A DNA stretch of 45,197 nt from Bacillota bacterium (GTDB taxonomy: Bacteria; Bacillota; Negativicutes; Sporomusales; CTSoil-080), in contig JAGGAC010000040.1 in the NCBI GenBank assembly GCA_017889635.1, positions 1 through 45,197 on the forward strand. The letters are read 5' to 3'. How positions within the stretch are numbered: the stretch's first letter is position 1; each line of letters starts with the position of its first letter. The translations under genes and the position numbers were made by a program. The notes below the pieces were generated by a model, which saw only the letters and a list, made by a program, of their open reading frames with translations, did not search any database and was not told the origin of the DNA. This document shows, one piece after another, positions 1 through 45,197 of this stretch.

Positions 1-184
1 GACCACTGACGTTACCGGAGTAGTAAACCTGCCTGAAGGTGTAGAAATGGTAATGCCTGGCGACAACATTCAAATGTCGATCGAGCTTATTACTCCGATC
101 GCTATTGAAGAAGGTCTGCGTTTCGCTATTCGTGAAGGCGGCCGTACTGTTGGTGCTGGCGTTGTAACTGCTATTAACGAATAA
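1..184 (+). CDS. tuf: Elongation factor Tu, C-terminal fragment
   Basis: The reading frame starting at base 2 gives the last 60 residues of EF-Tu, including [12 protein letters not shown] and the terminal [15 protein letters not shown], and stops at TAA 182-184. This is domain 3, the second C-terminal beta-barrel, which contacts EF-Ts and aminoacyl-tRNA. The rest of the gene lies left of the window. EF-Tu delivers aminoacyl-tRNA to the ribosome as a GTP complex. Its position directly upstream of rpsJ follows the ancestral str-to-S10 order. Identification is firm; whether this is the only tuf copy cannot be seen. Confidence 0.97.
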
Positions 185-186
185 AC

Positions 187-208
187 CTAAATTAAATATC
201 TAATTTGG
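187..208 (+). other. AT-rich stem-loop just after tuf
   Basis: CTAAATTA (187-194) pairs with TAATTTGG (201-208), with one G-U pair, around a six-base loop, three bases after the tuf stop codon. No T-run follows, so it is not a clear intrinsic terminator. It could act as an mRNA 3'-end stabiliser or a processing site between tuf and the S10 operon. The rest of the gap to rpsJ holds a GC-rich palindrome (separate entry) and about 100 bases of untranslated leader with no convincing promoter hexamers. Confidence 0.35.
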
Positions 209-240
209 TAGGGTGGGGCGGCGACCAGTCGCCCCTATCC
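209..240. repeat. GC-rich imperfect palindrome, copy 1
   Basis: A GC-rich imperfect dyad: GGGGCGGCGAC (215-225) faces GTCGCCCC (228-235) with a small bulge, followed by TATCC. The same pattern (GGGCGGC, short loop, GTCGCCC then TATCC) recurs at 15657-15687. Two related copies in non-coding gaps suggest a dispersed short palindromic repeat family. Its role is unknown. Confidence 0.5.
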
Positions 241-348
241 AAATGAAAGTGTGCCTGACGCGATGACATGGAAGGTTGCCTTGGAAAAAGGGGAAATTTC
301 CATGGAGAATGTCCAGTTCAAGAAACCGGGCGATAAGGAGGAAATAGT

Positions 349-660
349 ATGGCTAAGCAACAAAAAATCAGGATCCGTTTAAAAGCATATGATCATAAAG
401 CACTGGATCAGAGCGCGGTTAAAATTGTCGACACAGCAAAGAGGACGGGGGCTTTCGTTTCCGGGCCGATTCCGCTTCCTACAGAAAAAAACATTTTCAC
501 TATCTTGCGTTCACCCCATGTCAATAAGGATTCCCGTGAACAATTCGAAATGCGCACTCATAAGCGCCTTATTGACATCATTGAGCCGACACCAAAAACG
601 GTTGACGCGCTAATGCGCCTTGACTTGCCGGCCGGTGTGGATATTGAGATCAAGCTGTAA
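349..660 (+). CDS. rpsJ: 30S ribosomal protein S10
   Basis: A 103-residue protein of full family length with the conserved [12 protein letters not shown] start and the [13 protein letters not shown] segment. S10 sits in the head of the 30S subunit and in many bacteria also serves as NusE in antitermination. It opens the S10 operon. The ATG at 349 has the ribosome binding site AAGGAGG at a normal distance. The upstream leader of about 160 bases is long enough for regulation, but I see no recognisable L4-binding structure. Confidence 0.98.
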
Positions 661-675
661 GAGGAGGTGGCGGTA

Positions 676-1317
676 ATGGCTAAAGGAATTTTAGGAAAAA
701 AACTCGGGATGACGCAAATTTTTACCCCACAGGGCGAGGTTGTACCTGTCACGGTTGTAGAATCCGACTCGAGTGTTGTGCTTCAAAATAAGACGGTTGA
801 AAGCGACGGCTATAATGCGGTGCAGCTGGGGTTTGGCACTGTTCAAGATAGAAAGGTTACCAAGCCGATGAAAGGCCATTTTGCCAAGGCAGGCGCTAAA
901 CCGGTTAAGTTTATTCGCGAACTCAGACTGGCTGGTGCGCCGGAATATAATGTGGGCGATACCATCGGAGTAGATGTGTTTGCTGAAGGTGAAATAGTCG
1001 ACATATCAGGAACCGCTAAAGGTAAGGGGTTTGCCGGCGGAATTAAACGTCATCATTTCAAACGTGGACCAATGGCTCATGGTTCCAAATCCCATCGTGA
1101 ACCCGGTACTATAGGCTCGCGTATGAGCGGTGGTGGCGGTAAAGTCTTTAAAGGTAAAAAACTTCCTGGTCGGATGGGCGGACATAAAGTTACTGTACAG
1201 CGCCTCACGGTAGTGAAAGTAGATGCTGCGCGTAACCTTATTTTGATCAAAGGCGCTGTTCCTGGACCAAAGGGCGGTTTTGTGGTTATAAGAGACACAG
1301 TAAAACCGATGAAATGA
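676..1317 (+). CDS. rplC: 50S ribosomal protein L3
   Basis: A 213-residue protein beginning [16 protein letters not shown], the standard L3 start, with the basic [12 protein letters not shown] loop that reaches toward the peptidyl transferase centre. A GTG at 667 would add MAV, but it lies inside the GGAGGTG ribosome binding site, so ATG 676 is the better start. L3 is an early-assembly 23S rRNA-binding protein. Second gene of the S10 operon, 15 bases after rpsJ. Confidence 0.97.
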
Positions 1318-1351
1318 TCCGAATTCCGGACCGTGAAAGGAGGATGTGCAT

Positions 1352-1978
1352 ATGCCAAAAGTAGCAGTGTATGATATCACCGGTGCTGAAACCGGTGAAA
1401 TTGAGTTAAACGATAATGTATTTGGAGCAGAGGTCAACGAAGCTGTGTTGCATCAGGCTGTTGTTATGCAGCTTGCCAGCCAGCGTTTGGGTACTGCGGC
1501 TACCAAAACCAGAGGTATGGTGCGAGGCGGAGGCAAAAAGCCTTGGAGACAAAAAGGAACTGGTCGGGCACGGGCTGGTACTATTCGTTCGCCACTATGG
1601 GTGGGCGGAGGTACTGTTTTTGGGCCTCAACCACGTAGCTATGCTTTTTCCATGCCGCGTAAAGCGCGCCGTCTTGCAATTAAATCGGCTTTGTCCGCAA
1701 AAGTATTGGCCGGTGAGCTCTTGGTAATGGAGGATATTAGTTTTAGTGAGCCTAAAACTAAAAGTGTTGTTACTATGCTTGACAACCTGAAGGTTGGAGG
1801 CGAAAAGACTTTGATTATTACCGCCGATGTGAGTGACAATGTGGATAAGTCGTCACGAAACATTCCTGGTGTTAAGAGCATTACTTCGCAGGGCCTTAAT
1901 GTTTATGATATTTTATATCATGGCAAGGTTCTTATCACCAAAGATGCGGTAAGCAAGATAGAGGAGGTGTTGGCATAA
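1352..1978 (+). CDS. rplD: 50S ribosomal protein L4
   Basis: A 208-residue protein with the L4 hallmark loop around residues 40-90 ([19 protein letters not shown]), the extension that lines the nascent-peptide exit tunnel. ATG 1352 is eight bases from AAAGGAGG; an in-frame GTG at 1346 is too close to that site. The stop overlaps the rplW start as TAATG, which implies translational coupling. In gammaproteobacteria L4 represses its own operon; that role is not established for this lineage. Confidence 0.97.
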
Positions 1979-2265
1979 TGTCAAACCCGCGCGATATTTT
2001 AATTCGCCCTCTGATTACTGAGAAAACTACTAGTATGATGCAAGACAATAAATATACTTTTGTTGTGCCGCTTACGGCCAATAAAATCGAGATCCGTCAA
2101 GCTGTTGAACAGGTTTTCAAAGTGAAGGTGCTTGACGTAAATACTATCAGGGTATTAGGAAAATTTAAACGGATGGGAAAAACTCAGGGCAAACGCTCGG
2201 ATTATAAAAAAGCCATCGTAAAGCTGGCTCCGGGCCAAAGCATCGAGTTCTTCGAAGGATTATAA
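1978..2265 (+). CDS. rplW: 50S ribosomal protein L23
   Basis: A 95-residue protein of normal length with [13 protein letters not shown] at the start and the VKVxxVNT segment typical of L23. It binds domain III of 23S rRNA at the tunnel exit and is the docking point for trigger factor and signal recognition particle. Its ATG shares bases with the rplD stop; GAGGAGGTG inside the end of rplD supplies the ribosome binding site. Confidence 0.97.
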
Positions 2266-2287
2266 TACAGCTGAAGGAGGGACACCA

Positions 2288-3115
2288 ATGGCAGTAAAAA
2301 ACTTTAAACCATACGCGCCTGGTCGACGGTTTATGACGGTAGCTAGTTTCGATGAAATTACTACCAATAGGCCGGAACGCTCTCTTACCGAACGGCTGAT
2401 AAAGCACGGCGGACGTAACCAGCAAGGCCGGCTGACTGTTCGGCACCAGGGCGGTGGGCACAAGCGCCTTTATAGAATTATCGATTTTAAGCGTAATAAA
2501 GACGGAATTCCAGCAACTGTAGCGACGATTGAATATGATCCGAACCGCAGTTCAAGGATTGCACTACTGAATTATGCTGACGGTGAGAAACGCTACATTC
2601 TTGCTCCAAACGGGCTGAAGGTTGGCGATCAGGTCACTAGCGGGCCGGAAGCTGATATTAAGGTTGGCAATGCGTTGCCAATAAAGAATATCCCCGTTGG
2701 TACCCAACTGCATAATATTGAACTAAAAATTGGCAAGGGTGGACAGATGGTGCGCAGCGCTGGAGCTTCTGCTCAGCTTATGGCAAAAGAGGGTGACCAT
2801 GCGCTTTTGCGGTTGCCTTCAGGCGAACTTCGTAAGGTGCATGTGAATTGCAAAGCCACTATTGGTCAAGTCGGAAATCTTGAACATGAAAATATCACTA
2901 TCGGTAAAGCTGGTCGGTCGCGTTGGTTGGGAATTCGTCCCGCTAACCGCGGTGTGGCAATGAACCCAATCGATCATCCGCATGGTGGTGGTGAAGGCCG
3001 GTCGCCTATCGGACGCAAGCATCCGGTTACTAAGTGGGGTAAACATGCGCGCGGCGCTAAGACCCGTCGGAAGCAGGCTTCTGATAAGCTTATTGTAAAA
3101 AGAAGGACGAAATAA
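2288..3115 (+). CDS. rplB: 50S ribosomal protein L2
   Basis: A 275-residue full-length L2, with the conserved [12 protein letters not shown] segment, the C-terminal [13 protein letters not shown] signature that carries the histidine near the peptidyl transferase centre, and the basic tail GAKTRRKQ. L2 is needed for subunit association and peptidyl transferase assembly. Strong GAAGGAGG site upstream of ATG 2288. Ordinary in every respect. Confidence 0.98.
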
Positions 3116-3140
3116 GGGATAGAGAAAGGAGGCCTGTAAG

Positions 3141-3422
3141 GTGTCCAGATCGATAAAAAAGGGACCGTATGTTCATGAGAGCCTGCTTAAAAAAGTAGAA
3201 GTCATGAACTCTAAGAACGAAAAGAAAGTGGTGAAGACGTGGTCACGTTCTTCCACCATTCTACCCAGCTTTGTCGGCCATACTATCGCTGTGCATGACG
3301 GACGTAAGCACGTTCCGGTATATATTACTGAAGATATGGTGGGACATAAACTGGGCGAGTTTGCACCGACCCGTACCTACAAAGGACATGGCGGTTCGGA
3401 AAGGTCTACATCGTTAAGATAG
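3141..3422 (+). CDS. rpsS: 30S ribosomal protein S19
   Basis: A 93-residue protein starting [11 protein letters not shown] and ending with the conserved [13 protein letters not shown] block. S19 lies in the 30S head, forms a complex with S13, and contacts the A-site finger of the 50S subunit. It uses a GTG start (3141) behind AAAGGAGG. Tightly placed between rplB and rplV, as in all S10 operons. Confidence 0.97.
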
Positions 3423-3440
3423 CCGAGAGGAGGTTCGGAT

Positions 3441-3773
3441 ATGGAAGCTAAGGCAGTTGCGAGATATGTGCGGATTGCACCGCGCAAAGTACGCATTGTT
3501 ATTGACCTAATTCGCGGAAAAAACATAGGCGAAGCATTAGCTATTTTGAAGTTTACGCCTAAAGCCGCGTCAGAAGTAGTAGAAAAAGTGCTGAGATCAG
3601 CGGTTGCTAATGCCGAGCACAATTATGATATGAATTCGGATAAATTATATGTTGCCGCCGCATATGCGGATCAAGGGCCTACATTGAAACGCATACATCC
3701 ACGTTCGAGAGGGCAGGCATTCAAGATTTTAAAACGTAGCAGTCACGTAACGCTAGTTGTAAAAGAAAGATAA
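3441..3773 (+). CDS. rplV: 50S ribosomal protein L22
   Basis: A 110-residue protein with the [20 protein letters not shown] start and the C-terminal beta-hairpin ([15 protein letters not shown]) that lines the exit tunnel and is a known site of macrolide-resistance mutations in other bacteria. The hairpin here looks like ordinary wild type. ATG 3441 has GAGGAGG upstream. Normal length, no oddities. Confidence 0.97.
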
Positions 3774-3792
3774 CGGCGAAGGAGGGAAAGAC

Positions 3793-4479
3793 GTGGGTCA
3801 AAAAGTTAATCCGCATGGTCTTCGAATCGGCATAATTAAAACTTGGGACGCTAAATGGTTCGCTGATAAAGACTATGCCAAAAATCTTCACGAAGATATT
3901 AAGATTCGTAAGTTTGTCAAAGCCAAATTGTTCGCCGCAGGGATATCACGCGTTGAGATTGAACGCGCTGCAAATCGTGTTAAAATTACTATTCATACTG
4001 CAAAACCCGGTATGGTTATAGGTCGGGGCGGTTCAGGTATCGAAACACTCAAAAGCGACCTTAAAAAGCTTACAGACAAGGCGATTGACGTAAGTATCGC
4101 TGAAGTAAAGCAAGCTGAACTTGATGCAACTCTTGTGGCGGAGAATGTTGCTGCTCAACTTGAACGCCGGATTGCTTTTCGACGGGCGATGAAGCAGTCA
4201 GTTGGTCGTACCATGCGTATGGGTGCTAAAGGAATTAAGATAATGGTTGGTGGCCGATTAGGCGGCGCTGAAATCGCACGTACGGAAAGTACTCGCGAAG
4301 GCAGTATTCCGCTTCATACTTTAAGAGCTGATATCGACTATGGCACTGCTGAAGCTCACACTACCTATGGCCTTATTGGTGTAAAGGTTTGGATTTATAA
4401 AGGCGAAGTGTTGCCTGAAGCTAAGAAGAGTGTTGACAAGAAAGACGCTGCCGTCGCTGTTGAAGGGAGCGAGGATTAA
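3793..4479 (+). CDS. rpsC: 30S ribosomal protein S3
   Basis: A 228-residue protein starting [14 protein letters not shown] from a GTG. It contains a KH type II RNA-binding domain with the [12 protein letters not shown] loop and the S3 C-terminal domain ([12 protein letters not shown]). S3 forms part of the mRNA entry channel and its helicase activity. The stop overlaps the rplP ATG as TAATG. An Ala/Asp/Glu-rich tail ([13 protein letters not shown]) is slightly longer than in some relatives but within the family range. Confidence 0.98.
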
Positions 4480-4931
4480 TGCTTATACCGAAACGGGTAA
4501 AACACCGTAAGCAATTTCGCGGTCGTATGAAAGGAAAAGCTTTAAGAGGAAATACTGTGAGCCATGGTGAATATGGGCTAGCAGCTCTTGAGCCAGCTTG
4601 GATTACTAATCGCCAAATCGAAGCTGCCCGTATCGCTATGACCCGTTATATTAAGAGGGGTGGCCAGGTTTGGATCAAGATATTTCCTGATAAACCTATT
4701 ACTGCTAAGCCGGCTGAAACCCGTATGGGTAGTGGTAAAGGATCGCCTGAGTACTGGGTAGCAGTAGTAAAACCAGGCAGGGTAATGTTCGAACTGGCCG
4801 GGGTACCGGAAGAAATAGCAAAAGAAGCTATGCGTCTTGCGGCCCATAAACTACCGATAAAAACTAAGTTTGTAAAACGTGATGATATGCCGAAAGTTCA
4901 GGAAGAAGTGGGTGAAGCAGATGAAGGTTAA
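4479..4931 (+). CDS. rplP: 50S ribosomal protein L16
   Basis: A 150-residue protein starting [16 protein letters not shown], with [15 protein letters not shown], the loop near the A-site tRNA. L16 organises the tRNA-binding sites of the 50S subunit. An acidic tail of a few residues ([10 protein letters not shown]) makes it slightly longer than the usual 140-144. The start overlaps the rpsC stop, and its own end overlaps rpmC by 11 bases. Confidence 0.97.
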
Positions 4932-5127
4932 AGACATCCGCGACATGAGCGCTGCCGAACTTGATCAGAAAATTTCCGGACTGAAGGAAGAGTTGTTTAA
5001 CCTTAGGTTTCAGCTTGCTACCGGTCAGCTGGAAAATCCGATGCGGATAAAAGAGGTCAAGAAGTCTATCGCCCGCATTAAGACTATTCAGCGTGAACGT
5101 GAAGTGCAGGAAGCAAAACAGGCTTAA
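4921..5127 (+). CDS. rpmC: 50S ribosomal protein L29
   Basis: A 68-residue helical protein ([18 protein letters not shown], then [17 protein letters not shown]) of normal L29 length. It packs next to L23 at the tunnel exit. The ATG at 4921 lies inside the last codons of rplP. An in-frame ATG at 4879 would give a non-conserved N-terminal extension, so I reject it. The ribosome binding site is weak (AAGTGGGTG), consistent with coupling to rplP translation. Confidence 0.95.
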
Positions 5128-5192
5128 TAATAGCTTGACGCCATGATGAGTATGTTTGATAAAGCGTAAGCCGGAAGGAGGGCTGGTAAAAA

Positions 5193-5450
5193 GTGACTGA
5201 GAGAAATGAACGTAAAGTAAGGATTGGCAAGGTTGTCAGCGACAAGATGCAAAAGACAGTTGTTGTTGCTGTGGAGCGTTTGGAGCGGCATCCGCTTTAC
5301 AATAAGTCGGTAAAGCTAACTGATCGGTTTAAAGCTCATGATGAAAACAATGATAGTCATGAGGGAGATACAGTAAAAATAATGGAAACCAGGCCGCTAT
5401 CTAAAGATAAACGCTGGCGCGTTGTGGAAGTTTTAGAAAGAGCCAAGTAA
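5193..5450 (+). CDS. rpsQ: 30S ribosomal protein S17
   Basis: An 85-residue OB-fold protein with the family pattern [22 protein letters not shown] and [17 protein letters not shown]17 is a primary 16S rRNA binder in the 30S body. GTG start at 5193 behind AAGGAGGG. The 65-base gap after rpmC is the longest so far in this operon and shows no hairpin I can support. Confidence 0.97.
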
Positions 5451-5500
5451 ATGGTTCAAGAACGGCTTTCAATTCTCTGTATGAGAAGGAGGGATAAACG

Positions 5501-5890
5501 ATGATCCAACAAGAGACTATCCTAAATGTTGCTGATAATACCGGAGCTAAGCAGGTCCTATGTATCAGAGTACTGGGCGGTTCGTACCGTCGGTATGCCA
5601 ATATTGGTGATGTTATAGTTGCTGCTGTTAAAGACGCCAGCCCCGGTGGCGTTGTTAAAAAAGGCGATGTAGTAAAAGCGGTTGTTGTTCGTTCGCGTAA
5701 AGGCTTACGCCGCCCGGACGGTTCTTATATCCGTTTTGATGAAAATGCCGCGGTGATCATCAAGGAAGACAAGAGTCCGCGCGGTACGCGTATTTTTGGG
5801 CCAGTGGCTAGAGAACTGCGCGAAAAAGACTTTATGAAGATCATTTCGTTGGCACCGGAAGTAATGTTGTTGAAGGGGTCAATAAGGTGA
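5501..5890 (+). CDS. rplN: 50S ribosomal protein L14 (altered C-terminus)
   Basis: Residues 1-121 are a perfect-looking L14: [17 protein letters not shown], then [14 protein letters not shown] and [10 protein letters not shown]. The family normally ends one residue later, at 122. Here the frame runs on for eight unrelated residues (MLLKGSIR) into sequence that encodes L24 in another frame. This is the signature of a deletion that removed the L14 stop codon, the spacer and the start of rplX. L14 itself should be nearly intact. L14 binds 23S rRNA and forms an intersubunit bridge. Confidence 0.93.
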
Positions 5891-6087
5891 AGCGTCATGC
5901 CAAGCCAACCCAAAGTAACCCGCAAGGCGGCATTTTGGTAAAAGAGGCTCCTTTGAGTTCCGCCAAAGCAATGTTGGTTTGTCCGGCCTGTGATAAGCCT
6001 ACTCGCATTAAGAAATCGGCACTAGCAAGCGGTAAAATGGCGCGCACTTGTAAAAAATGCGGCGAAGTAATTGACAAAGACAAGTAA
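5866..6087 (+). pseudogene. rplX: 50S ribosomal protein L24, N-terminal KOW part missing
   Basis: From 5866 the frame reads [16 protein letters not shown] and continues to KKCGEVIDKDK, the middle and C-terminal parts of L24. The first 30-plus residues (the KOW motif that binds 23S rRNA and nucleates assembly), the start codon and the rplN-rplX spacer are absent, and the frame fuses straight onto the end of rplN. A GTG at 5887 with GAAGGGG eight bases upstream could start a 66-residue remnant, but those bases are themselves conserved L24 coding sequence. Two CxxC pairs (CPAC, CKKC) are present. Either a real lesion or an assembly error. Confidence 0.85.
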
Positions 6088-6112
6088 TCACGCAGAAAGG
6101 AGGTAACAGTCT

Positions 6113-6652
6113 ATGGCCAGAATGAAAGAAAAGTTTTTAAACGAAGTAGCTCCGGCTATGATGGAAAAGTTTAGCTATAAAAACGTAATGGAAATTCCTA
6201 AGATTGAAAAAGTGGTTATTAACATGGGCGTGGGCGAAGCGGTTGGAAATCCTAAGGTACTTGACGCTGCGGTAAATGATTTAATGATGATTGCCGGCCA
6301 ACGCCCAATAGTAACTAGAGCGAAAAAGTCAATTGCATCCTTCAAAATTCGTGAAGGTATGGCAATCGGAACCAAAGTTACCCTGCGTGGTGAACGGATG
6401 TATCAGTTTCTTGATAAACTGCTTAATGTTGCGTTGCCGCGTGTTCGCGATTTTCGTGGTGTAAGTCCTCGTTCTTTTGACGGGCGTGGCAATTATACTT
6501 TGGGTATTAAAGAACAACTGATTTTTCCAGAAATTGAATACGATAAGGTGGATAAAATTCGCGGCATGGACATTGTCGTCGTTACCACCGCTAAAACAGA
6601 CGAAGAGGCACGTGAACTGTTGAAGCTAATGGGTATGCCATTTAGCGCGTAA
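6113..6652 (+). CDS. rplE: 50S ribosomal protein L5
   Basis: A 179-residue full-length L5, with [13 protein letters not shown] near residue 35, the P-site-facing [17 protein letters not shown], and the C-terminal [18 protein letters not shown]5 binds 5S rRNA and contacts P-site tRNA and S13 across the subunit bridge. Good AAAGGAGG site before ATG 6113. This gene is intact, so the damage in rplX does not extend downstream. Confidence 0.98.
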
Positions 6653-6667
6653 AAAGGAGGGAAACTT

Positions 6668-6853
6668 GTGGCCAAGAAGGCGCTGATTGAAAAATGGAAG
6701 GCTGAGCCTAAATTCAAGGTGCAACGTTATAATCGGTGTAAAATATGCGGCCGTCCGCATGGATATTTGCGTAAGTTTGAAATGTGCCGGATATGCTTCA
6801 GAAAGTTGAGCTATCAAGGTGCTATTCCCGGAGTAACTAAGGCTAGCTGGTAA
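6668..6853 (+). CDS. rpsN: 30S ribosomal protein S14, zinc type
   Basis: A 61-residue short-form S14 with four cysteines in [14 protein letters not shown] and CRICFRK, the zinc ribbon of the type-Z protein. Many Firmicutes also keep a zinc-free paralogue elsewhere that replaces it in zinc starvation; none is in this window. S14 sits in the 30S head near S3 and S10. GTG start at 6668 behind AAAGGAGG. Confidence 0.97.
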
Positions 6854-6881
6854 CAGAATTACCGAAAGGGGGGTATGTCTA

Positions 6882-7280
6882 ATGGTAATGACCGATCCGA
6901 TTGCCGATATGCTGACGCGTATTCGCAACGCTAACTCGGTTTATCATGATAAAGTTGAAATTCCTGCCTCCAAGATCAAGCAATCGATAGCTGATATCCT
7001 TAAAGTTGAAGGATTTATTAAAGATTATGAGACGATTGCTGATGGTAAGCAGGGTGTGCTTCGGGTAGGGTTAAAATACGGCTCTAACCGTGAGAAAGTT
7101 ATCACCGGTATTAAGAGAATTTCCAAGCCGGGGCTAAGAGTTTATGCTAAAAATGATCAATTGCCGCGTGTACTTGGTGGTCTTGGTATAGCAATTATTT
7201 CGACTTCCAAGGGTATTATGAGCGACAAGCAGGCACGCAGAGAAGGTCTCGGCGGCGAAGTTATCGCTTATGTCTGGTAA
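6882..7280 (+). CDS. rpsH: 30S ribosomal protein S8
   Basis: A 132-residue protein with [15 protein letters not shown] at the start and the RNA-binding C-terminal [28 protein letters not shown]8 binds 16S helix 21, and in E. coli it represses the spc operon by binding a similar site in the L5 mRNA. ATG 6882 is well spaced from AAAGGGGGG; ATG 6888 is a possible alternative that would shorten it by two residues. Confidence 0.97.
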
Positions 7281-7305
7281 TAAGGTTTGACTAGGAGGTA
7301 GAAAC

Positions 7306-7854
7306 ATGTCGAGAATCGGTAGGATGCCGATTGCTGTTCCGGCAGGAGTAACTGTCGATATTGATGGCAATGTGGTGTCTGTAAAGGGGCCTAAAGGCGA
7401 ACTAAGCCGAACCATTCCCAAAGACATGCTGGTTCAGGTAGAAGACAGTAAGGTTGTCGTTACGCGCCCTACTGATGAGAAAGAACATCGGGCAATGCAT
7501 GGTTTGACTCGTACACTTATTGCCAATATGGTGACAGGTGTTTCACAGGGTTTCACTAAGACATTAGAAATTGCTGGAGTTGGATATCGTGCCGCTAAAG
7601 CAGGCAATAAGGTAAACCTGACACTTGGTTTTTCTCATCCGGTGGAGGTTGAGCCACCAAAAGGCTTGACACTGGATGTTCCTGCTCCGAACAAAATTGT
7701 TGTTTCGGGCATAGATAAAGAGGCTGTAGGAGCGATGGCTGCCAAAATTCGTTCTTATCGTGAGCCTGAACCGTATAAAGGAAAAGGTATTAAGTACGAA
7801 GGTGAAACTATTCGCCGTAAAGTTGGTAAAGCCGGCGGTAAAGGCAAGAAGTAA
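7306..7854 (+). CDS. rplF: 50S ribosomal protein L6
   Basis: A 182-residue protein starting [15 protein letters not shown], with two L6 alpha/beta domains and the family signature [18 protein letters not shown] near the C-terminus, then a lysine/glycine-rich tail. L6 lies at the base of the L7/L12 stalk by the sarcin-ricin loop. Clear ribosome binding site (TAGGAGG), normal length. Confidence 0.98.
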
Positions 7855-7877
7855 ACTGCTAGAAAGGAGTGAATACC

Positions 7878-8246
7878 TTGCTGCGTAAGGGAAATAAAAA
7901 TATGGCCAGACAGAAGCGCCATATCAGGTTGCGTAATAAGGTGGCCGGTACAGCTGAAAGACCGCGTCTCAATGTATTTCGTAGCTTGAACCATATGTAC
8001 GCCCAGATTATTGATGATATGACTGGAACTACGCTTGTTGCGGCCAGCACTTTAGATAAAGATGTTCGGGAAGCGGTAGAGTACGGCGGTAACATTGGCG
8101 CAGCCCAAGCTGTTGGTGCAGCTGTTGCCAAGAAGGCGATTGAAAAGGGAATCAAACAAGTGGTTTTTGATCGCGGCGGTTATATATATCACGGCAGAGT
8201 TGCTGCGCTGGCTGAAGCAGCGCGACAAGCGGGCCTTGAATTTTAG
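7878..8246 (+). CDS. rplR: 50S ribosomal protein L18
   Basis: A 122-residue protein with [20 protein letters not shown] and the C-terminal [29 protein letters not shown]18 carries 5S rRNA into the 50S subunit with L5. Start choice: AAAGGAG at 7863-7869 points to TTG 7878 (spacing eight). A GTG at 7869 overlaps that site, and an ATG at 7902 would cut off the basic N-terminal arm that binds 5S rRNA. Confidence 0.95.
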
Positions 8247-8264
8247 AACAAAGGAGGGAAATCA

Positions 8265-8765
8265 ATGGCCAGAATTGAATATTCGCATCTAGACCTGAAG
8301 GAAAAAGTGGTATTTATAAATCGGGTTGCTAAAGTAGTAAAAGGCGGTCGCCGGTTCTCTTTCAGCGCCCTGGTTGTTGTCGGCGATGGCAACGGCCATG
8401 TCGGCATGGGATTAGGTAAGGCTTCTGAAGTACCTGAAGCGATTCGCAAAGGCGTTGAAGATGCTAAGAAAAACCTGATCAATGTACCGCTTGTTGGCAC
8501 AACCATTCCGCATCAGATTACAGGCATCTTCGGTGCTGGCAGAGTACTTTTGAAACCAGCTTCCGAAGGTACAGGCGTTATTGCAGGCGGGCCGGTTCGC
8601 GCTGTTCTTGAACTTGCTGGTATCCATGATATTCTCACCAAATCCCTTGGTTCATCTAACGCCAATAACATGGTTCGGGCTACTATAAAAGGCCTTGAAC
8701 AGTTGAAGCGGGCGGAAAGAGTGGCCGAACTTCGCGGTAAAACTGTTCAGGAACTATTGGGCTAA
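8265..8765 (+). CDS. rpsE: 30S ribosomal protein S5
   Basis: A 166-residue protein with the double-stranded RNA-binding-like N-domain ([21 protein letters not shown], the loop linked to ram and spectinomycin-resistance mutations in other bacteria) and the C-terminal fold ending at the [11 protein letters not shown] tail. S5 is at the mRNA entry channel and helps control decoding accuracy. Behind AAAGGAGG. Confidence 0.98.
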
Positions 8766-8779
8766 GGAGGAGAGAAATT

Positions 8780-8965
8780 ATGGCAAAGTTGAAGATTACT
8801 CTTACCCGGAGCCTGATTGGCAGACCGGAAGACCAGCGTGCCACTGTTAAGGCCTTGGGCTTAGGAAAAGTGAATAGCTCAATTGTCCAGGGTGATTCTC
8901 CAGCGATAAGAGGAATGATCCGTAAGGTAGAGCATCTTGTCACTGTGACAGAAGTTCAAGACTAG
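8780..8965 (+). CDS. rpmD: 50S ribosomal protein L30
   Basis: A 61-residue protein starting [19 protein letters not shown] and containing the family [11 protein letters not shown] segment. This is the short bacterial form. It binds 23S and 5S rRNA on the solvent side. Between rpsE and rplO with short spacers and a GGAGG site, as expected. Confidence 0.96.
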
Positions 8966-8979
8966 AAGGAGGTGCTACT

Positions 8980-9420
8980 ATGAAATTGCATGAGTTAGCT
9001 CCGGCTCCCGGCTCTAAGAAGAAAAGCACCCGTGTAGGTAGAGGGCTTGGTTCGGGCTTGGGTAAAACATCTGGTAAAGGTCATAAAGGTCAGAATGCCC
9101 GCGCTGGTGGCGGCGTACGCCCTGGTTTTGAAGGCGGCCAGATGCCGATTTACCGTCGTCTGCCTAAACGTGGATTTTACAATAAATTTGCTAAAGAGTA
9201 TACGGAAGTTAATATACGAGAACTAAACCGATTCGATAATGGTACGGTTGTTGATCCTGTACTCTTGGTTGAAGCTGGCGTAATCAAGAATGTGCGCGAT
9301 GGCATTCGCATTCTTGGTTGCGGTGAATTAGAAAAGTCTTTAACCGTCAAAGCCAATGGGTTCAGCAAGTCGGCTGCAGATAAAATTGAAGCCGCTGGCG
9401 GTAAAGTTGAGGTGATCTAG
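8980..9420 (+). CDS. rplO: 50S ribosomal protein L15
   Basis: A 146-residue protein with the very basic glycine-rich N-terminus ([23 protein letters not shown]) that threads into 23S rRNA, and the C-terminal fold ending in [13 protein letters not shown]15 is a late-assembly protein. Its TAG stop is immediately followed by the GTG start of secY, and GAGGTGAT in its last codons serves as the secY ribosome binding site. Confidence 0.97.
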
Positions 9421-10662
9421 GTGCTTTCAGCCCTGTCCAATGTACTCAAAATTACTGAGCTCAGGCAGAAGATCGTGTTTACCCTAGCTATGTTTCTGGT
9501 GTTTCGGGCCGGTACACATATTCCGGTGCCTGGGGTTAATGCCGCTGTTATTGAACAATTATTTACGTCCGGCAATCTTTTTGGCCTGATGGATCTGATT
9601 TCTGGCGGTGCACTAAGTAAGTTCTCAGTGTTTGCAATGAGTATTACCCCGTATATCAATGCTTCGATTATTATGCAGCTTTTGACTGTGGTTGTGCCGA
9701 AGCTTGAGCAGTGGTCCGGACGGAAAAAGATTACCCAGATTATCCGCTATGGCACGGTACTCTTGGGCTTCATTCAAGCAATCGGCATGGCTTTTGGTCT
9801 AAGATCGGCTATCATCAATCCTGGAATTGGATCTATCCTGCTTATTGCGTTAACGCTTACAGCAGGAACTACCTTCCTGATGTGGCTGGGTGAACAAATT
9901 ACAGATAAGGGTATCGGTAACGGTATTTCGTTGATTATTTTTGCCGGCATTGTATCCAGGTTGCCGGACGGTATGTTGGTAATTTATGATTACCTGACTA
10001 AAGGAACCATTAATGCATTCAATTTAGTACTATTTCTAGTAATTGCTGTGGTAATGATTGTATTCGTTATTGCGATTCAACAAGGCCAGCGCAAAATACC
10101 TGTGCAGTATGCTAAAAGGGTGGTTGGGCGCAAGATGTACGGCGGCCATACCACACATATCCCGCTAAAAGTAAATCAGGCGGGCGTTATTCCGATAATC
10201 TTTGCGTCATCCGTGCTAATGTTTCCGGTAACCATGGCTCAGTTTATAAATATTGACTGGGTAAAAACAGTGGCAGAGTGGTTTGCGTGGGGAACAGCGT
10301 TAAATACAGCGCTGTATGTACTCCTTATTATCTTCTTCACGTATTTCTATACTGCGGTTACTTTGAATATATCGGATATGGCAGAGAATATGAAAAAATA
10401 CGGCGGGTTCATACCAGGCCTTAGACCAGGCAAACCTACCGCTGATTATCTAGATCGCGTTATGACCCGTATCACTCTGGCTGGGGCTGTTTTTCTGGCC
10501 GTGATTGCGATAATGCCTAACTTGGTTGTATGGGGAACCGGCATTCAAGGGGTATACTTCGGAGGAACCGCTCTGTTGATTGTGGTGGGCGTAGCGCTTG
10601 ATACAATGAAGCAAATCGAAGCGCTGATTTTAATGCGTCACTATCAAGGTTTTATGAAGTAG
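9421..10662 (+). CDS. secY: Preprotein translocase channel subunit SecY
   Basis: A 413-residue polytopic membrane protein with ten predicted transmembrane segments. SecY is the channel of the general secretion pore and works with SecE, SecG and the motor SecA. Signatures seen: FRAGTHIPVPGV after the first helix, GIGNGISLIIFAGIVSRLP, and the cytosolic loop PVQYAKRVVGRKMYGG used for SecA and ribosome binding. GTG start directly abuts the rplO stop. Slightly shorter than E. coli SecY, normal for Firmicutes. Confidence 0.98.
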   Translation: MLSALSNVLKITELRQKIVFTLAMFLVFRAGTHIPVPGVNAAVIEQLFTSGNLFGLMDLISGGALSKFSVFAMSITPYINASIIMQLLTVVVPKLEQWSGRKKITQIIRYGTVLLGFIQAIGMAFGLRSAIINPGIGSILLIALTLTAGTTFLMWLGEQITDKGIGNGISLIIFAGIVSRLPDGMLVIYDYLTKGTINAFNLVLFLVIAVVMIVFVIAIQQGQRKIPVQYAKRVVGRKMYGGHTTHIPLKVNQAGVIPIIFASSVLMFPVTMAQFINIDWVKTVAEWFAWGTALNTALYVLLIIFFTYFYTAVTLNISDMAENMKKYGGFIPGLRPGKPTADYLDRVMTRITLAGAVFLAVIAIMPNLVVWGTGIQGVYFGGTALLIVVGVALDTMKQIEALILMRHYQGFMK

Positions 10663-10677
10663 GAGGGCGGCGGACTA

Positions 10678-11331
10678 ATGTATATCCTGTTGATGGGACC
10701 TCCTGGGGCCGGAAAAGGCACCCAGGCGGCCAAACTGGTTGATAGATTCAGTATTCCGCATATTTCGACCGGAGATATTTTCCGGGCTGCGGTGAAAGAG
10801 GGAACAGAACTCGGACGCCAAGCGAAGAAATTTATGGATTCGGGACAGTTGGTGCCGGATAGCGTGACTATCGGTATAGTAAAGGAAAGACTGGCTAAAT
10901 CAGATTGCCAGTCAGGTTTTATCCTTGACGGTTTCCCGCGGACGCTCGAGCAGGCCACAGCCTTGGATGCGACTTTAGGGGAATTGGGAGTTAAGCTAGA
11001 TCGTGTTGTTAACATCACTGCAACAGATAATGAATTAGTGCGCAGAATTACTGGACGACGTATTTGCAAGGGGTGTAGTGCAACCTATCATGTTACTCTA
11101 AATTCTCCAACTGTTAGCGGTAAGTGTGATAAGTGTGGCGGCGAGCTTTTCCAACGTGCTGATGACCAGGAAGAGACGGTTATAAAACGCTTAAACGTTT
11201 ATCAAGTTCAAACCGAGCCTCTTATTGGCTATTACCGGAGTAAAGGTTTGTATGCCGAAATAGACGGTCTGCAGTCGATTGACAAAGTGCTAGAGAAAGT
11301 TATAGACAGCTTGCGGGGCGACCGGACATGA
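10678..11331 (+). CDS. adk: Adenylate kinase, zinc-binding LID type
   Basis: A 217-residue enzyme that interconverts ATP + AMP and 2 ADP. P-loop [10 protein letters not shown] at residues 7-16, AMP-binding [10 protein letters not shown], and a long LID domain with four cysteines (CKGC and CDKC) that bind structural zinc, as in Gram-positive adenylate kinases. Ends in an ATGA overlap with map. Presence between secY and map is typical for Firmicutes. Confidence 0.98.
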
Positions 11332-12074
11332 TAATCCTTAAGTCTGAGCGCGAACTTTCATATATGCGTGATGCTGGCAGAGTTGTTGCAAAAACGCTTG
11401 TGGAAGTAAGAAAAGCGGTAAAACCCGGGGTTTCAACACAGGAACTGGATGAACTTGCTGAAGAATATATAAAACGAAGTGGGGCTATTCCCGCATTCAA
11501 AGGTTATCACGGTTTTCCTGGCAATATCTGTGCTTCAGTCAACGAAGAAGTGGTTCATGGTATTCCGGGATTAAGAAAGCTTAAGAGTGGAGATAATGTA
11601 AGTATTGACATTGGAACGGTAATTAATGGATATAACGGCGATGCTGCTATAACTGTACCGGTCGATAAAATCGACGCCGAGGTCCAAAAGCTCTTAGATG
11701 TAACCGAGAAATCTCTGTATAAGGGAATCGCTCAGGCTAATGTGGGTAATCGGCTCAGTGACATTTCACATGCGGTTCAATCCTTTGCTGAAAGCTACGG
11801 CTATGGTGTAGTTCGAGATTTTGTCGGCCATGGCATTGGCCGTAGCATGCATGAAGATCCCCAGGTGCCAAACTATGGCAGCCCCGGCCGCGGCCCACGG
11901 TTGAAATCTGGTATGACACTTGCGATAGAACCGATGATTAACATGGGAACACATGAGGTGAAGACACTTGACGACGGATGGACGGTGGTGACTGTGGACA
12001 AGAAACAGTCTGCTCATTTTGAGCATACCATCGTAATCACTCCGGACGGGCCAGAAATATTAACCAAGTTATAG
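11328..12074 (+). CDS. map: Methionine aminopeptidase, type I
   Basis: A 248-residue metalloenzyme that removes the N-terminal methionine from new proteins. The five metal ligands are visible: the aspartates in [16 protein letters not shown], the histidine in [12 protein letters not shown], the glutamate in AIEPMIN and the glutamate in HFEHTIVIT. The substrate-side histidine is in [19 protein letters not shown]. Type Ia, without an N-terminal zinc finger. The ATG overlaps the adk stop. Confidence 0.98.
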
Positions 12075-12087
12075 GGGGCGGGTTGAC

Positions 12088-12369
12088 GTGCCTGTGGATG
12101 GTATAAGGTTAGGCCAAGTGGTACGATCTAATGCCGGACGCGATAAAGGTAATATTTATCTCGTTGTAGGATTTTCTGCTCCCCAAGAGGCATGGTTAGC
12201 TGACGGCCGCAGTCGCAGGGCGGCCAACCCAAAACGAAAAAATGTCCGGCATATCAGCGTCCTAGGGTTAATTGACAAAGGTGTCGCAGCTAAGCTCGCA
12301 GGTGGCTTGAAGGCTGATGATGAAGATATTCGTCAGGCTATCAAAGCTTGCGTGTGCACCGGAGAGTAG
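12088..12369 (+). CDS. KOW-domain RNA-binding protein (L14e/L27e-like)
   Basis: A 93-residue protein with an N-terminal KOW-like segment ([20 protein letters not shown], then [13 protein letters not shown]), resembling the archaeal/eukaryal L14e-L6e-L27e group (COG2163). It sits between map and infA in many Clostridia and Negativicutes and is absent from this position in Bacillus. Family and context suggest an RNA- or ribosome-associated role, but I know of no tested function. GTG start behind GGGGGCGGG. Confidence 0.75.
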
Positions 12370-12395
12370 TGAGATGCGGACGAGGAGGGAGACTC

Positions 12396-12614
12396 ATGTC
12401 CAAACAAGATGTAATTGAAGTTGAAGGTATAGTTATTGAGGCGTTGCCTAATGCAATGTTCCAAGTTAAACTGGATAACGGGCATGTCGTAATGGCACAT
12501 ATATCAGGCAAGATTCGGATGCATTTTATTAGAATTTTGCCTGGCGATAAAGTGCTTATTGAACTGACGCCTTATGATTTGAAACGCGGCCGTATTACCT
12601 ACCGCTATAAATAG
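12396..12614 (+). CDS. infA: Translation initiation factor IF-1
   Basis: A 72-residue S1-type OB-fold protein: [59 protein letters not shown]-1 occupies the 30S A site during initiation together with IF-2 and IF-3. ATG 12396 follows GAGGAGGG; an in-frame upstream extension to 12348 would add unconserved residues that overlap the KOW gene. Exactly the family length. Confidence 0.98.
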
Positions 12615-12646
12615 CGGATTCGCGTGATTTTTAAGGAGGGTTAAGT

Positions 12647-12760
12647 ATGAAGGTTAGACCGTCGGTCAAACCCATCTGCGAAAAGTGCAAAATTATCAAG
12701 CGTCATGGCAACGTAATGGTGATTTGCGAGAATCCAAAACATAAACAGAAACAAGGTTAG
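12647..12760 (+). CDS. rpmJ: 50S ribosomal protein L36
   Basis: A 37-residue protein beginning [15 protein letters not shown] and ending NPKHKQKQG. The zinc knuckle of the C-plus form is complete: cysteines 11, 14 and 27 and histidine 33. L36 binds deep in 23S rRNA. ATG 12647 is behind AAGGAGGG. It is the shortest gene of the superoperon, in its usual place between infA and rpsM. Confidence 0.96.
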
Positions 12761-12774
12761 GAGGTGGATGCTGA

Positions 12775-13146
12775 ATGGCACGTATTTCCGGAGTAGATTT
12801 ACCTCGTGATAAGCGGGTTGAAATTGCATTGACATACATCTTTGGTATTGGCCTTACTCTTTCAAAAGAGATTCTGTCCGTGACCGGCATTAACCCGGAT
12901 ACACGGGTACGTGATTTGACTGAGGAAGAAATATCTAAGCTGAGAGAGAACATTGATAAGAACTATAAAGTGGAAGGTGATCTCCGGCGTGAGGAATCGC
13001 TAAACATTAAACGGCTTATCGAGATTGGTTCGTATCGTGGAAAACGTCATCGGATGGGATTGCCTGTTCGGGGACAAAAGACTAAGACTAATGCTCGTAC
13101 TCGTAAAGGACCGAAGAAAACGGTCGGCGCGAAACGTAAGAAGTAG
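12775..13146 (+). CDS. rpsM: 30S ribosomal protein S13
   Basis: A 123-residue protein with [26 protein letters not shown], the helix-two-turn-helix domain, and a basic tail ([16 protein letters not shown]) that contacts P-site tRNA. S13 forms intersubunit bridges with L5. First ribosomal protein of the alpha operon, which is fused to spc here with no internal terminator that I can see. Confidence 0.98.
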
Positions 13147-13159
13147 GGAGGGATAAAGC

Positions 13160-13552
13160 TTGGCAACAAAAAAGGCTGTTAGACCCAAACGTCGCGAACG
13201 TAAGAATGTCGAGTATGGGGTTGCCCATATTCGTTCAACCTTTAACAATACTATTGTTACTATTACTGATTCTAAAGGCAATGCAATTTCATGGGCCAGC
13301 GCTGGAGGAATGGGCTTTAAAGGATCTCGAAAAAGCACTCCTTTTGCAGCTCAAATGGCGGCTGAGCAAGCAGCGAAGGCAGCAATGGAACATGGGATGA
13401 AGCAAATTGAAGTATATGTTAAGGGGCCTGGCGCCGGTAGGGAAGCTGCAATTCGGTCGCTGCAGGCGGCTGGATTGGAAGTAAATCTGATTAAGGACGT
13501 TACGCCCATTCCGCATAACGGCTGCCGTCCGCCTAAACGTAGAAGAGTATAA
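13160..13552 (+). CDS. rpsK: 30S ribosomal protein S11
   Basis: A 130-residue protein with [24 protein letters not shown] and the C-terminal [19 protein letters not shown]11 forms the 30S platform near the Shine-Dalgarno helix. It starts at TTG 13160 behind AGGGAGGG; the conserved ATKK N-terminus follows directly, and no ATG is nearby in frame. Ordinary. Confidence 0.97.
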
Positions 13553-13577
13553 GGATTTCGGGAGGTGTTAGACGAGA

Positions 13578-14210
13578 ATGGCAAGATATGTAGGTTCGGT
13601 TTGCAGACAATGCCGCCGCGAGGGAGCCAAATTATACCTCAAAGGCGATAGGTGTTACAGCGACAAATGTTCGTTCTCCCGTCGCAGTTACGCTCCGGGG
13701 CAACAAGGGCAAAAACAAGCCCGGAAAAAGGTTTCGGAGTACGGAATCCAGCTGCGGGAAAAACAAAAAGCACGTCGTATATACGGCATTTTGGAGCGCC
13801 AGTTTCGTTCCTATTTTGAAAAAGCTGACCGTCAAAAAGGGATTACCGGCGAGAATTTGCTTGTAATGCTGGAAAGAAGGTTGGATAATGTCGTATTCCG
13901 TTTGGGCTTTGCGTCAAGCCGTACTCAAGCTCGACAATTGGTACGACATGGCCATTTTATGGTAGACGGCCATCGGGTGGACATACCGTCTTATCTGGTC
14001 AAACCAGGTAATGTGATTCAGGTAAGAGAAGCCAGCAAAGAATCTCCTCTTGTGAAAGAGGCGATCGAGGTGCTTGCAACTAAAACTGTTCCGGCCTGGC
14101 TGGAGTTGTCGGCGCCGGATGCCGCTGGTAAAGTGGTACGGTTTCCTACCCGGGAGGAAATTGATGTTCCGATACAAGAGCACTTCATTGTTGAATTGTA
14201 CTCTCGCTAA
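13578..14210 (+). CDS. rpsD: 30S ribosomal protein S4, zinc type
   Basis: A 210-residue primary 16S rRNA binder that nucleates 30S body assembly. The N-terminal CRQCRREG and CYSDKC cysteines (residues 9, 12, 26, 31) form a zinc knuckle, the C-plus form. The central S4 RNA-binding domain has [27 protein letters not shown]. In B. subtilis rpsD lies elsewhere and autoregulates; here it is in the alpha operon. Confidence 0.98.
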
Positions 14211-14272
14211 TTTGCCCTCAACAATGGAAATGGCGTAACTTTTAGCTTGCGCAAAGAGGAGGGTTTTTCCGG

Positions 14273-15232
14273 ATGATCGAGATCGAAAAACCGAAAATCG
14301 AGATAGTAGAAATAAGTGAAGACAATCGTTATGGTAAATTCGTGTGCGAACCATTAGAGCGCGGCTATGGTATTACCCTTGGGAATAGCTTGCGTAGGAT
14401 ACTGTTGTCGTCGCTACCGGGAGCGGCGGTGACTTCAGTCAGGATTGACGGAGTCCTTCATGAGTTTTCTACTATTCCTGGTGTTCGGGAAGACGTTACC
14501 GATATTATATTGAATTTAAAGGAGCTCTACCTGAGCCTTTATGGCGACGAAGCCAGAACGGTGAGAATAGATGCTCACGGCGAAGGCGAAGTCAAAGCTA
14601 GCGACATTATTGTTGATCCTGATGTGGAAGTGTTGAATCCAGAGCTTCATATAGCTACCTTGGATACCGATGCAACACTTAGGATGGAGATGATGGTGGA
14701 ACGCGGTCGAGGCTATGTATCAGCCGAAAAGAACAAAAAACCGGATCATGTTATTGGCGTCATTCCCATTGATTCTATTTTTTCGCCGATTTTACGGGTC
14801 AACTATAGTGTAACCGATACCCGTGTTGGAAATGTTACCGATTATGACAAGCTTACGCTAGAAGTCTGGACCAATGGCAGCATCCGACCGGAAGAAGCTG
14901 TTAGTAAAGCTGCAAGCGTACTGGTAGCTCATTTGAAGCTTTTCCAGAATATCGCTGGCAGTGCGATCGACGATGAAACATCAGATGGTACTTTCGCTGA
15001 GGTCGCTGAAGATGAAGGTGCTAAAACGATGGAAATGACTATTGAGGACTTAGAGTTGTCAGTTCGTTCTTACAACTGTCTGAAGCGAGCAGGAATTAAT
15101 ACTGTGGCCGAACTAGTTCAAAAAACAGAAGATGACATGATGAAGGTGCGCAACCTGGGACGGAAATCCCTTGACGAAGTCAAGAAGAAGATTGAGGAAC
15201 TCGGGTTGCTATTGGCTGAAAACGAGGAGTAA
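14273..15232 (+). CDS. rpoA: RNA polymerase alpha subunit
   Basis: A 319-residue protein. Residues 1 to about 230 form the dimerising N-terminal domain that assembles beta and beta-prime ([19 protein letters not shown] near residue 30). After an acidic linker, residues of roughly 250-315 form the C-terminal domain that binds UP elements and activators ([16 protein letters not shown], then [15 protein letters not shown]). Its ATG follows GAGGAGGG in a 62-base spacer after rpsD. Confidence 0.98.
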
Positions 15233-15249
15233 GAAGGGAGGGTAATTTT

Positions 15250-15588
15250 ATGTTTTACCGCAAGTTGGGCCGCGATAGCAGTGCCCGCAAGGCGTTATTT
15301 CGTAGTTTGTTGACTTCCTTCTTTGCGCATGGGCGTATTGAGACAACTGAGGCTAAAGCCAAGGAAGTTAGCAAATTAATTGACAAAATGATTACTTTAG
15401 CTAAGCGGGGTGATTTACATGCACGCCGCCAGGTACTAGCTTACATTATGGACGAGAACGTAATCAAGGCGCTTTTTGACGAAGTTGCCTTGAAGTATGT
15501 AGATCGTCAAGGTGGTTATACCAGAATTCTTAAATTGGGACCGCGCCGCGGTGATGCTGCGCCGATGGTGATTTTAGAATTGGTTTAG
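15250..15588 (+). CDS. rplQ: 50S ribosomal protein L17
   Basis: A 112-residue protein starting [20 protein letters not shown], with [19 protein letters not shown] at the end. L17 lies near the exit tunnel. This is the short bacterial form and the last gene of the alpha operon. It is followed by a long imperfect hairpin and a GC-rich palindrome before the transporter genes. Confidence 0.97.
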
Positions 15589-15593
15589 TATTA

Positions 15594-15635
15594 ATCCAGG
15601 TGGCGAAGGCAGAATTTCTGGCGGGTCGCCTGGAT
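15594..15635 (+). other. Bulged hairpin after rplQ (possible operon end)
   Basis: ATCCAG (15594-15599) pairs with CTGGAT (15630-15635). Inside, GCGA pairs with TCGC beyond a three-base bulge, and an inner CAGA-ATT-TCTG stem-loop caps it. An AT-rich stretch rather than a true T-run follows. It may be a weak terminator or RNA-processing site between the ribosomal superoperon and ecfA1. Confidence 0.4.
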
Positions 15636-15656
15636 AAATTTATATTATTTTGCGTC

Positions 15657-15687
15657 GGGGGGCGGCCGGAAGGTCGCCCTATCCTAC
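15657..15687. repeat. GC-rich palindrome, copy 2
   Basis: GGGCGGCC (15660-15667) and GGTCGCCC (15672-15679) form an eight-pair stem with one G-U around a GGAA loop, which is GNRA-type, followed by TATCCTAC. It shares its arms and the TATCC tail with the copy at 209-240. It sits in the leader of ecfA1, about 40 bases before the start codon. Confidence 0.5.
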
Positions 15688-15727
15688 TATAGGCGCGAAA
15701 GCCGTTTTGGGGATGAAGGAGTCGGAC

Positions 15728-16558
15728 ATGAAAGAATTAATAAAAACAGTAAATTTAGGGCATGGCTATTTCGGGGCTGATGGCGCCAGGGTAACAGCCC
15801 TTGAAAATATAAATATTACTGTTCATACCGGCGAATTTGTGGCTATCATTGGTACAAATGGATCAGGCAAGTCAACGTTGGCTAAGCATTTAAACGCTCT
15901 TTTACTGCCAACATCAGGCCAATGCTTAGTTAACGGTCAGCCTACTGATAAAGTCGAATATCTGTGGCAAATACGGCAAACGGTAGGAATGGTTTTTCAG
16001 AATCCTGATAACCAACTTGTTGCTGCTGTTGTAGAGGAAGATGTCGCTTTTGGCCCGGAAAATTTGGGTATTGAGCCGCGCGAAATAGTGCGGCGGGTTA
16101 AAGAAGCTTTGGAGTTAGTTGGTATGAGCGACTATCGTTTGTATCCACCACATCGATTAAGTGGTGGTCAAAAACAACGTGTAGCAATCGCCGGTATGCT
16201 CGCGATGCGCCCTAAGTGCCTGGTCTTGGACGAACCTACAGCGATGCTCGATCCGATAGGTCGACGCGAAGTGCTGGATACGGTTAGGAATCTTAACCAC
16301 CAAGGTATGACAATTGTTTATATCACGCATGCAATGGAAGAAGCGCTGAATGCTGATCGCGTGATTGTTCTCGACCAAGGAATACTAGCATTTCAGGGCA
16401 CCCCGGCTGAGGTATTTAGTCAAGTCGATAGGCTTAAAGACCTTGGACTTGATGTTCCAATAGCAGCGGATATAGCCTGGCGGCTTAGGGGAAATGGCTT
16501 GGCTGTGCCGCAATCAATTATTACTAATGAGGCTCTGGCGGTGGTGTTATGTCCATAG
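15728..16558 (+). CDS. ecfA1: ECF transporter ATPase EcfA1
   Basis: A 276-residue ABC ATPase of the group II energy-coupling factor module, shared by many vitamin-binding S components. Walker A GTNGSGKST, the ABC signature LSGGQKQR and Walker B LVLDEPTAMLD are all present, with the D-loop and switch histidine (ITHAMEEA). AAGGAG at 15716-15721 selects ATG 15728; an in-frame ATG at 15713 overlaps it. The gene overlaps ecfA2 by ten bases. No S component is encoded nearby, as expected for a shared module. Confidence 0.95.
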   Translation: MKELIKTVNLGHGYFGADGARVTALENINITVHTGEFVAIIGTNGSGKSTLAKHLNALLLPTSGQCLVNGQPTDKVEYLWQIRQTVGMVFQNPDNQLVAAVVEEDVAFGPENLGIEPREIVRRVKEALELVGMSDYRLYPPHRLSGGQKQRVAIAGMLAMRPKCLVLDEPTAMLDPIGRREVLDTVRNLNHQGMTIVYITHAMEEALNADRVIVLDQGILAFQGTPAEVFSQVDRLKDLGLDVPIAADIAWRLRGNGLAVPQSIITNEALAVVLCP

Positions 16559-17415
16559 TATTTAAAGACGTTAGCTATGTATATATGCCTGGGACTCCGT
16601 TTAAACAAACAGCGCTAAAAAAGATAAATTTTGAAATAAAAAAAGGCGAATTTGTTGGGATTATCGGTCATACTGGATCTGGAAAGTCTACGTTGGTTCA
16701 GCATATGAATGGGCTTTTAAAACCGTCGCTAGGGGTGGTAAGTGTCGAGGATATCGACATTAACGGCAAAGGAGATGCTGCCCGTGTAGCCAAGCGCAAG
16801 GTAGGTATGGTCTTTCAGTACCCTGAACACCAATTGTTTGAAGAAACAGTATATGATGATATTGCCTTTGGTCCGCGCAATATTGGACTAGACGCCGAAG
16901 AAATCGAGCGGCGGGTAAGAAAGGCACTTGACTTTGTTGGACTTGATTTTAACATGTTTTCAGGTCGTTCTCCGTTTCAACTGAGTGGCGGGCAAATGCG
17001 ACGGATAGCGATTGCTGGTGTTGTTGCACTTGAACCGGAGTATTTGATTCTGGATGAGCCGTCAGCAGGACTAGACCCGCGTGGGCGGGAAACGATTCTT
17101 GACGAGATTTTCAAATTGCATAACAGTACAGGCGTTACCGTCATACTGGTTTCACATAACATGGAGGAAGTAGCCAGGTTTGTAGATAGACTAATAGTTA
17201 TGCACTCAGGTGAGATAAGTTTGGACGGAGAACCACGGGATATTTTCCGGCATAGTCGGGATAAGTTAGTGCAGGCAGGTGTGGATGTTCCTAGTGTGTG
17301 TACCTTGTTGGCAGAGCTTAGAGGGCGGGGGCTACCTGTGGAAGATATAGCATTGACGCCTGAGGAGGCTACGGCGACAATTATGGCGGCAATGAGGAGG
17401 CGAGACAGGTGCTAA
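16549..17415 (+). CDS. ecfA2: ECF transporter ATPase EcfA2
   Basis: A 288-residue ABC ATPase, partner of EcfA1 in the heterodimeric motor. Walker A GHTGSGKST, signature LSGGQMRR, Walker B LILDEPSAGLD and switch histidine VSHNMEE are intact. It hydrolyses ATP to topple the S component in the membrane through EcfT. The start lies inside ecfA1 and the end overlaps ecfT by seven bases, so the three are translated as a unit. Confidence 0.95.
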   Translation: MSIVFKDVSYVYMPGTPFKQTALKKINFEIKKGEFVGIIGHTGSGKSTLVQHMNGLLKPSLGVVSVEDIDINGKGDAARVAKRKVGMVFQYPEHQLFEETVYDDIAFGPRNIGLDAEEIERRVRKALDFVGLDFNMFSGRSPFQLSGGQMRRIAIAGVVALEPEYLILDEPSAGLDPRGRETILDEIFKLHNSTGVTVILVSHNMEEVARFVDRLIVMHSGEISLDGEPRDIFRHSRDKLVQAGVDVPSVCTLLAELRGRGLPVEDIALTPEEATATIMAAMRRRDRC

Positions 17416-18212
17416 CTGATATTACTCTCGGCCAGTACTTTCCGGGCGATTCACTGCTGCATCGGCTTGATCCCCGTACCAAGATTTTAGTGACCATGCT
17501 ATTTTTTGGCAGTATTTTTCTTGCAGACAGCTATACATCGTATTGTGTGTTATTGGGGTTTACGGCGGTGATTATTGGTGTGGCTGCTGTTCCGCTTAGG
17601 CTGGTAGCGAAATCAGTTCGGCCACTGTGGTTCCTCATTATTCTGACTGCTGGCATACATATTTTTTCAACACCGGGGACGGTAGTTTATTCTGTGGGGC
17701 CGCTAGTAGTAACGTTGGAGGGTGGAAAGCAGGCCTTCTTTATGGCTGCTAGGCTAATATTATTAATAATTATGGCGTCGCTTTTGACACTTACCACGTC
17801 ACCAATTATGTTGACTGATGGAATTGAACATTTATTGGGCCCATTTCGGCGAATAGGAGTGCCGGCCCATGAATTAGCGATGATGATGACTATTGCTCTC
17901 CGGTTCATTCCTACATTACTAGAAGAAACTGATCGGATAATGAAAGCTCAGACAGCAAGAGGGGCGGATTTTGCCAGCGGAGGTATTCTGAAGCGGGTAA
18001 AAAATATGGTGCCACTTTTGGTACCACTTTTTATTAGTGCTTTTCGTCGGGCTGACGAACTGGCTGTGGCGATGGAAGCGCGTTGTTATCGGGGTGGAGA
18101 AAATCGTACCAGAATGAAGGAACTTAGACTTTCCTGGCGTGATTTGGGAGCATTTATTGCAATTTTTGCCTTAGTGGCGTTAATGGGTGGACTGAGATGG
18201 AGCGTAAGTTAA
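17409..18212 (+). CDS. ecfT: ECF transporter transmembrane subunit EcfT
   Basis: A 267-residue integral membrane protein with about five to six hydrophobic segments. Two coupling motifs that dock on the ATPases are visible, AQTARGADF and MEARCYRGG, both of the Ala-Arg-Gly type characteristic of EcfT. GTG start at 17409 inside ecfA2; its end overlaps the truA start by 16 bases. Together with EcfA1 and EcfA2 it energises several S components for vitamins or metals. Confidence 0.95.
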   Translation: MLTDITLGQYFPGDSLLHRLDPRTKILVTMLFFGSIFLADSYTSYCVLLGFTAVIIGVAAVPLRLVAKSVRPLWFLIILTAGIHIFSTPGTVVYSVGPLVVTLEGGKQAFFMAARLILLIIMASLLTLTTSPIMLTDGIEHLLGPFRRIGVPAHELAMMMTIALRFIPTLLEETDRIMKAQTARGADFASGGILKRVKNMVPLLVPLFISAFRRADELAVAMEARCYRGGENRTRMKELRLSWRDLGAFIAIFALVALMGGLRWSVS

Positions 18213-18934
18213 AATTAACTGTAGCCTATGATGGTTCGCGTTATCATGGTTTTCAACGTCAGGCAAACGCTGTAACGATACAAGAGGTTCTTGAGGAACA
18301 ACTGGCGAAGATATTTGGTCATCGACTGAAACTTAATGGAGCAGCTAGGACTGACTCTGGAGTTCATGCCTATAATCAAGTGATTACTTTTAATACAGAA
18401 GGAAAAATACCGGTTGGGAAGGTTCCATTAGCGGCTAAAAGTGCTTTGCCGGATGATATTGTTGTTACTAGAGCTGAAGAAGTATCGTGTGATTTTCATG
18501 CTCGCTACTCAGCCAGAAGTAAAATATATCTTTATCAAATTTATGTAAGTAAGTTGCCTGATCCATTCCGACGTAACTATGCTTGGCACTTGCCGAAAAT
18601 GCCGGATGTTGCCGCGATGCATAAAGCGGCACAAAGAATAGTTGGTGAGCATGATTTTTCGTCTTTTCGTGCCTCCGGTGGACATTTAATTAATCCGGTG
18701 CGGACAATATTGGCTACCGGATGCCATCAGGACGCCGAAAAAATTGAATTCATATTTCATGGAACCGGCTTTCTATATCATATGGTGCGCAATCTTGTAG
18801 GGACACTAGTAGATGTAGGCTGGGGAAGGCTTACAGACAGTGATTTTGCTGCGATCTTGGCTGGAAGAGATCGTTCTCTTGCTGGAATAACTGCTCCCCC
18901 TCAAGGGTTATACTTAAAAGAAGTATTTTATTGA
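18197..18934 (+). CDS. truA: tRNA pseudouridine(38-40) synthase
   Basis: A 245-residue enzyme that isomerises uridines 38-40 in the anticodon stem of many tRNAs. The catalytic aspartate is in GAARTDSGVHA near residue 57. FHGTGFLYHMVRNLVGTLVDVGWGR is the conserved C-terminal core. ATG 18197 lies inside ecfT, and the ecfA1-ecfA2-ecfT-truA-rplM-rpsI order is common in Firmicutes. Low-GC sequence with a promoter follows. Confidence 0.97.
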   Translation: MERKLKLTVAYDGSRYHGFQRQANAVTIQEVLEEQLAKIFGHRLKLNGAARTDSGVHAYNQVITFNTEGKIPVGKVPLAAKSALPDDIVVTRAEEVSCDFHARYSARSKIYLYQIYVSKLPDPFRRNYAWHLPKMPDVAAMHKAAQRIVGEHDFSSFRASGGHLINPVRTILATGCHQDAEKIEFIFHGTGFLYHMVRNLVGTLVDVGWGRLTDSDFAAILAGRDRSLAGITAPPQGLYLKEVFY

Positions 18935-18981
18935 TTTGTTAATATTTATATAAAAAATATCCTAAAGCCTAGACAAATACC

Positions 18982-19010
18982 TTGACATTGACAACTCTTT
19001 TTTATAAAAT
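18982..19010 (+). promoter_or_regulatory. Sigma-A-type promoter for rplM-rpsI
   Basis: TTGACA (18982-18987), 17-base spacer, TAAAAT (19005-19010). A second TTGACA lies immediately after the first (18988-18993) but is too close to the -10. The leader of about 85 bases ends with TATCG (19068-19072) able to pair with CGATA (19086-19090) right before the AGGAGG site. This could expose or hide the rplM ribosome binding site; whether it is an L13-type autoregulatory leader cannot be told by eye. Confidence 0.7.
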
Positions 19011-19105
19011 ATCTTCGTGAGATTTTGCCATGACTTCCATTAGCCCCGGAATTCAAGGCCGAATAAATATCGTATCAAACGCTTGCGATAAGGAGGGATA
19101 TACAA

Positions 19106-19543
19106 ATGAAAACATTTATGGCTAATCCGACTAATGTTGAACGTAAATGGTATGTCATAGATGCAGAAGGCAAGACACTAGGTAGATTGGCTGCCGAAGT
19201 GGCTAAAATTCTGCGTGGTAAAAATAAACCGATTTATACGCCTCATGTGGATACTGGCGATCATGTTATTATAATAAACGCCGAAAAAGTAACCCTAACA
19301 GGTAAAAAACTGGTGCAGAAGACCTATTTCAGGCATTCCGGATATCCAGGTGGTACCACTTTTACTACTGCAGGCAAAATGCTTGCTGAAAGACCGGAAC
19401 GTCTGTTGGAACTGGCAGTTAAAGGCATGTTGCCGAAAAATAGTCTTGGTCGTCAAATGTTTCGGAAGCTTAATGTTTACCGCGGGTCTAGTCATCCGCA
19501 TGCTGCACAGCAACCTGAAGCACTCGAAATTAATGTGCGATAA
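19106..19543 (+). CDS. rplM: 50S ribosomal protein L13
   Basis: A 145-residue full-length L13, with [45 protein letters not shown] and the C-terminal [30 protein letters not shown]13 is an early 23S rRNA binder. ATG 19106 has AAGGAGGG upstream. Intact, in contrast to its partner rpsI. Confidence 0.98.
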
Positions 19544-19566
19544 TAACCGGAAGGAGGAACATGAAT

Positions 19567-19901
19567 ATGGCATTGGTTAACTACTACGGCACAGGCCGCA
19601 GAAAGACCTCGGTTGCCAGAGTTCGTCTGGTTCCGGGCGAGGGCTGATTGTAAAGCAACCACTCAACGTTACCGATACATTGGGTAAATATGATGTTTTA
19701 GCAAAGGTTGAAGGCGGTGGCCCCACCGGACAGGCTGGTGCAGTTCGCCATGGTATTGCCCGAGCACTTTTACGGGTAGATGCCGAATATCGTCCCGGTC
19801 TAAAGAAAGCTGGTCTTTTGACTCGTGACCCAAGAGAAAAAGAGCGCCGGAAATACGGTCTCAAAAAAGCTCGTAAAGCTTCCCAGTTCTCAAAACGTTA
19901 A
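19567..19901 (+). pseudogene. rpsI: 30S ribosomal protein S9 with internal deletion and frameshift
   Basis: ATG 19567 opens a normal S9 N-terminus ([20 protein letters not shown], then LVPGEG) that hits TGA at 19645-19647. From 19647 a different frame continues with [17 protein letters not shown] through to the canonical RKASQFSKR end. Compared with a typical 130-residue S9, about 19 codons plus one base are missing between GEG and IVKQ, so both length and frame are broken. S9 contacts P-site tRNA through its C-terminal Lys-Arg. Such a lesion should be very harmful, so an assembly error is at least as likely as a real mutation. Confidence 0.9.
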
Positions 19902-19912
19902 GTTACGAACAG

Positions 19913-19939
19913 GCACCCGGAATTTTTCGGGTGCTTTTT
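19913..19939 (+). terminator. Intrinsic terminator after rpsI
   Basis: GCACCCG (19913-19919) pairs with CGGGTGC (19928-19934), followed by TTTTT. It closes the rplM-rpsI transcript 12 bases after the rpsI stop codon. Confidence 0.9.
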
Positions 19940-20035
19940 ATTTGGCGAATTGTTAATTAAGGTGTGAAACTGTTCTCATTACTGTCTTGTCGCTAATTTG
20001 ATGCGTTGCCCTACTGCAAGGGGAAATCTGAGAGT

Positions 20036-20081
20036 AAGAAAAAACCTGGTACTGCCTCAGCTTTAAGGCAATACCAGGTTT
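20036..20081 (-). terminator. Intrinsic terminator after the transglycosylase gene
   Basis: AACCTGGTA (20044-20052) and TACCAGGTT (20073-20081) pair, with an inner TGCCT/AGGCA stem. The seven A bases at 20039-20045 form the T-run on the minus strand. It lies just beyond the stop of the minus-strand gene. A shorter T-rich tail on the plus side may make it partly bidirectional. Confidence 0.85.
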
Positions 20082-20097
20082 TAGTTTGTCAGGATAT

Positions 20098-20853
20098 TTA
20101 CTTGGCAAAATGTAATGGTGCCTTTTTAGCTTCTGTTGCCTGCGAGGGACCAATATAGCCATATTTAACAAGAGCTGCAAGTACAACTCCCTGGCGTTGT
20201 TTAGCTGCAGTGTAATCAACATAGGGCGAAACCAACGATGGGGCGTTAGGAAGACCGGCTAGCATGGCACTTTCGGCTAGGTTTAACTCAACCGGGGTTT
20301 TGCCAAAATATATATTAGCAGCATCGGTAATACCGGTAGCTCCGGAGCCAAAGTAGATGGTATTGAGATATAGCTCAAGGATTTCCTCCTTAGAATATCT
20401 CATTTCGATGTCAATCGCTAGCACTATTTCCTCCAACTTTCGTCCCCAAGTTCGTTCGTGAGTAAGAAAGAGGTTTTTAACAAGCTGTTGAGTAATCGTG
20501 CTAGCGCCTTCCTGAACTTCGCCGCTTTGAATATTTACTAGTGTCGCACGAAAAATGCCTTCGATATCGAAACCGTAATGGCGGTAAAATCGATTGTCTT
20601 CAACAGCAATTATCGATTGTTGTAGCGAGAGAGGAATGTTGTTGAGGTTAGTATAATTCAGTTTAGCTACTTTGCTTTGTACTGCCTTTTTTAAGTCAAA
20701 AATACGATACAGGCGGTACCAAGCATTTGATTCGTCGTAGTTCTTTGCCGATTGCTGAACAGAGTTTTGTCTAAAGATATTGTCATTACCAGACCAATAG
20801 CCGACGGCGAAGAAAAGAATTATGAGCACAAGTAGAAACTTGAAGAAGCGCAT
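20098..20853 (-). CDS. Monofunctional peptidoglycan glycosyltransferase (GT51)
   Basis: A 251-residue protein with one N-terminal membrane helix (residues 5-20) and a GT51 transglycosylase domain. This domain polymerises lipid II into glycan strands outside the membrane. Seen in order: IIAVEDNRFYRHYGFD with the catalytic glutamate, EGASTITQQLVKNLFLT, RKLEEIVLAIDIEMRYSKEE with the second glutamate region, and LELYLNTIYFGSGATGI. There is no penicillin-binding transpeptidase domain, so it is MtgA-like rather than class A PBP. The only clearly coding minus-strand gene in the window; start ATG follows CTGGAGG. Confidence 0.92.
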   Translation of the reverse strand: MRFFKFLLVLIILFFAVGYWSGNDNIFRQNSVQQSAKNYDESNAWYRLYRIFDLKKAVQSKVAKLNYTNLNNIPLSLQQSIIAVEDNRFYRHYGFDIEGIFRATLVNIQSGEVQEGASTITQQLVKNLFLTHERTWGRKLEEIVLAIDIEMRYSKEEILELYLNTIYFGSGATGITDAANIYFGKTPVELNLAESAMLAGLPNAPSLVSPYVDYTAAKQRQGVVLAALVKYGYIGPSQATEAKKAPLHFAK

Positions 20854-20992
20854 AGTAACCTCCAGAAAAAAGTATATGCTAATAATATTGTAACCTAACG
20901 GAAATTATTTGGCCATAGCTCAGCGCTTTTTTGCGACATAATTGCCTGCCTGTTGGCATATGGTGTTGGGGAATACGCTGGAGGGAAAAGGT

Positions 20993-21712
20993 ATGCGAAT
21001 AATAAGCCTGCGGCGACGAAGTCTCTGTTTGGTAACAGTTATCGGTGTAGCGGCAATGGCGGTATTTCACTTGTGGACGATGAATTTAGTAATGATGGAA
21101 GAGATTGAGACTGCTGATATGTCGGTGCTTGCCGGAAAGACGATTGTTATTGATCCTGGGCACGGCGGTATTGATGGAGGTGCACAGTATAACGGTTTAG
21201 CAGAGAAGAACATTACATTGGCTCTGGCCTTGAAATTGGCGCAAGTGATAAGAGAAAACGGAGCATCCGTAGTTTTTACCCGCGAAGGCGATATTGATTA
21301 TTACACGAGAGGGAAGGGCGGTAAACGCAATGATCTTCTAAAACGGATTGAAATAATAAATAATTCTGGCGCATCACTGTTCGTAAGTATTCATACCAAT
21401 GCTATTCGCGGAAAGGAGTGGTTCGGCGCCGAGGTTTACTACCATCCTAAGCTAGAAGAGAATAAGGAACTAGCGGAGACTATACAACAGGCACTAAAAA
21501 ACTTTCCGCCTGGAAATAAGCGTAAGTCCAAAAAGGACTTAGATATTCTAGTGTTGAAAAATACGAATATACCAGGTGTACTTGTGGAGGCAGGGTTTCT
21601 GAGCAATCCGCGTGAGGCGGATCTTTTAGCAGACGACGAATACCAACTAAAGCTAGCAAGATATATTGCCAAAGCACTGGCGTATCATTTCCGTCGGAGT
21701 GTGGCAAGATAA
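20993..21712 (+). CDS. cwlD: N-acetylmuramoyl-L-alanine amidase, CwlD-like
   Basis: A 239-residue protein with an N-terminal membrane anchor (residues 10-30) and an Amidase_3 domain. The zinc ligands are present: histidine in VIDPGHGGIDGGA, glutamate in LAEKNITL, histidine in FVSIHTNA; the catalytic glutamate is in GVLVEAGFLSNP. Length and architecture match CwlD, which strips peptides from muramic acid so that PdaA can make the muramic-lactam of spore cortex. GGAGGGA selects ATG 20993 over an upstream in-frame ATG at 20942. It implies the host forms spores, though vegetative Amidase_3 enzymes look similar. Confidence 0.85.
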   Translation: MRIISLRRRSLCLVTVIGVAAMAVFHLWTMNLVMMEEIETADMSVLAGKTIVIDPGHGGIDGGAQYNGLAEKNITLALALKLAQVIRENGASVVFTREGDIDYYTRGKGGKRNDLLKRIEIINNSGASLFVSIHTNAIRGKEWFGAEVYYHPKLEENKELAETIQQALKNFPPGNKRKSKKDLDILVLKNTNIPGVLVEAGFLSNPREADLLADDEYQLKLARYIAKALAYHFRRSVAR

Positions 21713-21732
21713 CGGACGAGAGGAGTGGTAGT

Positions 21733-22575
21733 GTGAAAAAAATGGTGGCCTGCGCTCTAATGCCACATCCACCAATTATGATTCCTGAGATCGGCAAAGA
21801 CGAGTGTGCAAAAATTGAAGGTACTATCCGGGCAGCGGAAAAAGCAGCGCAAACAATTAAAGCTGCTGGTGCACAGACTGTTGTTCTTATATCACCTCAT
21901 GGACCAGTATTTGAGGATGCGATAGGGATAAACGTTTATCCAAGGATCAAGGGCAGTTTTGCTGCTTTTGGGGCGCCGGAAGTAGTGCTGGGGTTTGAGA
22001 CTGACGGACTTCTAATTAGGCATATTCTGCGTAAAGCCGAACGACTTGGAATTAATGTGGTGGAATTAACTGACGAATTGGCCAAGACCTACCGTTTCTC
22101 ACTACAGCTTGATCATGGAGCAATGGTGCCGCTATATTATTTAAATAAGGCGGGGTTCAAGGGCCAGCTTGTGCATATATCGATGGGCATGCTGCCTTAT
22201 GAAGAAATGTATACTTTTGGAAAGGCAGTTCAAGCTGCTATTGGTATGATTGACAAGCGAGTGGCAGTTATCGCTTCAGGCGATCTTTCACATCGGCTAA
22301 CGGTTGATGCACCTGCTGGTTACAGCAACCGGGGAGCAGAGTTTGATCATTTGCTTCTCGAGATGCTGACGAATCATGATGCTAAGGGACTCATGAATAT
22401 GGAACCTGATTTGGTGGCCGAAGCCGGGGAATGTGGCCTCAGACCAACCTGTTTTCTAATGGGAGTACTAGGCGGCATTGATGCTAAAGCGGAGGTTCTT
22501 TCCTATGAGGGACCTTTTGGAGTGGGGTACGGCATAGTACTTTTTACAATGAAAGAAGGTAAAGTAGGTGAGTGA
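21733..22575 (+). CDS. LigB-like extradiol dioxygenase-fold protein
   Basis: A 280-residue protein of the class III extradiol dioxygenase subunit B superfamily, related to Memo. Conserved histidines lie in LMPHPPIMIPEIG (near residue 12), LISPHGPVF (near 56), LDHGAMVPLYY and GDLSHRL. In many Firmicutes this domain is fused to an AMMECR1 domain; here the two are separate genes overlapping by eight bases. With the AMMECR1 and radical-SAM genes that follow it forms an AmmeMemoRadiSam-type set. Catalysis of ring cleavage is not implied; the real substrate is unknown. Confidence 0.8.
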   Translation: MKKMVACALMPHPPIMIPEIGKDECAKIEGTIRAAEKAAQTIKAAGAQTVVLISPHGPVFEDAIGINVYPRIKGSFAAFGAPEVVLGFETDGLLIRHILRKAERLGINVVELTDELAKTYRFSLQLDHGAMVPLYYLNKAGFKGQLVHISMGMLPYEEMYTFGKAVQAAIGMIDKRVAVIASGDLSHRLTVDAPAGYSNRGAEFDHLLLEMLTNHDAKGLMNMEPDLVAEAGECGLRPTCFLMGVLGGIDAKAEVLSYEGPFGVGYGIVLFTMKEGKVGE

Positions 22576-23083
22576 TGTAAGTGCACCGGTGATATTAGCT
22601 AGAAAAAGTTTGGAATACTATTTGCTAAAAGGTGAAATCATGTCTGTTCCTGATAATAATGATACAGTATTGTTAGGAACAGCTGGGGTATTTGTTTCTC
22701 TTAAAAAGAATGGTGACCTTAGGGGGTGTATTGGCACTTTTCGGCCTACTCAGCCAACCATTGCTGCCGAAATCATCCAGAATGCCGTCAGTGCGGGAAT
22801 CGATGATCCCCGGTTTAATCCGGTAAGCATTCATGAGTTAGCAGATTTAACTATTACGGTGGATATTCTGTCGCTGCCGGAACAGGTGGAGTCATTAGAA
22901 GAGCTTGATCCGAAAAAATATGGGGTAATTGTTTGTTGTGGACGACGTTCAGGCCTATTATTGCCAGATTTAGAAGGGGTAAACAGTATCGGGGAACAGG
23001 TGGCAATTGCCAGACAGAAGGCGGGTATTGGTCCCGGAGAGGAAATAGAATTATATCGTTTTTCTGTTACCCGTTATAAATAG
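22568..23083 (+). CDS. amrA: AMMECR1-domain protein (AmmeMemoRadiSam protein A)
   Basis: A 171-residue AMMECR1 domain with the invariant LRGCIGTF hexapeptide region, DPRFNPVSIHELADLTITVDILS and the C-terminal IGEQVAIARQKAGI segment. The family is conserved from archaea to humans but has no confirmed biochemical role. GTG 22568 lies inside the end of the LigB-like gene, so the products are probably made in equal amounts and may act as one unit. The radical-SAM gene follows after six bases. Confidence 0.88.
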   Translation: MSDVSAPVILARKSLEYYLLKGEIMSVPDNNDTVLLGTAGVFVSLKKNGDLRGCIGTFRPTQPTIAAEIIQNAVSAGIDDPRFNPVSIHELADLTITVDILSLPEQVESLEELDPKKYGVIVCCGRRSGLLLPDLEGVNSIGEQVAIARQKAGIGPGEEIELYRFSVTRYK

Positions 23084-23089
23084 AGGTGA

Positions 23090-24085
23090 ATGGTCATAGA
23101 AGAGGCGTGTTATTATGACCCCCATGAACGCGGTGTTGTATGTCGGCTTTGTCCCAGAGGGTGCATAATTGGTGAAGGACGGAGCGGTTTTTGCCGAGTG
23201 CGAAAGAATATCGGGGGTGTTCTTTTCGCGGAAAATTATGGTGCGTGTTCTTCCTATGCTCTTGACCCAATTGAAAAAAAACCACTGTACCATTTTTACC
23301 CGGGAAGCTATATTTTTTCCATCGGTACTTGGGGCTGCAATTTCACTTGCAGATTTTGCCAAAATTGGCAGATTGCCCAGGAAAACCCGGAGACAGTATA
23401 TCTAGAGCCCGAGAAGACCGTTGATATGGCAGTAAAGGTGGACAAGCGCAATATCGGTTTGGCTTTTACTTATTCAGAGCCTAGTGTATGGTATGAATAT
23501 GTTCTGGCTACTGCGAAGCAGCTAAAAGCGCGAGGTTTAAAAAGCGTGCTGGTTACTAATGGTTTTATTAATCTTGAACCGCTAAGTGAGCTATTGCCGT
23601 TTGTTGATGCGTTGAACATCGATGTTAAAGCTTTTAATGAGGATTATTACCGCAATGTCTGTGCCGGACGTCTAGAGGATGTAAAACGGACGGTAGAAAT
23701 GGCAGTCCGAATGGCGCATGTAGAAATAACTTGCCTGCTGGTCGGCGGTCTAAATGATGCTCCAGAGGATCTTGAGGGCTTGGCCAGTTGGCTGGCAGAT
23801 CTTGATAAGGATATTCCACTGCACTTTTCCCGGTATTTCCCAAATTATAAACTGAAAGTTCCGCCAACACCTCCAGAAAAGATGGAATTGGCTTATCTTA
23901 TAGCACGGCGGTATTTGAATTATGTTTACCTGGGCAATATCGGGGGGATTGGAGTTAATACCTATTGCCCGGAATGTAAATTTTTAGTAATTGATCGGCT
24001 CAAGCTTGTCAGTAATTTAGCTGAAGATAATAAATGTCCTTGTTGTGGGAAGCGTATTAAGATTATCGGCAAAGTAGTATTTTGA
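23090..24085 (+). CDS. amrS: Radical SAM enzyme of the AmmeMemoRadiSam set
   Basis: A 331-residue radical SAM protein. The [4Fe-4S] motif is CNFTCRFC near residue 83-90. An N-terminal cysteine cluster (CRLCPRGC and a further Cys) and a C-terminal CPEC/CPCC zinc-ribbon-like pair flank the barrel. It resembles the PflA-like branch (COG1180). The natural reaction is unknown. ATG 23090 is very close to the GAGGTGA site (23083-23089); this start could be a few codons off, but the conserved sequence begins soon after it. Confidence 0.88.
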   Translation: MVIEEACYYDPHERGVVCRLCPRGCIIGEGRSGFCRVRKNIGGVLFAENYGACSSYALDPIEKKPLYHFYPGSYIFSIGTWGCNFTCRFCQNWQIAQENPETVYLEPEKTVDMAVKVDKRNIGLAFTYSEPSVWYEYVLATAKQLKARGLKSVLVTNGFINLEPLSELLPFVDALNIDVKAFNEDYYRNVCAGRLEDVKRTVEMAVRMAHVEITCLLVGGLNDAPEDLEGLASWLADLDKDIPLHFSRYFPNYKLKVPPTPPEKMELAYLIARRYLNYVYLGNIGGIGVNTYCPECKFLVIDRLKLVSNLAEDNKCPCCGKRIKIIGKVVF

Positions 24086-24114
24086 CTTATAAAGGAATGG
24101 ATAGTGTTGTATTT

Positions 24115-24146
24115 GAGGTTAACACAATTGGACCTCTTATTTTTTT
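24115..24146 (+). terminator. Possible weak terminator before argC
   Basis: GAGGT (24115-24119) can pair with ACCTC (24132-24136), followed by TTATTTTTTT. The stem is short and the loop 12 bases, so termination may be partial. A competing GTGTT/AACAC pairing uses part of the same loop. Confidence 0.45.
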
Positions 24147-24179
24147 ATCCACGTAAAAGAAAGCATGTAGAAAAATCTT

Positions 24180-24217
24180 ATTGCATTTTTATACAGTGAG
24201 ATGTATAATTATAAAAA
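24180..24217. promoter_or_regulatory. Tandem ArgR (AhrC) operator boxes
   Basis: Two 18-base elements, two bases apart. Box 1 (24180-24197) reads ATTGCATTTTTATACAGT; box 2 is 24200-24217. Against the general ARG-box pattern (TGAAT, four A/T, ATTCA), box 1 keeps TG-AT-ATTTTTAT-CA and box 2 is weaker. They cover the -35, spacer and -10, so bound arginine repressor would block RNA polymerase. The spacing matches known tandem ARG boxes. No argR gene is in the window. Confidence 0.7.
24181..24209 (+). promoter_or_regulatory. Sigma-A-type promoter of the arg operon
   Basis: TTGCAT (24181-24186), spacer of exactly 17 bases, TATAAT (24204-24209), about 27 bases before argC. It is the only good promoter seen before the seven arg genes, which are closely packed, so it probably drives all of them. 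Confidence 0.8.
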
Positions 24218-24235
24218 CAAAAAGGAGGCTAGGTA

Positions 24236-25270
24236 ATGAAGGTAAGCATTATTGGGGCCACTGGTTATACTGGAGAAGAACTGTTGCGAATTTTGGCGGC
24301 CCATCCGGCTGTTGAAATTGCATATATTACCTCAGAAAGTCAGAATGGGGAAAACATAAATCGAGTATATCCACATTTAAGTCATTTATATGATAAAAAG
24401 CTAGTTAGCATGAATAAATTGGAAATAATTGCTGAAGAAAGCGACATTGTCTTCCTGGGATTGCCACACGGACACGCGATGGCGGCAGGAAAAAGGTTGC
24501 TTGCAGGTGGTACTAAGGTAATTGATCTTGGAGCGGATTATCGATTCCGCGATATAGCAGTTTACCAGAAATGGTATAAAGTTGAGCATACACATGTTGA
24601 TGCACCGTCTGTTTACGGGTTACCAGAGCTTTATCGCAGCAAGGTAAAAGAAGCCATACTTATCGGTAATCCCGGCTGTTATACTACAGCCAGCATTCTG
24701 GCACTGGCTCCGTTGGTTAAGAATGAGCTTATTGAATTAAACAGCATCGTTATTGACGCCAAATCAGGTGTATCAGGTGCCGGGCGGGGATTAAGCTTAA
24801 ATAGCCACTTCAGTGAGACTTTTGAGAATGTTAAGGCGTATAATATCGGCGGTCACCGTCATACGCCAGAGATAGAGCAGGCTCTGTCTGAACAGGCAGG
24901 AAATGAAGTGGTGGTTACATTTACCCCGCATTTAATTCCAATGGCAAGGGGCATACTCAGCACTTGCTACGGGACGCTTAAGGCTGGTGTAGATAGCACA
25001 GATGTTGATCAAGCCTTTGCGAAAATGTATGGAGATGAGTATTTTATTCGTCTTTTGGGCCGTGGTGGTTATCCGGCAACGAAAAATACCAGGGGCTCGA
25101 ATTTTTGCGATATCGGATGGCACATCGACAGTCGTACAGGGCGAGTGATTAGTGTATCAGCTATCGATAATCTTGTTAAAGGTGCGGCCGGTCAAGCAGT
25201 GCAAAACCTTAATATCATGTTCGGTTTAGATGAACGAACAGGCCTTAGTCAAGCACCCCTCTATCCTTGA
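24236..25270 (+). CDS. argC: N-acetyl-gamma-glutamyl-phosphate reductase
   Basis: A 344-residue NADPH-dependent enzyme, third step of arginine synthesis. The Rossmann GATGYTGEELLRIL is at residues 7-20; the catalytic cysteine is in IGNPGCYTT near residue 148; GGHRHTPEIEQ supplies the conserved histidine. First gene of argCJBDFGH, behind AAAGGAGG and the ArgR-overlapped promoter. Full length. Confidence 0.97.
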   Translation: MKVSIIGATGYTGEELLRILAAHPAVEIAYITSESQNGENINRVYPHLSHLYDKKLVSMNKLEIIAEESDIVFLGLPHGHAMAAGKRLLAGGTKVIDLGADYRFRDIAVYQKWYKVEHTHVDAPSVYGLPELYRSKVKEAILIGNPGCYTTASILALAPLVKNELIELNSIVIDAKSGVSGAGRGLSLNSHFSETFENVKAYNIGGHRHTPEIEQALSEQAGNEVVVTFTPHLIPMARGILSTCYGTLKAGVDSTDVDQAFAKMYGDEYFIRLLGRGGYPATKNTRGSNFCDIGWHIDSRTGRVISVSAIDNLVKGAAGQAVQNLNIMFGLDERTGLSQAPLYP

Positions 25271-25337
25271 GGCGGTGGCTATTATTGAGAAAACTGCATA
25301 GAAGAACAGTTAGTATATATTGTGGAGGGATAAGAGA

Positions 25338-26546
25338 ATGACTAAGAAGGTTTCCGGGGGCATTTGTGCGCCGCAAGGGTTTGTGGCTGCAGGGGTTAAA
25401 GCTGGAATAAAAAAGAGCGGCAAAGAAGATGTGGCGATTATATATAGTGAAGTACCTGCTGCAGCAGCTGCCATGTTTACCACTAATGCTATGGCTGCCG
25501 CGCCAGTTGTTGTTTCCCGCAACGCGGTAGAGAATGGTTCAATAAGAGCGGTAGTGGTTAACTCTGGTTGTGCTAATGCCTCTACTGGCGAACAAGGGCT
25601 TACTGATGCTAAGGCCATGGTTCAGACTACAGCTTCGGCCTTAGGGATTGATAAAGAAGAAGTTATGGTGGCATCTACTGGTATTATCGGTGTCAATTTG
25701 CCTATGGAAAAGGTGAACGCCGGTATCAAAAAGGCGGTAGCAGAATTATCTAAAGATGGCTATGCTAAGGCAATGCAGGCGATAATGACAACTGATACAT
25801 TCTCAAAAGAATGCGCTTATGAATTCGAATTGGAAGGTGTAACTACGCGTATTGCTGGTATTGCTAAAGGCGCAGGTATGATACATCCCAATATGGCTAC
25901 GATGCTATGTTTTATTACTACTGACGCTAAAATTTCACCAACGGTTCTAAAGGCAGCACTCGCAGAAGCTGTGAATCTTTCATTTCATATGATTACTGTT
26001 GATGGTGATACAAGCACTAACGATATGATCAGTGTTTTGGCAAATGGGCAGGCTGGCAATAAAATTGTAGAATCGGTAAGCTCCGCCGGTTATAGCCAGT
26101 TTGTTGCAGCACTTAAGGAAGTATGTATTTATTTAGCTAAGCAGGTTGTACAGGACGGCGAGGGAGCCACTAAATTTTTGGAAATTACGGTAAACGGCGC
26201 TGTTAATTTTGCTGATGCCAAAACTGCAGCGATGGCTGTTGCCAAGTCGCCTTTAGTTAAAACCGCGTTTTTTGGGCAAGATCCGAATTGGGGCCGCATT
26301 TTGTGTGCTGTCGGCTATTCGGGAGCAAAGGTCGACCAGGAAAAGACCAGTCTGGATATCGGTGGTATTACCATTGTAAGCAGCGGTGTTGGTGTTAGTC
26401 CGGACGCTCATGCCCTGCAAACGGTCATGGCGGAGCGGAATATTAAAGTGAAAATCGATCTTGGCCAGGGGCAGGCTGAAGCTACTGTTTGGACATGTGA
26501 TTTCTCGTATGAATATGTTAAAATCAATGCTGATTATAGCACCTGA
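25338..26546 (+). CDS. argJ: Bifunctional ornithine acetyltransferase / N-acetylglutamate synthase
   Basis: A 402-residue proenzyme. The self-cleavage site is visible in KGAGMIHPNMATMLCF, where the chain splits before the threonine to make alpha and beta subunits. It transfers acetyl from N-acetylornithine to glutamate, so the pathway is cyclic and a separate argE is not needed. Whether it is also able to use acetyl-CoA (bifunctional) cannot be read from sequence by eye. ATG 25338 is placed about ten bases after GGAGG; an in-frame TTG at 25320 precedes that site. Confidence 0.95.
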   Translation: MTKKVSGGICAPQGFVAAGVKAGIKKSGKEDVAIIYSEVPAAAAAMFTTNAMAAAPVVVSRNAVENGSIRAVVVNSGCANASTGEQGLTDAKAMVQTTASALGIDKEEVMVASTGIIGVNLPMEKVNAGIKKAVAELSKDGYAKAMQAIMTTDTFSKECAYEFELEGVTTRIAGIAKGAGMIHPNMATMLCFITTDAKISPTVLKAALAEAVNLSFHMITVDGDTSTNDMISVLANGQAGNKIVESVSSAGYSQFVAALKEVCIYLAKQVVQDGEGATKFLEITVNGAVNFADAKTAAMAVAKSPLVKTAFFGQDPNWGRILCAVGYSGAKVDQEKTSLDIGGITIVSSGVGVSPDAHALQTVMAERNIKVKIDLGQGQAEATVWTCDFSYEYVKINADYST

Positions 26547-26572
26547 TTGCATATACGAGAGGAGAATAAGTT

Positions 26573-27481
26573 ATGTTGAAGACGGTGGAAAAGGCCGCAG
26601 TATTAATAGAGACACTGCCCTATATTCAAAAGTTTGTGGGCAAGACAGTGGTAATCAAGTATGGCGGTAACGCCATGGTAAATAATGAGTTAAAACGCAG
26701 TGTTATTCAAGACATCATATTAATGAAATATATCGGCCTTCGTCCGGTGGTGGTTCATGGCGGCGGACCGGAAATTACAGCCATGCTAAAACAGATGGGC
26801 AAGCAATCATCTTTTGTAAGCGGTCTTAGGGTTACTGACGCTGAAACGGTGGCTGTGGCAGAGATGGTGCTGGTGGGTAAAATTAATACCGAAATCGTGG
26901 GACTTCTAAATCAGTATGGGGCAAAAGCAGTAGGCCTTCATGGTAAAGACGCAAGCCTTTTAATTGCTGCTAAGCATCTGGCCAAGGTTCATGATGATGG
27001 TCAGGTCAAAGAAGTTGATATCGGTTTTGTTGGCGATGTTGTCAAAGTAAATCCCGACATTATTTATACATTGTTAAATGCTGATTATATTCCGGTAATA
27101 GCCCCTATAGGTGTTGGCGACTCTGGTGAAAGCTATAACATAAACGCTGATTATGTCGCTGGTGATGTTGCTGGGGCGCTTGGAGCTGAAAAACTGGTCC
27201 TTTTAACCGACGTAGAGGGAATTTATCGTGATTATAGCGATAAAAGTACATTTATATCCACTCTTACTTTTGCTGAGGCTAAGACGATGATCAGGGAAGG
27301 AAGTATTGACGGCGGCATGATTCCCAAGGTGGAAGCCTGTATACGTGCGCTGGCTGGAGGCGCGGTCAAGACTCATATTATTGATGGACGACAGCCGCAT
27401 TCGCTGCTTCTCGAGATTTTTACCGATACTGGTATTGGTACTGAGGTAGTAAAAGAAAGGGGTGGAGAAAATGAATGCTGA
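26573..27481 (+). CDS. argB: Acetylglutamate kinase
   Basis: A 302-residue amino acid kinase: VIKYGGNAM for phosphate binding, VVHGGGPEITAML for the acetylglutamate site, and the nucleotide-binding VLLTDVEGIY. It phosphorylates N-acetylglutamate, the second and often feedback-regulated step. The N-terminal helix of about 20 residues before the kinase core (LKTVEKAAVLIETLPYIQKF) is of the type found in arginine-inhibited, hexameric enzymes, so feedback inhibition by arginine is likely. Its end overlaps argD. Confidence 0.96.
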   Translation: MLKTVEKAAVLIETLPYIQKFVGKTVVIKYGGNAMVNNELKRSVIQDIILMKYIGLRPVVVHGGGPEITAMLKQMGKQSSFVSGLRVTDAETVAVAEMVLVGKINTEIVGLLNQYGAKAVGLHGKDASLLIAAKHLAKVHDDGQVKEVDIGFVGDVVKVNPDIIYTLLNADYIPVIAPIGVGDSGESYNINADYVAGDVAGALGAEKLVLLTDVEGIYRDYSDKSTFISTLTFAEAKTMIREGSIDGGMIPKVEACIRALAGGAVKTHIIDGRQPHSLLLEIFTDTGIGTEVVKERGGENEC

Positions 27482-28664
27482 ACAGGTTATTGACACTGAC
27501 AAACAACATTATATGCCGGTATTTGCCAGGTATCCCTTGGTTCTGACCTATGGTAATGGACCTTATGTTTATGACGCGGCTGGAAGAAAATATCTTGATT
27601 TTCTGGCCGGCATTGCCGTTAATATTGTCGGCCATGCCCATCCCAAGCTGGTGGAGGCCATCAGTGACCAGGCCAGAAAATTTATTCATGTTTCTAATCT
27701 GTATCATACTTTCCCGCAGACTGAACTGGTAAAAGCACTGGTCGAGCTTAGCGGGCTAGATCGGGTATTTATTGCTAACAGCGGGGCGGAAGCCAATGAA
27801 GGAGCTATTAAACTGGCCCGCAAATACGCTAAAGGGCTTAGCCCTGACCGGGTTGAGATTGTTACAACAGATAATTCTTTTCATGGACGGACTTTGGCTA
27901 CTTTAACTGCAACTGCTCAAACGAAGTATCAGCATGGCTATGAACCATTGCCGCAAGGTTTTGTGTATGTTCCTTACAATGATTTGTCAGCTATGGAACG
28001 GGTTGTGTCTGAGAAGACCTGCGCTGTTCTTTTGGAACCTATTCAGGGTGAAGGCGGAGTAAATATCCCAGATGACGGCTATCTGGAGAGCGTACGGCGT
28101 ATTTGCGATGAACATGGGGCACTGTTAATCTTGGACGAAATTCAGACCGGTATGGGGCGTACAGGCAAAATGTTTGCTTTCCAGCATAGTGCCATTAAGC
28201 CGGATATTATAACGTTAGCCAAGGGCCTGGGCGGCGGCGTGCCTATCGGCGCGTTTTTGGCTGTGGAAAAGGTGGCTGGGGCCTTCTCGCCCGGAGATCA
28301 TGGTACAACTTTTGGTGGAAATCCACTGGCTACAGCCGCGGCTAACGCCGTCCTAAACATTATTGCTGAAGAAGGTTTGATCGAGAACACCCGGACGGTT
28401 GGTGAGCATCTTGTTAATGCTTTGGAACAGCTCAAAGCCAAGTATCCGATGCTTATTACTGAGGTGAGGGGACGAGGCCTAATAGTTGGAATGAAACTGA
28501 CCCAACCAGGCAAAGATATTGTGAATGCCTGCCTGGCCAAAGGCGTTATAATCAACTGCACTGCCGGTGATGTGCTACGTTTTGTGCCGCCGCTTAACAT
28601 TGCCAAAGCTCATGTAGATGAAATGGTTCAAGTGTTGGATAGTGTGTTGGCTGAAGTTAGATAA
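27471..28664 (+). CDS. argD: Acetylornithine aminotransferase
   Basis: A 397-residue class III PLP aminotransferase that makes N-acetylornithine from the semialdehyde and glutamate. [39 protein letters not shown] and the PLP lysine in [15 protein letters not shown] are all present. ATG 27471 overlaps argB by 11 bases with GGGGTGGAG upstream; a GTG at 27462 is less likely. In other bacteria ArgD can also act in lysine synthesis. Confidence 0.96.
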
Positions 28665-28711
28665 GTATATCGTATGGTGTGCCAGTGAGGCATTATTATT
28701 TGGGGGTCTTA

Positions 28712-29644
28712 ATGGTGAAGGGGAAAGACTTGTTATCCATCAGTGATCTGACGGTGGAGGAAGTATATAGAATCTTTGAAGTCGCAAAGGATTTAAAGGC
28801 TAAACAGAAGCGGGGCGAACAACATCATCTCCTGCGTGGTAAGACACTGGGAATGATTTTTCAGAAGGCTTCTACCAGAACACGGGTTTCCTTTGAAGTT
28901 GGAATGTGGCAACTGGGCGGGCAAGGGTTATTTTTAGGCGCTAGCGACTTGCAGATCGGTCGAGGTGAACCGGTAAAAGATACTGCTCGGGTTCTGTCGC
29001 GCTACTTGGATGGAATAATGATCCGTACTTTTTCACATGCAGAGGTGGAAGAACTGGCTCGGTATGCAGATATTCCGGTAATCAACGGGCTAACTGATTT
29101 ATTACATCCTTGCCAGGCTCTAACTGATCTTTTTACTGCCAGTGAATATAAAGGGGAATTAAAAGGGAGAAAACTAGCCTATATTGGTGACGGGAACAAT
29201 ATGGTTAATGCACTTCTCCAGGTCTGTGCTAAGGTTGGTATGGACATAGCTGTTGCTACTCCGCAGGGGTATGAGCCGGATGGTGCGATACTAGCTGAGG
29301 CTAGAGCTGTTGCAGCCAAGAGTGGCAGCAATATTACTGTTTCTAAACATGTTTCTGCTGCTGTCGCCGAGGCCGATGTTGTTTATACTGATGTCTGGGC
29401 CAGTATGGGGCAAGAAAGTGAACAGGTTGTACGGATGCGTGATTTCGATGGGTTTCAGGTTAATCGCGGCGTAATGAAGCTGGCAAAACCGGATGCTATA
29501 GTTATGCACTGTTTGCCAGCGCATCGTGGAGAAGAAATCACTGATGAGGTGATCGAAGGTCCTCAGTCAGTGGTATTTGATGAAGCTGAAAATCGGCTGC
29601 ATGTCCAAAAAGCAATACTTGCCCTGGTAATGGGTGGAGCATAA
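28712..29644 (+). CDS. argF: Ornithine carbamoyltransferase
   Basis: A 310-residue enzyme that makes citrulline from ornithine and carbamoyl phosphate. Carbamoyl phosphate site [15 protein letters not shown] and HPCQALTD; ornithine-side loop [16 protein letters not shown] 28712 gives the usual length. A GTG at 28679 would add 11 unconserved residues, and the GGGGG at 28702-28706 is a modest ribosome binding site. The anabolic role follows from the operon. Confidence 0.95.
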
Positions 29645-29662
29645 GTATAGGAGGAAACTTAA

Positions 29663-30880
29663 ATGAGCGATATTAAAAAGGTAGTACTGGCTTATTCCGG
29701 TGGGCTGGATACTTCGGTTATAATCCCTTGGTTAAAAGAAAACTATAATTGTGAAGTAATTGCCATGTGCGCCGATGTTGGCCAGGGTGAGGAACTGGCT
29801 CCCGTTCATGATAAAGCTATTAAGTCTGGGGCCAGCAAAGTCTATATTCAGGATTTAACCAAGGAGTTTGTTGAAGACTACGTCTGGCCGGTGGTAAAAG
29901 CCGGAGCTGTTTATGAAGGCAAATATCTTTTGGGAACTTCATTTGCTAGACCAGTTATTGCCAAGGCACTAGTGGAAATCGCTGAGAAGGAGGGGGCTGA
30001 TGCCATTGCTCACGGCGCTACAGGCAAAGGCAATGATCAGGTCCGTTTTGAACTTACCGTCAAGGCGTTGGCACCGCATCTCAAAATTATTGCTCCTTGG
30101 CGGCAGTGGGATATCCGGTCGCGGGAAGATGCCATTGATTATGCTGAAAAACATAATATTCCGGTACCGGTTACTAAAAAGCGCCCATACAGTATGGACC
30201 GAAACATCTGGCATTTGAGTCATGAGGGCGCTGATCTTGAAGACCCGTGGAATGCGCCAAAAGACGATGTGTATATGGTAACAAAGTCGCCAGAGGAGGC
30301 ACCAGATAAAGATACATATGTAGAAATCACGTTTGAAAAAGGTATTCCGGTGGCGGTTGATGGTGAAAAACTGAAGTCTGTAGACCTTTTGGAGAAACTC
30401 AACGCGTTGGGCGCTGCTAACGGTATCGGCATTGTTGATATTGTCGAGAATAGATTGGTGGGTATGAAGTCGCGTGGCGTTTACGAAAACCCCGGCGGAG
30501 CAATTATCTATTTTGCACATCGGGAACTGGAGTATTTAACTCTTGACCGTTCTACAATGCATTTTAAAGAGCAGATTGCTGTTCGGTACGCTGAACTTGT
30601 TTATGATGGAATGTGGTTTTCGCCTTTACGTGAGGCATTGGACGCTTTTGTTAATACTACTCAAGAGACGGTCAGCGGCGTAGTGCGTTTAAAATTGTAT
30701 AAAGGCAATATTATGAGTGCAGGTTCTAAATCGCCGTACTCGTTATACCATGAAGGTTTTGTTACTTTTGGTAGAGACGAAGTTTATAACCAGCAGGATG
30801 CTGAAGGGTTCATCAATCTGTTCGGACTACCTCTTAAAATTAGAGCGCTGATGCAGAAAGAGGCTAAAAAGCATGACTAA
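29663..30880 (+). CDS. argG: Argininosuccinate synthase
   Basis: A 405-residue ATP-dependent ligase joining citrulline and aspartate. The N-type ATP pyrophosphatase loop is [10 protein letters not shown] at residues 9-18; [13 protein letters not shown] and the C-terminal [20 protein letters not shown] are conserved. Good GGAGG site. The final codons overlap argH, implying coupled translation of the last two pathway enzymes. Confidence 0.97.
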
Positions 30881-32288
30881 GTTATGGGGCGGTAGATTTG
30901 CGAAAAACACTGATATAATGGTGGAGGAATTTACCTCCTCCATTTCTTTTGATAATCGTTTATACAAAGAAGATATTGCGGGCAGCATTGCTCATGCTAA
31001 AATGTTGGCGAAGTGCGGCATAATCTCTGATGAAGATACTAAAATTATTATTGATGGGCTGAATGGAATTCTAGCAGATATCGAGGCTGGAAATTTTACG
31101 TTTGAAATAGCACTTGAAGATATCCATATGAATATTGAAAAGCGTTTGACCGAAAGGATTGGTCCAGTGGGTGGCAAACTTCATACTGCTCGCAGCCGTA
31201 ACGATCAAGTAGCGCTTGATACTCATATGTATCTAAAAAGGGAAATAGTCAATATTGGTCAGTTGCTTTCCGACCTCTTGGCAGCGCTTCTTGAGACAGC
31301 CGAAAAAAACCGCGATGTCATTATGCCGGGGTACACTCATTTGCAGCGGGCTCAACCAATCCTTTTTGCGCATCATATGCTGGCATATTTCTTTATGCTT
31401 GTTCGGGATTTCGGGCGGCTTAAAGGAGTATGGGAACGCAGCGATATTATGCCTCTCGGCGCTGGGGCATTGGCTGGAACAACTTTTCCTATTGATCGGC
31501 ATTTTGTGGCGAACGAACTTAAGTTTGGTGCTGTCTACGATAACAGTCTGGATGCTGTAAGCGATAGGGACTATATGTTAGAATTTCTGTCGTTTTCATC
31601 GATTCTTATGATGCATCTTAGCCGATTAAGTGAAGAAATTATTCTCTGGTCATCTGCCGAGTTTCAGTTTATTGAGCTTGACGATGCCCACTGTACAGGC
31701 TCAAGTATAATGCCTCAGAAGAAGAATCCTGATGTCGCTGAACTGGTACGTGGTAAGACGGGACGGGTGTTTGGCCATTTGATGGCGCTTCTGACAGTGG
31801 CTAAGGGCTTGCCGCTTGCGTATAATAAGGATTTGCAGGAAGACAAAGAAGGCTTATTTGATACCATTGATACGGTGAAATTTAGTCTGTCGATATACGC
31901 TTCAATGCTCAGAGGGATTAAGGTTAACGGCACTAAAATGCTGAATACGTTAAGACAGGATTTTTCTAACGCTACCGATATGGCTGACTATCTAGTTAAA
32001 AAGGGTCTGCCGTTTAGACAGGCTCACGAGGTGGTGGGAAAAAGCGTTCGCTATTGTATTGAAACAGGTAAAACGCTTACTGACCTGTCGCTGGACGAGT
32101 TTAAAGAGTTTTCGCCGTTGTTTGCTGACGATATTCTGGATGCCATTACTATTGAGACCTGCGTAGCTGCACGAAATTCATATGGCGGCACTTCGCCTGA
32201 ACAGGTTGAATTGGCAATTGGCCGCGGGCACAGTATTTTAAAGGAACAATATTATCAGCTTGACACTTATCGGAAGAATATAATATAA
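30873..32288 (+). CDS. argH: Argininosuccinate lyase
   Basis: A 471-residue fumarase/aspartase-superfamily enzyme releasing arginine and fumarate. [12 protein letters not shown] and [15 protein letters not shown] line the active site, and the superfamily signature [12 protein letters not shown] carries the mobile catalytic serine loop. Slightly longer than usual (about 460) owing to a few C-terminal residues. Last gene of the arg operon. Confidence 0.97.
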
Positions 32289-32358
32289 TATTCGATAAAG
32301 TAATTCCAGATTATGGTGCTGTTCGCATCATGTGTTTTACCATTAAGGGGGCTTAAAG

Positions 32359-33432
32359 ATGCTAGAAATCGCGGTTACCAGAAATACCAGACCGGGAAAT
32401 ATTCCGGCTGCGGATAATCTGGGCTTCGGTCACCATTTCGCCGACCATATGTTTGTGATGGATTATGAGACAGGAAAAGGCTGGCATAATCCCAGCATTA
32501 TTCCTTACGACGAGTTTTGCATATATCCGTCGGCCATGGTTCTCCATTATGGACAGGCAATCTTCGAAGGGATGAAGGCCTTCCGTACCGAAAAAAATGA
32601 GATTACTTTGTTTCGGACGAATGACTACCTTAATCGGTTTAACCGATCAGCGGAAATTTTGTGTATTCCGCAGGTTGATACTAAAGTAGTGCGTGAGGGA
32701 CTAATACAACTTATCCAACTTGAAAAGGAATGGGTTCCCGACAAATTTGGCACTTCTCTCTATATTCGGCCATTTATTTTTGCTACTGATCCGTATGTGG
32801 GTGTAAAGGTCTCGGACACCTATAAATTGCATATTATTCTTTCGCCGTCAGGGGCCTACTATGCTGGCGGGTTTGATCCGGTAAGCATAAAAGTTGAGGA
32901 CAAATATGTTCGGGCGGTACACGGTGGCTTGGGTGAAGCAAAGACCCCAGCTAATTACGCTGCAAGCCTGAGAGCACAGGTTGAAGCCAAAAAGCAAGGC
33001 TTTACGCAGGTACTTTGGCTTGATGCAGTCGAAAGAAGGTATATTGAAGAAGTCGGAACAATGAATATCTTCTTCAAAATTAATGGTGAATTAATTACGC
33101 CAGCACTGACTGGGAGTATTTTAGGCGGCATTACCAGGCGAACGGTTCTTGAATTGGCCAAGCAATGGGGAATTAAGGCTACCGAGCGAACCATTACCAT
33201 TGATGAGGTATATGCGGCTAATGAAAAAGGCCTATTAGAAGAAGTTTTTGGTTCCGGTACTGCGGCGGTTATTTCGCCGGTGGGAGAACTGTCTTGGAAA
33301 GGACAGAAAATAGTTATTAATGGTAACAAAACTGGCCCGCTTGCGCAGAAGTTGTTTGATCATGTAACCGGTTTGCAGTATGGCAAGGTAAAAGATACCT
33401 TGGGATGGGTGGAAACGGTAGCTAGAATATAA
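32359..33432 (+). CDS. ilvE: Branched-chain amino acid aminotransferase
   Basis: A 357-residue fold-type IV PLP enzyme of the larger (BCAT-II, eukaryote/Bacillus-like) type. YGQAIFEGMKAFRT near residue 66 and the PLP lysine in GGLGEAKTPANYAASL are conserved, as is the cofactor phosphate loop near FGSGTAAVISPVG. It transfers the final amino group in leucine, isoleucine and valine synthesis. ATG 32359 follows AAGGGGGC, 70 bases after argH with no terminator seen, so it might be co-transcribed. No other branched-chain genes are nearby. Confidence 0.93.
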   Translation: MLEIAVTRNTRPGNIPAADNLGFGHHFADHMFVMDYETGKGWHNPSIIPYDEFCIYPSAMVLHYGQAIFEGMKAFRTEKNEITLFRTNDYLNRFNRSAEILCIPQVDTKVVREGLIQLIQLEKEWVPDKFGTSLYIRPFIFATDPYVGVKVSDTYKLHIILSPSGAYYAGGFDPVSIKVEDKYVRAVHGGLGEAKTPANYAASLRAQVEAKKQGFTQVLWLDAVERRYIEEVGTMNIFFKINGELITPALTGSILGGITRRTVLELAKQWGIKATERTITIDEVYAANEKGLLEEVFGSGTAAVISPVGELSWKGQKIVINGNKTGPLAQKLFDHVTGLQYGKVKDTLGWVETVARI

Positions 33433-33447
33433 TGGTGTGGTTTATTG

Positions 33448-33474
33448 GACTTGGCTGATGTCAAGTCTTTTCTT
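33448..33474 (+). terminator. Intrinsic terminator after ilvE
   Basis: GACTTG (33448-33453) pairs with CAAGTC (33462-33467) around an eight-base loop, followed by TTTTCTT. It probably ends the arg-ilvE transcript before the cdaA locus. Confidence 0.6.
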
Positions 33475-33621
33475 CGTTTAAACATAAATGTACTCTTTTA
33501 AGAGAAGCTAGGTATCGGTTGGAGATTCAAAATTATTTTTATTATAGCCAAAAAGCGAGAAAAGGTTTTTCATGTTCTTGGGTAGAATAGTCTTAGCTAT
33601 TATGTGCTGAGGAGTATGGCT

Positions 33622-34437
33622 ATGTTGCTGCAAATTCAAGGAATTATTTCTACCATTGGCTGGCTTGATATTATCGATATTTTACTTGTGGCGGTTTTAT
33701 TATATAAACTGTATATTATGATCCGGGATACCCGCGCGGTAGCTCTGTTAAAGGGGCTTATTGTGCTTTTAATTGCTACCCTTGTCAGTAAATGGCTCAG
33801 TTTAAATGTTATTAACTGGCTGCTACAGAAAACGATGACTGTGGTGATGGTTGCATTACCGATAGTTTTTCAGCCGGAGCTTAGACGCGGGCTTGAACAG
33901 CTGGGGCGAGGCAAGCTTTTCAGCAAAAGGATATTTTTGGACGAAGAGGAGACCAAGTTTTTAATGGAGGAAATAGTTCGCGGGGTTAGTTTACTGGCGA
34001 AAACGAGAACTGGCGCGATTATTGTCTTCGAACGGGAAACTGGACTAAATGATTATGCTGAGACTGGCACTCGAATAGATGGGTTGGTGTCAAGCGAGTT
34101 ATTGACTAATATATTTGTACCAAATTCGCCGCTCCATGATGGCGCAGTTATTATTCGCGCTAATCGGGTAATGGCGGCTGGTTGTATCCTGCCCCTGTCT
34201 GACGCACGTACCCTGGGCAAGGAACTTGGCACTAGGCATCGGGCATCACTGGGGTTGAGCGAACAGACTGACTCGCTGGTGGTGGTGGTAAGTGAAGAAA
34301 CAGGCATAATTTCGGTGGCACAGAGTGGAAATCTGATTCGGTACATTGAGCCGGAAGGATTAAAAGGCTATTTGCAGCCGCTATATTTTACAAAGACTTC
34401 GTCTTTTGGCGACTTTCTTAACCGGAGGTTGTCATGA
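33622..34437 (+). CDS. cdaA: Diadenylate cyclase CdaA
   Basis: A 271-residue membrane enzyme making c-di-AMP from two ATP. Three N-terminal hydrophobic segments (to about residue 75) precede the DAC domain, with the catalytic SPLHDGAVII and GTRHRASLGLSE motifs intact. GAGGAG spacing favours ATG 33622 over a GTG at 33604 or ATG at 33616. It overlaps cdaR by four bases. C-di-AMP controls potassium and osmotic balance and wall integrity; GlmM, encoded downstream, inhibits CdaA in studied Firmicutes. Confidence 0.95.
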   Translation: MLLQIQGIISTIGWLDIIDILLVAVLLYKLYIMIRDTRAVALLKGLIVLLIATLVSKWLSLNVINWLLQKTMTVVMVALPIVFQPELRRGLEQLGRGKLFSKRIFLDEEETKFLMEEIVRGVSLLAKTRTGAIIVFERETGLNDYAETGTRIDGLVSSELLTNIFVPNSPLHDGAVIIRANRVMAAGCILPLSDARTLGKELGTRHRASLGLSEQTDSLVVVVSEETGIISVAQSGNLIRYIEPEGLKGYLQPLYFTKTSSFGDFLNRRLS

Positions 34438-35357
34438 TGGACAGAGGAAGTGTAAGTCCCGTTGTCGCCAGAATATTGGCCTTGTTTTTTGCTATAGTTC
34501 TTTGGGTATACGTTACCAACGAACAGAATCCTCCTATTGAAGCGGTATTTTCTGTACCGCTGGAGGTTAAAAATGTTGCTGCTGATCTGGTGATAACGGA
34601 AGCGCCTGAGATGGTGAGAGTTAAAGTGCGCGGTTCGCGTAGTGTTATTGCTGCCTTGCAGGCGCTGGATTTAAAGGCGTACGTTGATATGAGAGGCCTG
34701 GGTGAGGGGTTGCAAACGGTGAGTGTTCATGCTGCACTTCCGCAAAACTTAGAACTGGCAGAAGTCATTCCGGAAAAGATCCAGCTTCGCTTGATCGCGA
34801 TGATTGGGCGAAAAATGCCCCTTGATGTCAAAGCTAGCGGGGCTCCTGCGCAAGGTAAGGTGGTTGCTGGTTTTACCACTAAGCCAGAGCAGGTGACGGT
34901 GGAAGGCCCAAGTGATGTAGTGGCAACAGTGGATAAGGTACTTTTGCCGCTGGAGATTACTGGAAAAGATTCTGACTTTTCTGCTGATGTAACTCCAGTG
35001 ACGGTAGGCAAGGATGGTCGGGAAATTAGTGGTTTGACTTTATACCCTGATAAAGTCCATATTGTAGCAAAAATAACGCAGGGATTAGTTAAAAAAACGG
35101 TGGAGGTTAAGCCGACACTTTACGGCAAAGTTGCTAACGAGGTGCTTTTAGATAATGTCATTGTTAAACCAGCTCAGGTGGAGCTTACTGGTGATCCTAC
35201 GGAATTGTCTAAAGTCGATTTTGTATATACCGAACCAGTCAATATTGTCGGGGTCAACACCAGTGTTGAAAAAGAGAGTGGCCTGCAATTAAAAGAGGGG
35301 ATAACAGCTTCAAAGAAAACGGTTGTAGTGGGAATTTACGTCAGCTCCGGACGGTAA
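34434..35357 (+). CDS. cdaR: CdaA regulatory protein, YbbR-domain
   Basis: A 307-residue protein with one N-terminal membrane helix (residues 10-26) and an extracytoplasmic region of three to four YbbR repeats, seen as recurring PEMVRVKVRGS, PEQVTVEGPS and PAQVELTGDP units. CdaR binds CdaA and modulates c-di-AMP production. The ATG overlaps the cdaA stop (ATGATG), so stoichiometric synthesis is likely. Confidence 0.93.
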   Translation: MMDRGSVSPVVARILALFFAIVLWVYVTNEQNPPIEAVFSVPLEVKNVAADLVITEAPEMVRVKVRGSRSVIAALQALDLKAYVDMRGLGEGLQTVSVHAALPQNLELAEVIPEKIQLRLIAMIGRKMPLDVKASGAPAQGKVVAGFTTKPEQVTVEGPSDVVATVDKVLLPLEITGKDSDFSADVTPVTVGKDGREISGLTLYPDKVHIVAKITQGLVKKTVEVKPTLYGKVANEVLLDNVIVKPAQVELTGDPTELSKVDFVYTEPVNIVGVNTSVEKESGLQLKEGITASKKTVVVGIYVSSGR

Positions 35358-35370
35358 GGGGAAGATTTAG

Positions 35371-36969
35371 TTGCTTAGGATTACTAATTTGCGTGTATTG
35401 GTTAGAGAGGATAGGCCACTGGCAGACTTAGTGGCACGGCGACTCAAGCTTCCTAGCCGGGAGGTGATCAAAGTTCACATTGTGCGCCGGGCTATTGACG
35501 CGCGCCGTAAGAATAACATCAGCTTTGTTTATACTCTGGATGTTGAGGTTGGCCCTGCTGAAGGTCAAGTTCTGGCCCGTCTTAATGGTGACCAGGATGT
35601 TGCTAAGTCAAGAGAAAGTGCTGATGAGTTACTAGAGCCGGGAACTGCAGAACTTGAGCACCGTCCAGTGGTGGTTGGAGCCGGGCCGGCCGGACTTTTT
35701 GCGGCACTTTTTTTGGCTGAGCATGGTTATCGGCCACTGGTGTTGGAACGGGGGCGAGAGGTAGGGCGCCGCAGTCTTGATGTAGCTCGGTTTTGGCAAA
35801 CGGGAGAATTTGATCCTGTTTCCAATGTTCAGTTTGGCGAAGGGGGGGCTGGCACCTTTTCTGACGGTAAGCTGACAACGCGGGTGAATGATCCACGGAT
35901 GGCGGTGGTACTGGATATTTTGGTGGAAGCTGGAGCACCGCCCGAAATAAAATATCTCCATAAGCCTCATGTCGGTACCGATAAGTTGCGCGAGGTTGTG
36001 TCAAGACTCCGGGAGCGAATTATTGCCCGGGGAGGGCAGGTGGAGTTTGAGGCTCAGGTTACCGATATCGAGGTAGATGATGGTATCTTAAAAGGTTTGA
36101 TTATAAACGAAAGTAAGCATGTTCCCTGCAATTTAGCTTTGTTCGGTATTGGTCATAGTGCAAGAGATACCTATGCAATGCTTTGTCAGCGTGGACTGGC
36201 TATGGAAGCAAAACCGTTTGCTATCGGAGTGCGGATTGAACATCCCCAGGAGCTTATTGACCAGAGTCAGTATGGAAATATGGCTGGGCATCCGAAGCTT
36301 GGTGCTGCTGACTATGCTTTAGTTTTTCATGATAAAGCTAATGGTCGGACGGCGTATTCCTTTTGTATGTGTCCTGGTGGGGTTGTAGTAGCCGCCGCTT
36401 CTGAAGCGGGAGGGGTTGTTACAAACGGAATGAGCCTTTTTAAAAGGGATTCGGGTATTGCGAACAGCGCGCTGGTAGTAAATGTCACAACCGCCGACTT
36501 TGGCAGTGGCATTCTGGCTGGCGTAGAATTTCAACGTCACTATGAGCGGTTGGCATTTCGATGCGGTGGCGAAAATTATTATGCGCCGATGCAGACGATA
36601 GGAGATTTTTTGGCTGGAAAAACTGGCAGTTTGTCCGGGCTGACAAAACCTAGCTATCGGCCGGGAACTAAATGCGCGGATTTGTCTGATTGCTTACCGG
36701 ATTACGTCTCATTAACATTAGCCAGAGCATTGTCAACGTTCGGTGGCAGAATTCGGGGGTTTGATCATCCGGCGGCATTGATGACAGGAGTTGAGACAAG
36801 AACTTCTGCGCCGGTGCGACTATTGCGCGGACCGGATTATTTATCGTATAATATGGCTGGGCTGTACCCAATAGGCGAAGGCGCGGGGTACGCCGGAGGC
36901 ATTATGAGCGCCGCCCTTGATGGAATGAATGCGGCAGCAGCTATTATTAAGAAATATAAACCTTTTTGA
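35371..36969 (+). CDS. FAD-dependent dehydrogenase (COG2509-like)
   Basis: A 532-residue flavoprotein. Residues 1-75 form a small N-terminal domain (VRRAIDARRKNNISFVYTLDVEV) typical of this uncharacterised group; a Rossmann FAD site VVGAGPAGLFAALFLAEHGY follows near residue 98-117, then NVQFGEGGAGTFSDGKL and the C-terminal GLYPIGEGAGYAGGIMSAALDG. TTG start at 35371 behind AAGGGGA. It sits between cdaR and glmM. The substrate is unknown; a link to wall precursors or c-di-AMP is only suggested by position. Confidence 0.85.
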   Translation: MLRITNLRVLVREDRPLADLVARRLKLPSREVIKVHIVRRAIDARRKNNISFVYTLDVEVGPAEGQVLARLNGDQDVAKSRESADELLEPGTAELEHRPVVVGAGPAGLFAALFLAEHGYRPLVLERGREVGRRSLDVARFWQTGEFDPVSNVQFGEGGAGTFSDGKLTTRVNDPRMAVVLDILVEAGAPPEIKYLHKPHVGTDKLREVVSRLRERIIARGGQVEFEAQVTDIEVDDGILKGLIINESKHVPCNLALFGIGHSARDTYAMLCQRGLAMEAKPFAIGVRIEHPQELIDQSQYGNMAGHPKLGAADYALVFHDKANGRTAYSFCMCPGGVVVAAASEAGGVVTNGMSLFKRDSGIANSALVVNVTTADFGSGILAGVEFQRHYERLAFRCGGENYYAPMQTIGDFLAGKTGSLSGLTKPSYRPGTKCADLSDCLPDYVSLTLARALSTFGGRIRGFDHPAALMTGVETRTSAPVRLLRGPDYLSYNMAGLYPIGEGAGYAGGIMSAALDGMNAAAAIIKKYKPF

Positions 36970-36982
36970 GGGGAGCAATTTT

Positions 36983-38326
36983 ATGGGCAAACTTTTTGGC
37001 ACTGATGGGGTTCGCGGCGTAGCTAATACTGAACTTACTCCCGAATTAGCCTTTCGCTTGGGAAGGGCAGCTACAGCATTTTTTGGACGGGAGTGCACTC
37101 GGCCAAAGTTTGTTGTTGGGCGGGATACTCGTATTTCTGGACAAATGTTGGAATCGGCTTTAGCGGCTGGCATTTGTTCCGCTGGTGGCGAAGCCATTAA
37201 TGTAGGTGTTATTCCTACTCCGGCGGTAGCATATCTTGCTCGTGTTATGGGTGCCCAGGCAGGGGTAGTAATATCGGCATCACATAATCCCTATCCTGAT
37301 AATGGAATAAAGTTTTTTTCTGGGAATGGTAATAAACTGCCGGATGCTACTGAAGATGAACTGGAAAAACTAGTATTGGCCGAACCCGATCTTTTGGCAC
37401 GCCCTTCTGGAGAAAATGTTGGCTCCATTCAGTATCGTCATGATTTGATTGATACGTATATTGAGCATGCCATCAGTACGGTAGACGCTGATTTCAAGGG
37501 GCTAAAAATAGTCGTGGACTGCGCCCATGGTGCGGCTTACGAGGTTGCGCCGACAATTTTTAAACGGCTGGGGGCTCAGGTGATAGTTCTAAATAACCAA
37601 CCGACAGGGACAAACATTAATCTAGAATGCGGTTCAACTCATTTGGACTCCTTAAAGGCAGCTGTAGTTGAACATCAGGCTGATCTTGGAATTGGTCATG
37701 ATGGAGACGCGGACCGTTGTCTGGCGGTGGATGAAACCGGAAATGTTGTTGATGGCGATCAGATTATGGTTATTTGTGCTCAGGAACTATTGCGATGCGG
37801 AAAGCTTTCGGACAATACGCTGGTGGCCACTGTCATGAGTAATATTGGTTTACACCAGGCTATTAAACGGGCCGGGGGCAATGTGGTTATTACTCCGGTA
37901 GGCGATCGCTATGTTTTGGAGGTCATGAATGCTCATGGCTATAGTCTGGGAGGGGAACAGTCGGGCCATATTATCTTTAGTGAGCACAGCACTACTGGTG
38001 ACGGGATTGTTACCGCATTACAGCTAATTGCGGCTCTAATCAATTCCGGTAAAAAACTTTCTGAATTGGCTGCGCTGATGACTTGTTTTCCGCAACTCTT
38101 GGTTAATGTACGGGTTGGTAGTAAAGACGGCTGGCAAGAAAACACTAATATTACGGCTGCCATTAGGGCGGCTGAGGCTGAGCTTGGTGAGAACGGCCGG
38201 GTTTTGGTTCGGCCGTCAGGTACAGAGCCACTTATCAGGGTTATGGCCGAGGGACCTTCGCTAGTCGAACTTGAACGGTTAGTGAAAAACGTTGTTGCAG
38301 TTATCAGGCAAGAACTACCGGGTTGA
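36983..38326 (+). CDS. glmM: Phosphoglucosamine mutase
   Basis: A 447-residue alpha-D-phosphohexomutase converting glucosamine-6-P to glucosamine-1-P. FGTDGVRGVAN at the start, the phosphoserine loop VVISASHNPYPDNGIKFF near residue 100, the magnesium loop GHDGDADRC, the sugar loop GGEQSGHIIF and the phosphate loop RPSGTEPLIRVMAEG are all intact. ATG 36983 follows GAGGGGA; an in-frame upstream stretch lies within the preceding gene. It also binds and inhibits CdaA in other Firmicutes. Confidence 0.97.
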   Translation: MGKLFGTDGVRGVANTELTPELAFRLGRAATAFFGRECTRPKFVVGRDTRISGQMLESALAAGICSAGGEAINVGVIPTPAVAYLARVMGAQAGVVISASHNPYPDNGIKFFSGNGNKLPDATEDELEKLVLAEPDLLARPSGENVGSIQYRHDLIDTYIEHAISTVDADFKGLKIVVDCAHGAAYEVAPTIFKRLGAQVIVLNNQPTGTNINLECGSTHLDSLKAAVVEHQADLGIGHDGDADRCLAVDETGNVVDGDQIMVICAQELLRCGKLSDNTLVATVMSNIGLHQAIKRAGGNVVITPVGDRYVLEVMNAHGYSLGGEQSGHIIFSEHSTTGDGIVTALQLIAALINSGKKLSELAALMTCFPQLLVNVRVGSKDGWQENTNITAAIRAAEAELGENGRVLVRPSGTEPLIRVMAEGPSLVELERLVKNVVAVIRQELPG

Positions 38327-38351
38327 CCAGATTGGTTTATTAGTATAAAAT
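38323..38351 (+). promoter_or_regulatory. Possible glmS promoter
   Basis: TTGACC (38323-38328) overlaps the glmM stop and lies 17 bases from TAAAAT (38346-38351). A TATAAT at 38359-38364 is an alternative -10 without a good -35. A promoter here would place the hairpin at 38365-38392 and the ribozyme in the glmS leader. Confidence 0.4.
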
Positions 38352-38364
38352 ATATGCGTATAAT

Positions 38365-38392
38365 GTAAGGGAGCACTGTAGTGCTCCCTTAC
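38365..38392. other. Perfect 12-bp hairpin between glmM and glmS
   Basis: GTAAGGGAGCAC (38365-38376) and GTGCTCCCTTAC (38381-38392) form a perfect stem around TGTA. No T-run follows, so it is not a standard terminator. It lies between the possible glmS promoter and the ribozyme. It could be a transcript-end stabiliser for glmM, a protein site, or a dispersed palindrome; copies elsewhere cannot be checked here. Confidence 0.6.
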
Positions 38393-38492
38393 GCTATACA
38401 CATGCCCTGCTGGGAGGTGCGGCGGCAGCAAATTAGTGATTCGAGAAAACAGGAGGTGTGGAATATAAAGTATCTTTTACAAACGAATAAAA

Positions 38493-38620
38493 GCGCTGGC
38501 GCTTGCCTGAACGTATTCGGCAAGCGGACGAGGAAGAGGTTAATCGAAAAGTCGGCGGATGCCTCTCGGCTACTGCGGCCGTTAGCAGTCGACAAAACCG
38601 CGGGGTGACCTGCGGGACAA
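38493..38620 (+). ncRNA. glmS ribozyme (glucosamine-6-phosphate-activated, self-cleaving)
   Basis: The leader of glmS contains the conserved ribozyme core. The predicted cleavage site is between A 38492 and G 38493 (AA-GCGC). P2 is GCTTGCC (38501-38507) with GGCAAGC (38519-38525); then GGACGAGGAAGAGGTTAATC, TCGGCGGATGCCTCTCGGC, the CGGCCGTTAGCAG segment and ACAAAACCGC follow the family pattern. P4 is CCGCGGG/CCTGCGG capped by GTGA. GlcN6P acts as cofactor for self-cleavage, after which the mRNA is degraded, giving feedback control of GlmS. The 3' limit is approximate. Confidence 0.92.
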
Positions 38621-38678
38621 AACGCCTGTGGCAGAAAAAAACAAAGAAAACAGACAAAATATAGGAGGAATATACCTA

Positions 38679-40508
38679 ATGTGTGGTATTGTTGGATATA
38701 TTGGCCCTAAACAGGCTGCTCAATTTTTGATTGAAGGATTAAAAAAATTAGAATACCGGGGATATGACTCAGCCGGTATTGCCGTATATGATGGCAGTAA
38801 GATTAATGTTGAGAAAAGTGTGGGCAGGCTCAATGTTTTAGAGAAAAAGGTAGAACAGATTGCTCCAAAAGGTCATGTAGGTATTGGGCACACTCGTTGG
38901 GCGACTCATGGTCGTCCGTCTGATGCTAATTCGCATCCTCATACCGATTGTAGCGGCAATTTTGTGGTTGTGCACAACGGAATTATTGAGAATTATCTCC
39001 ATCTGAAGGAAAAGCTTATTGCCAAAGGTCATGTTTTTACCTCTGAGACTGATACTGAGGTACTGGCTCACCTGGTTGAAGAGCATTACCAGGGTGACTT
39101 TGAAGCGGCGGTAAAAAAGGTTTTGGCTGATGTCGAGGGTTCTTATGCAATGGTTTTTCTTTCTAACTATGAACCGGACAAAATAATCTGTTCTAAGCAG
39201 GATAATCCGTTGGTTATCGGTTTGGGCGACGGGGAAAATTTTGTTGCTTCTGATATTCCGGCGATTATTAATCGTACTCGCAAAACGTATATTTTGAGTG
39301 ACGGAGAAATGGCTATTGTTACTAAGGATTCGGTCTGGGTGATGAATCGGCAAGGCGTTCCGGTCAGTAAAAAGGTCTTTGAGGTGCATTGGGATGCCGA
39401 AGCTGCCGAAAAAGGCGGCTACGAACATTTCATGATTAAAGAAATCTATGAGCAACCCAAAGCGATTCGTGAAACTACTGCTGGCCGTCTGGCTAAGGAC
39501 GATAGTAGTATAATTTTTGATGAATTGAAATGGACCAAAGATGATGTAGCTGCTATTAGGAAAATTACTATTGTTGCCTGTGGTACTGCTTACCATGCTG
39601 GGATAGTTGGCAAGTATTACCTTGAACAGTTAGCTCGAATTCCGGTCGAAGTAGATGTAGCTTCAGAGTTTAGATATCGTTCGCCACTAGTTGATGACAA
39701 AACATTGGCGATTGTTATCAGCCAATCAGGAGAAACACTTGATACACTGGCGGCGCTTAAGGAAGCAAAAAAACTCGGCGCCAGGACGTTGGCGATCACC
39801 AATGTAGTTGGGTCATCGATCGCTCGTGAAGCCGATCAGGTCATTTATACTCAGGCTGGACCGGAAATTGCGGTGGCGTCAACCAAGGCTTATACTACTC
39901 AGCTTATCGGTCTCTTAATGGTGGCCTTATATTTTGCTGCTTTCAAGGGAACTTTGCCAGAGGAGCGGATACAGGCAATAATCAGGGGGCTTAAACAATT
40001 GCCAAGTCAGGCCCATGAAATACTAGAAGATGTTGAGGCTATCAAGACCTTTGCTAAGGAGTATGGCTTTAATGAAGATGTGTTTTTTATCGGGCGGTCG
40101 TTGGACTACGCTGTGGCCCTCGAAGGTTCATTGAAATTAAAGGAGATTTCGTATATTCATGCTGAAGCTTATGCTGCCGGTGAACTGAAACATGGTACGC
40201 TGGCTCTCATAATTGAAGGTGTGCCAGTCATCGCGTTGGCTACACAACGCGATGTATATGAAAAAACGTTAAGTAATATTAAAGAAGTTAAGGCTCGCGA
40301 TGCAGTGGTAATTGGTATCGGAATGCAAGGTGATGAGGAGATTAAAAAGTATGTCGATCATACCATTTTGATACCTGTTACTGATAAATATTTGGCTCCG
40401 ATATTGGCGGTTATACCTCTCCAACTCTTAGCTTATTATGCTGCTGTTACCCGTGGTGCTGATGTCGATAAGCCGCGTAATCTAGCTAAAAGCGTAACTG
40501 TGGAATAA
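38679..40508 (+). CDS. glmS: Glutamine-fructose-6-phosphate aminotransferase (isomerizing)
   Basis: A 609-residue enzyme making glucosamine-6-P, the entry step to UDP-GlcNAc. The catalytic N-terminal cysteine follows the initiator Met (MCGIVGYIG). HTRWATHGRPSD and VVHNGIIENY belong to the glutaminase domain. Two SIS domains follow (SQSGETLDTLAALKEAKK; the KEISYIHAEAYAAGELKHG region), ending in the conserved KPRNLAKSVTVE. ATG 38679 has TAGGAGG, and only this start exposes the catalytic cysteine. Controlled by the ribozyme upstream. Confidence 0.98.
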   Translation: MCGIVGYIGPKQAAQFLIEGLKKLEYRGYDSAGIAVYDGSKINVEKSVGRLNVLEKKVEQIAPKGHVGIGHTRWATHGRPSDANSHPHTDCSGNFVVVHNGIIENYLHLKEKLIAKGHVFTSETDTEVLAHLVEEHYQGDFEAAVKKVLADVEGSYAMVFLSNYEPDKIICSKQDNPLVIGLGDGENFVASDIPAIINRTRKTYILSDGEMAIVTKDSVWVMNRQGVPVSKKVFEVHWDAEAAEKGGYEHFMIKEIYEQPKAIRETTAGRLAKDDSSIIFDELKWTKDDVAAIRKITIVACGTAYHAGIVGKYYLEQLARIPVEVDVASEFRYRSPLVDDKTLAIVISQSGETLDTLAALKEAKKLGARTLAITNVVGSSIAREADQVIYTQAGPEIAVASTKAYTTQLIGLLMVALYFAAFKGTLPEERIQAIIRGLKQLPSQAHEILEDVEAIKTFAKEYGFNEDVFFIGRSLDYAVALEGSLKLKEISYIHAEAYAAGELKHGTLALIIEGVPVIALATQRDVYEKTLSNIKEVKARDAVVIGIGMQGDEEIKKYVDHTILIPVTDKYLAPILAVIPLQLLAYYAAVTRGADVDKPRNLAKSVTVE

Positions 40509-40524
40509 AATAGATAATAACATC

Positions 40525-40566
40525 AAAACCAGGACTCGCCTTAGGGCGATTAAGTCCTGGTTTTTT
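40525..40566 (+). terminator. Intrinsic terminator after glmS
   Basis: AAAACCAGGACT (40525-40536) pairs with AGTCCTGGTTTT (40553-40564), with an inner CGCC/GGCG stem, then a T-run to 40566. A strong terminator that ends the cda-glm block. The following 175 bases to the next promoter hold no gene that I can support. Confidence 0.93.
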
Positions 40567-40742
40567 AGTTTGGCAAACATAAGAGTATTTAAGGCATGTC
40601 AAATAGTATAAGCCTTTTTATGATGCTAGGATTAAAGAGAGGACAATACGATTATTGGTACTTATAGCTTTCTTTTGCAATACCAACTTAATTACATAAC
40701 ATGTTTATCTAAATACTATACAAAATTATAAGGAAAAATATA

Positions 40743-40771
40743 TTGACCGATTGAAATAAAATGTAGATAAT
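40743..40771 (+). promoter_or_regulatory. Promoter before the small membrane peptide
   Basis: TTGACC (40743-40748), 17-base spacer, GATAAT (40766-40771), in AT-rich sequence. About 83 bases separate it from the GTG start at 40855. It is the first promoter-like sequence after the glmS terminator and marks the start of the accessory region. Confidence 0.6.
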
Positions 40772-40854
40772 ATAAAAGGTTAATAAAGAAAAGGCTGATG
40801 GTTTAAAAGAAAATCAAAAGCAATGGATTTCATAAGTGCGAGGAGAGGGGAGAT

Positions 40855-40971
40855 GTGAACGAGTATATGAAAGCACCCCAAACTACAAATCAGAAAATAG
40901 TGCGCTTTGCCATTGTTTTCGGTGTGGGAATGGCAGTTTTTTTTACGATAACTATTTTGCGGCATATGTAA
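40855..40971 (+). CDS. 38-residue single-pass membrane peptide
   Basis: GTG at 40855 is preceded by a very strong ribosome binding site (GAGGAGAGGGGAG, 40839-40851). The product begins MNEYMKAPQTTNQKIVRF and continues with a hydrophobic stretch (AIVFGVGMAVFFTITIL) and a short RHM tail, so a basic/polar N-terminus is followed by one membrane helix. I do not recognise the family. Promoter, ribosome binding site and a clean hydrophobic helix make it more credible than chance. It ends 12 bases before the left inverted repeat of the 607-bp element. It could be a small regulatory membrane peptide or a toxin-like peptide; nothing shows which. Confidence 0.6.
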   Translation: MNEYMKAPQTTNQKIVRFAIVFGVGMAVFFTITILRHM

Positions 40972-40983
40972 TAAATAGGCAGG

Positions 40984-41012
40984 TTGTTCTTTAACAAAGT
41001 TCTGAAAGTCTT
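40984..41012 (+). repeat. Left terminal inverted repeat
   Basis: 29 bases beginning TTGTTCTTTAAC and ending AAAGTTCTGAAAGTCTT. It differs from its partner at 41562-41590 only by two C/T changes. Confidence 0.8.
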
Positions 41013-41089
41013 GATGGTAGAGCTATGTTTTACAAAAAAATTACTAATGTATGTATATTGATTACTTGAATATATGGAGGAGTATTACT

Positions 41090-41512
41090 ATGATTATTGG
41101 AATGATATTCGGATTAATTATTGGGTTAGCATTCTATGGGCTTGGTTGCTATATAACCTGTCGGTTATTACAAAAGTTTGTGCCATCTACTGAATTGAAA
41201 GAATGTCTAATACCATTTTGGAATATGTATCTTGTTTTGCGTGTTGCAGTAACTAATCCAGTTCCTTATTTTTGGTACATTGTATTGCCTTCGTTGGTGC
41301 TTGGCTTTTTAGGAGGGCTGTTGGATTTATCGGCTTTAAGAAGCCTTGGCAGTTTGATTGGCGCAATATTGTGGGCGCGAGCTATGGGCCTAATTGCTGA
41401 AAAACTAGGGAAAAACTTTTGGGCGTTTGCCGTTTTAACAGTAATTCCTGTTGGTAATTTTGTTGGGTTGTGCATATTGGCCTTTGATGACAGCAAGCCT
41501 TTAGAGAGATAA
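41090..41512 (+). CDS. Small polytopic membrane protein (DUF5684-like)
   Basis: A 140-residue protein with about four hydrophobic segments. The pattern CLIPFWNMYLVLRVA in the middle, AEKLGKNFWAFAVLTVIPVGNF and the end LCILAFDDSK resembles the DUF5684-type family, in which a Pro-x-x-Asn turn, a later FGK-like segment and a LAFGDSxY end recur. The resemblance is by memory, and function is unknown. ATG 41090 follows GGAGGA. It is the only gene inside the 607-bp inverted-repeat element, so it may be cargo. Confidence 0.7.
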   Translation: MIIGMIFGLIIGLAFYGLGCYITCRLLQKFVPSTELKECLIPFWNMYLVLRVAVTNPVPYFWYIVLPSLVLGFLGGLLDLSALRSLGSLIGAILWARAMGLIAEKLGKNFWAFAVLTVIPVGNFVGLCILAFDDSKPLER

Positions 41513-41561
41513 GAGTTTTTATATAAAACATTAAGGTTAATTTATAAAAGCGAAGCTTGAA

Positions 41562-41590
41562 AAGACTTTCAGAACTTTATTAAAAAACAA
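41562..41590 (-). repeat. Right terminal inverted repeat
   Basis: Reverse-complement partner of 40984-41012, 27 of 29 bases identical. It lies 49 bases after the stop of the membrane-protein gene. Confidence 0.8.
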
Positions 41591-41662
41591 TGATTGCGGA
41601 AGAAAAATGATAGTTAACTGGTTTTGGTGGGTGGGGTGAATGTTTATCAAGGAGTTGAAAGT

Positions 41663-42493
41663 ATGACGGGTATTATAGCGCAATTAATCGCATTGGTTTC
41701 GTATGGCAATGAATTTTTTGCAACAGGCAATATTGCAAATGATTATTTTCCTGCAAATAGCACATTCACCTATTGCAATACGGCTGATTTTCGAATTATT
41801 AGGAAACGGTTTTTGAGCTCGGAAAAGAAAGAAAGTGTTGTGGCAGAAAATCCGCTGGAATGGTTTCGGTGGCTTAAAGTAAATGGGTGTCAAAGATTAA
41901 GGCTTAGTTATAAGGGGTCAGATGATACAGCAATAGCGCGGGACTATAAATTGGCAGGTTTTGTAGGCGGCGGTGGAACGTGGCTGTTAGAAGCTGTATA
42001 TCCGAAACATAGAGACTGTTGGGCAAATCGCTGGGAAGTAAACAGGAGGAATGCAGATGATAGGAAGATATGGAGTGTTAATTATAGACGTATAATGGCT
42101 AAGCAACCTATTTATGATGCGAGCTTTGATATAAGAAAAGCAGCGGAGAATCTAGAAGAAGCGCTGATCCAAATTAGTAGTTTTGCACGGAGGCAACACC
42201 TGAACAATGGAATAGCGTGGGCCGGTATATTTGAGCAGGCGCGGCAAATTATGCGTAATCAGACATTGCGAAGTGATTACTTTCATCAAGATCTTATTGT
42301 AAATAAAAATTATTCCCTGCTTGCGCAGAAGACTATCTTTTCAGCTGCTTCGGCTTGGGTATTTGGTGGAATGGGTTCCTGGAATGACCTCGGTTTTGAG
42401 AGTGAAAAAGACCAGTTGCGGTATGAAGATTTATCCGCCCAGCTATACAAAGCGATAATAGAAGCGACTATTACCGTAATAAATTCGTATTGA
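41663..42493 (+). CDS. Conserved hypothetical protein, 276 residues
   Basis: I cannot name this family, but it looks like a conserved one. The sequence has a tryptophan/glycine-rich core: NPLEWFRWLKVNGCQRLRL, AGFVGGGGTWLLEAVYP, NRWEVNRRNADDRKIWSVNY, and near the end AASAWVFGGMGSWNDLGFE. A helical segment of roughly residues 165-185 (AAENLEEALIQISSFAR) precedes the last part. No signal peptide or membrane helix is convincing, so it is probably cytosolic. AAGGAG selects ATG 41663. Its stop is 11 bases before the DUF1963 gene, suggesting an operon. Confidence 0.75.
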   Translation: MTGIIAQLIALVSYGNEFFATGNIANDYFPANSTFTYCNTADFRIIRKRFLSSEKKESVVAENPLEWFRWLKVNGCQRLRLSYKGSDDTAIARDYKLAGFVGGGGTWLLEAVYPKHRDCWANRWEVNRRNADDRKIWSVNYRRIMAKQPIYDASFDIRKAAENLEEALIQISSFARRQHLNNGIAWAGIFEQARQIMRNQTLRSDYFHQDLIVNKNYSLLAQKTIFSAASAWVFGGMGSWNDLGFESEKDQLRYEDLSAQLYKAIIEATITVINSY

Positions 42494-42504
42494 TGGAGGC
42501 TATT

Positions 42505-43437
42505 ATGCTTACTGCAGAATTGCAAGAGAAATTAAACAAATTTATCGCGAAATATGAACTAGAAAGCATACAAGAATTGTTGTTACAACATGCTGAAGTT
42601 TGTATAGGTATTAAGCTGACTAAGGAAGAAGACTACAGCAGCATTGGCAACAGCAGGATTGCAGGTCAGCCTGATTTGCCGCCAGAATTTGAGTGGCCGG
42701 GTACTAATAAGGAGTATTATACTTTTCTTGCACAAATTAACTTGAGTGAAGTTCCTGGCAATTTTATAAATCATTTGCCCAAGTCAGGAATGCTGTACTT
42801 TTTTTTGGGCGTTGATGAATCAGTTTATGACATCGCTCACAAGGTACTTTATTATGATGGTGATTTATCTCGCTTAAAACTAACTCTGCCACCTGAAGGT
42901 AAAGAAGCGTGTTCGTCTGAATATCGCAATTTTATTTCCTATCAAATAGCTTTTGCTCCTGATTATTGTATTCGTCATAGTAGTCAGATTATTGAGTTCC
43001 TGCAAGATAGATATGAAGCAGCCTATCGTGAACTTAATTATGAAGATAGTCAACTGTGGGGGCGCCCAGCTGGTTTTGCCGGCGATGCGCGGCGTGATGC
43101 ATATTTTTGCCGTAATGGGTTGGAGAGCTTATTATTTAATTATTTTGAAACACCAGAGAAAATTAAAGCAAAGGCGAAAATGACTCGAGCAAAGGGAAGA
43201 GAAGAGTATGCGGAAAAACTCGAAAATGTTATACTTCCCCAGTTAATTGAGTATACAACGAATAAGAAGCGCCATGATCAGGCAATTAAAAATTGGCAAT
43301 TGTTGTTTAAGTTTGCTTCGTTAGAGGAAGCGGGCATGAACTGGTGGGATGCGGGGATACTGCAATTTTTAATTGATATAAATGACCTGGGAAAACGTAA
43401 TTTTACTAATACATATGCTAATATTGCGCCAAGCTGA
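42505..43437 (+). CDS. DUF1963 (YwqG-like) family protein
   Basis: A 310-residue soluble protein. SRIAGQPDLPPEFEWP near residue 50, followed by YYTFLAQINLSEVP and SGMLYFFLGVDES, is the DUF1963/YwqG signature (GGxPxLPxxxxWP, then FLxQINL). The middle has QLWGRPAGFAGDARRD, resembling the family's LLGHPxxIQGD segment. YwqG homologues occur beside polymorphic toxin and immunity genes, but no biochemical role is proven. The C-terminal 100 residues (charged, then LLFKFASLEEAGMNWWDAGILQFLI) also match this family. GGAGG favours ATG 42505 over ATG 42493. Confidence 0.85.
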   Translation: MLTAELQEKLNKFIAKYELESIQELLLQHAEVCIGIKLTKEEDYSSIGNSRIAGQPDLPPEFEWPGTNKEYYTFLAQINLSEVPGNFINHLPKSGMLYFFLGVDESVYDIAHKVLYYDGDLSRLKLTLPPEGKEACSSEYRNFISYQIAFAPDYCIRHSSQIIEFLQDRYEAAYRELNYEDSQLWGRPAGFAGDARRDAYFCRNGLESLLFNYFETPEKIKAKAKMTRAKGREEYAEKLENVILPQLIEYTTNKKRHDQAIKNWQLLFKFASLEEAGMNWWDAGILQFLIDINDLGKRNFTNTYANIAPS

Positions 43438-43482
43438 AAGTAATACGATAGTGGATTTGAGAACCATAATAGGAGGAATGTT

Positions 43483-43821
43483 GTGAAAATACGACTAGGG
43501 GGATTATTACTTATATTAGGCGGGTTGGTTCTGGGGTATTTTTTTATTTACACGCCTGTGGAGGAAGCCACGCAAGGAGCTAAGACCATTTCAACATCAA
43601 TGAAAGGCGCAGTACTTACACCAATGGTTTTGGTTCTGGGGATAGGTATGTTAATCTGGGGTGAAAGGTTTACAACAGTTATTAGTAATACACCGGAAAA
43701 AGCCAAACGATATGGGAAAACATCTTTGGTTGGCTGGATGGTTTTAGGGACTGCGATGCTAAGTGGTTTTGGTGTATATTATTGGTTGGAGAATGCGCTT
43801 AAAGCATACGGCTATTATTAA
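43483..43821 (+). CDS. Small membrane protein, three predicted helices
   Basis: A 112-residue protein with hydrophobic segments near residues 5-25, 43-60 and 81-102, and short polar loops (VEEATQGAKTISTSMKG; NTPEKAKRYGKTS). I do not recognise the family. GTG 43483 follows AGGAGG. It is 45 bases after the DUF1963 gene with no terminator between, so it may be the last gene of that group. Confidence 0.7.
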   Translation: MKIRLGGLLLILGGLVLGYFFIYTPVEEATQGAKTISTSMKGAVLTPMVLVLGIGMLIWGERFTTVISNTPEKAKRYGKTSLVGWMVLGTAMLSGFGVYYWLENALKAYGYY

Positions 43822-43989
43822 TTTTATCAATAATAGGGGTTTAGTATGTAGATGCGGATATCGGCCGATTTCATAATCATATCGTTGCAAAATGCTGAAT
43901 AAATTCCGTATGTTGCATTATGGTGAACTAATAGTATGACACGAATATGGTACACAGAGCCCAATTTGAATATGGTATAGTTTAACTAG

Positions 43990-44020
43990 AAAAAGGCTGC
44001 CCGGAGAGGGTGGCTTTTTT
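43990..44020 (+). terminator. Intrinsic terminator
   Basis: AAAAAGGCTGCCC and GGGTGGCTTTTTT pair almost fully (two G-U pairs) around GGAGA, with a T-run. It separates the accessory genes from the repeat protein. The 168 bases before it hold no gene; a 10-base direct repeat GAATATGGTA occurs twice there, about 27 bases apart. Confidence 0.85.
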
Positions 44021-44101
44021 ATTTATGCAGGAGGTGAACTAGGATGTAGTTGCAGATAGTAGTTCGATAATCGTGATACTTTAAAGAGGAGGCAGGCGGA
44101 G

Positions 44102-45197
44102 ATGAAAAATCTCGAAGTCGTTTGTGGGGTAAAAAGCAGTGAAAAGGTGATCACAACGACGATTACGGAAAAAAATAAGAAATATGGGGCAACGGATACC
44201 GATGTGTCTAGTGTGTATGTTGACTATGAAGGTAACTTAACGTTGATTAATCCGACAATTACGAAGAGCGGCGATACTTCGTCGTCAAACGCCAGCAGTT
44301 CAACCGGACTCAATGCGGCGGTATGGGCAAAGGGCGCTAGTACGGTGACGATTTCTGACGGTACGGTGACAACTGACGCTGTCGGAGGTAACGGGGTTTT
44401 CGCCGCTGATTTAGGTACAGCGGTAACGCTCTCGGATCTTACGATTGAAACCAGCGCTGATTATGCTCATGGCGTGGATGCGGTTAATGGCGCGTTGATA
44501 ACGCTTAATAATGTGACGGTAACTACAGAGGGAGCGCATTGTTCTGCTATTGCCACGGATGCCGGAAGAGGGAATGCAACCACGCTAGTGGTTGCCGGTG
44601 GTACGTTTGTTGCTAATGGTGAAGGTTCGGCAGCGATTTATTGTGACGGCGACGGTGTCGTTACGGTATCTGATGCTACGGCTACAGCTACCAATGATAA
44701 TGGCGCTGTAATTGATCGCAATGGGATTCTTAGTTTGAGCAATACTGTTCTTGTTGGTTCAGTCAATGGAATTATGGTCCATGACTCTGAATCATCAACG
44801 CGAACGGCGATTATAAGCATTGATGGGGGTTCAGTTACCGGGCAGGGAGGTGCCGGGATTTTGATTACTGGTACCGGAATGACGGCGGAGGTTACGGTTA
44901 CTGGCGGCGCTGTTATCAGCGGGAGCAATGATACTATTATTGAAGCGGCTGAGGACGGACAGGCAATTTTTACTGCTGACGGAGAAACTTTGGCCGGAAA
45001 TTTAGTTTCTGACAATACTTCACTTACAGCTGTTTTGCAAAACGGAACTATTTTGACAGGATGTATCAATGGTGAAAATACAGCTTCAGCAATTAATTTG
45101 ACACTTGATGAAACAAGCACATGGAGTGTAACCGGAACATCGTATCTGACAACATTTACTGATGCCGATACTAGTTTAGCTAACATTGATGATAATG
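44102..45197 (+). CDS. Beta-helix-like repeat protein, N-terminal part (runs off window)
   Basis: An open frame of at least 365 residues from ATG 44102 (AGAGGAGG nine bases upstream) with no stop before the right edge. The sequence is rich in Thr, Gly, Ala, Ser, Asn and Val. Short repeated strands such as GASTVTISDGTVTT, GTAVTLSDLTIET, GALITLNNVTVTT and GDGVVTVSDATATA recur every 22-26 residues, the pattern of a right-handed parallel beta-helix (pectate-lyase/adhesin type). No N-terminal signal peptide is visible (MKNLEVVCGVKSSEK). Probably a surface or secreted adhesin whose export signal or anchor lies elsewhere; function unproven. Confidence 0.8.
   Translation, partial: MKNLEVVCGVKSSEKVITTTITEKNKKYGATDTDVSSVYVDYEGNLTLINPTITKSGDTSSSNASSSTGLNAAVWAKGASTVTISDGTVTTDAVGGNGVFAADLGTAVTLSDLTIETSADYAHGVDAVNGALITLNNVTVTTEGAHCSAIATDAGRGNATTLVVAGGTFVANGEGSAAIYCDGDGVVTVSDATATATNDNGAVIDRNGILSLSNTVLVGSVNGIMVHDSESSTRTAIISIDGGSVTGQGGAGILITGTGMTAEVTVTGGAVISGSNDTIIEAAEDGQAIFTADGETLAGNLVSDNTSLTAVLQNGTILTGCINGENTASAINLTLDETSTWSVTGTSYLTTFTDADTSLANIDDN

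Follow-up and report, generated by a model that had tools for sequence, protein, structure and literature searches.

A single-copy inverted repeat pair around a small membrane-protein gene downstream of glmS in a Bacillota draft genome

A 607-bp stretch downstream of glmS in a Bacillota genome has the outline of a small transposon, with two inverted repeats and a gene between them, and it raises the question of whether such a structure is a mobile element, a segment that inverts or a fixed feature of its locus. The stretch lies in a contig of 45,197 bases, all of which was analysed and which is called the window here. The contig belongs to a draft genome of 4.54 Mb, which comprises 152 contigs and has a contamination of 3.9%. 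The features that are needed in the following are these, in their order along the window:

40541-40560, + strand: terminator-like hairpin after glmS, the sole + strand site of its kind in 40400-42700
40743-40771, + strand: promoter-like site (10/12) upstream of the left arm
40855-40971, + strand: 38-residue ORF upstream of the left arm, with no family match and of uncertain status as a gene
40984-41012, + strand: left arm of the inverted repeat, 29 nt, with its perfect core at 40996-41012
41066-41094: promoter-like site (9/12) overlapping the start codon of the 140-residue gene
41090-41512, + strand: gene for a 140-residue membrane protein of a distantly DUF5684-like family, with a likely ribosome-binding site (GGAGG) read in the sequence just upstream
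41562-41590, - strand: right arm of the inverted repeat, 29 nt, with its perfect core at 41562-41578
41663-42493, + strand: 276-residue orphan gene downstream, with no match in 398 relatives

The two arms form an inverted match at 27 of 29 bases, including a perfect core of 17 bases, and are separated by a spacer of 549 nt. Both arms have sharp edges, where identity gives way to background immediately outside and inside. An earlier reading of this DNA from its sequence only had described the pair, and its coordinates, length, identity, core and sharp limits were all found to be exact. The outer 12 bases of the arms are AT-rich and would favour a chance similarity of two AT-rich stretches, but when the window was resampled 30 times with a first-order Markov model, the best spaced inverted 29-mer pair scored only 23/29. 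Furthermore, the core 17-mer was observed at two sites in the window when up to 2 mismatches were allowed, against 0.01 expected in shuffled windows. Chance similarity is contradicted by these shuffles and its probability is negligible. Elsewhere in the window, no spaced inverted 29-mer pair with a span of up to 1500 nt exceeded 21/29.

Inverted pairs in general are no rarity in this genome. As an empirical control, 20 of its stretches with 301,431 bases in all were scanned (span up to 2000 nt) and gave four pairs of at least 23/29, which score 26, 25, 24 and 23. The 26/29 pair arises from long palindromes, two copies of which surround a lipid A acyltransferase gene (Lip_A_acyltrans; L046, G000:C1, 12173-13209). 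The 25/29 pair (L060) overlaps a stretch that recurs in two ORFs on that contig and the 24/29 pair (L053) sits in a run of short GTAACGC repeats. By our reading, three of the four control pairs appear to derive from repeated sequence. The window pair is the strongest seen, while inverted pairs of other origin are also present in the genome, and a match of 27/29 from single-copy arms that are not hairpins is unusual. An inverted chimera made during assembly or amplification might be suspected in a draft genome of this fragmentation and contamination. However, the arms of a chimera should be identical, whereas there are two differences between these arms, which also enclose an intact, co-directional gene. 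An artefact of this kind is very improbable.

Mobility would be expected to leave further copies of the arms. The sequence-only reading had suggested a MITE-like unit with cargo, to which additional copies of the same ends would lend support. In the draft genome itself, a search with the 29-mer that allowed up to 3 mismatches found no third arm. With the 17-mer core and 2 mismatches, there were two extra single sites, of which the site on C82 falls within a coding ORF and the site on C150 lies in none of the listed ORFs; with the outer 21-mer and 3 mismatches, there were four additional single sites, each on a different contig. Neither search produced a third arm. Among 398 relatives, a 26-nt arm pattern was observed at one 3-mismatch site in each of two genomes and the reversed control pattern gave one, and the arm-like sites are no more than chance would allow. 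An earlier version of the pattern, which carried a tail specific to the left arm, matched at 2-3 mismatches in 38 of the 398 other genomes and these matches were taken as chance. Left-arm matches in plasmids were partial (E of at least 1), and two viral contigs each held one match to the core that did not reach across the whole arm.

The ends of the stretch were also inspected for a target-site duplication. No direct repeat was observed at the arm ends, where two of eight flank bases agree, and with arms that differ at just 2 of 29 bases a target duplication ought still to be visible. Direct repeats (TTAA, TA) at an inner boundary prove nothing because they follow from the palindrome TTTAA/TTAAA. 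The MITE-like reading is therefore weak, as there is no third copy, no target duplication and only a chance level of sites in the relatives, and an active MITE family was rejected on the counts in the genome and its relatives. Two known types of transposon end were also considered and rejected. The arm has what we take to be a resemblance to the canonical IS6 terminal repeat, but around the seven IS6-type transposase matches of the genome the best arm-like stretch was 20/29, against 19 for a reversed control. As regards Tn7-type ends, the end region past glmS in a genome of the same family (G002) was, by eye, unlike the arms, and the window pair lies about 475 bp past glmS.

Upstream of the pair lies glmS with its glmS ribozyme, besides which nothing was found by an Rfam search of 38000-45197 at E up to 1. 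The sequence becomes AT-rich past glmS, with a G+C content of 31-37% in the intervals of 40400-41599 against 40-49% before. Past glmS, the genes on the same strand are the 38-residue ORF, the 140-residue gene, the 276-residue orphan, a DUF1963 protein and a 112-residue protein. The 276-residue protein has no counterpart in the plasmids or viral contigs searched, and a plasmid search with the locus region gave no match. As the 276-residue gene also had no match in any of the 398 relatives, neither an empty nor an occupied site was found there, and the suggestion of the earlier reading that the stretch was inserted into an existing transcription unit is conjectural. The region downstream of glmS is attTn7, where variability is expected. 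The place after glmS is variable here, because other genes follow glmS on both further contigs that hold its end, one in the same assembly (C120) and one in G002; in another genome (G001), glmS runs off the contig end. In G002 (C74, L032, 4596-6031), about 320 bp separate the glmS stop from the start of a gene that has both TnsA domains of Pfam, and the next ORF has no Pfam match. This TnsA gene is probably part of a Tn7-like insertion at the usual site.

The enclosed gene was compared with three homologues, two of which (138 and 153 aa) align with it end to end while the third falls short. The end-to-end alignments bear out the earlier view that the gene at 41090-41512 is intact. The homologues are 28-34% identical in one alignment and 34-39% in another. 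Three of the four members of the alignment gave weak matches to DUF5684 (PF18936), the best with an E of 0.015, but the window protein gave no match to it at E up to 5 and the family stays below the Pfam cut-off. The term DUF5684 was not encountered in the literature searched. The predicted structure had a low confidence (mean pLDDT 47.6), and a search of four proteins against a defence library gave no match.

The gene family was observed to be patchy. A single-sequence search matched in five of 100 genomes and a profile search in 11 of 380 genomes of the class, the own genome being included in both counts. Among the ten other genomes of the class, strong profile matches were limited to G022 and G042, whose sequences were themselves part of the query alignment of the profile. 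Neither search found the gene in the two genomes of the same family, and no homologue was found in the phages, plasmids or viral contigs searched. A scan of genome contigs gave two homologues, in Sporomusa silvacetica and in a Synergistes MAG. A second profile match in the own genome (C57, L085) contains a stop and was discarded as spurious.

Fourteen other loci of the gene family were scanned for repeats, mostly with flanks of about 1.5 kb and with L084, L086 and L087 left out; these loci include the spurious L085, one Sporomusa place that counts twice (L034 and L074) and several weak or broken matches. No inverted 29-mer pair of more than 21/29 encloses the gene in any of them. The repeats therefore seem to belong to the window locus rather than to the gene family. 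The best gene-enclosing 18-mer pairs in these loci scored 16/18, and they include a AGAACCGTC-type repeat of Sporomusa. In Sporomusa silvacetica (L034, 3480-5489), a 19-nt inverted pair of this type spans the neighbourhood of the homologous gene, and presumably it is a common dispersed repeat.

The anatomy of the locus invites comparison with mobile insertion cassettes, in which a gene lies between transposon ends, and the stretch could be a relic of one that was formerly moved in trans by a transposase now absent. Between the arms there is indeed no transposase, as the sequence-only reading had stated. Published mic elements are described as bracketed by inverted repeats with no transposase gene nearby, so that two inverted repeats, one cargo gene and no transposase fit these elements (PMC3913671). 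As an example, MIC231 and mic-qnrD carry two imperfect inverted repeats around a gene that is not a transposase, as the window locus does (PMC3913671). A relic would also agree with the variable region, where the content after glmS differs in C120 and G002, and with a cargo gene that is present in 10 of 379 other genomes of the class and strongly matched in only two. However, the window locus differs from MIC231 and mic-qnrD in having no target duplication and no further arm that could be found. The chance-level ends in the relatives, the partial plasmid matches, the lone core matches in two viral contigs and the IS6-type remnants of the own genome, which do not carry these ends, likewise speak against it. 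We regard an old, single relic cassette as unlikely.

An invertible, phase-variable segment would place the same arms in a different role. A recombinase encoded elsewhere would flip the 549-nt interior and thereby set the 140-residue gene with or against an upstream promoter. The inverted arms, their perfect 17-nt core and a position of the gene downstream of a promoter-like site agree with such a switch. In C. difficile, most of the seven invertible sites have unrelated repeats and the recombinase may be distant, as invertases can be encoded elsewhere in a genome (PMC5903667). The E. coli fimbrial switch and the C. difficile Cdi sites resemble the window locus in having inverted repeats around a few hundred bases beside a gene, (PMC5903667), but in the window a switch of orientation is hypothetical, the pair encloses a whole gene and no recombinase was recognised nearby. 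Inspection by eye of the ORF lists of the window, one of which was limited to ORFs of at least 160 aa, revealed no recombinase. Furthermore, many published switches lie between genes or in 5' untranslated regions, and their repeats are typically 10-20 nt long, often with mismatches (PMC5903667). The other 14 loci of the gene family hold no comparable pair. The window pair would thus fit the published invertible sites loosely, and inversion is in our view doubtful, although it is the alternative that we place highest.

The reading that we favour, at a probability of about 0.4, is a single-copy inverted duplication, fixed in place among consecutive genes of the same strand, which is not a mobile element and has a possible role in the mRNA. 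This reading is ranked first, followed by the invertible segment and then by the relic cassette. It is supported by the 27/29 identity with sharp ends, by the lack of a third copy in the own genome in the 29-mer, core and outer 21-mer searches, by the lack of a target-site duplication and by the 14 other loci, where no comparable enclosing pair was observed. The pair may have originated when one short stretch was copied as its reverse complement, as in a template switch during replication. This mechanism yields reverse-complement copies of a stretch (PMC8794818), but the spacer of 549 nt in the window is long for it and the event would be reconstructed with no ancestral sequence at hand.

We take the fixed duplication to be probably a unique case, in which the mRNA of the gene could be folded into a loop. 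If one transcript holds both arms, they are expected to form a stem of about 27 base pairs with the 140-residue cistron in its loop. Transcripts of 661, 923 and 1716 nt with assumed ends were modelled, and in these the arms were predicted to pair with a mean probability of 0.91. The arm duplex has a predicted energy of -28.8 kcal/mol against a best of -13.7 in 200 shuffles. No terminator-like site was found on the + strand between the arms. However, the whole 661-nt stretch folds unremarkably (z of -1.5, with two of 20 shuffles folding as well), and the predicted pairing mostly restates the existence of the repeat. Both differences between the arms become C-A mismatches, whereas G-U pairs would have preserved the stem. 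The searched genomes yielded no homologous locus in which covariation or conservation could reveal selection on a stem, and pairing of the arms would have to contend with translation of the cistron. The start of the transcript is a guess, because promoter-like sites are not enriched in the region, where six were counted against a shuffle mean of 8.1; the best of these is the site at 40743 (10/12).

If the stem forms, its likeliest effect would be on the processing or stability of the mRNA, for example through a cut of the RNase III type that parts the 140-residue cistron from the 276-residue cistron. The stems around 16S and 23S rRNA offer a parallel, as cuts of the RNase III type in them release the rRNA from its precursor. 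In those precursors, distant arms form a long stem that brackets a functional RNA, which is also predicted for the window arms, but the bracketed unit in the window is a protein gene and cleavage there is hypothetical. By this analogy, the cistron would be excised from an operon transcript by a long-range double-stranded stem and the repeats would be an mRNA processing device instead of transposon ends, which we consider improbable. The repeat pair may also be without function.

The repeat pair is real, unusual and single-copy, and the finding is a modest one. If the stretch inverts, it would act as a phase switch for an entire small membrane-protein gene; if the arms pair in RNA, they would form a processing stem that brackets a cistron. 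As things stand, the locus is mainly a caution that a clean transposon outline can come without other marks of mobility.

Two further observations were made. The second glmS of the assembly (G000:C120, L031, 894-2677) is 81-86% identical at the protein level and is split into two frames, and its contig may be contamination. At the far end of the window, the segment at 44102-45196 holds the start of a long threonine/serine-rich protein, which has no Pfam match and runs off the contig end.
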